Assembly: GCF_000764305.2 (NCBI RefSeq)
Contig: NW_025939222.1
Location: 62,001-126,000 of the forward strand
From: Hyalella azteca
Taxonomy: Eukaryota > Arthropoda > Malacostraca > Amphipoda > Hyalellidae
Reading direction: 5' to 3'
DNA: 64,000 nucleotides
The position numbers were made by a program, and so were the translations under genes. Shown here piece by piece: positions 1-64,000 of this stretch (positions are counted from its first letter, which is position 1; the number at the start of each line of letters is the position of its first letter). The notes beneath the pieces are model-generated. The model was not told the origin of the DNA. It saw only the letters and a program-made list of their open reading frames with translations, and searched no databases.

Positions 1-945
1 GCTGACTTGTTTGCAGAAAAATTAAAATATAAGAAATTATACCGTAAGAATCGCAAAACTAATATCAATTCTAATTCAATTACGGAATGTCAGAGCTAAC
101 GACTAAACATCCCCAATGTTAGAGATAATATCCATGCATGAAGGAATTCAGGTTAGAATTAACTTTAACGGTTAAAGCCAAGGACTGGTTAAGGGCTACT
201 TGGTCGTACATCAATCGTCGCTATACAACGCCCGTTGCGCTTCACGACGGCAATCACAGCTAACTACTTCAACTTGGGACAGTGGCACGCGGTCTGATCG
301 AGCCATGACCGTGACCAACTTCTTGCTTACCAATCAATTACGACTCCAATAACGATGAATGAACAGCGTCAGTAATCATTAAATTAATTAGTTTAAATAA
401 ATAAACACGATAAAAAGAAATCGAAGTTGAATTTTTACATGTCAGCTCAAGGCTATGCTTGCAGTAAAAGGAATGTTTTTTTTTAGAAATTTCATCGTAC
501 ATGAGCTTTCTTGATTGAAACTGCATGGTTTTCATTTCGTTCATGAACCAGATAATTTGGTTCATAAGTTAACACGTATCATGTGAGTAGCAGCCTCGGA
601 AAAATACGACAGGATTGGGCCAAAACAATGAACATCAAAATAGTGGTTATGAAGTTGCTTTCAAGTAAGTAATGCAATAACCTAAACGACCATAACCATG
701 CCGTTCCAAAATTGAATCAACAATATTTTTATCATGAATCGCACGGCGTTCGCGGTACCCATGATTCTGAATTTCTGTCCGACAACAAATTAAAACTGAG
801 CAAAAAAGCGAGAAAACAAATCTTTATCAGACAAGTTGTGCTTATGATTTACAAATAAACCATGGTTGTTTGGATTTAATCTTAGAAGTCGATGACTTTA
901 TGCGTTTAACGATTTACATCAACCTTATAGAAAACGAAAATTAAG
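1..945. other. intergenic, nothing recognised
   Basis: AT-rich sequence with short chance open frames only. I see no repeat unit, transposon end or exon-like island here. Confidence 0.5.
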
Positions 946-1145
946 ATATGAAACTTCAAGTCATACATGAGTCCGGGTTCGAAAACCTTGCGGAAGAGTA
1001 TAGGATAGGCGGAGTTCGTGACGCAGAATACAGTAATAAGGCAGGTGAGTCATGCAGTAGGCGCGGTACTGCATTCCCAGCCCCACACTTACAACACACC
1101 TACTTCCCAGTCCATCCTGCAATGCAAGTTTGCTGAAGCCGAATT

Positions 1146-1258
1146 CATAACATAACATAACAAAACATAACATAACATAACATAACATAACAAAACATAA
1201 CATAACATAACATAACATAACAAAACAAAACATAACATAACATAACATAACATAACAT
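1146..1258 (-). repeat. (TTATG)n microsatellite, probable LINE 3' tail
   Basis: About 22 head-to-tail CATAA units (TTATG on the minus strand), with a few CAAAA variants. It directly follows the 3' end of the minus-strand LINE remnant. Several LINE clades (CR1, L2) end in short tandem repeats, so it may be the LINE's own tail rather than an independent microsatellite. Open frames through it (MLCYVMLCF-type peptides) are artefacts of the repeat. Confidence 0.8.
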
Positions 1259-1640
1259 AGTGATCTCGGCGCTGAAGCGTAGGCCTGATGTGGCCTGTCG
1301 CCGATTCTTTTCCTTTTCGTGCCTTGTTCACAGAAAATCTAAAATCATGTCATTTGACCGGATCTTTTCATGACTGACGATAGTTTCAAGTAGCTACTAG
1401 ACTTCCACCGAGTTCGATAAGGTGCTAGGCATTTCAAATCTGAACATATATTTTTCTATAGCTTTATCTAGTCTGTTCTTGAACGCGTTCATACTTGGAG
1501 CGCCAACGATGTCATCGGGGAGGCTGTTCCACATATGTCGGTGCACAACTGCAACAAATTGTCTTGAAGGGGGATATGCGACGGAAAATCATATTCGTGA
1601 TATTTTATTCCCTAGCTTTAAAAAGACTCGAGAGTAGATG
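1259..1640 (-). mobile_element. non-LTR retrotransposon (LINE) 3' end, decayed
   Basis: Read on the minus strand, about 1397-1570 encodes the end of a LINE ORF2. The hallmark HMWNSLPDDIVGAPSMNAFK is followed by NRLDKAIEKYMFRFEMPS and two stop codons at 1397-1399 and 1394-1396. The W-N-S-L-P ... A-x-S-x-x-x-F-K-x-x-L-D pattern is typical of the C-terminal tail of CR1/L2/Jockey-type ORF2 proteins. In-frame stops and frame changes upstream (about 1580-1740) show the copy is dead. A 3' UTR of about 130 bp follows and ends in a GGCC-rich hairpin near 1272-1310 and the TTATG repeat. The hairpin resembles the tail of the SINE found elsewhere in the window. The exact clade is not resolved. Confidence 0.7.
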
Positions 1641-1966
1641 CTTTACCATACCCTACACGTGTGGTCTCGCTATTATTCGGCAATATATTCGGCCAAATCC
1701 AATAACAGTGCACCCGAGGAAGGTTCCACGTCCTTGACTCTTGTCGCTTTCGAGCAAATTAACAGCTCATTGCTAATAGAATAACACGAGTGGGTTCAGA
1801 AATTATAGTAAATGAAATACAAAGAATAATTTAAAACATGAAGGTAAATACTATTCCCACTCTGATACGACACGACATATTCTAAATAACTTTTAATTAT
1901 GACCCACCAATATCGCATGCAGAAAGGATCACTAACATTCAGAATTAGTTTAGCCACAGAAATATA

Positions 1967-2178
1967 CACTGTTAGAAAAATTACCGTTAACGGTATTACC
2001 GGCGTTTCAGTGGCCGGTCGGCACGTGAAAAGAAACACCGTGTCGCCGTTTTTATTTCAATTTAACACTAGAAATCCGTAAAACATCTGATAAAAATGGC
2101 GAAACAGTTTATTTTCACGGGGCGACCGGCCACTAGAACGCCAGTGAGACCGTTTTTTCACCGTTTTTTCTGACAGTA
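1967..2178. mobile_element. MITE family A, copy 1 (CACTGTTAG ends)
   Basis: A 212-bp element that starts CACTGTTAGAAAAA and ends with the inverted form TTTTTTCTGACAGT. It is near-identical along its length to 32499-32711. The interior has inverted blocks around GGCGTTTCAGTGGCCGGT and ACCGGCCACTAGAACGCC. No protein is encoded. Flanks at this copy give no convincing target duplication beyond TA. Confidence 0.8.
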
Positions 2179-4600
2179 TATGTGGTTTCAAATCATTCAA
2201 TGGGCTAATCAAATTGAATACTGAGGTTGAATAATTGATTTATCTGAGGTGTCCATTGAATCAGCGCCAATAGCAGGTGACGACACCGCTCGAGCGACGC
2301 GCGGCAGCTGCCGCGGATCCGGAACAGCCGGCGACACAGCAGCCACAGAGCGCGACGGGCGACATGAGGAGAGTTGAGTCACACACTCATTATGCGGGCA
2401 ACTATTTACTATTCTATACGTGAAACAGCTTTAGTATTGAATCTAAACGGGCAGAAATTTGTTCACAAAATAGCGAACTAAACTTGATTAGAAATCTGGC
2501 TACCAGTCAAAACAGGTGTTTTGTATGTAAGTGATATTAAAATCTGCGAGTGTGGTGAAAATTAAAATCACTTTCTCGCCTGGAAAAAAATGACGCAAAA
2601 AGTGATCACACGAAAAGTGCAAGACTGCTCATACGATGAGACAGTGATCTAATCTGTTGCATTTTCTTGAAATTTTATTTGTGTTTTTGAGTTTGTTTAA
2701 AGGCTGGACCTGGAAATGTGTAGGGGCTGTTTGGGTACTAATTGCCGATACTTATCGTTACGTATATCACCTGGAAAAACAAATTCATTTTCATCGGTGA
2801 AACAAAGAAAAATGTGGGGGAGAAGATGAAAAATTGAAATGAGATTTCTGCTTTGGTAAGGATAAATTTTACTAAAAATATATAATTTTTAGTAAAATTA
2901 TTTAATTCGAGTTCGAGTATCAAAACTTAAGTTAAATAAAACTTATTGACTGCATGTGGGTTTGAATTGGTCTTTATTTAATTAATATTCATTCACCTTG
3001 AAATGATTAACAGAATTAAGACGAACACGATTATCAAATGTCAATAATGGTTATAACGACAAAAGCCGATAATAAACTATCAAGCTGATAGTTCGTTATT
3101 TAAAAAATGTTAACCTGGCGTTGCCCCGGAAAGGTAATCCTTGCAATCTGAGAATCCCGTTATTCCCAAACTAGTCATCCCACAACCCATCAACCCGAAT
3201 CTAAGTAATAATTCGAAAACGTAAGTACCGTAATTAAGGGAAGGTCCGTTCAAACCATCACTTAGCATGGCGCTCTAACCTGAGTCCTGTTTAGAAACTT
3301 GGAGGAACCTTGAACGTTTTATACATGAATAAAAATTTAACTTTCCAAATTAAAAATCCCATTCAATTTTCAAATCAATCTCCCCCAGCTTTTCCAATGT
3401 CACAGAATTCATGATTAATACTAGAATTCCTAGGTCATATCCCCGCCGACGCGATAAGTACATATATCGTGGATGCGCACACAAAAAGACCAACATATTT
3501 CAGCCGCGAATCTTCCATCACACCAACACAAACTTCAATAAGTTTGTCATAAAAAAATTAGCATTAGAAAATATGGAGCTATTCCGTCACGTAACGGAAA
3601 TATATACATATTGTATGGAGATATTAACATGATCTAAATTTCTCCTAGTGGTTGAATCACAGACACAGCAAAACAGATCTGGTAGAGGCGAATTATGAAT
3701 CTTTACCGTTATTATCTAGTAGGAAAGTTTACATTTAACTCAGTAATTAAAAATGTAATCTTTTTTCGAAGTTCATTCCAATCTATGAGTTGGATGAGAG
3801 CACTTTGCTATACGTTAGAACGAGACTTTCTTAAAATGTTATGTGCAGGAAGATAGGTATCGTGAAAACGATTATCTATTCACAACATCGAGAATTTAAT
3901 CTATTATTTATCAATTAAGGCTTAGTTTCTCAGATCAAGTTGATATAATATCTGATACCACAGCTAATATTTTTATACTGCACAAATTGTAAACAAAGAA
4001 ACGTCAAAAAATACTGCATCGTCTCCAATGATATACTGATATCATAGAAAGACTGCGGCAATTTGTACCCTGATCTAGAGAAAGTTAAATCTCAACGACG
4101 ATTCTCACGCTAATTCAGGTGGCCATTTAATATTGCCTAATGTGATGTCTTCGCTGTAAAATAAATCACAAGCATGATAAAGTTCCTGCGTAAAACCACC
4201 CCTTATTTTCAATCTGTTGACAACGTCCAAAAATAGTGTCAGCATCGCACGCAAAAACGCAGCTTTCACATGGAGCTCTCAAGCTGGCGTGCGCCAGCAA
4301 ATTTGAAAATTATAACTTTCTTTGAACGATATTTGCCGACCAATGCAGCTATAATGGCGGAGAAATTTACACTGCAGCCTTTTCATGTTCCCAATTACAC
4401 CTCAAAGTTGTAAGAAAGAGAAAGCGTTTTCCAGGACTTGCACTGCATGGAGATGATTGTATGAGTCTAGTAACTCGAGTTCATGCAAGAGTCTAGTTGT
4501 ACGAGTCAAGTTCAGTTTCGAGAGAACATGTCCTGTGGCACTGAAACGTCACTGGGTATGTCGATGGACAAGACAAACACTTTCGAGGACAACACGTGTT
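2179..4600. other. intergenic, nothing recognised
   Basis: Mostly AT-rich unique-looking DNA. A short GC-rich island lies at about 2280-2380 with no supported exon. The chance frames on both strands have no recognisable domain. Confidence 0.45.
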
Positions 4601-4611
4601 TCAGTGCAAAC

Positions 4612-4797
4612 ACAGCTTTCAAAAAATATAACTCAGTACTCACCGCGGTGAGTGACAGAGAGCGCATTTTCTAGTCGACGAAAACGTGAAGTCACGGACG
4701 AACAGACAGACAGACGGACAGACGCACGGACGGACAGACGGACATGGCGAGCACAATAGTGCATTTTTTCCATAAATGAGAAAATGCGCTAAAAAGA
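4612..4797 (+). repeat. GACGGACA-bearing dispersed element, copy 1
   Basis: This block runs from a 'aaaatataactcagtactc' start through GAGTGACAGAGAGCGCATTT and a GACAGACGGACA run to GAGAAAATGCGCTAAAAA. The same order appears at 24455-24597 and, reversed and truncated, at 38331-38415. The inner GCGCATTTTCTC and the terminal GAGAAAATGCGC are inverted copies of each other, so the right half can fold back. Short frames rich in SVCPSVRLSVCLSV come from the GACA run and are not protein genes. Confidence 0.65.
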
Positions 4798-6030
4798 GAT
4801 AAAATCAAAAGTTGCAGCAGTGGCATTAACAGGTCAACGACACGTTGGTGGTATTCTACCACGTGAATAGGATGCGTGCAGCACCTGCTGTAGCATGGCA
4901 GACCAGGAGCAGCTGCAGCAAATATTTCCATGTCTGCACTCTTGCACCTGCTCGTTTTTCTGTCTAATAATGAAGACGCTATAACAATGTGATCACAGGT
5001 ATTTAGTATCGAAAACTGAACCATTGCCAAGCACCAGTTTATTCCTTTAACACTAAATACCTACAGAACATCGTAGTTTGTTCCAGTACAGGGAATAAGC
5101 GTTCGAGTTGACCTGCAGCTCAATAATATCTGTAACCTGGACGTTCAATGAAAATCGGGTTTCGCGGCTTCGAAATACGGAAGAAAAGATCATTTTGATA
5201 AGAGCACGGCATCTAGTCAGGAAGAATTACGGAACTCGGAGAAAGAATGTAAAGCAGCTTCAAACACATGCCCCGAATTCGAAGTTCGAGAGCGCACGAA
5301 TTACAGTAGGAAAGAACAAAGAGATCGTCGCAGGCGCTCGACCGTGGAACGAGGCCCACTTCAGAGGGTTGCGTATATACTGGCAGAATTCTACTCATGC
5401 GCTAATACATTCGCTCTGTTTGCGTAGATGAACAAATTGCGTAGATGAACAATTGAGAAGTATAGGAAATTTTCACAACGACTATAAAGTTTCAAACTTA
5501 GAGCGCAGGAACCTTAGAACAGTAGTGGACAGTTCCAGCCTGGTGGTCGCTTTTAATCTCGACAAAGTGAGCAGAACCTTCTTGTCGGGCAAAATGCAAA
5601 TTTTAAACGTCTAAACGTTAGTTCCTTTCACTTCACGTTAGAATTAATATCACACTTGAATAGAATGAAGAATGTGAGCTAACTTGAGGAGTTTATATTT
5701 CAACTTCATATTCTTCCCAACTAACAAAATTCTGGTCAATATATCGGGCAAGTGAATTAAGTAGACCCATTGAAACAAAAAAATGAGTAACTACAGAACA
5801 AATAGAGCAATTGACTGTATTCCAGCATGGAATACACCGCAAACCGCGCAGACCTCGTCAAATAAACAAGCCTCTTAGCGCGGTGAGCGCTCGAGTTTGC
5901 CGAGCGTTAGAGGTCAAGCGGCCGCCGTGATGCCAGACTTGACGATTCCCACGCGCCCGCGTCGCTTTCCCTCGACGAGGCGCGGGCATGACGTGCCGGC
6001 CCGTTTCTCTACACGGCCAGGAACAACCAA
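4798..6030. other. intergenic, no gene supported
   Basis: A 107-codon + frame at 5108-5431 has no recognisable motif. A GC-rich island at 5880-6010 has no convincing splice sites. Confidence 0.4.
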
Positions 6031-6530
6031 CACAAAATTATATGCCTAGGAAAAGAGCGAGATTAGAATTGAAGAAAGTACTGAATGTTGGAAAGGGAAA
6101 TTTTTCAGTATGAATACATAACAAAATTATATGCCAAGGAAAATAGCAGGATTAGAATTGAAGAAAGTACTGAATGTTGGGAAGAATATGTTTCAGTGTT
6201 AATACATAACAAAATTATATGCCAAGGAAAATAGCGAGATTAGAATTGAAGAAAGTACTGAATGTTGGGAAGAATATGTTTCAGTGTTAATACATAACAA
6301 AATTATATGCCTAGGAAAAGAGCGAGATTAGAATTGAAGAAAGTAATGAATGTTGAATGGGAAATTTTTCAGTGTGAATATAAGACAGAAGTTGTAGAAT
6401 TAAAGCAAGTACTAAATGTTGGGAAGGGATATTTCTCAGTTGAATATGACAGAAGTTAGAAGTAGAGAATTAAAGTACTAAATGTTAGGAAGGGAAATTT
6501 GTCAGCGTGTATGTATGACAGAAGTTGTAA
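6031..6530. repeat. minisatellite, 88-89-bp unit
   Basis: Four good units begin at 6032, 6121, 6209 and 6297 with ACAAAATTATATGCC. They are followed by about two decayed and shortened units carrying AGTACTAAATGTTGG. The unit includes GAATTGAAGAAAGTA. Divergence rises to the right, as expected for an ageing array edge. Confidence 0.85.
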
Positions 6531-9230
6531 CTAAGTAGATTGCTAATCAAAAACTATTATTGGTTTCGCTTGATCACAGTCTAGAAAAAGTGATAGTTTT
6601 ACTAACATGTAAAAACATTTCTGATCAACTGAGAGCTCCAGTTTCGCGTGGTATCTCTGACATTCATTACAGGAAATTTAAAAACATATGAACGAATACA
6701 ATTTTATGAAGAATAGCACATTTTTCAAATCCAAATCAGAGTTCTCGCGCTAAAAGGAAATAGTAATGAATGCAGCAGCAGCAGATACAAACCCCGCATG
6801 CAAGCAGAAATCGATACCCTGATTCTTCGTTGAGCTATTGAGCGGCAGGAGCTCTCACGACGAGACAATAGCGCCGCACCGTCGCAGCTGCTTCAACCTA
6901 CAACCAGGGCCGCCGAATTAAAAAATATCCCAAATTCTGCCTGAGAGCTTAGATGTAACTCAGAGGCCATGTGGATAAATTATGTAACGCAATGGGAAAT
7001 TATTGCCACTGATTATAATACGATGGGTGTTTATCGTCTACGAATAACATCAGCTGTGTCTGATATAGTGCGGAAGTAGAGAAAAAACACGAAAAATCAG
7101 TACGAACATGTTCTAAAATATTGCGATCCGTGGGTTATGCGTATCCAAATCGGCTGAACCATCAAACGAACCAAACTTTGAATCTACTCATCGTTTGAAT
7201 CTACTATTTCGTTAACGATGCAAAGGATAATTTCAATGTCTACCTTATATGAATTATTTATATCGAAAAAATATTCTGAGATTTATAGTAAAGACACACA
7301 TCTCTTCACGTGAGAGTAATACAGAAGCTTTTGTGTAGGATCTCACGCTTCCTTTGAACGAAAGTTCAGCCGCGCACAAAATGAGACATACAGAACGAGT
7401 GGCGCGTACTTCAGTCCTTTAGGCTAAAGTGATCGAATTACACGCTAGAAGGTTCAGTTCAACGAGTCCTCGGCTGGCCCAGGACACATGAAATAGGATC
7501 GTGGGACTCTAGGCCTTGACAAGTACACAGCACGGCTAGAAATACGAAGACATAAACATGCTGTGCAGTTCAGCGAACACATCTCTACTAAAAGCAACGA
7601 CTCAGTTTAGGACTCATTTTAGTAGCATAAAAACAAACACATAATTCTGGACGAACATGCCCAGCTGTGCAGTGCCAATGCATGAAATTATTCATAATTT
7701 CCAAGACCAGAACGTATAGTACCTATTTCATCACCCTCGGCAGTTTTTCTCAAATAATTGAAAGTACGTAAGGTAATAGTTTTTATACAAACGAACGTCC
7801 TGAGTGAGATTTGTGCCGTAAGATTATTACCTATATTAACGCAATGGATAAAACATTATAACATTATAACGCAATGGAGAAAACATGCCTATATTGGATG
7901 TATTATTTTGCCGTAATATATTGAATAACTGGCGGCACAAGTTCTTAGTAACAGTGAGACCGTTAATCGCTCGGCGTGGTGATAGTGTTAAGCCTCAACT
8001 AAGAGATAGTGCTTAGGGTCCAACAACCGCTCCTATACCACCACAGTCTCACATCCTAACCACCAACAGCTGTGTTTCAAACATGCAATACAGCCTGTGT
8101 TTATTCAATGGGAGATTGAATAAATTAGTGATGTAATAATTTGCCAGTGATACACAATTCATCAATCCAATTGCATGAGTCTTCACATTACGGTTCATTG
8201 AGGAACAGTAGAAGGTGAGTAATATTTCAATTTGTGCATTCGTAGTCGGTGTTCAAACATCTCACAACCTTTAATGTTCTAAAAGAAAATGAATTCATAG
8301 CAATTAGACCATAAAAATGCGTTTATCGATAAAATTAAATTAGAAGAAAATGAGAAAAAGAAATTTCGATGTAGTGATGAACACCTGACTGAGCTCGCAT
8401 GGCATCTCGAGAGAAGAATCGCTCAATGTTTTTCTAATACCGAAGTCTTGTCACAGCAAATGGAAGTTAAGAGCACTTCTGCAACAAAACCGCTCCAGGA
8501 ATGTTACTTGGGACTAGAGATATTCGAGGCCTGCCCTGCTGGTGACATTATCTCAACGGCAGGGAAATAAAAATACACAAGTCGAACATATGGATGAAGC
8601 CGCGATTGCGTAACTCGCTACATATTCACATTTTTTTTGTAATTAAATTTATGATTTGATTGTAAGCTTAAAAATTGTGACAGCTCATCACTCGAAGCAT
8701 ACCTAACTCTTTCGTGCTAGTAGCAAACATGATACGAGTTGATGTACCAACCGAGCTCAGCACGATGGAAGCATTCAGTCGGGCAAAACCAACGAAAAGT
8801 TTGCAAGAACTCGCAGCAAGCAAGACATGTAAGTATAACCGTTACGTGGTCGAGAATCCGCAGGGTTACATATAGAATACAGACTTGTGCCTTCAACCTA
8901 AAAAGCTAAAAAAAAATCAAGAAAGATTTTTCTTCAAATCCCGTTCATTGACCGGCGATGCGCATAGACGCCAACTTAAGATTGTTTGCCTAGGAGATTG
9001 GTGATCGAACGTTCAACATTAATTATAGACAGGGTTACATTAGTTATTAAAAAATGCTTGCCAGACATTCGGTGAAAAATATATAATTCCCCTTTCTAGC
9101 CGAGGCTCAAAGAACGATTCTCTAAAAGACACTAGAAATTTAAAAAGGTGCTAATTTTAATTATCATTTGGAACATCAACGAATTATTGAACACAAAATA
9201 AGTAACTAGGTGCATATTAAAGATGATGTG
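6531..9230. other. intergenic, nothing recognised
   Basis: AT-rich DNA. The only internal repeat noted is a short duplication around 7838-7886 (CGCAATGGATAAAACATTAT type). No transposon ends or exons were recognised. Confidence 0.4.
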
Positions 9231-9235
9231 CATAC

Positions 9236-9317
9236 CTGGATACGACTGAGGCTGCGGCTTGACTCTGAATGAGCCCCAGCATATGAGGTTGGAGCAGTTC
9301 ATGCTTGCCGCCGCACC
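9236..9317 (-). CDS. candidate internal exon, unrecognised protein
   Basis: On the minus strand an AG acceptor (ATCCCCAG) is followed by 82 nt reading GAAASMNCSNLICWGSFRVK then PQPQSYP, and then a consensus-like donor (CCAG followed by GTATGC). The stretch is much more GC-rich than its surroundings and has no stop in this frame. I do not recognise the peptide. The preceding tract is only weakly pyrimidine-rich, which weakens the acceptor. It could equally be a chance GC-rich island. Confidence 0.25.
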
Positions 9318-11400
9318 CTGGGGATTAGAGTGACCACACACCACCAGTCGATCACCAATTATCAAGCGATCACACACTTGTGTGATCCGCGACCACTGCC
9401 CGCACTCTACACGGTCAGTCTACGCTGTCAAAGATCATTCAATTATCACCCAACGCGTTAGAAGTTCAAACAACCAACCCTGATACTTTTCACCGATACA
9501 AATTGGAATAAATTTGATTTCATAATCTCGTAATCAATGAGAGATGATTAAACATAAATAATTCTTAAATTGTTCACAAAATGCCATACGCGAAATACGT
9601 TGAGCTGTGAGCCGAGGACAATCGTTATGAATCACAAATTTTCATTCATGCTCGAGCCACAGCGAAAGATGCTAATCATCAAGCGGCTTATTTTCATAAA
9701 CAGTTTTTACTATATAGACTTTACTGAATTTAGCTTCAGCCGTCAGTATCACTCGCATAACTTTAAATTATTCCAAAAGTTCTTCGAAGCTTGGGTGATG
9801 TCAACAGCTCAACAGACTATTTATAAGAGGACGACACACCAACCTCACACCGCGGCCGCCACGCCACTACTGAGCAGCGGACGAGCGGAGTGCGGACGAT
9901 TGCGCCTTCCGGTTCTACTGCCGCTGGATGACTATCTCCTAGGCGTTGAGATCTTCCAAGGGGACGACGACTGTCGGAAACCACCACTGCCGTGCTTTGA
10001 ATGAACTATCACGATCTCTTCCTTCAATAACGTAGCCTATAACACTTCTTGACTGCAACATTATCAGCCGCAGGCCACCAGACAGATCACATCCTTTGAA
10101 GAATATCGATCAGCCCACAGGAAAACAGCCTGCTATAGTATGGCCCAGCATCGTCTGCCAATGCGCAAAAAAAAATTCTGCACTGCTGGGACAGAGCGCG
10201 CCGGAACCTTGCAGTGAAAATGAGCACCGCCACCAACCAACCCATCCGTATCTCGCATGTGCATCGAATCCGCCCTGACAGCCAACGGTCGAACGCCGCA
10301 CGTCGAAAGCTCCTGCTGAAGGTATGAATTACGAAGTTAGCTCGAACAGCTCATCTGGCGCAATGTTGGGCAGAGACTACGTTATTTGAAACTTGCTGAA
10401 ATGTTGAATTGAACAATATGAGCCTCAGTTATGATGACATAGATGAAGTTTTCTCATTTAAAAGATATTTATATATGTTAAACAACGTATGCAATCCTCC
10501 AGCGCCAATATCTTCAGACGAATGACAAAAATTTATTACTGATTTTCAACACTAAATGGCAGTTTTTGTCTAGCGGACTTAGTATGTAGATTGAAAATTC
10601 ATCGAACAAGCGTTGACAGCATTCATGACTAAGCCTATTTTCAGATGTTGAGACACATTCGACCTTAATATTCTTATTATGTGGTTCATTCTGGTATATA
10701 AAAGAATTTATAAACAATCCCCTATGCTTCTCTGCATTACATTTATCCTGGCATGCTTCAAGAATCGAGTTTTCAGCATGATATCGTCGTCGTCTTTGAA
10801 CACGTCAAGCATCCACAGTTCAGTTGTTCACTATAGGGCGGGAAGGTTACCTGCTCGAAAATAACTAGTGTTCCTAATGCGCATTGATCATTTCGCGTCT
10901 ATTCAAAATAAATGCCTGCATGTATGCATTGATTGCATGATTGTACACATTAAACACCGTTTGATATCAAATACAATTTAATTCAACGTCCGGCCCAACT
11001 GGTCAACAGTAATCGAATTGGAGAAGATGTTCCCCAAGTTGAGCACGCTCGCTACTTTTACTTTTCTTCGGTCATTACAATGAGTCAACCCTTTTCATCT
11101 TCTGTGCTCTTTACATTCATCAAATTTTCAACTTTCCGTATTCCTCGTCTTGACCGTAAATTCGCTGTAATATATTGCTCAAGTTCTTAACACGTGAGGC
11201 TACACATCTGTTAAAAATTTAATGGCTTCAACAAGCAATACGGTTACTGATTTTATTATTTTAAACGAATGCAATTGCACGTGTCAATAATCAAATCAAA
11301 TAATAATCAATGCTTACGGTTCATTGTTACGCATTCGCTTTTGTCAGTTCAACCAACTTCACTTGAGAGGATTAAATATTTGATGAAAGTCTCCACACTT
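9318..11400. other. intergenic, no gene supported
   Basis: This stretch contains a 144-codon + frame at 9570-10004 with no recognisable domain, a TATTTATAAGAG motif near 9818 followed by GC-rich DNA, and a second GC-rich patch at 10170-10310. None of these could be tied to a gene. Confidence 0.35.
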
Positions 11401-11410
11401 TCAAATTTTT

Positions 11411-11478
11411 TCAGTTTATTTGACTGAGTAAACGGACTGAATAAACTGTCTCAGTCAAATAAAATTCAAATAAACTGA
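11411..11478. repeat. short imperfect inverted repeat
   Basis: TCAGTTTATTTGACTGAGTA on the left pairs with the right half, ending CAAATAAACTGA, with loops. It could form a hairpin. It may be the remnant of a tiny foldback or MITE. Confidence 0.6.
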
Positions 11479-12395
11479 AATAAACCATTCAGCTGCTAAA
11501 ACATCTATCTTTATTTTGCAAACAATTAAAACTAATACGGTAATTCCCATGATAACATATCCTGCAATTTAATATTATTTATTCATGACGCTTGCAGATA
11601 AATCTTTTAAATAATGAATAAATCCAGAAATAAATCTAAAACTGAAAAAGTGGTTGAACAAATCTCGTTTTACTGCACTTAGAGCTCGAGTCCCTCCAAT
11701 AGCCTGTATAGCTCGAGTCCCTTCCAATAGCCTGTATACTCGAGGGTACCCAGTTAATTAAGATACGTCGCAGCGTCGACGTTGGTATAAACGCTCTTAG
11801 AACTGAGGAAACGACCCTTCTGTTCACACTATTCAGGGAAGCTAACGTAAACAAGTTTTATGAGGTAGGAACGGATGCAGTTGTACGAGTTCGTAAACAT
11901 TTATTCTCACTGATTGAACGAGGTTTGTCTTTTTGACCATTAAAAAAACTAGATTAAGATAGCTGGTGCCCACCGTACCTTGAGGTAGATAATCATAATG
12001 ATTTGATAATGACCTCATAAGGAATTTGATCGATTTAGCTAATTTACTAACAACGAAGCGTTGACTCGATTTTTTTGGAATGACGTTTAATTACGCCAAT
12101 AAAGAATGTTTTCATTTTTCTGTAATGGTTTTGTATTCAGGCAGTCCAGGTAGCACAGCAGCATTATTTTCGATTAGCGCGAACATACAAAAAATACGTT
12201 TGTTGCATCCTTCGGCATTACTGTGCAGCACGTCATGTTCTTATCTTTAAAATTTATATTAAACCAATACGGCGCAAAATCTTCAATTTTAGTATAATTT
12301 ACAAGCAAATATACCTTTCATTCATTCCACACCCTGATCGCACTATATTAATTTTGAGTACATAAATTATATATAATATATATTTTATATAATTG

Positions 12396-12600
12396 TTAAA
12401 GTTCAGAGTACCAGGATTGGAGCAGAGAGGCGCGGGTTCGATCCCAGCTCTGTGCGCCAGTTTCAGGTCAGAATCGGCGAGGAGGCCGGGCGGTTAAGCA
12501 CAGCAGATTTGAAGCAGTGAATTGCGAAGTCGAGCCCGCAACAAGCTGTGAATGTTCTGCAATGTTAAGAATCGGCGACGGGCCTACGGCCTAATAAAAG
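12396..12600 (+). mobile_element. tRNA-derived SINE, 5'-truncated copy
   Basis: It begins inside the tRNA-like head (GTTAAAGTTCAGAGTACC) and keeps the polymerase III B-box core GGGTTCGATCCC at about 12435-12447. It continues through the body GAATCGGCGAGGAGGCCGGG and ends with the tail hairpin AAGAATCGGCGACGGGCC and GGCCTAATAAAAG. The A-box half is missing. It matches the full copy at 20068-20279 on the other strand. Confidence 0.85.
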
Positions 12601-12740
12601 CTTAAACCTCTATACATAAATATGGTGCAAAGGTTGCATAACACTCCATTAACGAGCATGAACTTGCATACTTCATTCGACATGGCTTGTGCCGCACGAA
12701 TATGTCAGCTAGAGCTACTAGACAGCCAGCCTCCCATGCA

Positions 12741-12886
12741 GGGCCTATACTTTCAAAAAAAGTTAAGAGATCGTAAGTTCATCAGCCAATCATTGACGGC
12801 CTTTCAAGCAAAATCGACCAATCACAGGCAAGAAAATAGAGCGTAAGTACTTACGTTAACTTAGCGAGTTTTGAAAGTATGGCCCC
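12741..12886 (+). mobile_element. MITE family B, copy 1 (GGGGCCATACTTTCAAAA ends)
   Basis: A 146-bp palindromic element with terminal inverted repeats GGGCCTATACTTTCAAAA and TTTTGAAAGTATGGCCCC. The centre carries TCAGCCAATCATTGACGGCC and a second CCAATCA. CAGG occurs on both sides and could be a short target duplication. Four other copies lie at 35011, 36797, 45715 and (diverged) 52934. No coding capacity. Confidence 0.85.
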
Positions 12887-14540
12887 AGGGCTCTACCACA
12901 CACTGCGCTTAGCCAGTTGCACGGCTCATGCGACCGAAAGGCTTGTGGTGCACGGCCGGATTCATGCAGTTCCACTGGCGAGCTGGGCTGGTTGGTCGCA
13001 GTCTCTTGTCCGCTAGTTACAGTTCAAGCTATAAAGTCGGGGTATGAAGTGAAGATTCGGTGTAACGCTCAGTGGTGGACGATCATTACACTCTGGGCTA
13101 TTCGCTCTTGTATCTGGTGGTGTAAATCTCTAGATATTTAAAACAAGATGATGCCATGGGCTGGTTACTGAAGGCAGGGTTAATACAGGGCTGATTGGTG
13201 GCCTTACGGAAATATGCTAGGCGTTCTATTCAATGGCTGATTGGTGCACAAAATTGGTGGTGCACGACTGCGCTCCCCTTCCATGCAATTTCATGTGCAT
13301 CGCGGGAATAAAAAGAAACTATTCTAAGCAGTAGAGTGCTAATATTAACGCAATAAATATTACTTCATTTGTCCGAACTTTGTTATAAATCATATTTATA
13401 TTTATTATCAAAATCATTAAGAACAGAGCAGTGAACCGACCAGTGGATAAAATTCAATTAACATCAAGATTTATAGTAGTCGATAGAAGAATGTTAGAGT
13501 TAGAAAAACTGAGCTCACTTTAAACTAAATCATTTATGCAAACTAAATCGTTGCTGGAGATATTTCCAGTCATGACTAGCGAATAGATAGGCCTGGCGAC
13601 TTATCACATTCAGACGCAGCTCAAATGCCTGTGTGTTCCAACGGAAGCTTCGCAATTTGTTCTACCCTTGATTGATAAGGTCCAGGAAATGTTTAATCAT
13701 ATTATCTACGGTCAGTTATAAATACTTGAACCCAATAAACAAAGAGAGTAAGTAACAGCTTGTCTCATCACCGGATCCCATTATTCAAACTTGTGAACAG
13801 CGTCATAAGAGCGTCTTGTGTTTCATTCATGGACACAAGCAAAATTTTATAATCAAAGAAGCCTTTTCCTAGTGGCCGTTATCAAAAACGCAGGACAAAC
13901 TTCCATAAATTATAACTAGATCAGCAAGCAGTAGTACTTGTTTCCTCCTCTGATAGGTGGAACTCATTGTGAACAAAATTCATATTATTACACGAACGAA
14001 GCTGTCTGTCCCCTGTATCGTGAAAGACAATGCTGAATCCTTCGCGTATCGCAAGCTGTTTGGCATGTATGAGGCTATCGCACCCTGTCGCAAGCTGATA
14101 TAATGTAGGAAGGTAGTTGCGACATCGGAGAGTGTAATGCAGCAGTGGGATTAGTGTCCCGGAAACCTTCCATTATGTAGGATTTATAACTGGAGTGTCA
14201 GGGAAATCCCTCCATTGTTGGGGACGTCGTGAGGAGCAGGAAGTGGAGCCATTATTATCACCCACTTGCGGGGTTCAACGTGGCCACTTTACGTACAAAA
14301 TATGGAAGACTATTTATCCCCACGAACAGTGCGCCTGCAATCGCAGTCGCTTGTGTCTGGCGCGCCTGTGGATTGTTACGACAATTCATTTAGCGAGAAG
14401 CCTTATTAGCTTCTTTCGGGGAAATACTGACCGAGGTTCCATAATAAATATTTGCAAATAATAGGAATTTCATAACTCACAACCATGGCACGAAAGGCCA
14501 TGGTTGAGAATAGTTTGTTTTGAGTCTCGCAATGCAAATG
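12887..14540. other. intergenic, nothing recognised
   Basis: Mixed-composition DNA. Open frames at 12917 and 14195 (74 and 88 codons) have no recognisable motif. Confidence 0.4.
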
Positions 14541-14690
14541 AAATTCATTATGGTTTGGTTAGGCTCACGATAGTTTTGGTTTGGCTTAGGATGGCTTTGG
14601 AGAGGCTTATGATGGCTTTGGTTAGGCTCATGATGGTTTTGGTTTGACTCAAAGATGTTTTAGTTTGACTCATGGTTTCAGGCTTCTCAC
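14541..14690. repeat. degenerate minisatellite, about 27-bp unit
   Basis: Five to six imperfect units of the form GGTTAGGCTCATGATGGTTT with drifting GGCTTTGG and TTTGACTC variants. Confidence 0.7.
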
Positions 14691-15077
14691 GCAGCATCCA
14701 GTTCAGCAATTTTCAGGGAGATAGAGCAACACGAAATATCAACACACTCTTTAGAATCAATGAGCTTGAGCGCGTAAATATGATTTTCATCAAACATTCT
14801 TGTAGATATTTTTAATAAAATGGTTTTTAAAAAAGCATTATCGATATTTTACATTATTAGAAACACATTAACCAATCACACGTTGTGCGAGCAGTAAAAA
14901 AAACTGTATCGAATTCATATTGTGGGATAGAGTTCCATGATAGATCCCAGCTGTGGAGTTGGCTGGCGTTATGCAAAATGTTTGAAATATTTAATATAAG
15001 CACTTTCTTGAACAAACCGCTGACTTTAAAGAGGAACGTCGATGTTAAATCTCTCTACGGGAAGTCAAAGAAAATGA

Positions 15078-15320
15078 TCAGCAGCTCCACTGACGATTCA
15101 TCTCACTGGTGGCTCAGAAGACGCTCTTGATACACAATGCGGGCTTCAGAGAGACTTTGAACAGAAGATGAGGGTTCTCATAGCTATTGCCAGCCAGCCT
15201 GCCAAGTCTGTCGAGACAGACGATGTATCTCAGCACAAGCAGCTCCACACAATAGCACGCCGCAGGCCACAGCCGCAATACATTCAGAAAATGATCCGGA
15301 GTCTCAAAAGGGACTTTTAG
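15078..15320 (+). pseudogene. unrecognised 80-codon open frame without a clear start
   Basis: The frame is open from a TGA at 15075-15077 to a TAG at 15318-15320. It is better balanced in composition than neighbouring frames: it contains SEDALDTQCGLQRDFEQKMR and VLIAIASQPAKSVETDDVSQ, then a basic RRRPQPQYIQKMIRSLKRDF end. I recognise no family. It may be a remnant of a transposon protein, a terminal exon, or chance. There is no ATG until the middle of the frame, and I found no strong acceptor. Confidence 0.2.
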
Positions 15321-16076
15321 GGTACCTCTCAACGCTCTTTCAATAGAAGACGAAAAACGGGGGTTCTTTTGAAAGACTTTGACGTCAAATGGTCGGGCGA
15401 GACAGCCATTTATTTGAACTTAAATTCAATCAACGGCATCAGAACATTAAATTCATGCTCAACTCAAATGAGATGCACACTAGTAGCAACAACTCCCATG
15501 ATGTGAGCAAAAGAGCAGCCGTTATTTTAAGCGTCTTAACCCTAACCCCGACAGGGAAAATTTTAATTTTCAACTAACCACGGTCTGAACAAAATAAATT
15601 TAATTCATGAAACACAGAACGTCTTCTTCTCGAACTCTTTAATAATTTAGTAACATAATTATTAAGATCAAAAGTAGGCTAAAACATAGATGAGAGAATC
15701 CGTTTCGCACCAATGGGGCTGTGAAGCACAAACGTTCAAGGCTGCCGCTTACGTTACATAACAAGAACAACATAGCGTGCAAGGGTCACGATAGTGCGCC
15801 GATCTAATGGAGTTACAACAACACAATATTGGAGTTGCATAGCGCCTCGCAACTCCAATCGTTTGTTAGGAAACACAAGTGATATCGCCTCCGATTTTTC
15901 AGAGCAGATGTACACGATCATTTCTGCTTCACGTAGTGAAGTGAGAATCTCGTGTCAGCTGATACCTGATTTTAGACATGACATATAACAGCTGTATATT
16001 TATTTGATGCGTAAAACGCCTCAACCTTCGATTCCTGTTACATTTTCACGAATAAAACAAATATTCGCCGCCTTAA

Positions 16077-16413
16077 CACGTTGACTACGTATTGGTACAT
16101 ATGCGTACCACGAATGAATTCAGGTTGCCCAAAATCGGCCAAATCCGAGAACAAAAAAGGCCAAAAAGGCCGATAATTCAATGTATACTAGTTTATTTGT
16201 AGGTTCCGGTATAAAAATTCCATTTATTTTCTTTTTTCAGTATTTAAAATTTAATTAGGAAGCACCACTATCATAAATTTTAGCCGGCCAACGCAATTGA
16301 GAAAAACGAAATCACGGAATTTGTCCGGAAAAAATGACCGTCTGGCAACCCTGCTTAAAAAAGTACAAAAAAATGAAATAATAGTACAAGATGAAGCAAT
16401 CGTAGTCAACGTG
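16077..16413. mobile_element. piggyBac-like MITE (TTAA target, CACGTTGACTACG ends)
   Basis: A 337-bp element with 13-bp perfect terminal inverted repeats: CACGTTGACTACG at the left and CGTAGTCAACGTG at the right. TTAA lies at 16073-16076 on the left and ATAA at 16414-16417 on the right, consistent with a TTAA duplication with one change. TTAA targeting is characteristic of piggyBac. The interior also has CAGGTTGCCC near 16124 and GGCAACCCTG near 16340, an inverted pair of hAT type, so a second element may be nested inside. No transposase frame. Confidence 0.7.
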
Positions 16414-16514
16414 ATAATTCAACTATTTTCGCTTTGAATGATAGCTATATTGCTGCAATGAGAAAATCAAAGCCGAAAAATAGCACCAAAAAAGAATTTT
16501 TTCCAATAAACGAC

Positions 16515-16640
16515 AGCCGTACACACCTTCAGCTGAAGAAATATTACTATATTGTTTTATATTATTGAAGGCCGTTCACACCATTACAGCTAAAGAAATA
16601 TTGCTATATTGTCCTATAAAAAATACCGTACAAAGTCTCA
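16515..16640. repeat. tandem duplication, about 65-bp unit
   Basis: Two imperfect copies share the blocks CTGAAGAAATATTACTATAT and CTAAAGAAATATTGCTATAT, each followed by TTGT(T/C)(T/C)TATA. Confidence 0.6.
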
Positions 16641-16869
16641 CCATTCAATCATAAATAATCAGCACATTGTATTGATAAATTTAAAGGCAGAATATAAAGC
16701 AGATCACTAGAGCCACATTGATAGGAAATAAAGAGCCGCAGCACCAAACGGATATCGTCTACCGTGACGAACAACGGAAACAGTCGGTGGATGACGTACG
16801 TTAGATGGAACCAAGAGCGCAGTCCCCGGCCACTGAGTCACTATTCTGCTCTACACTAAAGTCATCAAT

Positions 16870-16990
16870 ACAATTGTGTTATAAAAGTGAACCTGTGTCC
16901 ATGCATTCTCAGTTACTGAAATGAATAAATATTGTATTATACAAGTGAACCTGTGCCCATGCATCCATGCATTCCCAGTTACTGGACAGA
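16870..16990. repeat. tandem duplication, about 60-bp unit
   Basis: Two copies of a block with AAGTGAACCTGTGTCCATGC and CAGTTACTG. The second copy has an extra ATCCATGC duplication. Confidence 0.65.
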
Positions 16991-17091
16991 AGAAATAATT
17001 ACCTGACAATATAATTTAAAGTTTGAAATATAAATAGAAATATTGATCGCGTCCTCTAACACTTGCAGCCATACAGCATTAGCGGCCACAC

Positions 17092-17310
17092 TTGCTGCTG
17101 TGCCCACGACTTGCTGCTGTGCCCACGACTTGCTGCTGTGCCCACGACTTGCTGCTGTGCCCACGACTTGCTGCTGTGCCCGCGACTTGCTGCTGTGCCC
17201 ACACGACTTGCTGCTGTGCCCACGACTTGCTGCTGTGTCCACGACTTGCTGCTGTGCCCACGACTTGCTGCTGTGCCCACTACTGTTCTGCCCACGACTG
17301 TTGTGCCCGT
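17092..17310. repeat. minisatellite, 18-bp unit
   Basis: About eleven near-perfect units of TTGCTGCTGTGCCCACGA. Because 18 is divisible by three and the unit has no stop on either strand, most frames stay open. The 60-123 codon frames here, with LLLCPRLAAVP or GHSSKSWAQQQV peptides, are repeat artefacts. Confidence 0.95.
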
Positions 17311-19135
17311 CTAACCAAGTCTGTAGCGTAACCCGGTTTTGTACCTTCATGGACGCCGAAAACTAAATATTTGCATTCGTGTTGAGTGGAAAATAAAATA
17401 AGTTAAAAACAGACGTTGCTGCTGCGCCGGCAGGAGCTTTGTTAGTTTTCTGTCTGTAACAGAAGGAAGGAAGCAGCAGCCGACCGCTGGAGCGTCAACA
17501 GTAAACAGAGCTCAGACAACACCGGCAGCTCCGTTGCTTGCGGTTCCTCCCTATAGTCTGCAGTGACGCTCACTTTGTCGTGCCATGGAAAAATGAAGCG
17601 CGGAACACGCTTGCGAGAAGGTACAGTCGCACAACGTCGTGATTAGTGCGAGATAGAATTCGTACTACGAGTAGATGATAGTATCTCACAGAGCGGCTAT
17701 TCCATCATTTTCATAATTATAGCTTCACTCATTCTCGGAGCACAATATTTAGTACACTGTTGGACAAAATATCCCAAGTTCGCTTCAAACTAATTTGAGA
17801 TTTTCAGGCAAAAGGCCTGTCGCCTAGAACTTTCTTTGCATTAGTTTGACACGTGTGCAGTCAAATTATTGTGGATGAACAGAAAAATATCGATCGCTGA
17901 GTTTAATGCAATATTCTTCAATTTTTTATTACACAATTTCAATTAAATTTTGGCGCATTAAGTGGAGCATGAACCGCGTTACAAACAACTCAATGCTCGC
18001 CAACTTTAGGTCAGCTACAAAATTCACTAATACGATAAAAACATCCACAACAATATTCATAATTACAGTGTTACTACAGTCTGGTTCAAAAATTCATTCC
18101 TAAATCTGAACCAATTAAATTAGTGCAGTTTATCCTCTGAAAGATCGTTTTCTAGTTTTAACAAATGAAGAAAACGATTCTCCCTACCTATTAGAAGGCA
18201 TACCGTGATAAATAAAACCCACTTCAGCGGTTTGAACAAAGCTTATGCTTTCATTTTTAATAGCATTCAGTTTTATCAAATTAGTAAGTTTACGTTGGTT
18301 TAACTTGCGAGTAGAGCTCATTATTTTTATGCCTTTTCTTTCTTTGTTTTGATTAAAGTATGGTTATTTGTACAACGGAATTAATTTTAGAAATGATGCA
18401 ATAGGAAAATGTGATCGTGTACGTACTGTACAGAGTGCATATGTAGTGTTAGACATTTTGCGACTTTCATTTTGTAGTAAAATTATAATTTCTAATGAAT
18501 AGACTTAAAGTTGAGTGCAAAGTTCAGCAAATACTGTGAATAGAATTCTGAGTAAATTCAGAGAACATCGTACTGAATATGGTAGATTATGTATATTTTT
18601 TACACAGAAGAGAACAAATTGACAAATGGATCAGTTAGTGCATGAACAGACCTTTTTCGGAGCAGGAGGAGAGTGTGACGTCAAGAGGAGCAGCGGGTGT
18701 CTGCTGCAGCCTCCGCACATCAGGCCCCGGCAAATCTGGCCAGGCAGTAACAGGGGACGTCGTTATAGTGTTCATAGGCTTGCAACGCGTTGTAAGTTGT
18801 GTGAGGTAGACTGGGCGGTATAGCCGCGTTATACTATGAGTAGTTGTAGTAAATTGAACGCTTTTGCGCCTTCTTAATGCAATTGGAAAGTAAAGATCAG
18901 CAATCCCTCTAACTATTGTAAAACACAATGATTCCAGTTCATGATTTAAATTAGGTCCGTGATATTGGATAAAGCTAACTCATTTAAAAATAAAAATTAC
19001 AAATATTACCAAGACCTTTAACAAAGTCAATCAAATGTTATCGTAGCGTTCAATGAAAAAATGAAACTGTATTTACTCTAAAGCCAAGAACTGATATCCT
19101 AGAAAATATTATCAATATATCGCAAAATTTTTCAG
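17311..19135. other. intergenic, no gene supported
   Basis: GC-richer patches at 17400-17660 and 18650-18830 could be distal exons or promoters of a gene outside the window. I found no recognisable peptide with matching splice sites in them. Confidence 0.35.
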
Positions 19136-19301
19136 GGAGCGTCTCACCGCCGTCAGCGCTGGGGCCGCACGCAGGAGCGGCGGTCGAGAAAGGCAGGTGG
19201 CGGGCGGAGGGCAGCGAGCGCCGCCGTGGAGGGCGCCGCGGGAAGCCAAAATTCGAGGAGACGCCAGCGGCGGGCGAGGCCGGCGTCGAGAAGGAGGCGC
19301 G
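19136..19301 (+). CDS. candidate GC-rich exon, unrecognised
   Basis: A strong acceptor (AAAATTTTTCAG) precedes a sharply GC-rich 166-nt block ending at a good donor (GCG then GTGAGG). All three + frames are open. The third frame reads basic residues, then GRRGKPKFEETPAAGEAGVE and KEA, and stops just past the donor, which is compatible with an internal coding exon. The other two frames are low-complexity Arg/Ala/Gly. I recognise no family. It could also be a non-coding first or 5' UTR exon or a GC-rich repeat fragment. Confidence 0.3.
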
Positions 19302-19365
19302 GTGAGGACCTACGCTCGTCCTGTACCGGCGAGATGAGAGCGAGCATCGTGACAATAAGGGTGCT

Positions 19366-19690
19366 ATACATATATAAATGGTCCTTCTTATAGACTATTA
19401 TCTGAGCGATTATTTTAACCACATATATACGTAAATGATCCTTCTTGTACACTATTAGCCGAGCGTTTATTTTAACCACATATATACGTAAATTATCCTT
19501 CTTTTAGACTATTATCTGAGCGATTATTTTAACCACATATATACGTAAATTATCCTTCTTTTAGACTATTATCTGAGCGATTATTTTAACCACATATATA
19601 CGTAAATGATCCTTCTTTTACACTATTAGCCGAGTGATTATTTTGACCATATATGTGCTACATAAAAGTATATGGTCCCTCCTGTTTCAT
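19366..19690. repeat. minisatellite, 57-bp unit
   Basis: The block CCTTCTT recurs at 19383, 19440, 19497, 19554 and 19611, giving an exact 57-bp period with CCACATATATACGTAAAT. The last unit decays after 19650. Confidence 0.9.
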
Positions 19691-20067
19691 CAGCGGTGTT
19701 ATGGCTTCTCATGCGGCAGCTGATGATCAGCGTGTACATCAACATACGTCAGACAATGATATTAATGTATCCATTACATAAAATTAACCTCAGCAAAACT
19801 CAATCCAAGGCGAACCGCTCTTTGCAAGATCAAATGTGATTATTAAAGCGGAAAACACTTTAAAGTAATATAACGTATCCGTTGCCACCTCTTACCAGCT
19901 ACTGTTGACCACCCCTGATACTTAAGAGCTCTCTTCAGCCATCGCTCACCTTATGGGGGTGTGGCGGACGAGGATGGCTGGGGACTGGTCAGATGACCGC
20001 CGGAATATCCGCATGACGCGGGGAGGCGGATAACTGCAGAGATAAGAAAATATTTATTTAAATACTA

Positions 20068-20279
20068 TAGGCCTGTCGCCGATTCTTAACATAGCAGAAC
20101 ATTCACAGCATTTTGCGGTCTCGAACTCGCAACTCACTGCTACAATTCTGCTGCGCTTAACCGCCCGGCCTCCTCGCCGATTCTGACCAGAAACTGGCGC
20201 ACAGAGCTGGGATCGAACCCGCACCTCTCTGCTCCAATCCTGGGACTCTGAACTTTAACCACTGGGCCACCCTGCCCAA
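20068..20279 (-). mobile_element. tRNA-derived SINE, near full-length
   Basis: On the minus strand it starts GGCAGGGTGGCCCAGTGGTT, which fits a polymerase III A box (TGGCCCAGTGG). The B-box core GGGTTCGATCCC follows and closes a tRNA-like head ending near GCTCTGTGCGCC. The unrelated body (GAATCGGCGAGGAGGCCGGG, GGTTAAGC) and the tail AAGAATCGGCGACAGGCC come next. It is the most complete of four copies or fragments in the window (12396, 56520, 58183). A functional tRNA is unlikely because the anticodon arm and acceptor pairing are not intact. Confidence 0.85.
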
Positions 20280-21414
20280 TGAGGAACATTTAATTGGAAC
20301 GCAGAGCTTTTTATATATAATTAAGGTTCCTGTCATTCCAATTTAATACCCGCTAAAAGTACAATGCGGATCTCATTTGTACAATTATTCTCGTGTAGAT
20401 ATATACATTGACCGAACGATACGTCTCTTAACCGAACGAGCTCGTTGATAAGAAATAACTTTTAATCACAGATTATTAAGTGATGAATCAAATTTTGATC
20501 GAATACTGTGTATAGAGAGAGTACTAAACTTTCTATGTATAGAAAACGGTCATATATGAATATTCTTCGCTGCTGTGAGGTTCGCACAACTTTTGATGAA
20601 AGTAAATCCCAAAAATGATTTCAAAGTAGTGAAATTTCGGATCATGAACCGACCTTACGAAGTGACTATCGCCTCACCCGCATTAAGCGAATACCATGAA
20701 GTGCAACCGACCTTCTGATAAATAGGCGCAGAGAAATAAACTTCAAGAGTTTGGGAAAACTTCGTTCTGCAGCCCTCGAACACCCCCATCTCTGATTTTT
20801 AATGTTATTAACCAAAGAGAGGCAAATTGCCCAAATAAATGTAATAGTGAGCTGCACTAACACAAATGGACAATTATTGCCTTGCATGATTTGTGTGTTG
20901 CGCACGCTATTCAAAGCACAATTATGCAATAAAAGTGAGACGAGCATCATGTCGTTTGAAACCAATTCAATTCTGCATTACATCTCCTCTGTCGCAGCAT
21001 CTGCCATGCAAGCCTTGATGACGATTTAGTAAGGTTAAAAATCAAATGAATGAGGTTTCTAACCTCCCAAAAACATTGAAAAAATTGATAAAGAGCAATC
21101 AATGAAAATTCATTTAATTACACTTCGAATAATTTGACCCAGAAACTGAGTTTTCAAATTTCATTTTCCTTTTTATTAATGTGGTAATGACCTATAAATG
21201 GTTGTGGCTAAACAGGCTTTGAACAATGCAGTATAAAAAGGCATGCACTAAAGTTTAATTCGTAAATTATCTTCAAAAGGACATTATAAATGCACTGAAG
21301 CACCAGGCGTTGGCACCGGACTGCGGACACGCGACCCACAGTTTCCGCTGCACGGACAGGAACGCCCCTACAGAGTGCAAAGCTCGTACACAACGCACTG
21401 TATATAAATGCTCT
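20280..21414. other. intergenic, nothing recognised
   Basis: AT-rich DNA with chance frames only. A TATATAAATG motif occurs at about 21401, just before the 61-bp array, without an attached gene. Confidence 0.4.
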
Positions 21415-21585
21415 GGGCGTGCCGTGAGTGCAGACACAACTGCCACTGCACCAGATAAACGCACCAACTGCACCGGGGCGTGCCGTGAGTGCAGACACAA
21501 CTGCCACTGCACCAGATGAACGCACCAACTGCACCGAGGCGTGCCGTGAGTGCAGACACAACTGCCACTGCACCAGATAAACAAA
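21415..21585. repeat. minisatellite, 61-bp unit
   Basis: Three units begin at 21415, 21476 and 21537 with GGGCGTGCCGTGAGTGCAGA and contain ACTGCCACTGCACCAGAT. The 61-bp period shifts the frame each unit, so the 115-151 codon minus-strand frames overlapping it are not genes. Confidence 0.9.
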
Positions 21586-22855
21586 TGCACGACAACAGCA
21601 ATAGAAAAATAAATAAACAACTAAAACTGTCGAATTTGATGCGAGTAAAACAACTAACATCAATTATAAATGCATATCACGATAAAAAACATATCATGAA
21701 TAAAAAATAAAACATTTTTGTTCAAAAACTTTTATATTGGTTCCGATGCAGGCAGTTTATTCATAACCGAATTTGTTTCCCATTTGACGTACGAGCAAAA
21801 GGCTCCATGAAAGGTTATAAATTGAAGATGCCCGTACACCAAAAATCCATTTCAAAAGAAGTATGAATGAGTTGGAGTAAGTAATAGTAACTGTAATACG
21901 ATATACGATAAAAGAAAATTCAATTTTGTGCAACATAAGTTGCATGGATATTTCGTAGTTTTTACCTGCTAAACTATGGATCTCGGAACAAAAGCATGCC
22001 CTTGACATTGTTCTCCCTTTTACTGCTGATGTAATTACCAGGACTCAATCCCGCATTACAAGTACGTACTACAAAGAAGACCAAAGAGCACCAAAGATAT
22101 TAATTACCAAAGCACCATTCAGCGCGGGATCTTATCACTGGACTTTCCTCGCTAATAAAGCGTGTTACTCATCCCGTTTAATGGATAAGCTTCACAGTTC
22201 ATCAAGCAAGCGAGAGCTCCACATGACGACAAACTAGCTCCATTGTCTCCGCTAGTTGAACCCCACCTAAAAGCCCTTGATAGCTTGATAGTCCGTAGTA
22301 TCATCACAACGACCCAAGGCTTTTAGTTTACAAGGTGAAGCGCGCTATCATATAATGAAGCTGAAGGAAAGGTCTCGGTTATGGACGCCTTCGATCTGTG
22401 GATTTTTTTTATGCCTACCAACAAGCAAGGGAAATGACTCAGAATGAAGCTTCGCATATGACAACAGCCGGACATGCGAAGAGGCAAATCTGTGGATTAA
22501 ACAAACCACTCGTCTTCATTGCCGTTCAAAAGATAAGAACATTTAATAGTTACCCATAGGAGCTCGTCAATATAAATTTTGAAATCAAACTATAAATTAT
22601 CCGTTAATTATGTAATTAGGGCTACTACGAAAGAATTAGTAGCCACTGAATAGGAATGCCATTACTTACAAAACGAATTTCTACCCAGGGAGGCATAATT
22701 GAACTAATTTTTTTTATAACCTGCAGATAACATTTACAACCTTTCCTATTAAAGAGTTTAGTATACTGAAGCCCGGGCGTAGCAGCGCGCGCACACGGTG
22801 CAGGGCATATAATAACGTTTTAGGCGCGTCACTGCGCCGCGGCGGAGGCAAGACC
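21586..22855. other. intergenic, nothing recognised
   Basis: AT-rich DNA apart from a GC-rich patch at 22770-22855. No supported exon or repeat. Confidence 0.4.
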
Positions 22856-22863
22856 AAATTACA

Positions 22864-23117
22864 CATGGTTGAACTGGTATAAGGTTGACCCATCAGAAGC
22901 CCATTTTTGCGGATGTAGTTTGTTGTTCGCTTGTGACGTCACTGATCTCAGTGACGTCACGAGCATTAACCAATCACCGAAATGCGATCAAACCAGTCAA
23001 CCAATCCGTCATGGGAATGACGGGTTTGTTTACGTTTCTCGATCTACGTGACGTTGCAAGAAAGCTGAACTGAAAGGCGGAACTTCTCGTGGGTCAACCT
23101 TATATAGTTCAACCATG
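22864..23117. mobile_element. hAT-type MITE with perfect 8-bp target duplication
   Basis: A 254-bp element bounded by inverted repeats of about 36 bp: CATGGTTGAACTGGTATAAG at the left, and the right end matching CATGGTTGAACTATATAAGG read in reverse. It is flanked by a perfect 8-bp duplication AAATTACA (22856-22863 and 23118-23125). An 8-bp duplication with CA...TG termini is the hAT signature. Inside is the palindrome GTGACGTCACTGATC... holding two perfect TGACGTCA sites (22934-22941 and 22952-22959). No coding capacity. Confidence 0.9.
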
Positions 23118-24454
23118 AAATTACAGAACCTCGATCTCCTACGCGTGAGAAGCGCGCTTGTTAGGAGTTAGTAGCGCTTGTGTTAGTAGCTTGCATATGT
23201 GACTGCAGTCCTGCAACGCGGTATGTAATGCGAGTGAATAACTGTCTTGGGTATGAATTTACATGAGAATGCCCAGTAACATGCATCAAGACAAATAATT
23301 CAGCACAATGAAAAGCCCTGAGAAGATTTCCAGCTCTTCCATCTTCATGTTGCCAGGCCTCAGTCAACAAGTAACTTTTCAATATAAAATGAGCAATAGC
23401 TGTGTTCACGGATGAGTGAGGTGCCGAAGTTGGACAAATGAATGGCATCGAGAGTAGCGGCTTCGCAGTTCACATTACTCATCAAAACTATATAGTAACT
23501 ATTATATATAACGAGTAACAATAACGGACGAAAGAATATAATAGTGCTGCCAGTTGTCGGTCGATCAGCTTTTCCAGCATGTAGGAACACAGAGGGCAAC
23601 CAGAAACATCCTAGTTTACATCTGCACCAGATATAGTAGTATATGTTCCTCATGCACAAAATAATGTTTAGGGGAGGGCACTCGAACAAGGATTCATTCG
23701 TACATCGAAAAATCATCCTAGTAATTCGTATAGGGTAAAAGTTGATGGTGATTATATCAGATTAGCATTAGAAGGGAATATTTGATGTAAGAAATATCAA
23801 GCATTCATTCGTGAGCGGCAGACTTAATAGCTAATAAGTACATTCAACGCTAGTTCTCAGAAGTGGGAAGCAACTTCAAATGTTATACTATAATGATTGC
23901 TTTTCACTGGAGGGCAGTATCAATGTGAGTTATAATATGTATAGACTAGGTACTGCTCCAAACGCGCACGTCTGTAATCAAATTTTTGAACCGCATTTGA
24001 CATCATGAACCGCATTTGACATCATGAACCACATTGCCTTGTCAAACCATCAGACTAAAAAATCAATAAATAGTTACTATTTCGGTTATTAATTTAGATC
24101 ACTAAACATGTAATTCTCAATTAAATATAAAGGAGTTTCTCTTCAATCCTGACATTTAGAATAAATATAACGGTCACACATGAACACGAAAGTCTCTGTC
24201 TGACATGTGCAGTAAGCTACATGATGGATGTCAGGCCGAGCAAGTTCTGGCTAACAGAAGACTGAACGATTTTTGAGGATAAATGTGATGGTACCCTTCA
24301 TGTCACCAAAACGGAAGCAAATAAAACTGTGCTTGTTGCAAAAAAGTCACCCCGGGATAACTTTTGAAGTTGCAGTATAAGGTTAACCTAACTGAACTAT
24401 GTATATATACATAGCTAGTATGATACTACTCGTACATAAAACTAAAAACATGTC
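23118..24454. other. intergenic, no gene supported
   Basis: Contains 95- and 118-codon minus frames with no recognised motif and a 22-bp direct duplication GAACCGCATTTGACATCAT near 23987-24033. Confidence 0.4.
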
Positions 24455-24597
24455 AAAAAATATAACTCAGTACTCGCTGCAGTGAGTGACAGAGAGCGCA
24501 TTTTCTCGTCGACGAAAACGTAAAGTCGCGGACAGACAGACGGACATGACGAGCACAATAGCGCTTTTATCCATAAATGAGAAAATGCGCTAAAAAC
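24455..24597 (+). repeat. GACGGACA-bearing dispersed element, copy 2
   Basis: It starts AAAAATATAACTCAGTACTC, passes GAGTGACAGAGAGCGCATTT and a shorter GACAGACGGACA run, and ends GAGAAAATGCGCTAAAAA. The order is as in 4612-4797, with a 40-bp shorter GACA tract. Confidence 0.7.
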
Positions 24598-25555
24598 GTC
24601 GCACGGAAGTCAGATGAAATATGAGAGTATCCATGGAACCGAAGTTACTGAATATATAACGCAATTGAGGGTTCAAACATAAGCAAAAATTTACTAAAAA
24701 TATGACAGAGACTTGCAGGTTCGGCCGCGGCGTCAACATGTAGGGTTGTGTAATGGCCCCCGAGGCGTTAGGCAAAACATGCAAAAGGAACCTGACCTCA
24801 GGTCAGGTCTTCCCTTGACCAGCGCTACTCGGCAGGTTGTGCGTGATAAGTGGCAGGTTAACCCGGCCTTACAGGTTTAACCCGAACGAATTACGATGAC
24901 TAAAGTTCTGAAGAAACGGATTAAATACGATTTTATTCCTGTTCCTCGTTTCCCTATACAAATACACTCAAATTTGTGTGAGTATATAAGAATGCGGTTA
25001 AGCTATATAATAACTTATTCTCATGCTAACGGACAGCAAAGAAACCTTGAATTCTCAAGCAACTGAATGAACTCCACGGGAACAAACCAAAAAATTATTA
25101 TCGATTTTCCATTTCAAATCGTCCACATAAATTTATCCCGACTGTAACTGACGCAAGCGGGAGCTCGAATGAAGGATGACATGTGATGAGCGTCATCTGC
25201 ACATTACTATTGATATTCTGGAAGGAATTAAATAGAAGTATATTTCTTTTCACTGAAACACTAGAGCAATGTTCACTGGCATCAGTAATAAAAGCGCCGC
25301 AATGACGTCAATATATTGACGTCACGGTTACATATGTCTTTGTTCTAACTAACGCAAGAAACGACAGCTGCTGCACATGTGCATTAAATTAATGGGATAG
25401 GCTGCCGGGCATTCCCTGACGAAAATAATTAGCAGCTTTTCAGCGGCCACCGCAAGCAAGCGTTGAGTCCCTGACCCCGCACTCCATGAAAAATTTAATA
25501 TACATAATATTTTTCGGACATGTAATTCAATTCAACACCAAGTTTCCTACTGCAT
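24598..25555. other. intergenic; paired CRE palindromes
   Basis: No gene recognised. Two perfect TGACGTCA palindromes lie 14 bp apart at 25303-25310 and 25317-25324, forming one larger inverted repeat. Confidence 0.5.
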
Positions 25556-25841
25556 GCTTATGCATGACACTCCTGCATGCCTGTATGCATGGTTAATTAT
25601 GACACTCCTGCATGCCTGTATGCATGGTTATGCATGACACTCCTGCATGCCTGTATGCATGGTTATGCATGACACTCCTGCATGCCTGTATGCATGGTTA
25701 TGCATGACACTCCTGCATGCCTGTATGCATGCTAATTATGCATGACACTCCTGCATGCCTGTATGCATGGTTATGCATGACACTCCTGCATGCCTGTATG
25801 CATGGTTATGCATGACACTCCTGCATGCCTGTATGCATGCT
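25556..25841. repeat. minisatellite, 35-bp unit rich in GCATGC/ATGCAT
   Basis: About eight units of GTTATGCATGACACTCCTGC then ATGCCTGTATGCATG. The palindromes ATGCAT and GCATGC recur in every unit. The array ends abruptly at an N, so its true length is unknown. Confidence 0.95.
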
Positions 25842-25842
25842 N
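25842..25842. other. assembly gap (single N)
   Basis: The only ambiguous base noticed in the window. It separates the 35-bp array from a misplaced 271-bp segment, so it marks a gap-filling join. Confidence 0.95.
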
Positions 25843-26113
25843 AAATGAATGGTGCAAGCCATTAAAAAAAACACATTGATTAGGATCCTAAAAAATACCC
25901 ACCCTTTCTAAAGTTTCAGAAATATTACTTACTTGGCCCCCTAACTTGCTCTACGGTTATTCAAGACCTACCTATCACAATGGCATGGAACTAAATAAGT
26001 GACCGCCAGATATCTCCTTAATATCAAAGTTCATTTTGTGATTTTTTCAATTTTATCTAAATTTGTGGGCACTTCTTTGCAATTTTTGTCATATCATTGC
26101 TAGAGCAATAAAC
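25843..26113 (+). other. misassembled copy of 33508-33778
   Basis: All 271 bases appear identical to 33508-33778, which lies inside the hAT element at 33281-34220. The copy ends exactly where the Nextera junction sequence begins. It is best explained as the distal half of a mate-pair junction read placed here by the assembler, not as a genomic duplication. Confidence 0.9.
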
Positions 26114-26151
26114 CTGTCTCTTATACACATCTAGATGTGTATAAGAGACAG
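26114..26151. other. Nextera mate-pair junction adapter (contaminant)
   Basis: A 38-bp perfect palindrome made of the 19-bp Tn5 mosaic-end sequence CTGTCTCTTATACACATCT followed by its reverse complement. This is the circularisation junction of Nextera mate-pair libraries, not natural DNA. Translated in one minus frame it gives SYTHLDVYKRQ, a known contamination signature in predicted proteins. Confidence 0.98.
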
Positions 26152-26512
26152 GATCTCTAACCCGCGGCGACAACACGATCTCTGACCCACGGTGACAACA
26201 CGATCTCTGACCCACGGTGACAACACCATCTCTGATCCACGGCGACAACACGATCTCTGACCCACGGTGACGACACGATCTCTGACCCATGGCGACAACA
26301 CCATCTCTGACCCGCGGCGACAACATGATCTCTGACCCAAGGCGACAACACGATCTTTGACCCACGGTGACAACACGATCTTTGACCCACGGTGACAACA
26401 CGATCTTTGACCCACGGTGACAACACGATCTTTGACCCACAACGACAACACGATCTCTGACCCACGGTGACGACACGATCTCTGACCCACGGCGACAACA
26501 CGATCTCAGATC
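26152..26512. repeat. minisatellite, 25-bp unit
   Basis: About fourteen units of CGATCTCTGACCCACGGTGA then CAACA, with CTTTGAC, CGCGGCG and similar variants. A 25-bp unit with no stop on the minus strand rotates through all frames, which explains the 119-139 codon minus frames with RSCCHRGSEIVLSPWV peptides. Confidence 0.95.
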
Positions 26513-26657
26513 CAGAGTGTCGCGGAACGTTGCTCGCTATTTGAAGGCCGAAGATAATCAAGCTCCAACTAACGGAGTCCCAGGGATCGACGCGAGCGTC
26601 TTCAGCCCTTCGCAGCGCTGTGCTTCCAGTGCACGGGTGCCATGGAAAGTGCGATAA
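26508..26657 (+). pseudogene. unrecognised 49-codon coding-like stretch
   Basis: Immediately after the 25-bp array, one + frame reads SRNVARYLKAEDNQAPTNGV then PGIDASVFSPSQRCASSARV and stops at 26655-26657. The block is GC-richer than its surroundings. CTCAG and CCAG near 26508-26515 could be acceptors, but no donor is convincing. I recognise no family. It may be the end of an exon or a decayed fragment. Confidence 0.2.
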
Positions 26658-29600
26658 ATGGTCGAGTACAAGCAGTGAACCGCATGTGAAACATTGACAT
26701 ATAATTATAAATTATGCTGATAGATAAAAAGTCAACGGTTCACGGTCATATTTAACGAGCTAGCAGACTGGAGGACTTCGGTATCAGTGTTGGGGTGTGA
26801 ATTCGTGCATAGTAATCGATGCCAGAGCACCTGGTCGCAATTTGAAGACATTGCAGCGAGTACGATTCGTTATCGAACGAATCGATTGATACGTGAGCAC
26901 CCGAGGTTTGACTGGAGCCAAGGTATACCTAGACTGGTAAAAATTCCAAGTCGTTCGGAAGTGCAGTAGCATTTAAGGCTAGCACTTTATTTTACAAAAT
27001 TAAAGCTTGGAATCGGTTTAATTTTTGCGACATAAGTAGTCAATGCGAACAGCAGTTCAAGGTACGTCTTGACGCACGAGTATTGAGACTGCGTTGGTGC
27101 GAATGGTTGCTGTCTCTCTTTATTCATATTGAAGCCCCTGAGAGACCTATGGCCATAATGTACAATGCAACGTACGTGTGGGTGGACCAGAAATAAGGGC
27201 ATGGTGAGGTAGGAGGCACAATTGCCGAGCGTAAACTAACAAGAGACTTCACCGTTTCAATATTTGTTGTTTCCAAAGTGGCCATAAATTTGAAGCATTT
27301 TCTATAGCATTTGATACTAAATGTATTTAAAATACTTAAATTGAGCAAAAATAGAAAAAATAATCTTATAGAAATTATAGAATGGGAAAGCAGTCCCCAG
27401 TTAGCCCCGAAGTGTCCATACACGCAGTGAGAGGCGCTAGCTACTATGCAGACATGTCGGCGACTATATGCAGACATGTCGGCGGGCGCTCTGCACCTGC
27501 GCAACATCGTATCACTTTACAGCTCTCCATACCAGCAAACTATGAGAAGTTGTCTTACAACCAACTGAGGATTTACACCTTAAATATGACTGGATAACGA
27601 AAAAGAAATACCAGCTTCTAAAGTGACTCACAAGTGCTAAACAGCTGGAGCTGTTTAGAAATTGAAGTTTAGAAAATGTAGCTCTCGTATTTTGTAAGCT
27701 TCAAAACATAAACTGTCACGCATTCGTAGAAGCGTATCTTCAACCAGCATTCTCTGTATATAATAAGTAGATGATGTCTTACAATACGGATAAGTACAGT
27801 TAATCAATACCTACGTGTGTTTGAGTGGCTCTCATAGCTACGTTAGTTTAACGGGCGCTGAGAGCATCAATGCAAGGATGAGTCAGACCCAGCAGAGCCT
27901 TTTAAATTGAGAGCAATTATGAGACCCGCATGATTCACGGTGGGGCAAAGAACTCCTCTGTGGGTGCTGCTGGCAGCCTCAAGGCTCCATTCATTGCCAT
28001 AGCTCATTGATTTCTGCCCCAAGATGTGCTCATTAATCTGCGTCAAGCAGTGAAGACGCCCACGAGAGGTGCGAGCCAAAACCCGCAACTCCACATGGCA
28101 GGGGAGCACGCGCGGCGATCAGTTTATCCTGACGTAATTCTTCGAGGGCAGGAACTTTCCCAAAGCTGTCAAAATTAAGTTCCGAGTGAGTTCTAGCAAT
28201 AAGTAAAGCAAACTCTTGTTAGTTACTAAACTAGAGATATTCTTCTTGGAAGCTTCAAATGCAATCACGAGTTTAGGCAATTGAATCCTTGCAGAGAGTT
28301 GAGGTTTACAGTGCAGGTTAGGTCTCTTGATAAATCTGCAATCCCAGTCGACTACATCCACTGTAACAACTCAATGAGAAACTCGCAGACGAATCCCATG
28401 AAGGATGAAATACATCTACTAAATTATTCTAGAAAGCATATATGTATCTAACGAGAAACTATTCCATAGAGGTCCTCCGGAGATTAAGAAATCATCTTAT
28501 ATATACTAGCCAAAGTTTGTGTTTGTGTGTTTGAAGCCTATATATAGCACCAGAATATGTAGTAGCTGTTTGGGCACGTATCCAGGATACGTACTGTGTC
28601 GCGATATTACCGGGACCTGAACATTCATTTTAAATGAGAGAATAGGAAAGGATTGGATCAAAATTTCGAATTTTATTCTGCCCTTGGTAAATATAACTCT
28701 AATTTATAGACACAATATCCATTTTCCTTATTTTGAAACGGGACAAAATAGGAGTTCCATTGATTGAAAATTTGATACTGCAAAAAAAGCATTCTGAACG
28801 AAAACCTTTCAATCCTATCTAACTATTTAAAGAGAAATAGAGAAATAATTTCACCCGTTTCAAATGCGTCTTGAAAATTGGCATTTTTTACACAGGACGG
28901 CATTCACACATACAAGACATTAATGGTGGAGCAGAGAAACAAGGAAACGATCGCTGATTACTGAAAGATTAGAAGCCCCAGGAACCTGTGACCACTTAAT
29001 TAGTCTGCGTGAAAAATTATTACTCAGCGGCCATTTAATTGCAGTAATGAGCAATGAAATGCATTTGTGTAATAACTATATTAAAGTAAGTTAAAGTATG
29101 CCACTAACGCTGTAGAAATAGTGACAGCAAAATAAAACAAGCAACTTATTTGTTGGTTAGAAAGATATATTTAAATTTCTGTCCGCGGGCATCTGAAAAT
29201 TGTCGTATAAAAACATTATTTTGCCTCTGAAGAGAACCCGTGAGAATCATAGAATTTTAAACGTGAAAAAACTGGTTCCCGGGTCACTTCGAGACGAAAC
29301 CACTGAAACACCACCACCGCGACATCCCGGAAGAGTCGCGCAGGTCGCGTCAATGCGTGTAGCCCAGTGGCAGTTTTTGCATCTGCAGCACAGGCACAGC
29401 AGTGGAAGACACAAGAGGAAGGATGCGGCGCCAGACTTTGCGAGCTTCGGTAGAAATCGGAGGAAGTTGTTCTTAAGGCGTGTTTTTTAGGCTGGGTTGC
29501 AGCCTGTCAAACACTGGTTTAACGAGCATGCCACCACAGTTTCCAACAATCAAAACTATTAAATGTAGGAAATATTACAGTTTCTTCAGCAGCAGGAAAA

Positions 29601-29896
29601 TATGAAGCCTGAGAAAACATAAGTACATTTAGTTTTCGATCAACAAGCGCAAAGATCGTAGAACTTTCAACTCCAAAGTCGTACACCCAACAGCTCCACC
29701 ACAAATCTTTATTAAATCGTATTAGGCTACATATTTCACCCGAACATTTATAAAACGCCACACCGATTCTAAAATGAATGACTATTACTATCATTTAGAT
29801 GGCATTCACGTCATGATTCCGTGAGAGTTTTTCTTAATTGTATTACTGGAAGACAAAGAAAACTTACCGTAATGTCAAAATTCATCTAAAGAGAAT
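26658..29896. other. intergenic, no gene supported
   Basis: Open frames of 60-127 codons on both strands have no recognisable motif. GC-richer patches at 27880-28110 and 29280-29480 could be exons of an unknown gene, but I found no matching pair of splice sites with a convincing peptide. Confidence 0.35.
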
Positions 29897-30064
29897 TAAC
29901 CATGAAAACCCTGCCGCGTAAACGAAACTAATGATAATTAACCATGAAAACCCTGCCGCGTAAACGAAACTAATGATAATTAATCATGAAAACCCTGCCA
30001 CGTAAACGAAACTAATGATAATTAACCATGAAAACCCTGCCGCGTAAACGAAACTGATAATTCA
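29897..30064. repeat. minisatellite, 42-bp unit
   Basis: Four nearly identical units starting at 29897, 29939, 29981 and 30023 with TAACCATGAAAACCCTGCCG. The third reads TAATCATG. The last unit is slightly shortened. Confidence 0.95.
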
Positions 30065-31539
30065 CCTGACAAACTGAATGAACCGGTAACTAAAATCGAA
30101 CATAACATTCGTCATAGGGAGCATCATCACCAGGCATCAATACACGCAGGTATAAGCGAGTTCAGGTGTTGAGGGTTGCACCGGTCAACAGCTGCACCCA
30201 ACATCTGCTCTACAAACTAGCTCGCTTCACTTCCTTCACATCAACCATGCAGACGCACATTCACTGCTCACTATCTTATCATGACCCTAAAGTTGTATTT
30301 TGTTGGTCATCATATATGGAAACAAACACAACACCGTATGGTTTCCAACACCGTATGGAAACAAAAGCATTTCGCCGCAAGAAGTACCCAATTCAGAATT
30401 TTATAACCCAGCGTTTAAGATTTAAATTTTATCAACTGTGTCAGAAGCATTCCGAATTTTTAGATGTCAAAAGCAAATCAAGGTCACCATATAAATTCAC
30501 TTCGCAATAAAAATTGCCTGGTAATTTGATAAAACTGCTCGTAACACATGTCGCATTGTGTGAATATCACACATAAGTAAAAATTTACATCTAAAGACAT
30601 ATATTGAGCTGTGTTACCAGCACTGACATTGAGTCTGCGATATACGACGTCAATCAAGTGACATGTCAACAACACAACACAAAACGAGTGGATCGAGCTT
30701 TGGCGTACCGAGTGCCAGTCAATGTTAGTCTTGGATAAACGTACCAATTTAATGTATGACTTATTGCTCGTGTTACACGACCAATCTTCTTCTGGGTTTA
30801 GTTGTATAGAAATTAAGCATCTGCGTTGAGTAATTTTTTTATTCGAGACGAGGCGATCCTAAGACTTTGTACAGATTTCGATAAGAACCAAAACAATTTT
30901 CTACTTACTCAGGAGATCCGAGACGATAGCGAGACAAGAAGTCTCGAACAATATGAGAGCTAAATGATTCCCTGGAATTTCGATATTTTCTAGAAAGGAA
31001 TAATTAATAACAAATAACGAGGCGCAAGTTGATCGAAGTGTAAAATTCATATTTTCAAAAAAAAAAAATCAGTCAATTTCGAAATTGGGTGCATTTTTTT
31101 GAGAAAATTATGTCTCTAATGCCCATCTTATAATGATAGCAAATTGCCACATAGAGCCATGCAGACCACACTCTCTTGAACAGCTGACTCGTAGAAACTG
31201 TGACACTGACCAGCGCTGATGTCATTGCATCGGGAACACGTACTGAACACGTGCGGTCTGCGTTAGACCCGATCATTTCAAATTGTATCAACTATGATAC
31301 GTTATGAGAGAAAGGTGTAGAATATAAATCATTTTACCAGCCAAAAATCCCCATGGCAGTAACTGTAGCAGCCAAGTTATGCTATAAGCCAAATTTCGTT
31401 AAATCAGTCCAGTGTCCATTATAGTATCAATCAACAGCTCAACTTATTGATCCGTGATCCGGGCGTTCGAAATGTAGCTTTTCGACTCGTATCCTAATGG
31501 AACATCTTGTTTTTTTATATACATATACGAGAACTCTAG
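30065..31539. other. intergenic, nothing recognised
   Basis: Open frames of 114 (+, 30166-30510) and 87 (-) codons have no recognised motif. No repeats seen. Confidence 0.4.
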
Positions 31540-31995
31540 TCTAAAATACAGTAACACAATCTCTCATGAAAAAACACTATTCTGACGTACAAGAACGCGT
31601 TATAATAAGTAAAAAAAAAATTTTAACATGCAAGAACCTGTACTATCATTCAAAAACACAATTCTAACATGCAAAACACAATCTGACCAACAAGAACGTC
31701 ATTCTAACATGTAAGAACTCGATTCTAACATGCCAAGACACTATTTTAACCTGCAGGGAAAATATTTAATCATACAAGAACACTATTCCAAAATTCAATA
31801 ATACACTTTACATGCAAAATCACGTTATTACGTGTAAGACGACTAGTCTATAATGCAAGAATACGTTCTAACACACATGAACACTTTTCCTAACAGACTT
31901 GAACACTTCGTTTAAAAGACTAACACTTTCCCGAAAGGGCAAAAACACATTCGGAGATGCAAAAACAATTCGTTCACACGCAATAACACATCTAT
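31540..31995. repeat. decayed satellite, about 21-24-bp unit
   Basis: The motif (T)CTAACATGCAAGAACAC recurs about twenty times in heavily mutated form (TTTAACATGCAAGAACCTG, TCTAACATGTAAGAACTCG and so on). It looks like an old minisatellite no longer being homogenised. Confidence 0.7.
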
Positions 31996-32498
31996 GAACA
32001 CGCTCGAAGTATTTTCTACTTCAATTCTTTTATTTTATACGACAGAAGTAACCAAAATTCTTATTGTACTTCAAAACGTAGGAAATTTCCAAATTACTTT
32101 CGGGAACTTGGTCACTAACGCAATATCTCAATGGCCCTCATTGCTAATAATCTCTAACATCCCACAAATCATTAAATAATGAGCGTAAATTCGGCTATGT
32201 TGCGAGCTAAAGTTAGCGACGAATTCGTGGCATTTTACATAATATAGAACAGAGATGTCAAATATGCCTTCTAATTTAAGCGGTTTGGTAACTACCCATA
32301 AGATAGAAAAACACTGCCAATAAACAAACTGTAACAACAAACACACTCACTTTTTTGCATACAATATCAATAATTCTGCTCATGGCTTTGAAACAAGAAT
32401 ACAAGTGTGTGTAGACTCAAGTATTTCACTGGCGTCATGTCGACGACACGCTCTCTCCTCCTTATCTCGCCGTCCCCACACATATGCACTCGCACGTG
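31996..32498. other. intergenic, nothing recognised
   Basis: Short chance frames only. Confidence 0.4.
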
Positions 32499-32711
32499 CA
32501 CTGTTAGAAAAATTACCGGTAACGGTATTATACCGGCGTTTCAGTGGCCGGTCAGCACGTGAAAGAAACACCGTGTCGCCGTTTTTATTCTAATTTAACA
32601 CTAGAAATCCGTAAAATATCTGATAAAAACGGCGAAACAGTTTATTTTCACGTGGCCACCGGCCACTAGAACGCCAGTGGGACCGTTTTTTCACCGTTTT
32701 TTCTAACAGTG
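32499..32711. mobile_element. MITE family A, copy 2 (CACTGTTAG ends)
   Basis: A 213-bp element with inverted termini CACTGTTAGAAAAA and TTTTTTCTAACAGTG. It is near-identical in sequence and orientation to 1967-2178. TCGCACG is present on both sides (32490-32496 and 32714-32720), separated from the CACTG ends by TG on each side, suggesting a 7-bp target duplication if TG belongs to the element. Otherwise the duplication is only TG. No coding capacity. Confidence 0.85.
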
Positions 32712-33280
32712 TGTCGCACGCAACGCTCAAATGTCGCAACTGGAGCGCGCGTATTGTGTCGCAAAATACATCATTACTGAGGTCGGGCATCTCAGGGCGA
32801 CACAATCCTGACCTGACACAATTGCAGTCACAGGTGACACTTTAGCATCAAGATACATACAGCATAAATCAATTATTTCAAATTAATTCCTGAAGTATTA
32901 TTCGCGATCTGTGTATTTTTTACAAGAAAAAAGAGAATAATCACCTAATTAGCTAAATAAAATACATGAAATACCAGCTTTAGTTCGATCGACAATTTGT
33001 GGAAACAATAAAATTCAAACAGGCAAATTTCTATCGCCATTCTATGCGCGGAGGCTATTAATAACCTAAACTATTGTTCACATACGGAACATATGCGAGG
33101 GATTTTTTTGTGAATCTCGGCCTAGCTAGGAAACTCGCAAACCGTCGCGAGAACGGTGGATGTTGTTGAACATAAACTTCAAATGCCTACAGAGTTGTTA
33201 GCACATCGTTAAAGGAAATTGGACAGTTTTGATGCTAAAGCATTGGAGTGTTATTATCTGAATATTCCCATGCAGTCATG
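32712..33280. other. intergenic, nothing recognised
   Basis: AT-rich DNA. The right boundary is the target duplication CAGTCATG (33273-33280). Confidence 0.4.
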
Positions 33281-34220
33281 CAGGGTTGATGCTCATCTGG
33301 AGAGATGCCCATCTACCCACCCGGATTGGTTTTTTTTAACGTAAAAACCTGGGTTTAAAAAAAAACGTGGAGTAGAATACGGCTTTAAAGAAAAACTTGA
33401 GAATGCATAAAATTGATTTGATTGTTTTGAACTTCAGAATGCAATGAAACTGGATAGAAGCTCCCAAGCAAATATCTATTAAGACTGAAAAAATACAGTC
33501 ATCTCCTAAATGAATGGTGCAAGCCATTAAAAAAAACACATTGATTAGGATCCTAAAAAATACCCACCCTTTCTAAAGTTTCAGAAATATTACTTACTTG
33601 GCCCCCTAACTTGCTCTACGGTTATTCAAGACCTACCTATCACAATGGCATGGAACTAAATAAGTGACCGCCAGATATCTCCTTAATATCAAAGTTCATT
33701 TTGTGATTTTTTCAATTTTATCTAAATTTGTGGGCACTTCTTTGCAATTTTTGTCATATCATTGCTAGAGCAATAAACTTCACAGAGTTTATTTTTAATG
33801 TTACCCCTACCTAAACTGCAAGTTTAATATCAATGTCAACTTTGGTGTCAATTTAATTTATAAAATTTAAGTTTCTCAATGTGAAATATAAGAAAAAACA
33901 CACACAAGTCCTAACGAAGAAAATATTTTAAGTGGTACTGAAAAAATTGTCATTATCATTTTTTTAGAAAATTTTTTAAATGAAAAATTTATGGCAAATG
34001 TACAAATAGGTATTGATACTCTGGAGTATCAAATTTTCAATGATCAACATAAATGAGAATAACTTTGAAGCTAGGTACCTACGGTATAAATGAAATAAAT
34101 GGAAAAATAACAACTACCCATTTCACTCATTTTGCCCGTTTTTTTCAAGTAAAGCCCTGGGTTTTTTTAATAAAACCCAAATGGGCCAGGTAATTTAAAA
34201 ACTTTTTTTTTGCAACCCTG
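33281..34220. mobile_element. hAT-type non-autonomous element, 940 bp
   Basis: The left end CAGGGTTG and right end CAACCCTG are inverted, and the element is flanked by a perfect 8-bp duplication CAGTCATG (33273-33280 and 34221-34228). Subterminal blocks also pair (AACCTGGGTTT near the left; AAGCCCTGGG and AAACCCAAATGGG near the right). CAGGGTTG termini plus 8-bp duplications define a hAT element. The AT-rich interior has no transposase frame. Bases 33508-33778 are the true source of the misplaced copy at 25843-26113. Confidence 0.9.
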
Positions 34221-34269
34221 CAGTCATGATATTGATATCGACAATTCTGATCCAGTTACCCAAAATTCT

Positions 34270-34860
34270 TATTTTCGTACCTCTAGTTCTGATGAAAATA
34301 CCCACGGTCCCGATGCTGATACCCACGGTTCTGATACCGATACCCACGGTTCTGATGCCGATACCCACGGTTACGATGCTGATACCCACGGTTCTGATGC
34401 TGATACCCACGGTTCAGATGCCGATACCCACGGTTCTGATGCTGATACCCACGGTTCTGATGAAAATACCTACGGTCCCGATGCTGATACCCACGGTTCT
34501 GATGCTGATACCCACGGTTCTGATGCTGATACCCACGGTTCCGATGCTGATACCCACGGTTCTGATGCTGATACCCACGGTTCTGATGCTGATACCCACG
34601 GTTCTGATGCTGATACCCACGGTTCTGATGCTGATACCCACGGTTCTGCAGCTACCACGGTTCTGATGCTGATACCCACGGTTCTGATGCTGATACCCAC
34701 GGTTCAGATGCCGATACCCACGGTTCTGATGCTGATACCCACGGTTCAGATGCCGATACCCACGGTTCTGATGCCGATACCCACGGTTCTGATGCTGATA
34801 CCCACGGTTCTGATGCTGATACCCACGGTTCTGATGCTGATACCCATAGTCCAGATGCTG
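34270..34860. repeat. minisatellite, 21-bp unit
   Basis: About 27 units of GATGCTGATACCCACGGTTC + T, with CAGATGCCGAT and GATGAAAATACC variants. The unit encodes DADTHGS in one frame and similar stop-free heptapeptides in the others, on both strands. This creates the 255-codon + frame at 34210-34977 and several overlapping frames. No sign of a signal peptide, domain or splice structure supports a real protein. Confidence 0.95.
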
Positions 34861-35010
34861 TTATCTAACTTTCTGATGACAGAATCTACAGTCATAATGC
34901 GGACACACACAGTCCTTATGCCGATATACTCAGTCCTCAGTCTGGCATCCACAGTTATGGTAAAATCACGTATTTGATGCCGATATCCTGATTCCCAGCA
35001 CTAGTATCCC

Positions 35011-35161
35011 GGGGCCATACTTTCAAAATTCGCAAAGTGAACGTAAGTACCTACTTACGATCTATTTTCTTGTCTATGATTGGTCGATTTTGCTTGACAG
35101 GCCATCAATGATTGAATGATGAACTTGCGATCTCTTAACTTGTTTTGAAAGTATAGGCCCC
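35011..35161 (-). mobile_element. MITE family B, copy 2
   Basis: 151 bp with ends GGGGCCATACTTTCAAAA and TTTTGAAAGTATAGGCCCC. The interior reads as the reverse complement of copy 1 (ATTGGTCGATTTTGCTTGAC). It lies just right of the 21-bp array. Confidence 0.85.
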
Positions 35162-36796
35162 GATCTCTAGCGCTAGATACCCCCACTCCTGGCGCCGGTA
35201 TCCCTATTCATTGCGCTGTATTTGATCACACATTCGCCGCGAGGTGCACGCGCTCAGAAACAAACGTATCATATTTAAACAAATTTTGAGCATAGCTCGC
35301 AGCAACAACAATTCTAAACTCCAAAGTGGCACCGGTTTAAAAATATTGAAAATTACCAAGAAATAATGTGGAATGGTTATCGTCCTGTAGGCAAGTTAAT
35401 ATGAATGTATGAAAACTAAATAAGAAGCTGCCTATCAAATCCTGGATATTGATAAAGCATAGATGGAGAACGATTTTAATCGAATGGGATAATGGTTTAA
35501 AGACAAGCGAACTGCTCAAGTATATAGGTAATTCATTACTCCGTAGTAGATATTCATTCCCGTATCATTAGATGCAATTACGGAATGCTTCTTCATACTC
35601 GTTCTCATATCTGTGGCCCTCGCGAGTGCCAACTGCAGTTAAGTGCGATAGTTCAGTACTTGCACGCATGAGCCTCTGAAAGTGAAGCGAGTCCCACACA
35701 CGAAAACTACACACCAGAGTCTACGTGCCACATGGCGGAAGAGTGTGAAGACTGTGAAAATTGAACATGTGAGGGGAAACAGAGTTTCCCGGAGGCCAAT
35801 ATGCATTCAGGAAAGTTAATGCGTGGTGCACTGAATCTGGTATAAGCATTAAGCACATTGTCTGAAATTAATGCAAGAATTTATGCAATCTAATGACAGA
35901 ACAAATGGAATAAATTGCATACAGTACTCGCATGTTGATCATTGCAGCTTGTCACTCGAGAGGGTGAAATGCAATACACAGGTTTCGTAATCAGGGTCGG
36001 GCACTCTAGTCGTTACAATCCGAATTATGGTGGTTTTAATATTCAAAGTATAATGTGAAAATCAAGTTCGTACTGCAGTAACTCGCTTAAGACTCCGCGG
36101 GAAAGACCTTCTCGTGATACTTAACTCAAAACATTGCCCAGGTCTACAACAGAAACACCGTCATAGAAAAAAATTTTTGCGTTTCCTGCCTTAATTCTAG
36201 AGCGCAGAACCACGTCCACCTCGTGTCAGTGACAGAACTCAAGGGCAGCGGCAGTTCAGGTTTTTTGCGTAGAGGTTGCGGCTGCGTATTGCGATGGGCT
36301 TTCGTAACGCGGTCGAGCCTACGGCGTCCACTAACGCCGCAGACATGCAAAGTCCTACATATTAGGTACATGTCATGAGGCCCACATACATGTCATGAGG
36401 CACTAATAGGAGCATAAATACTTCCAATATAACTACATCTGAAAAAGGTCTCAGCCAATTGGCCTCGTAAATAGAAAAATAAGCTATTATATCACAACCA
36501 GCAGCTCATACCTAATCACCAAAAAATGTGTTGGAGATCTTGGTGCAAATAATGAACGAGACCTCTAATACACAATGAGAACTCATGCTTGCTCTTAACA
36601 TTCTTTAAAATAATTATTCATCAAGATGATGGGCAACTATGACTGCAGTGAACCGCAAGATTGAAATTATAAGCAGGATTACAGCTACGACCGAAGCAGG
36701 ACTTGATCCTAACCTTGGCGTACCACATCACACGCACCAGACTCGATCCTTTCGCTGCTGTCAACGGCGGCGGCGGAGGGCTCCGGTCAACACGAC
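35162..36796. other. intergenic, nothing recognised
   Basis: No recognised gene or repeat. A GC-richer patch at 36180-36330 overlaps a 75-codon minus frame of unknown significance. Confidence 0.4.
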
Positions 36797-36943
36797 GGCC
36801 TATACTTTCAAAAAAAAGTCAAGAGATCGTAAGTTCATCAGCCAATCATTGACGGCCTTTCAAGCAAAATCCACCAATCATAGACAAGAAAATAAAGCGT
36901 AAGTACTTACGTTCACTTAGCGAGTTTTGGAAGTATAGGCCCC
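36797..36943 (+). mobile_element. MITE family B, copy 3
   Basis: 147 bp, same orientation as copy 1, with GGCCTATACTTTCAAAA and a right end TTTTGGAAGTATAGGCCCC. The flanks share CCGGTCAAC (left 36783-36791, right from about 36942), a possible target duplication overlapping the element edge. Confidence 0.85.
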
Positions 36944-38330
36944 GGTCAACTTGACGACCGCTCTAGCTTTGGACGTCAGGGCGGAAATCTTTGTATGCTT
37001 AGGTGGCAACGAACGATAATAAATCATGACATCAAGAGTTTTTTGTTTTTGTAAGAAAGAATTTTTATTACAGGAATTTTGTAAGTCATTAAGTAAGTTA
37101 ACTATGTCAGTAAGTAAGTTTAACCGATTGAGTAAGTTTAATTGTAAGTCAGTTAAACATTGATTAAAAAGACGCATGAGTGTGGATTCAAAATAAATTC
37201 CGAGTAATTTTACAGAGTTCTTTTAGAGCAAACGTTGGTAACTTGCATCGGCAACTAATGTATGAAGTTTCAAGAAAGGTAGCCCGGCATTTTGCACTTA
37301 CGAGAAAAACACAATGCGTTCCTACGGAGGGTCTACACATACAAGATCTTGTACGGCATCCAACACTGCAGTTCAAGATGCAGGTTTTCAGAATCAGTTT
37401 AGTATGGTTACACTTCCTTCAGCTGAGACAGAAGGTAAAAGCGTGGTAATAAAAACGACCATGAGCATGAAGTTACTGAATGATGCTTAATGATTAACTT
37501 AATTACATCGACGGCTTAAAAAATTTGGCAACATTTTTTTGATTATATTATTTTTGTATTGCTTGTAAAAGAGGTAAAAATTATTTTCGCTATCGTAAAA
37601 TAGTTACTTTGTATTCGAATTTTGATAGACACAGCAACGCACAGCAGCACGTACGCTAAGTAGGAGGTAAGGAGAAAACTGTTAGTGAGCTTATTCCAAA
37701 TGAGTCTTTTAAGATGTTCCCAATACGTCAGAATGAAATAAAAAACGGAGGTATATTAGTAATGGCATCCTATACAATAGAACCACTGGAATATACAATA
37801 GGAATAATGGCGGACCACTCATTTATTCCATGCTCCATGGTGACTCTTTACCCACGTAAATAATCACTATTTACCCACGTTCATTCCAATGAAAATTCGT
37901 TTGAACTCGACTGAGTGGCAAACATTTTATTAGAAGCATTTATTGACTGGTGGACTAACTCCGTCAACGACAGCAATAAAATTTGCAGTACTTTTTGCAG
38001 TAGGCGAGTCCGGTTAGCACACTGGGATTGACGCTCGAAAGTGAGATCGATGAAAGTGACAGCTAATTACTGCAGCCCCACCCAGCTTTTCACCTCCAAA
38101 AACCATTACAAAAACTTTAAATTTCCATAAAACAAGCGTGACAATTCACACGTCTGGTTAGATTGCGTGTCCATCTTGATCAACTAATCTCGTCGAAAGT
38201 TTGAAATAGCCACGCCTGTTGAGAAACGCTTAACTTCTAAAAATGTGTCGCACGATCCAGGTATAAATAAAACATGGAATCTTGGACGAGACTAACGAAA
38301 TATTATACCGTGATCGTTTGAAGGAGGCTA
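36944..38330. other. intergenic, nothing recognised
   Basis: Contains a short run of GTAAGTTAA/TAAGTAAGTT near 37080-37160 and an 89-codon + frame (37180-37449) with no recognised motif. Confidence 0.4.
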
Positions 38331-38415
38331 TTTTTAGCGCGTTTTCTCATTTATAGGAGAAAAGGCGCTATTGTGCTCGTCATGTCCGTCCGTCTGTCTG
38401 TCCGTCCGTTATATT
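38331..38415 (-). repeat. GACGGACA-bearing dispersed element, truncated copy 3
   Basis: The reverse complement of the right half of copies at 4612 and 24455: TTTTTAGCGCGTTTTCTCAT, then CTATTGTGCTCGTCATGTCC and GTCCGTCTGTCTGTCC. The left half is missing. Confidence 0.7.
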
Positions 38416-38609
38416 TTCTCGATATGTACAGTAAATCCACATAGCGAGGTGGCAACGGAAAACTCGTGTAATAAGATGCCAATATGCATCTGATTATATT
38501 TTTTACGTCCAGCCGCCGTCGCCTCTAATTTGCTAAACTAATTTTTCAAATTATAACAAAAGAACGAACGAGGTTAGCATGCAGTGCGCAGCTTGGGTAT
38601 GAGGTTAAA

Positions 38610-38780
38610 AATAGCGGCCACAGGATCAGGTAATGCAGCACCCAACACACGTGTTGCTCAGGCGCTGGTGGCGGCCACAAAATCAGGTAATGCAGCACCC
38701 AACACACGTGTTGCCCAGGCGCTGGTGGCGGCCACAGGATCAGGTAATGCAGCACCCAACACACGTGTTGCTCAGGCGTC
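38610..38780. repeat. minisatellite, 57-bp unit
   Basis: Three units start at 38616, 38673 and 38730 with GGCCACAGGATCAGGTAATG and carry CAACACACGTGTTG, a 14-bp perfect palindrome. The period is a multiple of three, so frames run through it on both strands. Confidence 0.9.
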
Positions 38781-38846
38781 AGTATTCATTAGCAGAAATG
38801 CATGCGCGTCAGTAGCAAGCGTTTATGTACGTTAATAGCAGGCATA

Positions 38847-39394
38847 CAGTGGGGGGAAATAAATATTCGTACACTTGAAAAATCGTATTTTAATGTATGT
38901 AAGTACACAAACTTAACAGGAAAAGTGATCTAAATTATGTATAGAGACGCATAGTATTCAAAAATACTATCAAAAGAAATTAAATCATGTGGCGGTATTT
39001 GAAGATTCAAATTAAGAAAAGGTCCCCAACAAACATTGAGAATCTTAAGGTGGTGTGCCAAGAAGAATGGTATAAAATACCAGTCAGCATCTGCAAATCA
39101 TGGTCGAGACGTATAGAAATAGACTGGTGTCTGTTGAGCTGAATAAAGGGTATTCAACCAAGTATTAAATTAAAATAATGCGGATTTATTGTTTTGTACG
39201 AATACTTTTTTCACCCGAAAAGTGAACCTGTTGCATTGTTTTTTGTTGCATTGCGATTTAATTTCTTTTGATAGTATTTTTGAATACTATGCGTCTCTAT
39301 ACATAATTTAAATCACTTTTCCTGTTAAGTTTGTGTACTTACATACATTAAAATACGATTTTTCAAGTGTACGAATATTTATTTCCCCCCACTG
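38847..39394 (+). mobile_element. Tc1/mariner-type element, internally deleted, 548 bp
   Basis: It begins CAGTGGGGGGAAATAAATAT and ends with the exact inverse, flanked by TA on both sides (38845-38846 and 39395-39396). The inverted repeats extend about 140 bp, through GTACACAAACTTAACAGG and GAATACTATGCGTCTCTA. Between them lies only the tail of a transposase gene. A long inverted repeat with TA target duplication is typical of Tc1-like elements. The copy at 41929-42149 belongs to the same family. Confidence 0.92.
39015..39168 (+). pseudogene. Tc1-like transposase C-terminal remnant, frameshifted
   Basis: One frame reads KRSPTNIENLKVVCQEEWYK then IPVSICKSW. A second frame, entered at about 39108, reads VETYRNRLVSVELNKGYSTK then Y and a TAA at 39166-39168. 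EEW-x-x-IP followed by a basic stretch and a C-terminal KG-x-(S/H)TKY is the conserved tail of Tc1-family DDE transposases. The change of frame in the AAATCATGG stretch, and the loss of everything upstream including the catalytic acidic triad, make it non-functional. It would once have cut and pasted the element at TA sites. Confidence 0.8.
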
Positions 39395-39500
39395 TATATG
39401 CACGTCAGTGGCAGGCGTTTATGTACGTTAATAGCAGGCATATATGCACGTCAGTGGCAGGCGTTCATGCACGGCAAGAGCAGGCATGTATGAGCGGTAT

Positions 39501-41639
39501 AATAACAGTACCATATTAATACGCATGCGTATCAAATGTAGTCGCATATGCGTAGCACGAGTCATGAGAGAGGCGTTGCGACAACTCAGCCACAAGCGCT
39601 AGTCCAGTGTTATGTCCTCCAGGGAGTCCCGTTGTCCTGCAGCACACAAATCACATGAAAGTTGAAAAAGGGTACGATAAAATTATCCCGCATGTAGTTC
39701 ATGACATGCCTAATGGAACCAAGAAATTGGGTATACATAACGTGCTTCATAATTTGTCTCTTACCGCTACCGAAAGAACAAATTCATGCAATGGCTAGAC
39801 TGGATTAGAATAACGACCGGATCAAGACCAATTCTTGGAAGAAGCAGGTCTTCAGCTGTCAGGAATGCTAGATTACTCATTTAACAGCATGGGACGCGCA
39901 GAGTAACGCAACAGCGGCGCTCATCGCATTTTGTTGACCCGTCTAACGAGATCCAAGCGAGTTTTTACAGTCAACAGCATTCCAGGAAAATTATGCGTCA
40001 GAAATCTATAGAATAATGAACGTGTATTCAATTCTACCGAGAAATGAACAGCATCGATCTCCCAATTATTGAGTTGATGAAATTTATCTCTTTGTAGAGT
40101 GAAGTCAATTTAAATGTTCATAGTCTGTCCGCGTACAGCAGGAGTTTCGTTATCCAGATATGTGATCAACATTTGAAATAGCAAGGCCATGGAATAAAGA
40201 GCCGTTCAACGAACCATTACTTCATGGTTATTTAGATCCAACACGATTGTCTCTATATACGTATGCTGGTGTTTCCCTAAAGTACTGGAAGCCACTGAAT
40301 GCAATTTGGTCCACGCGATATCACTGTTGGATACGAGGAACCAACTAGAACCAGAGCATTATCACTCAATGGCTAACTAATGTTGTGACAATTCGTAAGT
40401 GGTCGTCAACAATGTCCGAGGCAACTCCGTTCAACTCCAACGGAAAAAATACTAGGCTCCGTACCCTGAGATCTTAGCTGGTGCTCTTCCCGCGCAGGTC
40501 TTGGAACATGCAATTCAGTAGACGTTAAATGATCGCGTAATGAGAAGATACGACGATATAAACAGTACATAATTAGCACAGGTTTTGCAGTGCACACTGC
40601 CGTGGCTTTGTGATGAGTTTCGTTCCTGAAAGGAATGTAGCCAAATAGCATGCGCACGATCTGCCCCCATTCGCTGCCGGTATAGTAAGCACAAAAACAA
40701 TGGGGAAATGAACAAGAAGTTGCACGCGGCTTAGACATTTCAATTAAACAGCGATCACAGATTAAAAAGTGCAAACTTGTTTTTCTAGTAAAGGAAGTTA
40801 ACACTGGAAGCTTGACTTTGCTCATGGATGACTAATGATAAATCCTATATAGGTAATCTTAATAAGAACAGTCACACGTGAAGACATCGGCATTTACCTA
40901 GCGAAAATTAACGGATTTAGAAGACAGTGTTTCAACAAATAATCAGTAAATTTTAATAAAGTAAAATTCTCTCGTGTATCCATTTTGCAATTTTCTCTTG
41001 CCGCGGAACCCGTCGGCAACTCGCAACGAGATGGATGGCCGTGATCAAAATTTAGAAAACCCTCTCACTTGCTAGGAAAACCTGCGGACTCTCCCGTAGA
41101 TGTACTAAAGATTCGAGTAGCAACTTCTGGGCGACAAAAGAAGCAAAGTCTGTCCCGCGGGCGAAGCGTCCACGGCGAAAGGAATTACAATGCGAACAGC
41201 GCGGCGCATAAAAGCTCCCTTCACGACTCAGTCACGACCGCCGCAAAAACTGTCCCTGTCAATGCACAAGAGTGAGTCAACATTTTCTTGAATGAGAATT
41301 ACAACGACAAAGCCTGTTCCGACCATTAAAAGGAGCCACCCTCAAACAACTTATTTTGAGACCACCTATATTTGTAGTTTCGGATACTTGGAATAAAACG
41401 TATATACAGAACGGCAATAAAAATAAACGGAACATTAAAGGAAAAGCCAATCATCGTGAAAATCTCCATCAGCTAACTTAAATCCACGATTTGAGACCAA
41501 GGCCGGAGGAATTTTTAGACCGGTTCATATCTCATGGCCACGGTCATCTGCATGCCACCCACATGTCATTGCGCGAAGATCATATTAATTATATATACGA
41601 CGGAGTATTGCGCGTCAGGGGCTTAGCTGATGTTTATAC
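39501..41639. other. intergenic, no gene supported
   Basis: The longest frame, 139 codons on the minus strand (40406-40825), has a cysteine-rich middle but no motif I recognise and no flanking repeat explaining it. A GC-richer + frame at 41069-41275 is also unrecognised. Neither has convincing splice sites. Confidence 0.35.
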
Positions 41640-41860
41640 CGACGAGCCCGTGAGTACTGGCATTGAATCATATAGGGTTATGTGTGTTTATGGTAATTCA
41701 ATCATTTGGGGTTAGGCGTGTGTACAGTCATTGAATGAGACAGGGTTAAGTGTATTTAATGTCACTTAATCATCCAGAAGTAGGAGTGCGTACTGTCACG
41801 TAATGATATAGGGTTAGGAGAGTGTTCATTTAATTATAAAGGGTTACATGTGTATGTCCA
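41640..41860. repeat. degenerate repeat, about 45-50-bp unit
   Basis: ATAGGGTTA(G/T)G...GTGT...TCA(A)TTAATCAT-type blocks recur about five times with strong divergence (GGGTTATGTGTGTTTATG, GGGTTAGGCGTGTGTACA, GGGTTAAGTGTATTTAAT, GGGTTAGGAGAGTGTTCA). Confidence 0.6.
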
Positions 41861-41928
41861 CATGCAGGACACAACGTTCCAGGTCTTCCCAAGTCATAGC
41901 GGCGCCTTAAACAAGGTTTCCACATATA

Positions 41929-42149
41929 CAGTGGGGGGAAATAAATATTCGTACACTTGAAAAAATCGTATTTTAATGTATGTAAGTACACAAACTTAAC
42001 AGGAAAAGTGATTTAAATTATGTATAGAGACGCATAGTATTCAAAAATACTATCAACATAATTTAAATCACTTTTCCTGTTAAGTTTGTGTACTTACATA
42101 CATTAAAATACGATTTTTCAAGTGTACGAATATTTATTTCCCCCCACTG
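41929..42149. mobile_element. Tc1-type MITE, 221 bp, almost all inverted repeat
   Basis: Same CAGTGGGGGGAAATAAATAT termini as 38847-39394, flanked by TA (41927-41928 and 42150-42151). The two arms meet after about 105 bp each near ACTATCAACATAA, so the whole element is one hairpin. The few differences between arms suggest a recent insertion. No coding sequence. Confidence 0.93.
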
Positions 42150-42525
42150 TAATTGATATAGAACATCGCCGTCTTGTAGTCATTAACGCAATCGTCTGGA
42201 ACAAAATCGATCGAAGAGTCGGAAAACATCGAAGAAATGACGCCGCACGTAGCATGCAGCCCGTAATATTGTGTCGATATGATTTTAAACACATAATACA
42301 TCTGAACAATATGTACATCTTTTTTCATAGAGCATATGCCTTTATTAATTAATCATCGCAAGCCTCCTACACCTTGACAGCGCATGCTAACTTTAACTAT
42401 CCATACAAGACTTGCCTTCACACACCACATGATTCCACATCCATCGAGCACACACCTGCTGTATTTAGTTTCAGCACATTACAGAAGCCATGCCTGCTTT
42501 ATCCACGAGACGCTTGCCTCCACAG

Positions 42526-42600
42526 TTGCCAGATCCCCCCGGCACGGCGCAGCAGCATGCGGGCGACATGCGGCAGACAACTGCTCCTGTTTCCGCTGCT
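42526..42600 (+). CDS. candidate 25-codon exon, unrecognised
   Basis: An acceptor (CGCTTGCCTCCACAG) is followed by exactly 75 nt reading LPDPPGTAQQHAGDMRQTTA then PVSAA, and a donor GTAAAG. Both ends are phase 0, and the block is GC-rich compared with its flanks. The open frame in fact continues on both sides (42490-42675), so the splice sites are not forced. No family recognised. Confidence 0.22.
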
Positions 42601-42675
42601 GTAAAGTTTCGGTTCACCGGAAGCGGTCGCGGCAAGGGCGCTCACACACACCCGCATCTCCTGCAACCTTGTTAG

Positions 42676-44349
42676 TCAGACACTGCCCGTCATGCGTCAC
42701 GCGACCCTTCATCACGATGATAATACGTCCGCGTTACGAATTGGGTGGTGCGAAGCTGTGAACTGTTCGCACGTTCCGTGTACGTGTGGATTAGCTCACA
42801 CTGTAAAAATTACAGCATTAATTGAACTAATCTAATTTACCCAAGTTAGTAGCTAGAGGACACACGCTAGCCTAAAGTGTGAATGATACCGCTTTCACAT
42901 CGCAAATATCGTTAGCGGAGGCACATATAAGGGTGACGGAGAACGTTCGTTTACCGCATTCATTGAAGCTACTTACAATGAACTAGCGCTTTATAATCGT
43001 TGAACTGATTAGTTTATCATAGATTTACTTCAGAATGAATTAAAACAGAGTTTGCATCGCAGGCTATGCCATGAGGTTCTCAAGGCCACGTGTAGTCATG
43101 AGGCTCAGTGCAGCTCACCCCCACTCGCCAGCAGCGGCACTCGCAGCACTCGATCAGTCAAAAATCGTTAAAGGCCAAATCGTTAAAGTCAAGACAACTT
43201 ACGAGGAGCTGTTTTTAGGTGTTCTAACCTATACGTTTTTAGCGATGAACATTGGCATGGCGCAAAAAAATTAAGTTCAGAAGACAGATAGGTACACATA
43301 TTTTCACACAGGGGTCAAATATTACAGCGATTATTTATCAGCATAAAATATTACCTTTGAGCAACATGAGACGTTTTTTTCTGTAATTGTGGTGAAATTT
43401 CCGTTTGTATAGCCGAATTGAACAACATCTTAAGCAGGTTTTAATGATCATCAAAGCACACAAACACAAATGATAGCGGCACAAAAGATACACAACGGAA
43501 GCTATCAGAGACACACATGTGCTGATGTAGCGCTGGAGAAGTTTTGAAAATATGATGAACACACGAGCCAGGTGCTCAATGAGCATGTACGGCTTAAGCT
43601 TTATGCGTGTATATTATTATTATTATTATAATATTCATGCGTGTGACTGGCAGCAGCGGAGCGGACAATGTAAACAATTACAGACAAATTCCTGCGTTGG
43701 GATATTAAAATATATAGTTAAATACGCAGTTCAGACAATGGAAGATAACGCGTGAAAGCTGAAGCGAACGCAGTAGGCTACGGTTTAACTTGTTCGAAGA
43801 CAATTCTAGTACGCAAAGAATTTCCTTGTTTGAAATATGCGAGAAAAAAATACTTTATCGAACTTCATCAAGAGATTTCTGAAGTTCATTAGATACCATT
43901 TCAAGCTGTGTTTAGATTGTGGCATCACACAACCAAGTCAGTTGTAGCACTTCACTATATTCACAATATATACGCGTCATCAAAAAAGAGCAAGTGATAA
44001 GAGGCAAGACGCGAGGATCATTTATCCGCTTAGCTAGGAAATGCACTTGAGCAAACCTGTCCATGCTAGCACGACGCCCGTAGAAGCCTCCTCCTCTTCG
44101 GGTCCTGCACAACTGATAAGTCGAGGCTCACTCCAACACAGAGGCCTTCTGAAGATGGCACGGATTGCAGTACATTTGCGTCTATTATTACTTGAATTAA
44201 TAATAGACTAAGTATTAATTGAATAGGAAAAGGATGATGTAGTGCACAGCAGGTTTACAAAGCTCAGAGTTGTTCGATACTGAATAGCCATAACTCCAAT
44301 AACTGCGGGACATATAAAACTATGCTCTGAAAAAGCATTAGCTAAATAA
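42676..44349. other. intergenic, nothing recognised
   Basis: Only short frames. A small ATTATTATTATTATT microsatellite lies at about 43613-43632. Confidence 0.4.
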
Positions 44350-44695
44350 ACTGGGGTGCAGAGAACAGCAGCAGTAGCGTGGCAGTATCAAGGCAGTAAC
44401 TGGTGTACAGCAGCAGCAGTAGCCTGGCAGTATCAGGGCAGTAACTGGTGTACAGCAGCAGCAGTAGCGTGGCAGCATCAGGGCAGTAACTGATGTACAG
44501 CAGCAGCAGTAGCGCGGCAGTATCAGGGCAGTAACTGGTGTACAGCAGCAGCAGTAGCGTGGCAGTATCAGGGCAGTAACTGGTGTACAGCAGCAGCAGT
44601 AGCGTGGCAGTATCAGGGCAGAGGCAGTAACTGGTGTACAGCAGCAGCAGTAGCGTGGCAGTAACTGGTGTACAGCAGCAGCAGTAGCGTGGGAG
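44350..44695. repeat. minisatellite, 45-bp unit
   Basis: Seven to eight units of CAGTATCAGGGCAGTAACTG then GTGTACAGCAGCAGCAGTAG and CGTGG, two of them shortened. The unit is 15 codons without a stop on the minus strand, giving most of the 192-codon minus frame (RYCCCCTPVTALIL repeats). Confidence 0.95.
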
Positions 44696-44785
44696 TGCCC
44701 CGCGGCGCCCCCTGAGGCGGCGCAGCAGTTGGAGGGCGCGCGGATCGTCGACGTCTTCAATCTCCTCAGGTCGGCGAAATTCCGG
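44696..44785 (+). CDS. candidate coding exon ending at a good donor, unassigned
   Basis: Right after the 45-bp array, a GC-rich block reads CPAAPPEAAQQLEGARIVDV then FNLLRSAKFR and stops at a donor-like GTTAGT (44786). EG-x-x-IVDVFNLLR resembles, weakly, the helix after the P-loop in receptor tyrosine phosphatases (VVDIFQTVKMLR-like). The match is too short to name a gene. The acceptor side merges with the array (CAG repeats), so the true left edge is unclear. No neighbouring exon was found in the window. Confidence 0.3.
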
Positions 44786-44995
44786 GTTAGTTTATTATCT
44801 GAAGCTTCTGAGCATCCGCAATTCAAGGTTGCATATAAATAACATCTTGAATGAGAAAATTGAGCTTTTAAGTTCCTCAAATGAATAAAAAAAATAGTCA
44901 AGTTGCTGAGCGCCAAAGTTCCAAATTTATAAAATGCCGACGGTCATGTTGTTAGTCTGGATTAATTGACAGTGATTACTACATCTTTGGATAAT

Positions 44996-45097
44996 CAAAA
45001 ATTTAAAAACAAAGAAAATTGCCAGAAAATTCATTACGTATTTCTTAAAAATGAATGGTGAATTTTCTGCTATTTTCTTTGTTTCTAAATTTTTGGT
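44996..45097. repeat. about 100-bp imperfect hairpin
   Basis: CAAAAATTTAAAAACAAAGA at the left pairs with TCTTTGTTTCTAAATTTTTG at the right, and AGAAAATTCATTAC pairs with GAATGGTGAATTTTCT inside. It could be a very small foldback element. No target duplication is obvious. Confidence 0.65.
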
Positions 45098-45390
45098 AAA
45101 TCTGCGATTTAATTACGTAGTCAAGTGATTTTAATCTTCAGGTAATTTTTCCTCAAAGCACGGCCGCTTCAATTGATGACCTCCGAAACTTGACCTCCGA
45201 TCTTTTAATTATTGCACGTAAGCTCTTTAGAAATAAGGTCTTGTCATAATATTTTACTTAACAGTCAAATATCATAAAATTAACAACTGCGGCAAACAAA
45301 AACTTCAAAATCGAGTTAATGCTAAATACAGAACAGACAGTGTCAAATATTACTGAAAATACTCTTCATTGCTTAGAATGTATTAATAAA

Positions 45391-45422
45391 ATTCGTCAAG
45401 GGCACGAATGCCCCTGACGAAT
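45391..45422. repeat. 32-bp hairpin
   Basis: ATTCGTCAAGGGCA, loop CGAA, TGCCCCTGACGAAT: a 14-bp stem with one imperfect pair. It sits alone in AT-rich DNA. No function inferred. Confidence 0.8.
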
Positions 45423-45489
45423 AAATTATCCTCGGAAAGTTGTATTCTTAATTGTACTGTGGTCCCTGCCCTTAAAAAACGAGTTTGCA

Positions 45490-45714
45490 GTGGTGCAGGG
45501 TACCAATAAGCTATTGCGGTGCAGGGTACCTACCAATAAGCTATTGCGGTGCAGGGTACCTACCAATAAGCTATTGCGGTGCAGGGTACCAAGAAGCTAT
45601 TGCGGTGCAGGTACCAATAAGCTATTGCGGTGCAGGGTACCAATAAGCTATTGCGGTGCAGGGTACAAATAAGCTATTGCGGTGCAGGGTACCTATAAGC
45701 TATTGCGGTGCAGG
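45490..45714. repeat. minisatellite, 26/30-bp unit
   Basis: Nine units of AAGCTATTGCGGTGCAGGGT then ACCAAT, some with an inserted ACCT. It is interrupted on the right by MITE family B copy 4. A further diverged unit (GGATACCAATAATCTATAAT) follows the MITE at 45858. Confidence 0.92.
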
Positions 45715-45857
45715 AGCCATACTTTCAAAACTGGCTAAGTGAACGTAAGTACTTAAGCTCTATTTTCTTGCCTGTGATTGGTGGATTTTGCTTAAAAGGC
45801 CGTCAATGATTGGCTGATGAACTTACGATCTCTTAACTTTTTTGAAAGTACGGGCCC
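45715..45857 (-). mobile_element. MITE family B, copy 4, inserted in a minisatellite
   Basis: 143 bp, left end AGCCATACTTTCAAAA and right end TTTTTTGAAAGTACGGGCCC. The flanking tandem repeat lets the empty site be read as GTGCAGG/GTACCAAT, so the insertion is younger than the array. Reverse orientation relative to copies 1 and 3. Confidence 0.85.
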
Positions 45858-46545
45858 TGGATACCAATAATCTATAATACAGACGAGGATAGCTGATGAC
45901 AGGCAGGCGGCTGCCAATGCAGCGAGATAACAGAGGAAGATGAGGTCACCTCCACAACCCGCAGGGGGTCCACGGGATCCTGGGAACACGCAAACGCGGC
46001 CATCCGTGAACCTTGCAGCCCCCAAGCTGGTGGACCATTCGCAGCCTCGAGCGAACCAGTGCAGTCAAAAGCGTTAAGTAAGCGATGCAGTGGACAATGA
46101 GTAGAAAATTGTGTAGGTACTAAGTTTCAAAGAAAGATCAACAATGAGTAAACATTTGGGGAAAAATCGAGTAAAAATTTAGGGTTTTCGCTAAATCCCT
46201 TGGAAGCCCCATCTTCAAACTACTAAATTAAACTAAAAGTTTAATTTATAGAATCGAAAGAAAAACAATAATAATAATGACAACAGAGTTTCTCTCATGT
46301 CTTCAATAAAAATTGCGCTAACGGACATCTTTTGCCACACTACCTACACCAATACAGTTCATGCCAATATAGTCCGTTCCAATATATTAGAAAAATAACA
46401 GCGTCAAGGAACGTTCGGAAACAAATTAACGTTTTTCTACGCAGCCAGGCGTTATTATAAGAACTTTTTTAGACGCACGTGAACGTACAACAACGTTTCT
46501 ATGTATAGATCAGCGCGTTGGATCGTAACGCGCGTTACGGATTAA
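45858..46545. other. intergenic, nothing recognised
   Basis: No exon or repeat beyond the remnant array unit at its left edge. Confidence 0.4.
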
Positions 46546-47625
46546 GGGGATCGACCTAGCTAAAATTTTCAATTTTGGCGTTTTTCGGTTTTTGGGCTCA
46601 TCTGAAAGCTGAAATTCTGCTCTTTCCAATGGTACCACTGCCATCTCTCTACGTGAATATTTACGTTCATGACGTCTCTTTAAAGGGAAGCGGGTGAGAG
46701 AGTTCTTTAACTAATTGGATATAAAATAATTAGCTGCTGAAATCTTTGAATATAGTTTCTACTTGAGTTGTGCTGCAGTTACATGCTTAGTCTCATCTTA
46801 AAGCTGACATTCTGAGCTTTCCAACGATACTACTGCCATCCATGTACGGCAATATTGACGCAGATGGCCGGGCTTTAATGGGGGGCGGGGGGTGGAGTTC
46901 CTTCACTAAATAGACCTAAGAAAATTAAAGCGGCAAGACTACATATCTTGGTGTATCTGGCATCTGAGCTCAGTTACCCTCCTAACATTGTACGTAGAGG
47001 TGCGCTACAAGTTGCTGCTAGCATCCTTGAGTGGATTAAGCTACAGAAGCCTGTAGTTTGGTATCCATGCTACATTGAGTGCCTATTTCGAGGCGCACGG
47101 GACTTTGTCGCGCCGTCCTGAAAAGTTTGAAAAGTTCAACTTATTGTCACGGAAAACCTATCTCCTCCTACAGTTTTCAAGCTACAGCAATGAGACATAC
47201 ACCATTCGATTCGTAAGGAAATTACCTAAAAATTTGATGATCATTTTTTTGAATTTCTGTCTGGTTCGTTTTTTATATGGGGGAGAAGGGGGGGGAGGGG
47301 GGAAAAATGAGAAAAATGGGATAAAACGCGCATAAAAAAAAAAAAAGGGGAAAATGAGAAAAGTGATCATCAAATTTTTAGGTATGGTCCTTACGAACCG
47401 AATGATACGTGTCTCGATGTTGTAGGATGATATTTGTAGGAGGAGATAGATTTTCTAAAGTACCCCTTTTTAGCCGTTTTCTATGAATTTCACGTTTTCT
47501 ATCAATTTTTTCGAAAAATACATAGAAGCAAAATGTTTTTCTTTTTACATTTTACGTATGTATGTGAAGTTTCATGACAATCGGATAATAACTGTAGAAG
47601 TTTTCAAACTGCTAGGTCGATCCCC
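46546..47625. mobile_element. TTAA-flanked DNA transposon derivative, 1,080 bp
   Basis: Perfect inverted termini GGGGATCGACCTAGC and GCTAGGTCGATCCCC are flanked by TTAA on both sides (46542-46545 and 47626-47629). TTAA targeting is known for piggyBac and Kolobok. The GGGG ends fit Kolobok better than the CCC-type ends of piggyBac, but this is an inference. The interior has a diverged duplication of about 190 bp (GAAAGCTGAAATTCTGCTCT and TAAAGCTGACATTCTGAGCT) and paired GATGATCATTTTTTTG/GATCATCAAATTTTTAGG blocks. It has no transposase frame. Confidence 0.88.
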
Positions 47626-47629
47626 TTAA

Positions 47630-48249
47630 TGCAAAACTTCACAGGCAGCGGGATTTGCTCATGCAGGTAGGACTAATATTCTGAGGTTATATGTCGCCGT
47701 GACGCAGAATTGTGAACACATATGACCCTTTACAGAGTAAGCAAAGTTGGTACCTCTAAATAATATAGCATACGGTATCTAATCAAATAACAACCATCGA
47801 ATTGGTTGTCATTTAATGCACTTCTTAGAAAAAAAAAAAGAGAATTATTTAACATTTAAATGCCATACTTCAGTGGTAATAAGAAAAACATGAAACCTAA
47901 TTACATGCCACTGTTCATAAAATGTGGTTGGCTTAACGAAAGAAATGGAGTAGGAAGGAAAAGGTCGGCGTTAAGGAAAAGGTCTTATGAAAAAGAGGGA
48001 GAAATCAACGTAGTTTCCTGCCCTTGGGTGCGCAAGTTCAAGAAAATAAAGACGAACAATTGCTTAGGGATTTCTCACAGATCATTCACATTCCTGCGAA
48101 TAGTTTCATGGTGGCTGTGTGACAAAAAGCTTCCGAGATTATTAAGTATTTATCAGCTTGGCGTTTTACATAGTTAAAATACCCGCAATTAAACAACTAT
48201 CTAAATCTATGATCAATGCAAAAAATGTGAGTAAAGGTTTGTAAATAAC
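47630..48249. other. intergenic, no gene supported
   Basis: A 105-codon + frame (47860-48177), rich in Lys and Arg, is present without recognisable domain. Confidence 0.35.
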
Positions 48250-48602
48250 AGGCCGGCAGTCCAGGCAGGGACAGGCCGGCAGTCCAGGCAGGGACAGGCC
48301 GGCAGTCCAGGCAGGGACAGGCCGGCAGTCCAGGCAGGGACAGGCATGCAGGCAGTCCAGGCAGGGACAGGCCGGCAGGGACAGGCAGGCAGTCCAGGCA
48401 GGGACAGGCCGGCAGTCCAGGCAGGGACAGGCCGGCAGTCCAGGTAGGGACAGGCAGGCAGTCCAGGCAGGGACAGGCATGCAGGCAGTCCATGCAGGGA
48501 CAGGCAGGCAGTCCAGGCAGGGACAGGCCAGCAGTCCAGGCAGGGACAAGCAGGCAGTCCAGGCAGGGACAGGCCGGCAGTCCAGGCAGGGACAGGCCGG
48601 AC
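48250..48602. repeat. minisatellite, 23-bp unit
   Basis: About sixteen units of CAGTCCAGGCAGGGACAGGC + CGG, with CAGG, CATGCAGG and shortened variants. Minus-strand frames (WTACLSLPGLPACPCLDC peptides, up to 152 codons) are repeat artefacts. Confidence 0.95.
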
Positions 48603-49541
48603 ACAAGGACGTGTTTTTCCTCAAGCAATTTTTTCTGGTGCGGCTAACGAATAAGAATCTCGGAGGACGACGCTCGGCAGGACAAAGACGACGTGTTGTG
48701 GGTCGCTTGATGTCCAGTTAAGTAGAAAGTTAGAGCTTTTAGGACTGTAAACTGTTTATTATCAAACATTCTTGAGATCAAGTGCCGCTTGAAGGTCTCT
48801 GACAGTCGAAACGGACAACCAATACAATTTTTTAAACAGAATTAGTTTAGATTGAGGTTCATTTTTCCTACTTAATATGCAAACAATAAGCGCAGCGAGC
48901 AGTTAACATTTTGGTAGCGAACATTCTTGTGAAGCATAATCTAACATCCTAACGAACTAATAATTATTGTTAATACAATGAATGTGTTCGAGTACCAGCT
49001 GTAGGGCCTACAGTTTGGGAGCCGCAGTTGTAAACGGTGATCGATACAAGTTTCGTCAATAAAGTCTTTTTCAGGCACTGTTTGGAGTTAAACTCTTGGA
49101 TCAACTCTTTCTGACCTTCTCACACAACCGCACAAATTCCAACACTTTTCTGAACGTAAATTTGGTCCATGACAGCATCTGAGGACTTGACGGCGCAGGT
49201 AGCTAACAAATATTTCAGAGACTAGATCGTAACTAAAAAACTATGCCCTGTTAGCCATTTCAACAGTAAAAAAATCGGTAGCTAATAATTTGGAACAGCG
49301 ATCACATTCGCTTAATGGCTACAATTTTATAGGCTCCCTCACGATACAAATTATTCACCGTTACAGTCATGCGACAGACTGATTCTCGTCAAAATAATGC
49401 ATTTATTGAGAATATGAGAAGCTGAATAGAATGGCACGCATCAGGAAATTGGAAACCGGAACAAATGCATCACGGCCACTCACGTACTGCACGAGGCGAT
49501 CCATCGTGGCCTGGGACTGCTACGCGCGAAACATTTACTAA
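48603..49541. other. intergenic, nothing recognised
   Basis: AT-rich DNA with short chance frames. Confidence 0.4.
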
Positions 49542-49687
49542 GCCAGACCCATGATGTGCAGATTAGACAGCTCCAGTGGGACACGCCGCCATTATATTTA
49601 AATCTCCATGAGCAACAATGAGAACATGACGTCACGAGCCCTGGGACGGATTGACGAGTCTCGTACCGCGACGTTGTCCGTAGCACG
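49542..49687 (+). repeat. dispersed 146-bp repeat, copy 1
   Basis: GCCAGACCCATGATGTGCAG through CATGACGTCACGAGCCCTGG to GCGACGTTGTCC. It is about 85-90% alike, in the same orientation, to 51761-51905. It contains one perfect TGACGTCA (49628-49635). No inverted ends. It could be a segmental remnant or part of a longer unknown repeat. Confidence 0.75.
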
Positions 49688-49844
49688 TGCGGGCAACCGC
49701 TCTCAGGCGGCACGCTCTGCGCGATGTTGCCTGCATGCAGGCTCTGCATGTGGTGGCCTCGCGTCTCCGGCAATATTGGCGAAGTGCACATGAAACATGA
49801 TTTGTATAATTATAACCACGAAAAATAAAACACTAGTTATTTGC

Positions 49845-50145
49845 GTTGCATAGTAAATCCAAGTTCTTTGCATTACATAATAAATCCAAGTTCTTTGCAT
49901 TACATAATAAATTCAATTTCTTCGCGCTACATAATAAATCCAAGTTCTTTGCATTACATAATAAATTCAAGTTCTTTGCGCTACATAATAAATCCAAGTT
50001 CTTTGCATTACATAATAATTCCAAGTTATTTGCCTTACATAATAAATCTAAATTCTTTGCGTTACATAATAAATCAAAGTTCTTTGCGCATAATAAATCC
50101 AAGTTCTTTGCGTTATATAATAAATATAACTTCCTAGCGCAACAA
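49845..50145. repeat. minisatellite, 27-bp unit
   Basis: About eleven units of ATAATAAATCCAAGTTCTTT then GCATTAC, with GCGTTAC, GCGCTAC and truncated variants. Several 90-108 codon frames on both strands are produced by it. Confidence 0.95.
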
Positions 50146-50215
50146 AATAAATCAATTAATACCCATATGTAACCGAGTACACCGGCATCAGGGCAAGTAT
50201 TGAGATAATTTATCA

Positions 50216-50330
50216 GATAATATTTATTATTTTAATATATTATATTATTTTATTATATTATATTATATTATGATAATTTATTTATTTTATTTTAATTTAT
50301 TTATATTATTTTTAATTTATTTATTACTGA
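50216..50330. repeat. AT-only low-complexity tract
   Basis: Runs of TTTATT, TATATTA and ATTTATTTA with hardly any G or C. Confidence 0.9.
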
Positions 50331-50982
50331 GCGCGCTGTACATATCGCCGATATGTACTGGCGATGGGGGGTTGTAGTACTAAAAGCCTAATTCCACATT
50401 ATTTCCATGAAAAAATTCTATTTTGTCATGATTGGAATTTTGGATGCGAAAATATTCACATTCCAAATCATAATAAAAAGTACCTACAACATTCATTTAA
50501 AAAAATTATGTTTCGGCAAAAATATGTTGAATTTAATAAAAAGAACTCATTTTACATTGTACGTAGTGAATTGCATAGCAATTACATTTTCTGATTGAAA
50601 TTACAACGCGGAAGATAACCTCGTAATTCGCGCTCACAGCACGATGCTGATGACGTCACACTCAGAACGGCACACGATTGGCTGCTGCTCAATTATTATT
50701 TTGGTCGTGACTTGTTTGGCTAACATACATTACCTACACTGCAAACTAACTTTTTTATGAGAGGTGATAAGGCAGCGTTTGTTTAAACAAGAACTTTGGA
50801 AAATAAAGTACTAAATTTTAAAACAATGATTAGTTATTTGGGGTGGTGTCTAACTATAAATTACACCCTTATTTTGTAAGTTATGTGAGAAAACTTTAAA
50901 TTAGATAAAATTCATTTTTTTTATATTTTAAATGCGGATTTTGAATGGATAAATATTTCCAATCCCACATGAACGACAAAAA

Positions 50983-51291
50983 GTGTTGCTAATTTGCAAA
51001 TATCGCCGGTGGTCTTCCAACGTAACACGAGAAATATTTCAATATAATTCCAGGAGTCCATGTCAATCAGGCGCGGTGATGAAGTACGCACCTTGCTTCA
51101 AGTGGACTGGTAAGAAGTGCCGAAGAATACTTGCCATGACGGTGACAAGCTTGATCGGTCTCCACGGCTTCCAGGCCGCAGCAAAAAATGTCGTCAAAGA
51201 CCTGCTACCGCTGCGATCCGGGCGGAGCCTACCTGCCTGCCTTCCAAACATTGTTCGGGATGATGACGAGTTTGTCAGGCCAGAACTATGA
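50983..51291 (+). pseudogene. unrecognised 102-codon frame in a GC-richer island
   Basis: The open part at 51060-51290 has balanced composition (MKYAPCFKWTGKKCRRILAM, GLHGFQAAAKNVVKDLLPLR, IVRDDDEFVRPEL). The minus strand is also open over the same span (93 codons at 51063-51344). I recognise neither peptide and see no firm splice sites. It is directly followed by the 28-bp array. Confidence 0.2.
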
Positions 51292-51302
51292 AGTAGGGGA
51301 GT

Positions 51303-51640
51303 AGGTGTTGGAATAACGCATCGGATGATTAAGTGCTGGAACAACGAGCCGGATAATCAAGTGCCGGAATAACGCATCGGATGATTAAGTGCCGGAACAA
51401 CGAGCCGGATAATCAAGTGCTGGAATAACGCATCGGATGATTAAGTGCTGGAACAACGAGCCGGATAATCAAGTGCTGGAATAACGCATCGGATCCTAAG
51501 TGCTGGAATAACGCATCGGATGATTGAGTGCCGGAATAAGGCGCCGGATGATTAAGTGCCGGAATAACGCGCTGGATGATTAAGTGTCGGGATAACGCGC
51601 CTAATGATTAAGTGCCGGATGATTAAATGCTGGCATTAAA
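51303..51640. repeat. minisatellite, 28-bp unit with 56-bp higher-order period
   Basis: Two unit types alternate: A, GGAATAACGCATCGGATGAT then TAAGTGC, and B, GGAACAACGAGCCGGATAAT then CAAGTGC. The order from the left is A B A B A B A, followed by diverged single units (GGATCCTAAG, GGAATAAGGCGCC, GATAACGCGCC). Confidence 0.93.
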
Positions 51641-51760
51641 AGCACAATTAAAGAGACCGGAATTTAACGCTCTACGACTAACCAATGATCTAATTTACTG
51701 CAAACATCAATAGCTAATCGTGAGAATTGCGTTAAGTTCGAAATAGTTTTGACCAAACAC

Positions 51761-51905
51761 GCCAGACACATGATGTGCAAATTAGACAGCTCTACTGGAA
51801 CACGACGCCTTTATATTTAGATCTCCATGTGCAACAATGAGGACATGACGTCACGAGCCCTGGGACGGCCTGATGAGCCTCGTATCGCGACGTTGTCCTG
51901 AGTCG
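51761..51905 (+). repeat. dispersed 146-bp repeat, copy 2
   Basis: GCCAGACACATGATGTGCAA through CATGACGTCACGAGCCCTGG to GCGACGTTGTCC. The second copy of 49542-49687 with scattered substitutions. Its TGACGTCA site is at 51846-51853. Confidence 0.75.
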
Positions 51906-52933
51906 TCACAGGATATCACACAGTGCCCGACGAAGGCGGCCTGAGGAAGCGTATAATGGCTGGACCGGAACAATGAGCCACCAGGGCTGACCGCCGTGAA
52001 CAATCAATCCAGGTAGCCCTGAGCCTTCGACAAGAGCGTCGGTACCCACAACAGCCTTATGATCAGCCATGTCTCCCGTCGCCTGTTATGCTGCGGCCAG
52101 CAACTCGGATATAAGAAAGTGCTGCATAGAGCGTTGCAATAAGCGAGCCATAGTTAGGTGGCAGATCATCCACAGGGCGTACTCAAATGCTTAGTTTCAT
52201 TCGCTTGCGTTCCAATCACATTATTCCCGATTAAGGCTGAAGACTAAGCCGTTTCGTGTGGTTGGGCGTCAGAGAGTCTCGATGGAATTCTCAAGGGGTA
52301 TTAAGTTAAGTAGTACATATAGTATTTTGGACGCAACGAATAAGAAGAGGATGTCATCACATTCCCACAACCAATTACAGTCTGGAGTGGATATAGCATC
52401 ACAATCCCACCAAACAATCACTGTCTGGAGTGGATGATAGTCTGGCGATGGACATGCATTCGCCCAAAAAGCAGAAGCTTAATTCAACTAGTTCTAGAAT
52501 TCCAGCCTGCCGGACGGTGAGTGAGTGAGCTAGAATCAATTAGTGAGACTGAGATATAAGATTTGTAGCATAGCACTTTTTCGATAAATGGTCGGATAAT
52601 TTTTGTTACAAACGTTTTTTATCGTCAGTATTTCTAACCTGATTGATTGCTGGAGCTGCGGGCTTTTAAACTTTTTAACGCGGAATGAAAACAAATGAAA
52701 AAAATTAGTAAAATCTGAGTTGTATGTTGGTATTCTTCACCATACGACACAGTTCCGATCACTGCAATTATCAACTGAACATTTTCCCTACCGGTGATTC
52801 AATTTAAATATTCAAGCGGCGCCATTTGAAGCATAACGCATGTAGCATTTGAGGCTTCCATGTCTATTGCAAATTTGTAGGCTGGACTAGAGATGTAGAG
52901 TAGAGGTATTTATATATAGGCGATACTTGAAAC
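51906..52933. other. intergenic; one short tandem duplication
   Basis: A roughly 50-bp duplication at 52354-52436 (ACAATCCCACCAAACAATCA and CTGTCTGGAGTGGAT-type blocks). Nothing else recognised. Confidence 0.45.
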
Positions 52934-53125
52934 CCCGTACTTATTTCTACTATCAAAAATACTCCTAGTTACGAGTTCGTAATTCCGTCAGCCAATCACT
53001 GACGGCTTTTCGAGCTGAATCCGTATTTTTTTGGGGCTTTTCAAGCTAAATTGAGAAATCGGTCTCTACGTCTTATTGAGCCGCGACGTGTACCAAAGTC
53101 ATAATTTTTTAAAGGTACGGCCCAA
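52934..53125. mobile_element. probable diverged copy of MITE family B
   Basis: It shares TCAGCCAATCACTGACGGCT and a right end AAAGGTACGGCCC with family B, plus an ACCCCGTACTT-like left end, but has many changes and an insertion in the middle. Assigned by these landmarks only. Confidence 0.4.
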
Positions 53126-54381
53126 TGAGGACAGTGCTTCCTTGTCAGAAGAGAAATGAAACCTACAGAACTAATTAAATGGAGCGACTCATTCCCCCGG
53201 CTTTGGAGGCTATGAGTAACGTAATTTACACAAAACCTATTGCATATCAAGCTTTCCTCCTCGTCCAATTAAAGTTGAACTAAAATACACAGGAATATTA
53301 AGGCCAGTCCAGGCATTAAAGACCACAGAAATTCAATTGATATTCGAACTACAAGTAAAACTGTCTTACAGAATAGGGCCGGGTAGGTAAGGCAGCTAAG
53401 GCTGGCTTCTAACTAAACGATTTTCTACTCCGAGCTTAAAGCTATTCCTATAGTAGGTTGCATCCCTCATCAATTCACTACAAGGTCATTTCAGCTGTAT
53501 TGAGAAATCAATATGTACCTAGCCTACACTAAGCGTCGTAAACTGTCTATGGACGTCACATAATGAAGATCCAAACATTTCTATTCATTCCGTCATGCTG
53601 GCGTGACAATCCATTATTTTAAACACTGAATGCATTAATACATGCTTTATATTCTAGGATATGAAGTAAAAATTTGAAAAAAACACAGGGCGATATGTTG
53701 AAGTGGATAATGAGAAGGTAATTAGCTAGTGCGACTCACGTGGCACACAGTCTACAACCCAAAGCCTGAGCTGAGCATTGATGTCGAGGAATTAACGTTG
53801 GAGAAGACTAATTACAAACTGCTTGTGCAAATAATTTCTTTGGATAACTTCATTATTAACAGAAAATTAAATTACCTTGCTCGAGGATAAACTTGCTTTG
53901 GATTGAGCACTCTATAAAGTACGACGTTTAAAACTCAAATTTCTGAATGGTCACCTTGATGGCAGACCGATGCAACGCGAGTCAACGAACGGACAGGACA
54001 CTCTCGCACCAACACTCACGGCTGCCAGTTGTATACTAAAATTCTACTGCCCCACGCTCCCCACTCTGACACCCTCCTAATCCCAACCACAAGTCTCAAC
54101 AGTCAACAGAGTGCTGGCAGTGGTCCGTCAATCAGCGATTCCTGTCAAACACACTTCAGTCTGTCACAAACAAAATGAACAACAGCCATTAAATTACAAT
54201 GAAATTTAGACTTCAAGTTTTAAGAGAATAAAATTAAAGAGACCATTATATTATGTCTGAGGTATGAAACGATAAACGCTTCGGAGGTACGAGAAGGAAC
54301 AAATATACGACGTCATATAGATATCTAGGTAGAAAACTTACACATGAAAACGAGATTTTGTATTTAGGGCGAAGTGTAAAG
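53126..54381. other. intergenic, nothing recognised
   Basis: No exons or repeats recognised. It ends at the hAT target duplication (54374-54381). Confidence 0.4.
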
Positions 54382-55964
54382 CAGTGGTTCCCTAACTTCT
54401 TCCGGCTGGCGCCCCCTTAGGCTCCCTAGTGAATTTCTAGCGCCCCCCACGGACATACCCATACGCCTCTTTCTTGAAATTTAGTACCCTGCAATTTTAA
54501 AAGATAAAGGTTAAACACAATAGTGTATTTTACAAATAGAACACCATTTAGTGAACCAATATGTTTTTCAGCTGTTTAACTGTTTCAGCACTAGAAACCT
54601 AGGACGTCGCAGGCGAATTTACGGCCGGACTCGTGGCCGGTCTCACGACCAATCTCCAAATTCTAGTATCAAGCAATATCTCCCAAACTAATGAACGCAG
54701 CTCTATGAAATTTGGATCACGTATTCATCAGAACCGAACGGAGATGTTTAGCTCCTAATCTTTTTTTATTTTCACCTTCGTTCGTAAGTTACGCGTATAT
54801 TGCGAAACGGGCCGAAATTCGCAGTGATCAACGAATTTCTTTCTAACTATTGAACAGATTTGAGCGAAATTTTGAAAACTTATTCCTAACTACCGAAAGG
54901 TGATTTGTCAGCTTACAAATTATTTTTCGATTTTACCTTCGTTTTTTTTCATTTCACCGCCATTCTTGATTTCACACTTGCTTATATTCGGCCCGTATCG
55001 ACGGGTAATTTATCATTTAAATTCGCGGCGATCATGAAATTTCTTCTAAACTACTAAACAGATTTCAACGAAACTTTGTATATAAATACCTAGCCTCTCA
55101 ATGGTGATGTTTAACTCGTGACATTTCTATTTTGCTTTCGTTCGCAAGTTACACAGATATAGGATGAACGACCGGCTTTTCTACCGGCCGGTTTAACCAA
55201 GAGCCTTATACGTATAGCCGTATACTGAAACTCGCTAACGGTGGTAAATCGAAAAAATTGTAAACATCACCGTTGCTGAGGTTAGGTATTTAAATACTAA
55301 GTTTCGTTCAAATCTGTTCATTAGTTGGAAAAAATTTATTGATTACTGCCAATTTAAGCACGTATTGCTGTTTAAATCACGAATGAAGGTGAAATAAAAA
55401 AAAACTCGCCAACGAAGGCACAATCTAAAAAAATTTCACGAGTTAAACATTACCGTTCGAAGTTAGGACTGTAAATTCAAAATTTCGTTCGAATCTGTTC
55501 AGTAGTTTGGAAGAAATCACTTGATCACTGTGAATTTCGGCCCGTGTTGCCATATAAATATGGCAAAAACAAACGATGGCAAAATTCAAACAATTTTCAC
55601 GAGCAAAACATTATCGTTAGGTTCTAATGGATACGTGTATCAAGTTTCATCGAGTTAAGTTCATTAGTTTGAGAGATATTCATGATCATTGAATTTGGAA
55701 ATTGGCCGTGAGATCGGCCGCGAGTCCGGCCGTTAATTTGTCCGAGACATAAACCCAGGAGAGGTTAAAAAAACAGATCTGGGTGAAAAAACCATCGCTG
55801 GGAGTCATGTGCTGCACGTGTCGTGTACAAATCGTCAAACAAACGTTCCAACTTCTGACACTGACTTCGGACTACTGCCCCCACCACCCTCTTCTTACTT
55901 CCCGCCCCCCAAAATCTTTCCACCGCCCCTAGGGGGGCGATATCGCCCACTTTGGGAACCACCG
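54382..55964. mobile_element. hAT-type element carrying a nested foldback element
   Basis: The left end CAGTGGTTCCCTAACTTC and right end (reverse) CGGTGGTTCCCAAAGTGGGC are a classical hAT terminus pair, CAGTGGTTCCC. The flanks give an 8-bp duplication with one mismatch: GTGTAAAG (54374-54381) and GAGTAAAG (55965-55972). Subterminal GGCGCCCCC and CCGCCCCCC blocks pair loosely. Only about 0.43 kb is hAT sequence. The middle is the foldback element at 54603-55752. No transposase frame remains. Confidence 0.9.
54603..55752. mobile_element. 1.15-kb foldback element with long inverted arms
   Basis: The left arm starts near GACGTCGCAGGCGAATTTAC and ACGGCCGGACTCGTGGCC. The right arm reversed reads AACGGCCGGACTCGCGGCC. 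Pairing continues inward through ATATCTCCCAAACTAATGAA for several hundred bases and turns at a palindrome near 55165-55200 (GACCGGCTTTTCTACCGGCC). Each arm also holds diverged subrepeats of about 220-250 bp with AATCTGTTCAGTAGTTTGGA and TTTCGGCCCG. No frame of note. A fragment of the same family splits a SINE at 58268-58415. Confidence 0.85.
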
Positions 55965-56159
55965 GAGTAAAGTTTGAACTTGGATTATCGTAGGCGTAAT
56001 TTCAGGCTGCATCATAATTTGCCTATGTTTGATTATGAACGAGAATCTTAAACGTAAAAATGGAAAGCGTGCCAATTGCTGTAAATGAAAGAACCCGTAT
56101 ATAAATTTGAAACTTCAACGGTTATTGAATATTGTTATCAGCTCACAAACTATTAATTG

Positions 56160-56430
56160 CTTATTTATAGAAAGGTATCCTAATTTCATCGAGAACTCTC
56201 TTAATAATCTGTATAGGAATGTCTTCAATCTGGACCTTGTAATTAGTTACTTTATGGATTACTGCATCTATGCTTTTCTCGATACCTTGCTTTGAACTAA
56301 ACTTTGGATGCAATGCATTGAGTAGGGTTTGAGTTTCTTTCACGTAATATATTACTAATAATTATAATTCATCAGTGGCAAACAATAATATCATATCATT
56401 CACGCTTCCGCTGCCGAGGTGAAATTTTGT
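56160..56430 (-). pseudogene. probable LINE reverse-transcriptase fragment, decayed
   Basis: On the minus strand one frame gives VNDMILLFATDEL before a stop. A second frame runs from about 56355 down to 56161 as VKETQTLLNALHPKFSSKQG, then IEKSIDAVIHKVTNYKVQIE and DIPIQIIKRVLDEI. The order (a YADD-like box, then LLN-x-L, then a K-rich stretch and a KVQIEDIPIQ-like segment) resembles the palm region of non-LTR reverse transcriptases. The catalytic aspartate pair is altered to ND, and there are stops and frame changes. The assignment rests on motif order only. Confidence 0.35.
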
Positions 56431-56519
56431 TTCTACGGCTTGACTACCTCCTAAAATACGTTTGTGAACTGGAAATGTTCGTAAATATTCATTCGTTTAA
56501 TCAAGTCACGAAAAGTTCA

Positions 56520-56556
56520 AGAATCGGCAACAGGCCATGGGCCTATTTCTTCAACG
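56520..56556 (+). mobile_element. SINE 3'-tail fragment
   Basis: CAAGAATCGGCAACAGGCCA then TGGGCCT matches only the tail hairpin of the SINE. The rest of the element is missing. Confidence 0.55.
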
Positions 56557-58182
56557 CCGACACTTCTATTCTATTCTAATTCTAATGTGTCATGATCAAA
56601 TCGATGCTATGCCAATTTTACGAGCCGACGTGGGGTACGTAGAGCCGAAGTAACCCACCTAGAGGAGTTATCCAAAGCGTCTGTGACAAGAATTTCCGCC
56701 TGATTTAAACATAAATTCCGTCTGATTTAAACATAAATAAGTTAGCGCAACATAATTGAAGACAAACTTTTGAGCACATACAACAATTAGAATTACACAA
56801 CTGACGACTAAACGATTAAAACTCATAGGATCCATTTGTCAAGTAATTCTTTTCGATTAATAATTTCGTAAAAATTCTGTAAATTTCTGTTCATTTATTC
56901 AATGAGTTGTTATTACAGAATGTTATGTTAACTAAAGATTTTTCCAGAGTGATAGACGTCCCTCAGCTATGAGGTCGTCAACGTAAAAGTTCATTGCAAA
57001 ATTTTGGCAGCTCCACTTGCAATGTAGAATGCCATGATTGAATTAATTACTGAATTATTAATTATTAATTCAATCATCTAGAATCCACTCGTGGGACGTT
57101 CCGCACCTGCGCGTTGGTACCCTGAACTTGGAGTTTGTTGTGGGGCACGCTGTTATGTCAAATGGGTCGAGTAAAATAAAATAATTTGCATTTTTCAACT
57201 CAATTTTAAAATTTTCGCTTAACTTTGAATAATGATGAGTGAGGCATCCCAGAAACCGTGCTAATAAGCGGTCAAGCTCACAGGAGAACACAGCGGTGCT
57301 GGGAACGCAGGGCCCTCCGAATGTATGTATATAACATTCGCGGACTGGGAGAGGAGAGGACTATAGCTGCGGTGCTTGTCATCGTAGTTGCACGGTATTC
57401 ATTATGATCAAATAACGATGATACGTTTTGGGGAATACAGCACCTACTGCCAATGCTCATCCAGAGACTGCAAAGTTTATTGCAAGTGAGCAGCTATCCG
57501 TTGAGTATCACGAGTGGTGTGATGAGTTGAAGCCATGAAGGTTCAGAATAACGACTTGCGGGCACTAGTGTTCTGGATATGAAGTAATTCGATAATACTG
57601 GAAATGTTTGTACGAGTTTTTTCTTATTCAAGCTAAAAGGAGGTCATGCTTGAATGGCTTGGGTTTTTGAATAAGCACAGCACAACAACAACGATATTAC
57701 CGTAAAATTTCCCCTTGAAGGTTGAAAATAATTACCAATAGTTAACGAGCCCTGTGATTTACACATAAATGAGGGCATTTTTAGTAATTGTAAAGATTGT
57801 TGTTTTGAAAGATTGAGTAAAGTGGAGAAATAACTTAGTTTAACTTAGAGCAGCATCGACTATGTTTCGTGAACTCACGGAGCAGCATAGATACGCACGT
57901 ACATCATTCATGCTTCATCCAACTATGGCGTTTTTGGCGCTAAAAAAATTTAACTGTAAGCGCCCGTTCCAAGCTACTTTCATCTGAAGAAAAAATTAGT
58001 CCAATATTTGAAGAGAGAAGTACTTGCCACTCATACTATCGGCAAACACATACATGATATATTTTTAATATGTGCAGAAAGCAGGGACGAATTAAAAAGT
58101 TTCTGAACTTAATTTTTCTCGATCACTATTTCTTTCAACTGAAATCACTATTTCGGTAAATCATTAAATTCAATCTCTTAGA
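56557..58182. other. intergenic, no gene supported
   Basis: AT-rich DNA with frames of at most 73 codons. A short tandem duplication (TCCGCCTGATTTAAACATAA / TCCGTCTGATTTAAACATAA) lies at 56694-56740. Confidence 0.4.
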
Positions 58183-58500
58183 CTACCAGGATTGGAGCAG
58201 GGAACTGTTGGCTCAACCCAAGCTTTTAGCGATGGTTCTGGTCAAAAAGGCGATTCGGACGAGCTGTTAGGTACAGTGAATGTTAATAAATACGCGCACA
58301 AAGTTTCATCGAGCTACGTTAATCACTTTGGGAGATATTCTTTGCTCACTGAACTTGTAGATTGGCCGTAAGACCGGCCGAATGTCCGGCCGTAAATTTG
58401 TCCGAGACGTGCAGTGTGTTGCATGTTCGAAACCCGCAACAAGCCGTGAAAATTTTACGATATGCAGAATCGGCAACAGGCCTGATGTGACGGCCTAATC
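58183..58500 (+). mobile_element. SINE copy interrupted by an insertion
   Basis: Left part (58183-58267): ACCAGGATTGGAGCAGGGAA and a decayed B box (CTCAACCCAAG), then the AAGGCGATTCGGACGAGC body. Right part (about 58425-58500): TTCGAAACCCGCAACAAGCC and the tail GAATCGGCAACAGGCCTGAT. The two halves are in the same order as in 12396-12600. The intervening DNA is the foldback fragment. Confidence 0.75.
58268..58415 (+). mobile_element. foldback-family right-arm fragment
   Basis: AAAGTTTCATCGAGCTACGT, GGGAGATATTC, then GATTGGCCGTAAGACCGGCC and AAATTTGTCCGAGACGT. It matches the right arm of 54603-55752 with about 80% similarity. It sits inside a SINE, so it arrived later than the SINE. Confidence 0.75.
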
Positions 58501-58535
58501 TGCAAGGTTGATACCGCCATGGTTGCAATAATCCA

Positions 58536-58556
58536 TGGTTCAACCATGGATACCGC
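58536..58556. repeat. 21-bp perfect palindrome
   Basis: ATCCATGGTT C AACCATGGAT. Its core resembles the CATGGTTGAAC terminus of the hAT MITE at 22864, so it could be two such ends left head to head. This is inference. Confidence 0.6.
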
Positions 58557-58760
58557 TATTATTATAATTGTTCCATGTCTTATGTCAGTCAACAAGTTGT
58601 GAATAGAAAAATCAAGCAAGCGATATCCGATAAATTTAAAGTACGTGCATAAGTTCACCGTGGAGTAAAATCATTGAAGTCACTTTTTATATTATTTGTT
58701 CGCACTTTCTGCATGTTGCAATGCCTTTTGCGCAGAAAGCTTCAACAGTTCGTTTCCAAC

Positions 58761-58778
58761 ATGGCCGAAGATGAGTGA
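58761..58778 (+). other. upstream mini-frame with consensus splice donor
   Basis: AACATGG, a good translation-start context, opens ATG GCC GAA GAT GAG TGA (MAEDE). GTGAGT at 58775-58780 is a consensus donor inside it. It may be an upstream frame in the OGA leader, or the end of a 5' exon joined to CATACAG at 58913-58919. Spliced there, it would not be in frame with the OGA start. Confidence 0.35.
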
Positions 58779-58896
58779 GTGAAGTGCGACAGGAGCGAAG
58801 GAATATATTCATCTGTTATTCCTAATCAAAGAGCGGTATTGAATGTAGTTTTTTTTGTGAGTGGAATTTTAGTGTGTGTTATTGAGTGACAGAACT

Positions 58897-58943
58897 TATA
58901 AATCCTTTAATACATACAGTGCGCCGGGGCAACAGCTGTCAAA
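58897..58943 (+). promoter_or_regulatory. putative OGA core promoter / leader
   Basis: TATAAAT at 58897-58903 lies 41 bp before the OGA start codon. A GC-richer TGCGCCGGGGCAACAGCTG follows at 58920. The start region CAAAATGGCGG (58940-58950) matches the core bound by YY1/Pleiohomeotic. Alternatively CATACAG at 58913-58919 is an acceptor and transcription starts further upstream. The two readings cannot be separated here. Confidence 0.35.
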
Positions 58944-59022
58944 ATGGCGGAACTCAACCCTAATGAAACGCACACAAACGGGATAAGCGAGGAAAGGAAA
59001 TTTCTTTGTGGTGTCGTTGAAG
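58944..59022 (+). CDS. OGA: OGA coding exon 1
   Basis: The ATG at 58944 lies in the favourable context CAAAATGG. It encodes [20 protein letters not shown] then LCGVVE plus the first base of Gly27. The donor is GTTGGT at 59023 (phase 1). The alternative donor GTAAAA at 59027 would break the G-F-Y-G-R-P-W reading. An in-frame upstream start was not found. Confidence 0.93.
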
Positions 59023-62000
59023 GTTGGTAAAATATTCATCCACTTTTACCGCTGTGTATTTTACCCCATGTTTTTCTAATGCGTTTTATAAACCCTCTCA
59101 TCAGATGATTAGCGTCTCATAATAAAGAGCAGGTAGTCTATTCTGTTATTGATCAGAAAATCTTTTATCAAGTTTGTTCACTAAAAGAGTTTCAAAACGA
59201 TTAAATTGTTGTTCAACTGTTGAGGAATTAAGGTTGATCATTGATCTAGCCGGTCATTTCCAGTATCCATTTATAGGTAAATGTCACCTTAGTAATACAA
59301 TCTAGAAAATCATTAGAAGATAGAACATAGGCTAGGAACTAGAAGTGAGTCAAGTGACCTTTGAAAATGAAATGAAGGTGACTCACTAAAACACCTTTGC
59401 TGGCTGTTAACTTCTCACCTGTTCTTATTCAGTTATTGCCCCTGCCTACCTATTTTTTATACCTAAAATAACAGCATCACATTTTTGCCCCAATTTTGAT
59501 GAATTGCTAATGAAAGTATGAAACAATACCTACTTTTAACAAATGTTTATTGAAAAATTGTGTCCTACATTTTAAATTTCTAAGTAGCTAATCATTAGTG
59601 GCAATAAGAGAATTTTGTTAACCTTTCTTAGTAGCTAAGTTAGTGCTAGTGAGCCTAGTGTAAAGGTTAAAAATTGGGCAGAAACTTTCAGTGAATTTGA
59701 TCAAAACACCCATGAATCTGGCCAATTTTTTCCCTTTCTGTGGTATTTTCTTAATTTCTCTAAGAAAAAATTAAACCTAAAACTGCCTATTTTTATTATG
59801 CAATTTTTTAAATCACCTGTTGAATGATAATTTTTATTATGGCTACAAAGTGCCAAATTTTAAATATATATTGATTGGAATCTTGCAGCAAATTATGCAC
59901 TATTGTAGTTGTTAAATGTTAAGAACTAAATTGGAGGTAATTCAACAGCATGAACCTTGCAGTTCTAAAATTAGTGAGACTGTGTGAAAGCTGCAGCACA
60001 ATTTGTAATATGGAGGCAGAAGTTTCCTAAAATCATGGGGGGATAAATGATTTTTTTTTCACACAAATGTCTGAGAAAAATAGGCAGGTATTCTCATTTT
60101 TCACTCAATATATTAGGCAAAGGCCATAGGATTGGGTAAAATTGGCCATATTTATGGGCATTTCGGTCTGATTTACTGGTTATTTCTGCCTATTTTTTTT
60201 ACTATAGACTCTAGCGTCTAGCCATAGCTTAGAAGGTAGATACAATTTAGGCCTGGACCTTGGAGATGACAAGGTGCCAGGTGTGCAGAATTTTACATTA
60301 TCTGTCACTGTCAGCCTGTCAGGACATGCCACTGAGCATTGACAAGGACCTTGTCCACTGCAAGCTCCATATCAGCAGCCGTATAGCATTTCTCCTGTAA
60401 CTGTATGCTTACAGGATGGCTTGTAATTTTGCACTATTTTAATTGGCTCAAGTGAATTCATTATAATGAAAAAAGAAGATTGTAAAAAACACACCTGAAA
60501 CAAAATGTAATATGTTAGTGACAACCATTATATTTTTGGAAAAATAAATCATAGTTTAGGTTAATTACTTCTCTTTCAATATTGTCAGGTGCTTGATTCT
60601 ATCTATGACATTCTATGCACAATTTTGTGAGCACCAATGATGCATTAATTTTTCATCAAGTGAATATTTTTTTTGCTAAGCAAGGTAAATGTAATCAAAG
60701 TTCTTTGTTATTAATTGATTTTTTTTTGTCAACTGGAGCCTTCGCTAACCAAGGTTCTATTGTAAATGCATTTTTAGGGCTTTCCCTAATTCCCCCTAAT
60801 TATCCTGATTGCCTGTGGTGCACAAATGGCTGCCATTTTTCTTGGAATAAGCTACACGAATTCCATCAATCTCGTTTTAAGCCAACACCTGTGTTTAACT
60901 TTTATGCAAGTAAAATTTTTTAATGTGGCAAATATTTTTTGCTACAGACCTTGACAGAGGTACTCTTCCAAAATGTCACTTTTCACAATTTTTTCAGGGA
61001 TTTAGTAAATCAACACATCAAGGTAGTAAATGTATGATGTCTTATTTTGCTTTATGCTACATAGATAGGAAAAATGTTGAACATTACACCACTATTTTTA
61101 GTTTTGCAATATTCTAATTAGTTTAGTTGCTACATTTATATGAAATGTTCGAGGACTGTCTTGATTTACCCAGCCCATCCCTTATTGGCCCGTTTGGCTG
61201 TATAATCATTCAATCCTTTAATATACTTGTGATACATGTTACAAGTCTGCTTATATATATATTCTAATAACCTGGAAATGTTTTTTATATTTGTCCCTAG
61301 TCTCCTGATAAAAAAAAAAAAAAAAAAGACTGAAAATTATCCTTACTCCACTGGGGAAAATATAACCTTTATATAATACTCCAGGAAGTATGTATAATAA
61401 TATTATACATCATGCCTTGTACTTAATGTTGCAAATATGCAGAAATAAACTAGCCAATCCTTACATTTCAGGATTTTATGGCCGTCCATGGACTCCAGAG
61501 CAGCGCAAAGATCTTTTTTCCAAGTAAGTTTTAGGATAAAATGCTGTACAAAATTTTCATTTGTTGAAAGATTTTCATGTGTTGAAAATTTTCATCAGGG
61601 TTGTATTTAATATTACCCAATCTATCACAATTATTTTGGTATAGGTATGTCTTGACATTATTTGTCAGTATTCAGCATTAACTCACTGGATCATTACTTG
61701 CTCTGAATTTATTCTTGTCTCTTCTTTAACTTTTTGATGAGCACTTACAGCCTAACAGTGCCACTATTTTCACTCTTTTGCTATAGTTATGTGGGCTTCT
61801 TCTCAGACACAATTAGTATCCTCAAATATGGATCATGCAAGTCAACAATGATGTGGCTTTGTAAGAAAAGTTTTTAGATATTTGGGTTCTGTCAAACTCA
61901 ATACTGCCTGCAGTTTGGATGTCTGTATATCTCAAAACATTGTGCAGCAAGATTGCTCATGAGATTTACCTACATTATGTGGACTGACTAATTTTGAGTG

Positions 62001-63646
62001 TGTAAATAATCATCTTTCATTGTTATAGCACTGTTATTCTCAGCTTTGGAAAATAAGTAACTACAATCATTTTCAAACATCATATATTCATGGACAAGTG
62101 AAATTAGTCAACATATATGGAGACATGGGGTCCTCATTGGATGCATATTATTGATTCTTTCTAAGGAGGCACAAAGTTGTAAGATAGTGAAGATGAAATG
62201 TTAGAGTAATTTGTACAGATGGAGTAATATCTGAACTGAAGAAATTATAAACTGTGTGATTACTGTGCCAAAGCCCATTTTTTGAAAGAGCTTACTTCAG
62301 GTTCTGCAAATCATTGCAGGATATAAACATTTTTAGCTTAAATTGTAGAACAGATTCAACCTATCAATATGCTTGCCATTGCAAAAAAGTGACCCAATGA
62401 AGTGTAAATGCAATTGATGGCTTACAGACTTCAGGTCAGACTTTCGCATCAGCCATGAAGCTCACAGTCTTGTATGAAAAAATAAGCTACCACAAACTCT
62501 TGAAGGCTAAAATACAGTCAATTTAAAATAGAGTATTTTCTAATATGTCCTGGAATCCTACAGTATTATCTTCATCATCCTAGGAAACTAAGATATGTTA
62601 AAATTAAATAAAAGAATGTACTATATTATAGAACAGGAAATGTGTAGATATGGAATCTTTAACATTTCTCTTTCAGCTTCCACATGCCCTAAAATTTTTT
62701 GTTTCGCACTATAGCTCAAGCACAGTTGCGACCACCAACTCTCCATTGCTGCAGTCCACTCACATCTCTCACAACATCATGCTCATGCTCTCACCCCACA
62801 TTCCTCTTCATAACTCGCCTCCTCCCATATGCCTCATATTCCCCCATCAGGCTCCCCTCAGTTTCCACTGACTCCCCCTACACGCAAAAACACTCGTCCT
62901 TCCTCCAATTATTCCTTTTGCATAAATGTCCATTCATTTGCAGCACCCTTGCCTTCACACCAGACGCCACCTCCTCTTCCATCATACATGTCTAGGCATG
63001 CTTCACTGTACAAGGAGTACTATACAGCACTAGCACTATTACTTATTAGTAGCAGTTGAACACAGAAGCAAGCTTAATATGCAATATTGCTGCATGAATG
63101 CCATGTGATATCAGCTTTTTCTTACTGTTGTCACGAATGGAGATACTGTATTTGAAATTTATTAGAATAAAATGTTGTATAATCTTATCCAAATTATCTT
63201 TTGAAACTCACAGCACGCTAATGTAGTATGTCATTATATTGATGAGGTCCATCTAATAACCCAATACTTGAAAAATCATTGTTATAAGAAATCAGCAGAT
63301 TTTATATGTAAGTTTGCAGAACCTGAAGCACTTCTTCAAGTTTGAGTATTTCTACAAATCTACTTTTTAGTAATACCTAATTAGCACCTGTATTCTTGAT
63401 GATGTTTGTTTGTACAGACAGGAGAAGTGGGGCATGAACTGCTACCTGTATGCCCCCAAAGACGATTACAAGCACAGAGCGTACTGGCGGGAGCTGTACA
63501 CGGTCGAGGAGGCGGAGCATCTACAGGCTCTCATCACTGAAGCTCGCAGCAACAATATAGTCTTCTATTATGCCATCTCACCTGGCCTTGATATTGCTTA
63601 CTCTAGTCAAAAGGAAATAGCTGCCCTCAAAAGAAAACTTGAACAG
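58944..63646 (+). CDS. OGA: O-GlcNAcase (GH84), 5' part: exons 1-3, gene continues past window
   Basis: The encoded enzyme removes O-linked N-acetylglucosamine from Ser/Thr of nuclear and cytoplasmic proteins, opposing O-GlcNAc transferase. Exons 58944-59022, 61472-61523 and 63418-63646 join to 120 residues. Residues 20-33 read [14 protein letters not shown], the GH84 start motif. Residues 53-63 hold [11 protein letters not shown], and 94-103 hold [10 protein letters not shown]. Gly27 and Lys58 correspond to substrate-binding Gly67 and Lys98 of human OGA, so the pocket's first strands are intact. The pre-domain N terminus is about 19 residues, against about 59 in human, and has no signal peptide. 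The catalytic Asp pair should lie about 14 residues beyond exon 3, in the next exon outside the window. Introns have phases 1, 2 and 0. No stop or frameshift is present, so the gene appears functional. Confidence 0.95.
59023..61471 (+). other. OGA: OGA intron 1
   Basis: 2,449 bp, GT-AG, acceptor CTTACATTTCAG. AT-rich. It holds an 18-base A run at 61310-61327 and two adjoining open frames (60615-60923 and 60923-61117) overlapping as TAATG, with no recognised motif. Confidence 0.88.
61472..61523 (+). CDS. OGA: OGA coding exon 2
   Basis: A 52-nt exon encoding (G)[16 protein letters not shown] plus two bases of Lys44. The acceptor is TTTCAG and the donor GTAAGT (phase 2). The short exon preserves the exact residue spacing of the GH84 N terminus between FYGRPW and KWG. 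Confidence 0.95.
61524..63417 (+). other. OGA: OGA intron 2
   Basis: 1,894 bp, GT-AG, acceptor GTTTGTACAG. It includes a C/T-rich island (about 62680-62990) with overlapping 73-98 codon frames of Ser/Pro/Leu-rich peptide, which I regard as low-complexity intronic sequence or an old repeat. Confidence 0.88.
63418..63646 (+). CDS. OGA: OGA coding exon 3
   Basis: 229 nt encoding (K)[20 protein letters not shown] through [40 protein letters not shown] and [16 protein letters not shown]. The donor is GTTTGT (phase 0). The first base completes the Lys codon begun in exon 2. KDDYKHR and AISPGLD are invariant-type GH84 blocks. Confidence 0.96.
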
Positions 63647-64000
63647 GTTTGTCTTCATTTCTCGTCTTCATGAATGGATGAAATAATTTAGAAAACGGGG
63701 TAAAATGTCTGTTAAATAAACATCTTAACCCTTTTGTCTCGGATATATTTAGCGTCATCAATGCTATTAGTACATAGTGGTTTGGGACTGGTAAGTCCCC
63801 TCAGTCACAAAAGGGTTAATGTTCGTTTCTACTATTCCAATCAATTTTTGAATCTTATCACTGAGCTTGGGATATCCATGATCTTTAATACTGACAGTAA
63901 TACCTCTGACGATTTTCTGATCCATTTTATTGTAAACTATTAATGCTGTTTCTTGTCTTGTTTGTTTGGAAAAAATTCAAATGCGAGCCGGTTGCCTATA
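63647..64000 (+). other. OGA: OGA intron 3, truncated by window edge
   Basis: Starts GTTTGT. No further exon is seen before the end of the window. A 69-codon frame at 63734-63943 has no GH84 similarity. Confidence 0.8.

Follow-up and report, generated by a model that had tools for sequence, protein, structure and literature searches.

Mate-pair libraries of the Nextera type are built by tagging both ends of a genomic fragment, circularising it, shearing the circle and enriching the pieces that carry the junction (PMC4074385). One study with the Nextera mate-pair kit describes tagmentation products averaging about 7-8 kb, and libraries of 2, 5 and 12 kb (PMC6298255). The junction adapter of such libraries normally lies in the raw read. 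Here, we find the identical 38 bases, with no sequence difference seen, within an assembled scaffold of the amphipod Hyalella azteca, flanked in circle order by fragment end and fragment start, with an insert of 7.6 kb. The window, meaning the whole stretch of DNA that was analysed, comprises 64,000 nucleotides (assembly GCF_000764305.2, contig NW_025939222.1, positions 62,001 to 126,000), and the site lies at 25842-26151. From left to right, it consists of an N, a 271-bp copy, the 38-bp palindromic junction and a 25-bp array. These features, their neighbours and the second copy are as follows:

25551..25841, no strand assigned: 35-bp tandem array at the left edge, ending at the gap
25842..25842, no strand assigned: lone N; the window contains no other
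25843..26113, plus strand: putatively misplaced 271-bp copy of 33508-33778, the end of the circularised fragment (271/271 identity)
26114..26151, no strand assigned: 38-bp palindromic junction adapter, two back-to-back 19-bp Tn5 mosaic ends
26152..26514, no strand assigned: 25-bp tandem array, which TRF starts at 26148
33281..34220, no strand assigned: apparent hAT-like element of 940 bp, non-autonomous, bounded by 8-bp terminal inverted repeats (CAGGGTTG) and by a flanking 8-bp duplication (CAGTCATG)
33508..33778, plus strand: presumed true position of the 271 bp, from the identity of the copy and its hAT-like element context

The first-pass annotation had described the N at 25842, the 271-base identity, the complete palindrome at 26114-26151 and the array from 26152, and this description was confirmed base for base. 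All 271 bases of 25843-26113 are identical to 33508-33778, which lies 7.7 kb away on the same strand. In a 60-mer comparison across the window, this pair was the longest exact direct repeat listed; besides it and the tandem arrays, the single further exact repeat listed was 96 bp long (39301-39396 and 42056-42151).

The sequence at 26114-26151 is CTGTCTCTTATACACATCTAGATGTGTATAAGAGACAG, a perfect palindrome formed by two 19-base mosaic ends placed back to back, and the complete junction sequence of a mate-pair circle. PMC7357533 gives an identical 38-mer as its ring adapter. Searching the whole window for the mosaic-end 19-mer with up to three mismatches returned just the two halves of this palindrome, against an expectation of 0 matches (100 shuffles), and the exact 38-mer occurs once. 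No Rfam family matched the window at gathering scores. On the minus strand, a stop-to-stop frame of 159 amino acids (26057-26536) crosses the adapter and includes VSYTHLDVYKRQ, which is translated adapter. The peptide YTHLDVYKRQ was not seen among the literature matches listed for three short translated-adapter peptides.

Beyond the window, genome assemblies of bacteria and archaea carry the exact 38-mer in at least 120 stretches, and a further 7 stretches with it are viral, as would be expected of a laboratory contaminant. Among the 80 prokaryote matches listed, 17 genomes are represented, so that many junctions have their assembly in common with others. A real duplication beside a natural genomic palindrome would have some precedent in the further palindromes and inverted repeats of the window, but the 38-mer matches a synthetic adapter exactly and recurs in the assemblies of a wide variety of prokaryotes, and the copy shows no divergence and adjoins the sole N. 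We consider such a duplication extremely improbable and reject it because the exact synthetic 38-mer also occurs in other assemblies. The earlier claim that the duplication is not biological was borne out as the most likely account: 25843-26151 is most likely an assembly artefact and not a biological feature.

The arrangement of the site points to how such an artefact was formed. The left flank of the adapter equals sequence farther downstream in the same orientation, as expected where the end of a circularised fragment meets its start. Such a fragment would begin at 26152 and end at 33778, giving an insert of a few kilobases (7,627 bp). The first-pass annotation had proposed that the order fits the junction of a circularised fragment with these ends, and sequence, order and orientation all match exactly. 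The junction predicted for this circle equals the window over 709 bases, an agreement that restates the copy and the adapter and is no independent test. We conclude that 25843-26151 is almost certainly a sequencing-library artefact of the mate-pair type. This near-certainty refers to the mate-pair artefact as such; the two alternatives considered below, in which the fragment end came from another hAT-like copy or the adapter was ligated, are variants of the same artefact.

We compared this order with that around the same 38-mer in public assemblies. The comparison set comprised 127 loci (the 120 prokaryote stretches fetched and the 7 viral ones) with 154 junctions. For the orientation count, the 110 loci with exactly one junction were kept and 17 were left out; flanks shorter than 30 bases or containing N were excluded from the 110 loci, and the fetched stretches were mostly 8 kb long, with a maximum of 13.6 kb. 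Displaced copies of the 30-base flanks were found at 25 of the 110 loci (34 placements), and in the other 85 none was present within the fetched stretch. Circle order and strand were observed in 27 of the 34 placements and another arrangement in 7. By locus, 18 of the 25 showed circle order throughout, 3 were mixed and 4 showed none. Against the 1 in 4 expected under random order and strand, 27/34 gives p = 4e-11, a value that assumes independence, yet placements share loci and assemblies. The public prokaryote assemblies resemble our site in carrying the same 38-mer with a flank that recurs nearby, mostly in circle order, at 25 of 110 loci. They differ in that the comparison loci are prokaryotic or viral and in that the circle-order copies are found at distances of 75 bp to 5.3 kb, with the fetched stretches setting the limit. 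In some public bacterial assemblies (loci L041, L044, L075, L085 and L089), a single stretch holds several junctions, sometimes less than 100 bases apart, with recurring flanks.

Elements of the hAT superfamily are defined by an 8-bp target-site duplication and terminal inverted repeats. The region 33281-34220 carries both: an exact 8-bp duplication (CAGTCATG) stands on either side, and the terminal inverted repeats agree at 8 of 8 bases (CAGGGTTG) and at 9 of the first 15. The hAT label of this apparent element rests on the duplication and the terminal repeats, and no stop-to-stop frame of at least 110 amino acids lies wholly inside it. The copy at 33508 sits within an element that has both of its ends and its flanking duplication, whereas the copy at 25843 begins and ends inside element sequence and touches the sole N, so it is the copy on the left that is out of place. 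Since the 271 bp lie entirely inside an apparent transposable element whose family may be multi-copy, the fragment end could have come from another identical hAT-like copy elsewhere in the genome, in which case the circle was not 26152-33778. The first-pass annotation had raised this caveat, and it proved weak: the local match is 271/271, a blastn search, limited to the window, found no further copy, and the 7.6-kb size and the orientation are typical of a mate-pair library (PMC6298255). We regard this source as quite improbable. Were it true, it would imply an active or very young hAT-like family, and the artefactual nature of the adapter would be unchanged.

The two ends of the 26152-33778 fragment were scored against a Tn5 end profile derived from 284 distinct ends of the comparison junctions, which come from few assemblies. 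The most frequent base in this profile is G at position 1 (127/284) and C at position 9 (41%), which agrees with the target consensus that PMC8224930 quotes for Tn5. The score of the end GTTTATTGC is reached by 0.5% of the 9-mers in the window and that of GATCTCTAA by 49%, which is neutral; as a pair, the two ends reach a score attained by 4% of random pairs. Judged by base preference, just GTTTATTGC looks like a Tn5 target. These unequal scores leave room for the same 38-bp ring adapter having been ligated to sonicated fragments in place of Tn5 tagmentation, that is, the same artefact from a different kit. Such a procedure is described in PMC7357533, where DNA was fragmented by ultrasound to about 4 kb and circularised with the same 38-mer, and the end without Tn5 preference would suit it. 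The other end, however, is a good match to the Tn5 preference, and the fragment length of 7.6 kb agrees with the 7-8 kb tagmentation size in PMC6298255, so we consider ligation rather unlikely. Tn5 end preference was not accepted as decisive proof: with unequal ends and 284 profile ends from few assemblies, it is weakly supportive.

Under the preferred reading, a mate-pair circle most likely made by Tn5 tagmentation, genomic DNA would have been cut to the 7,627-bp fragment 26152-33778 and circularised through the 38-bp adapter, linking base 33778 via the adapter to base 26152. Junction-crossing reads would have been left untrimmed, and a gap filler or assembler would then have extended leftwards from the 25-bp array, through the adapter and on into the distal end of the fragment, halting next to the 35-bp array with one N still unfilled. 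Certain scaffolders are in the habit of keeping a lone N, and that at 25842 is probably a leftover gap mark. The added sequence amounts to at least 309 bases (271+38) plus an anchor and is longer than a 250-base read, which makes several reads or a merged pair likelier than one read. The earlier proposal that a junction read filled a gap is supported as to the origin from junction reads, and probably needs amending as to a single read. GapFiller lengthens the edges of a gap with k-mers taken from paired-end or mate-pair reads (PMC3446322), and edge extension of this type could give the structure observed. We do not name GapFiller as the responsible program; the algorithm section of PMC3446322 does not speak of a single N, and the words 'single n' occur once in that paper.

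The relevance of the site is one of data quality only. No recent transposition or segmental duplication should be read from the 271-bp duplication, predicted proteins bearing VSYTHLDVYKRQ at 26057-26536 are spurious, and frames that translate through the adapter are unfit for annotation. The first-pass annotation had advised cutting out 25843-26151; the sequence is almost certainly artefactual, but deleting it and joining the flanks is not warranted, and 25842-26151 is best treated as a gap of unknown length. The presence of one junction suggests that mate-pair reads went into the assembly untrimmed and that further junctions are likely.

Several other repeats were observed in the window. The region 54616-55738 (1.1 kb) forms an imperfect palindrome and matches its reverse complement at about 69% identity. 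A short-repeat family occurs in both orientations at 38844-38987, 39255-39400 and 41923-42151 (97-99% identical); it includes the exact direct repeat of 96 bp that starts at 39301 and 42056, and one member forms a 225-bp palindrome (41927-42151, 90%). A 213-bp repeat links 1967-2177 to 32499-32710 at 94% identity, and the latter is bounded by terminal inverted repeats of 14 bp (CACTGTTAGAAAAA) and is perhaps a miniature transposon. Four dispersed copies of a repeat of about 150 bp, in both orientations and 85-94% identical, lie at 12736-12889, 35008-35160, 36797-36945 and 45713-45862.
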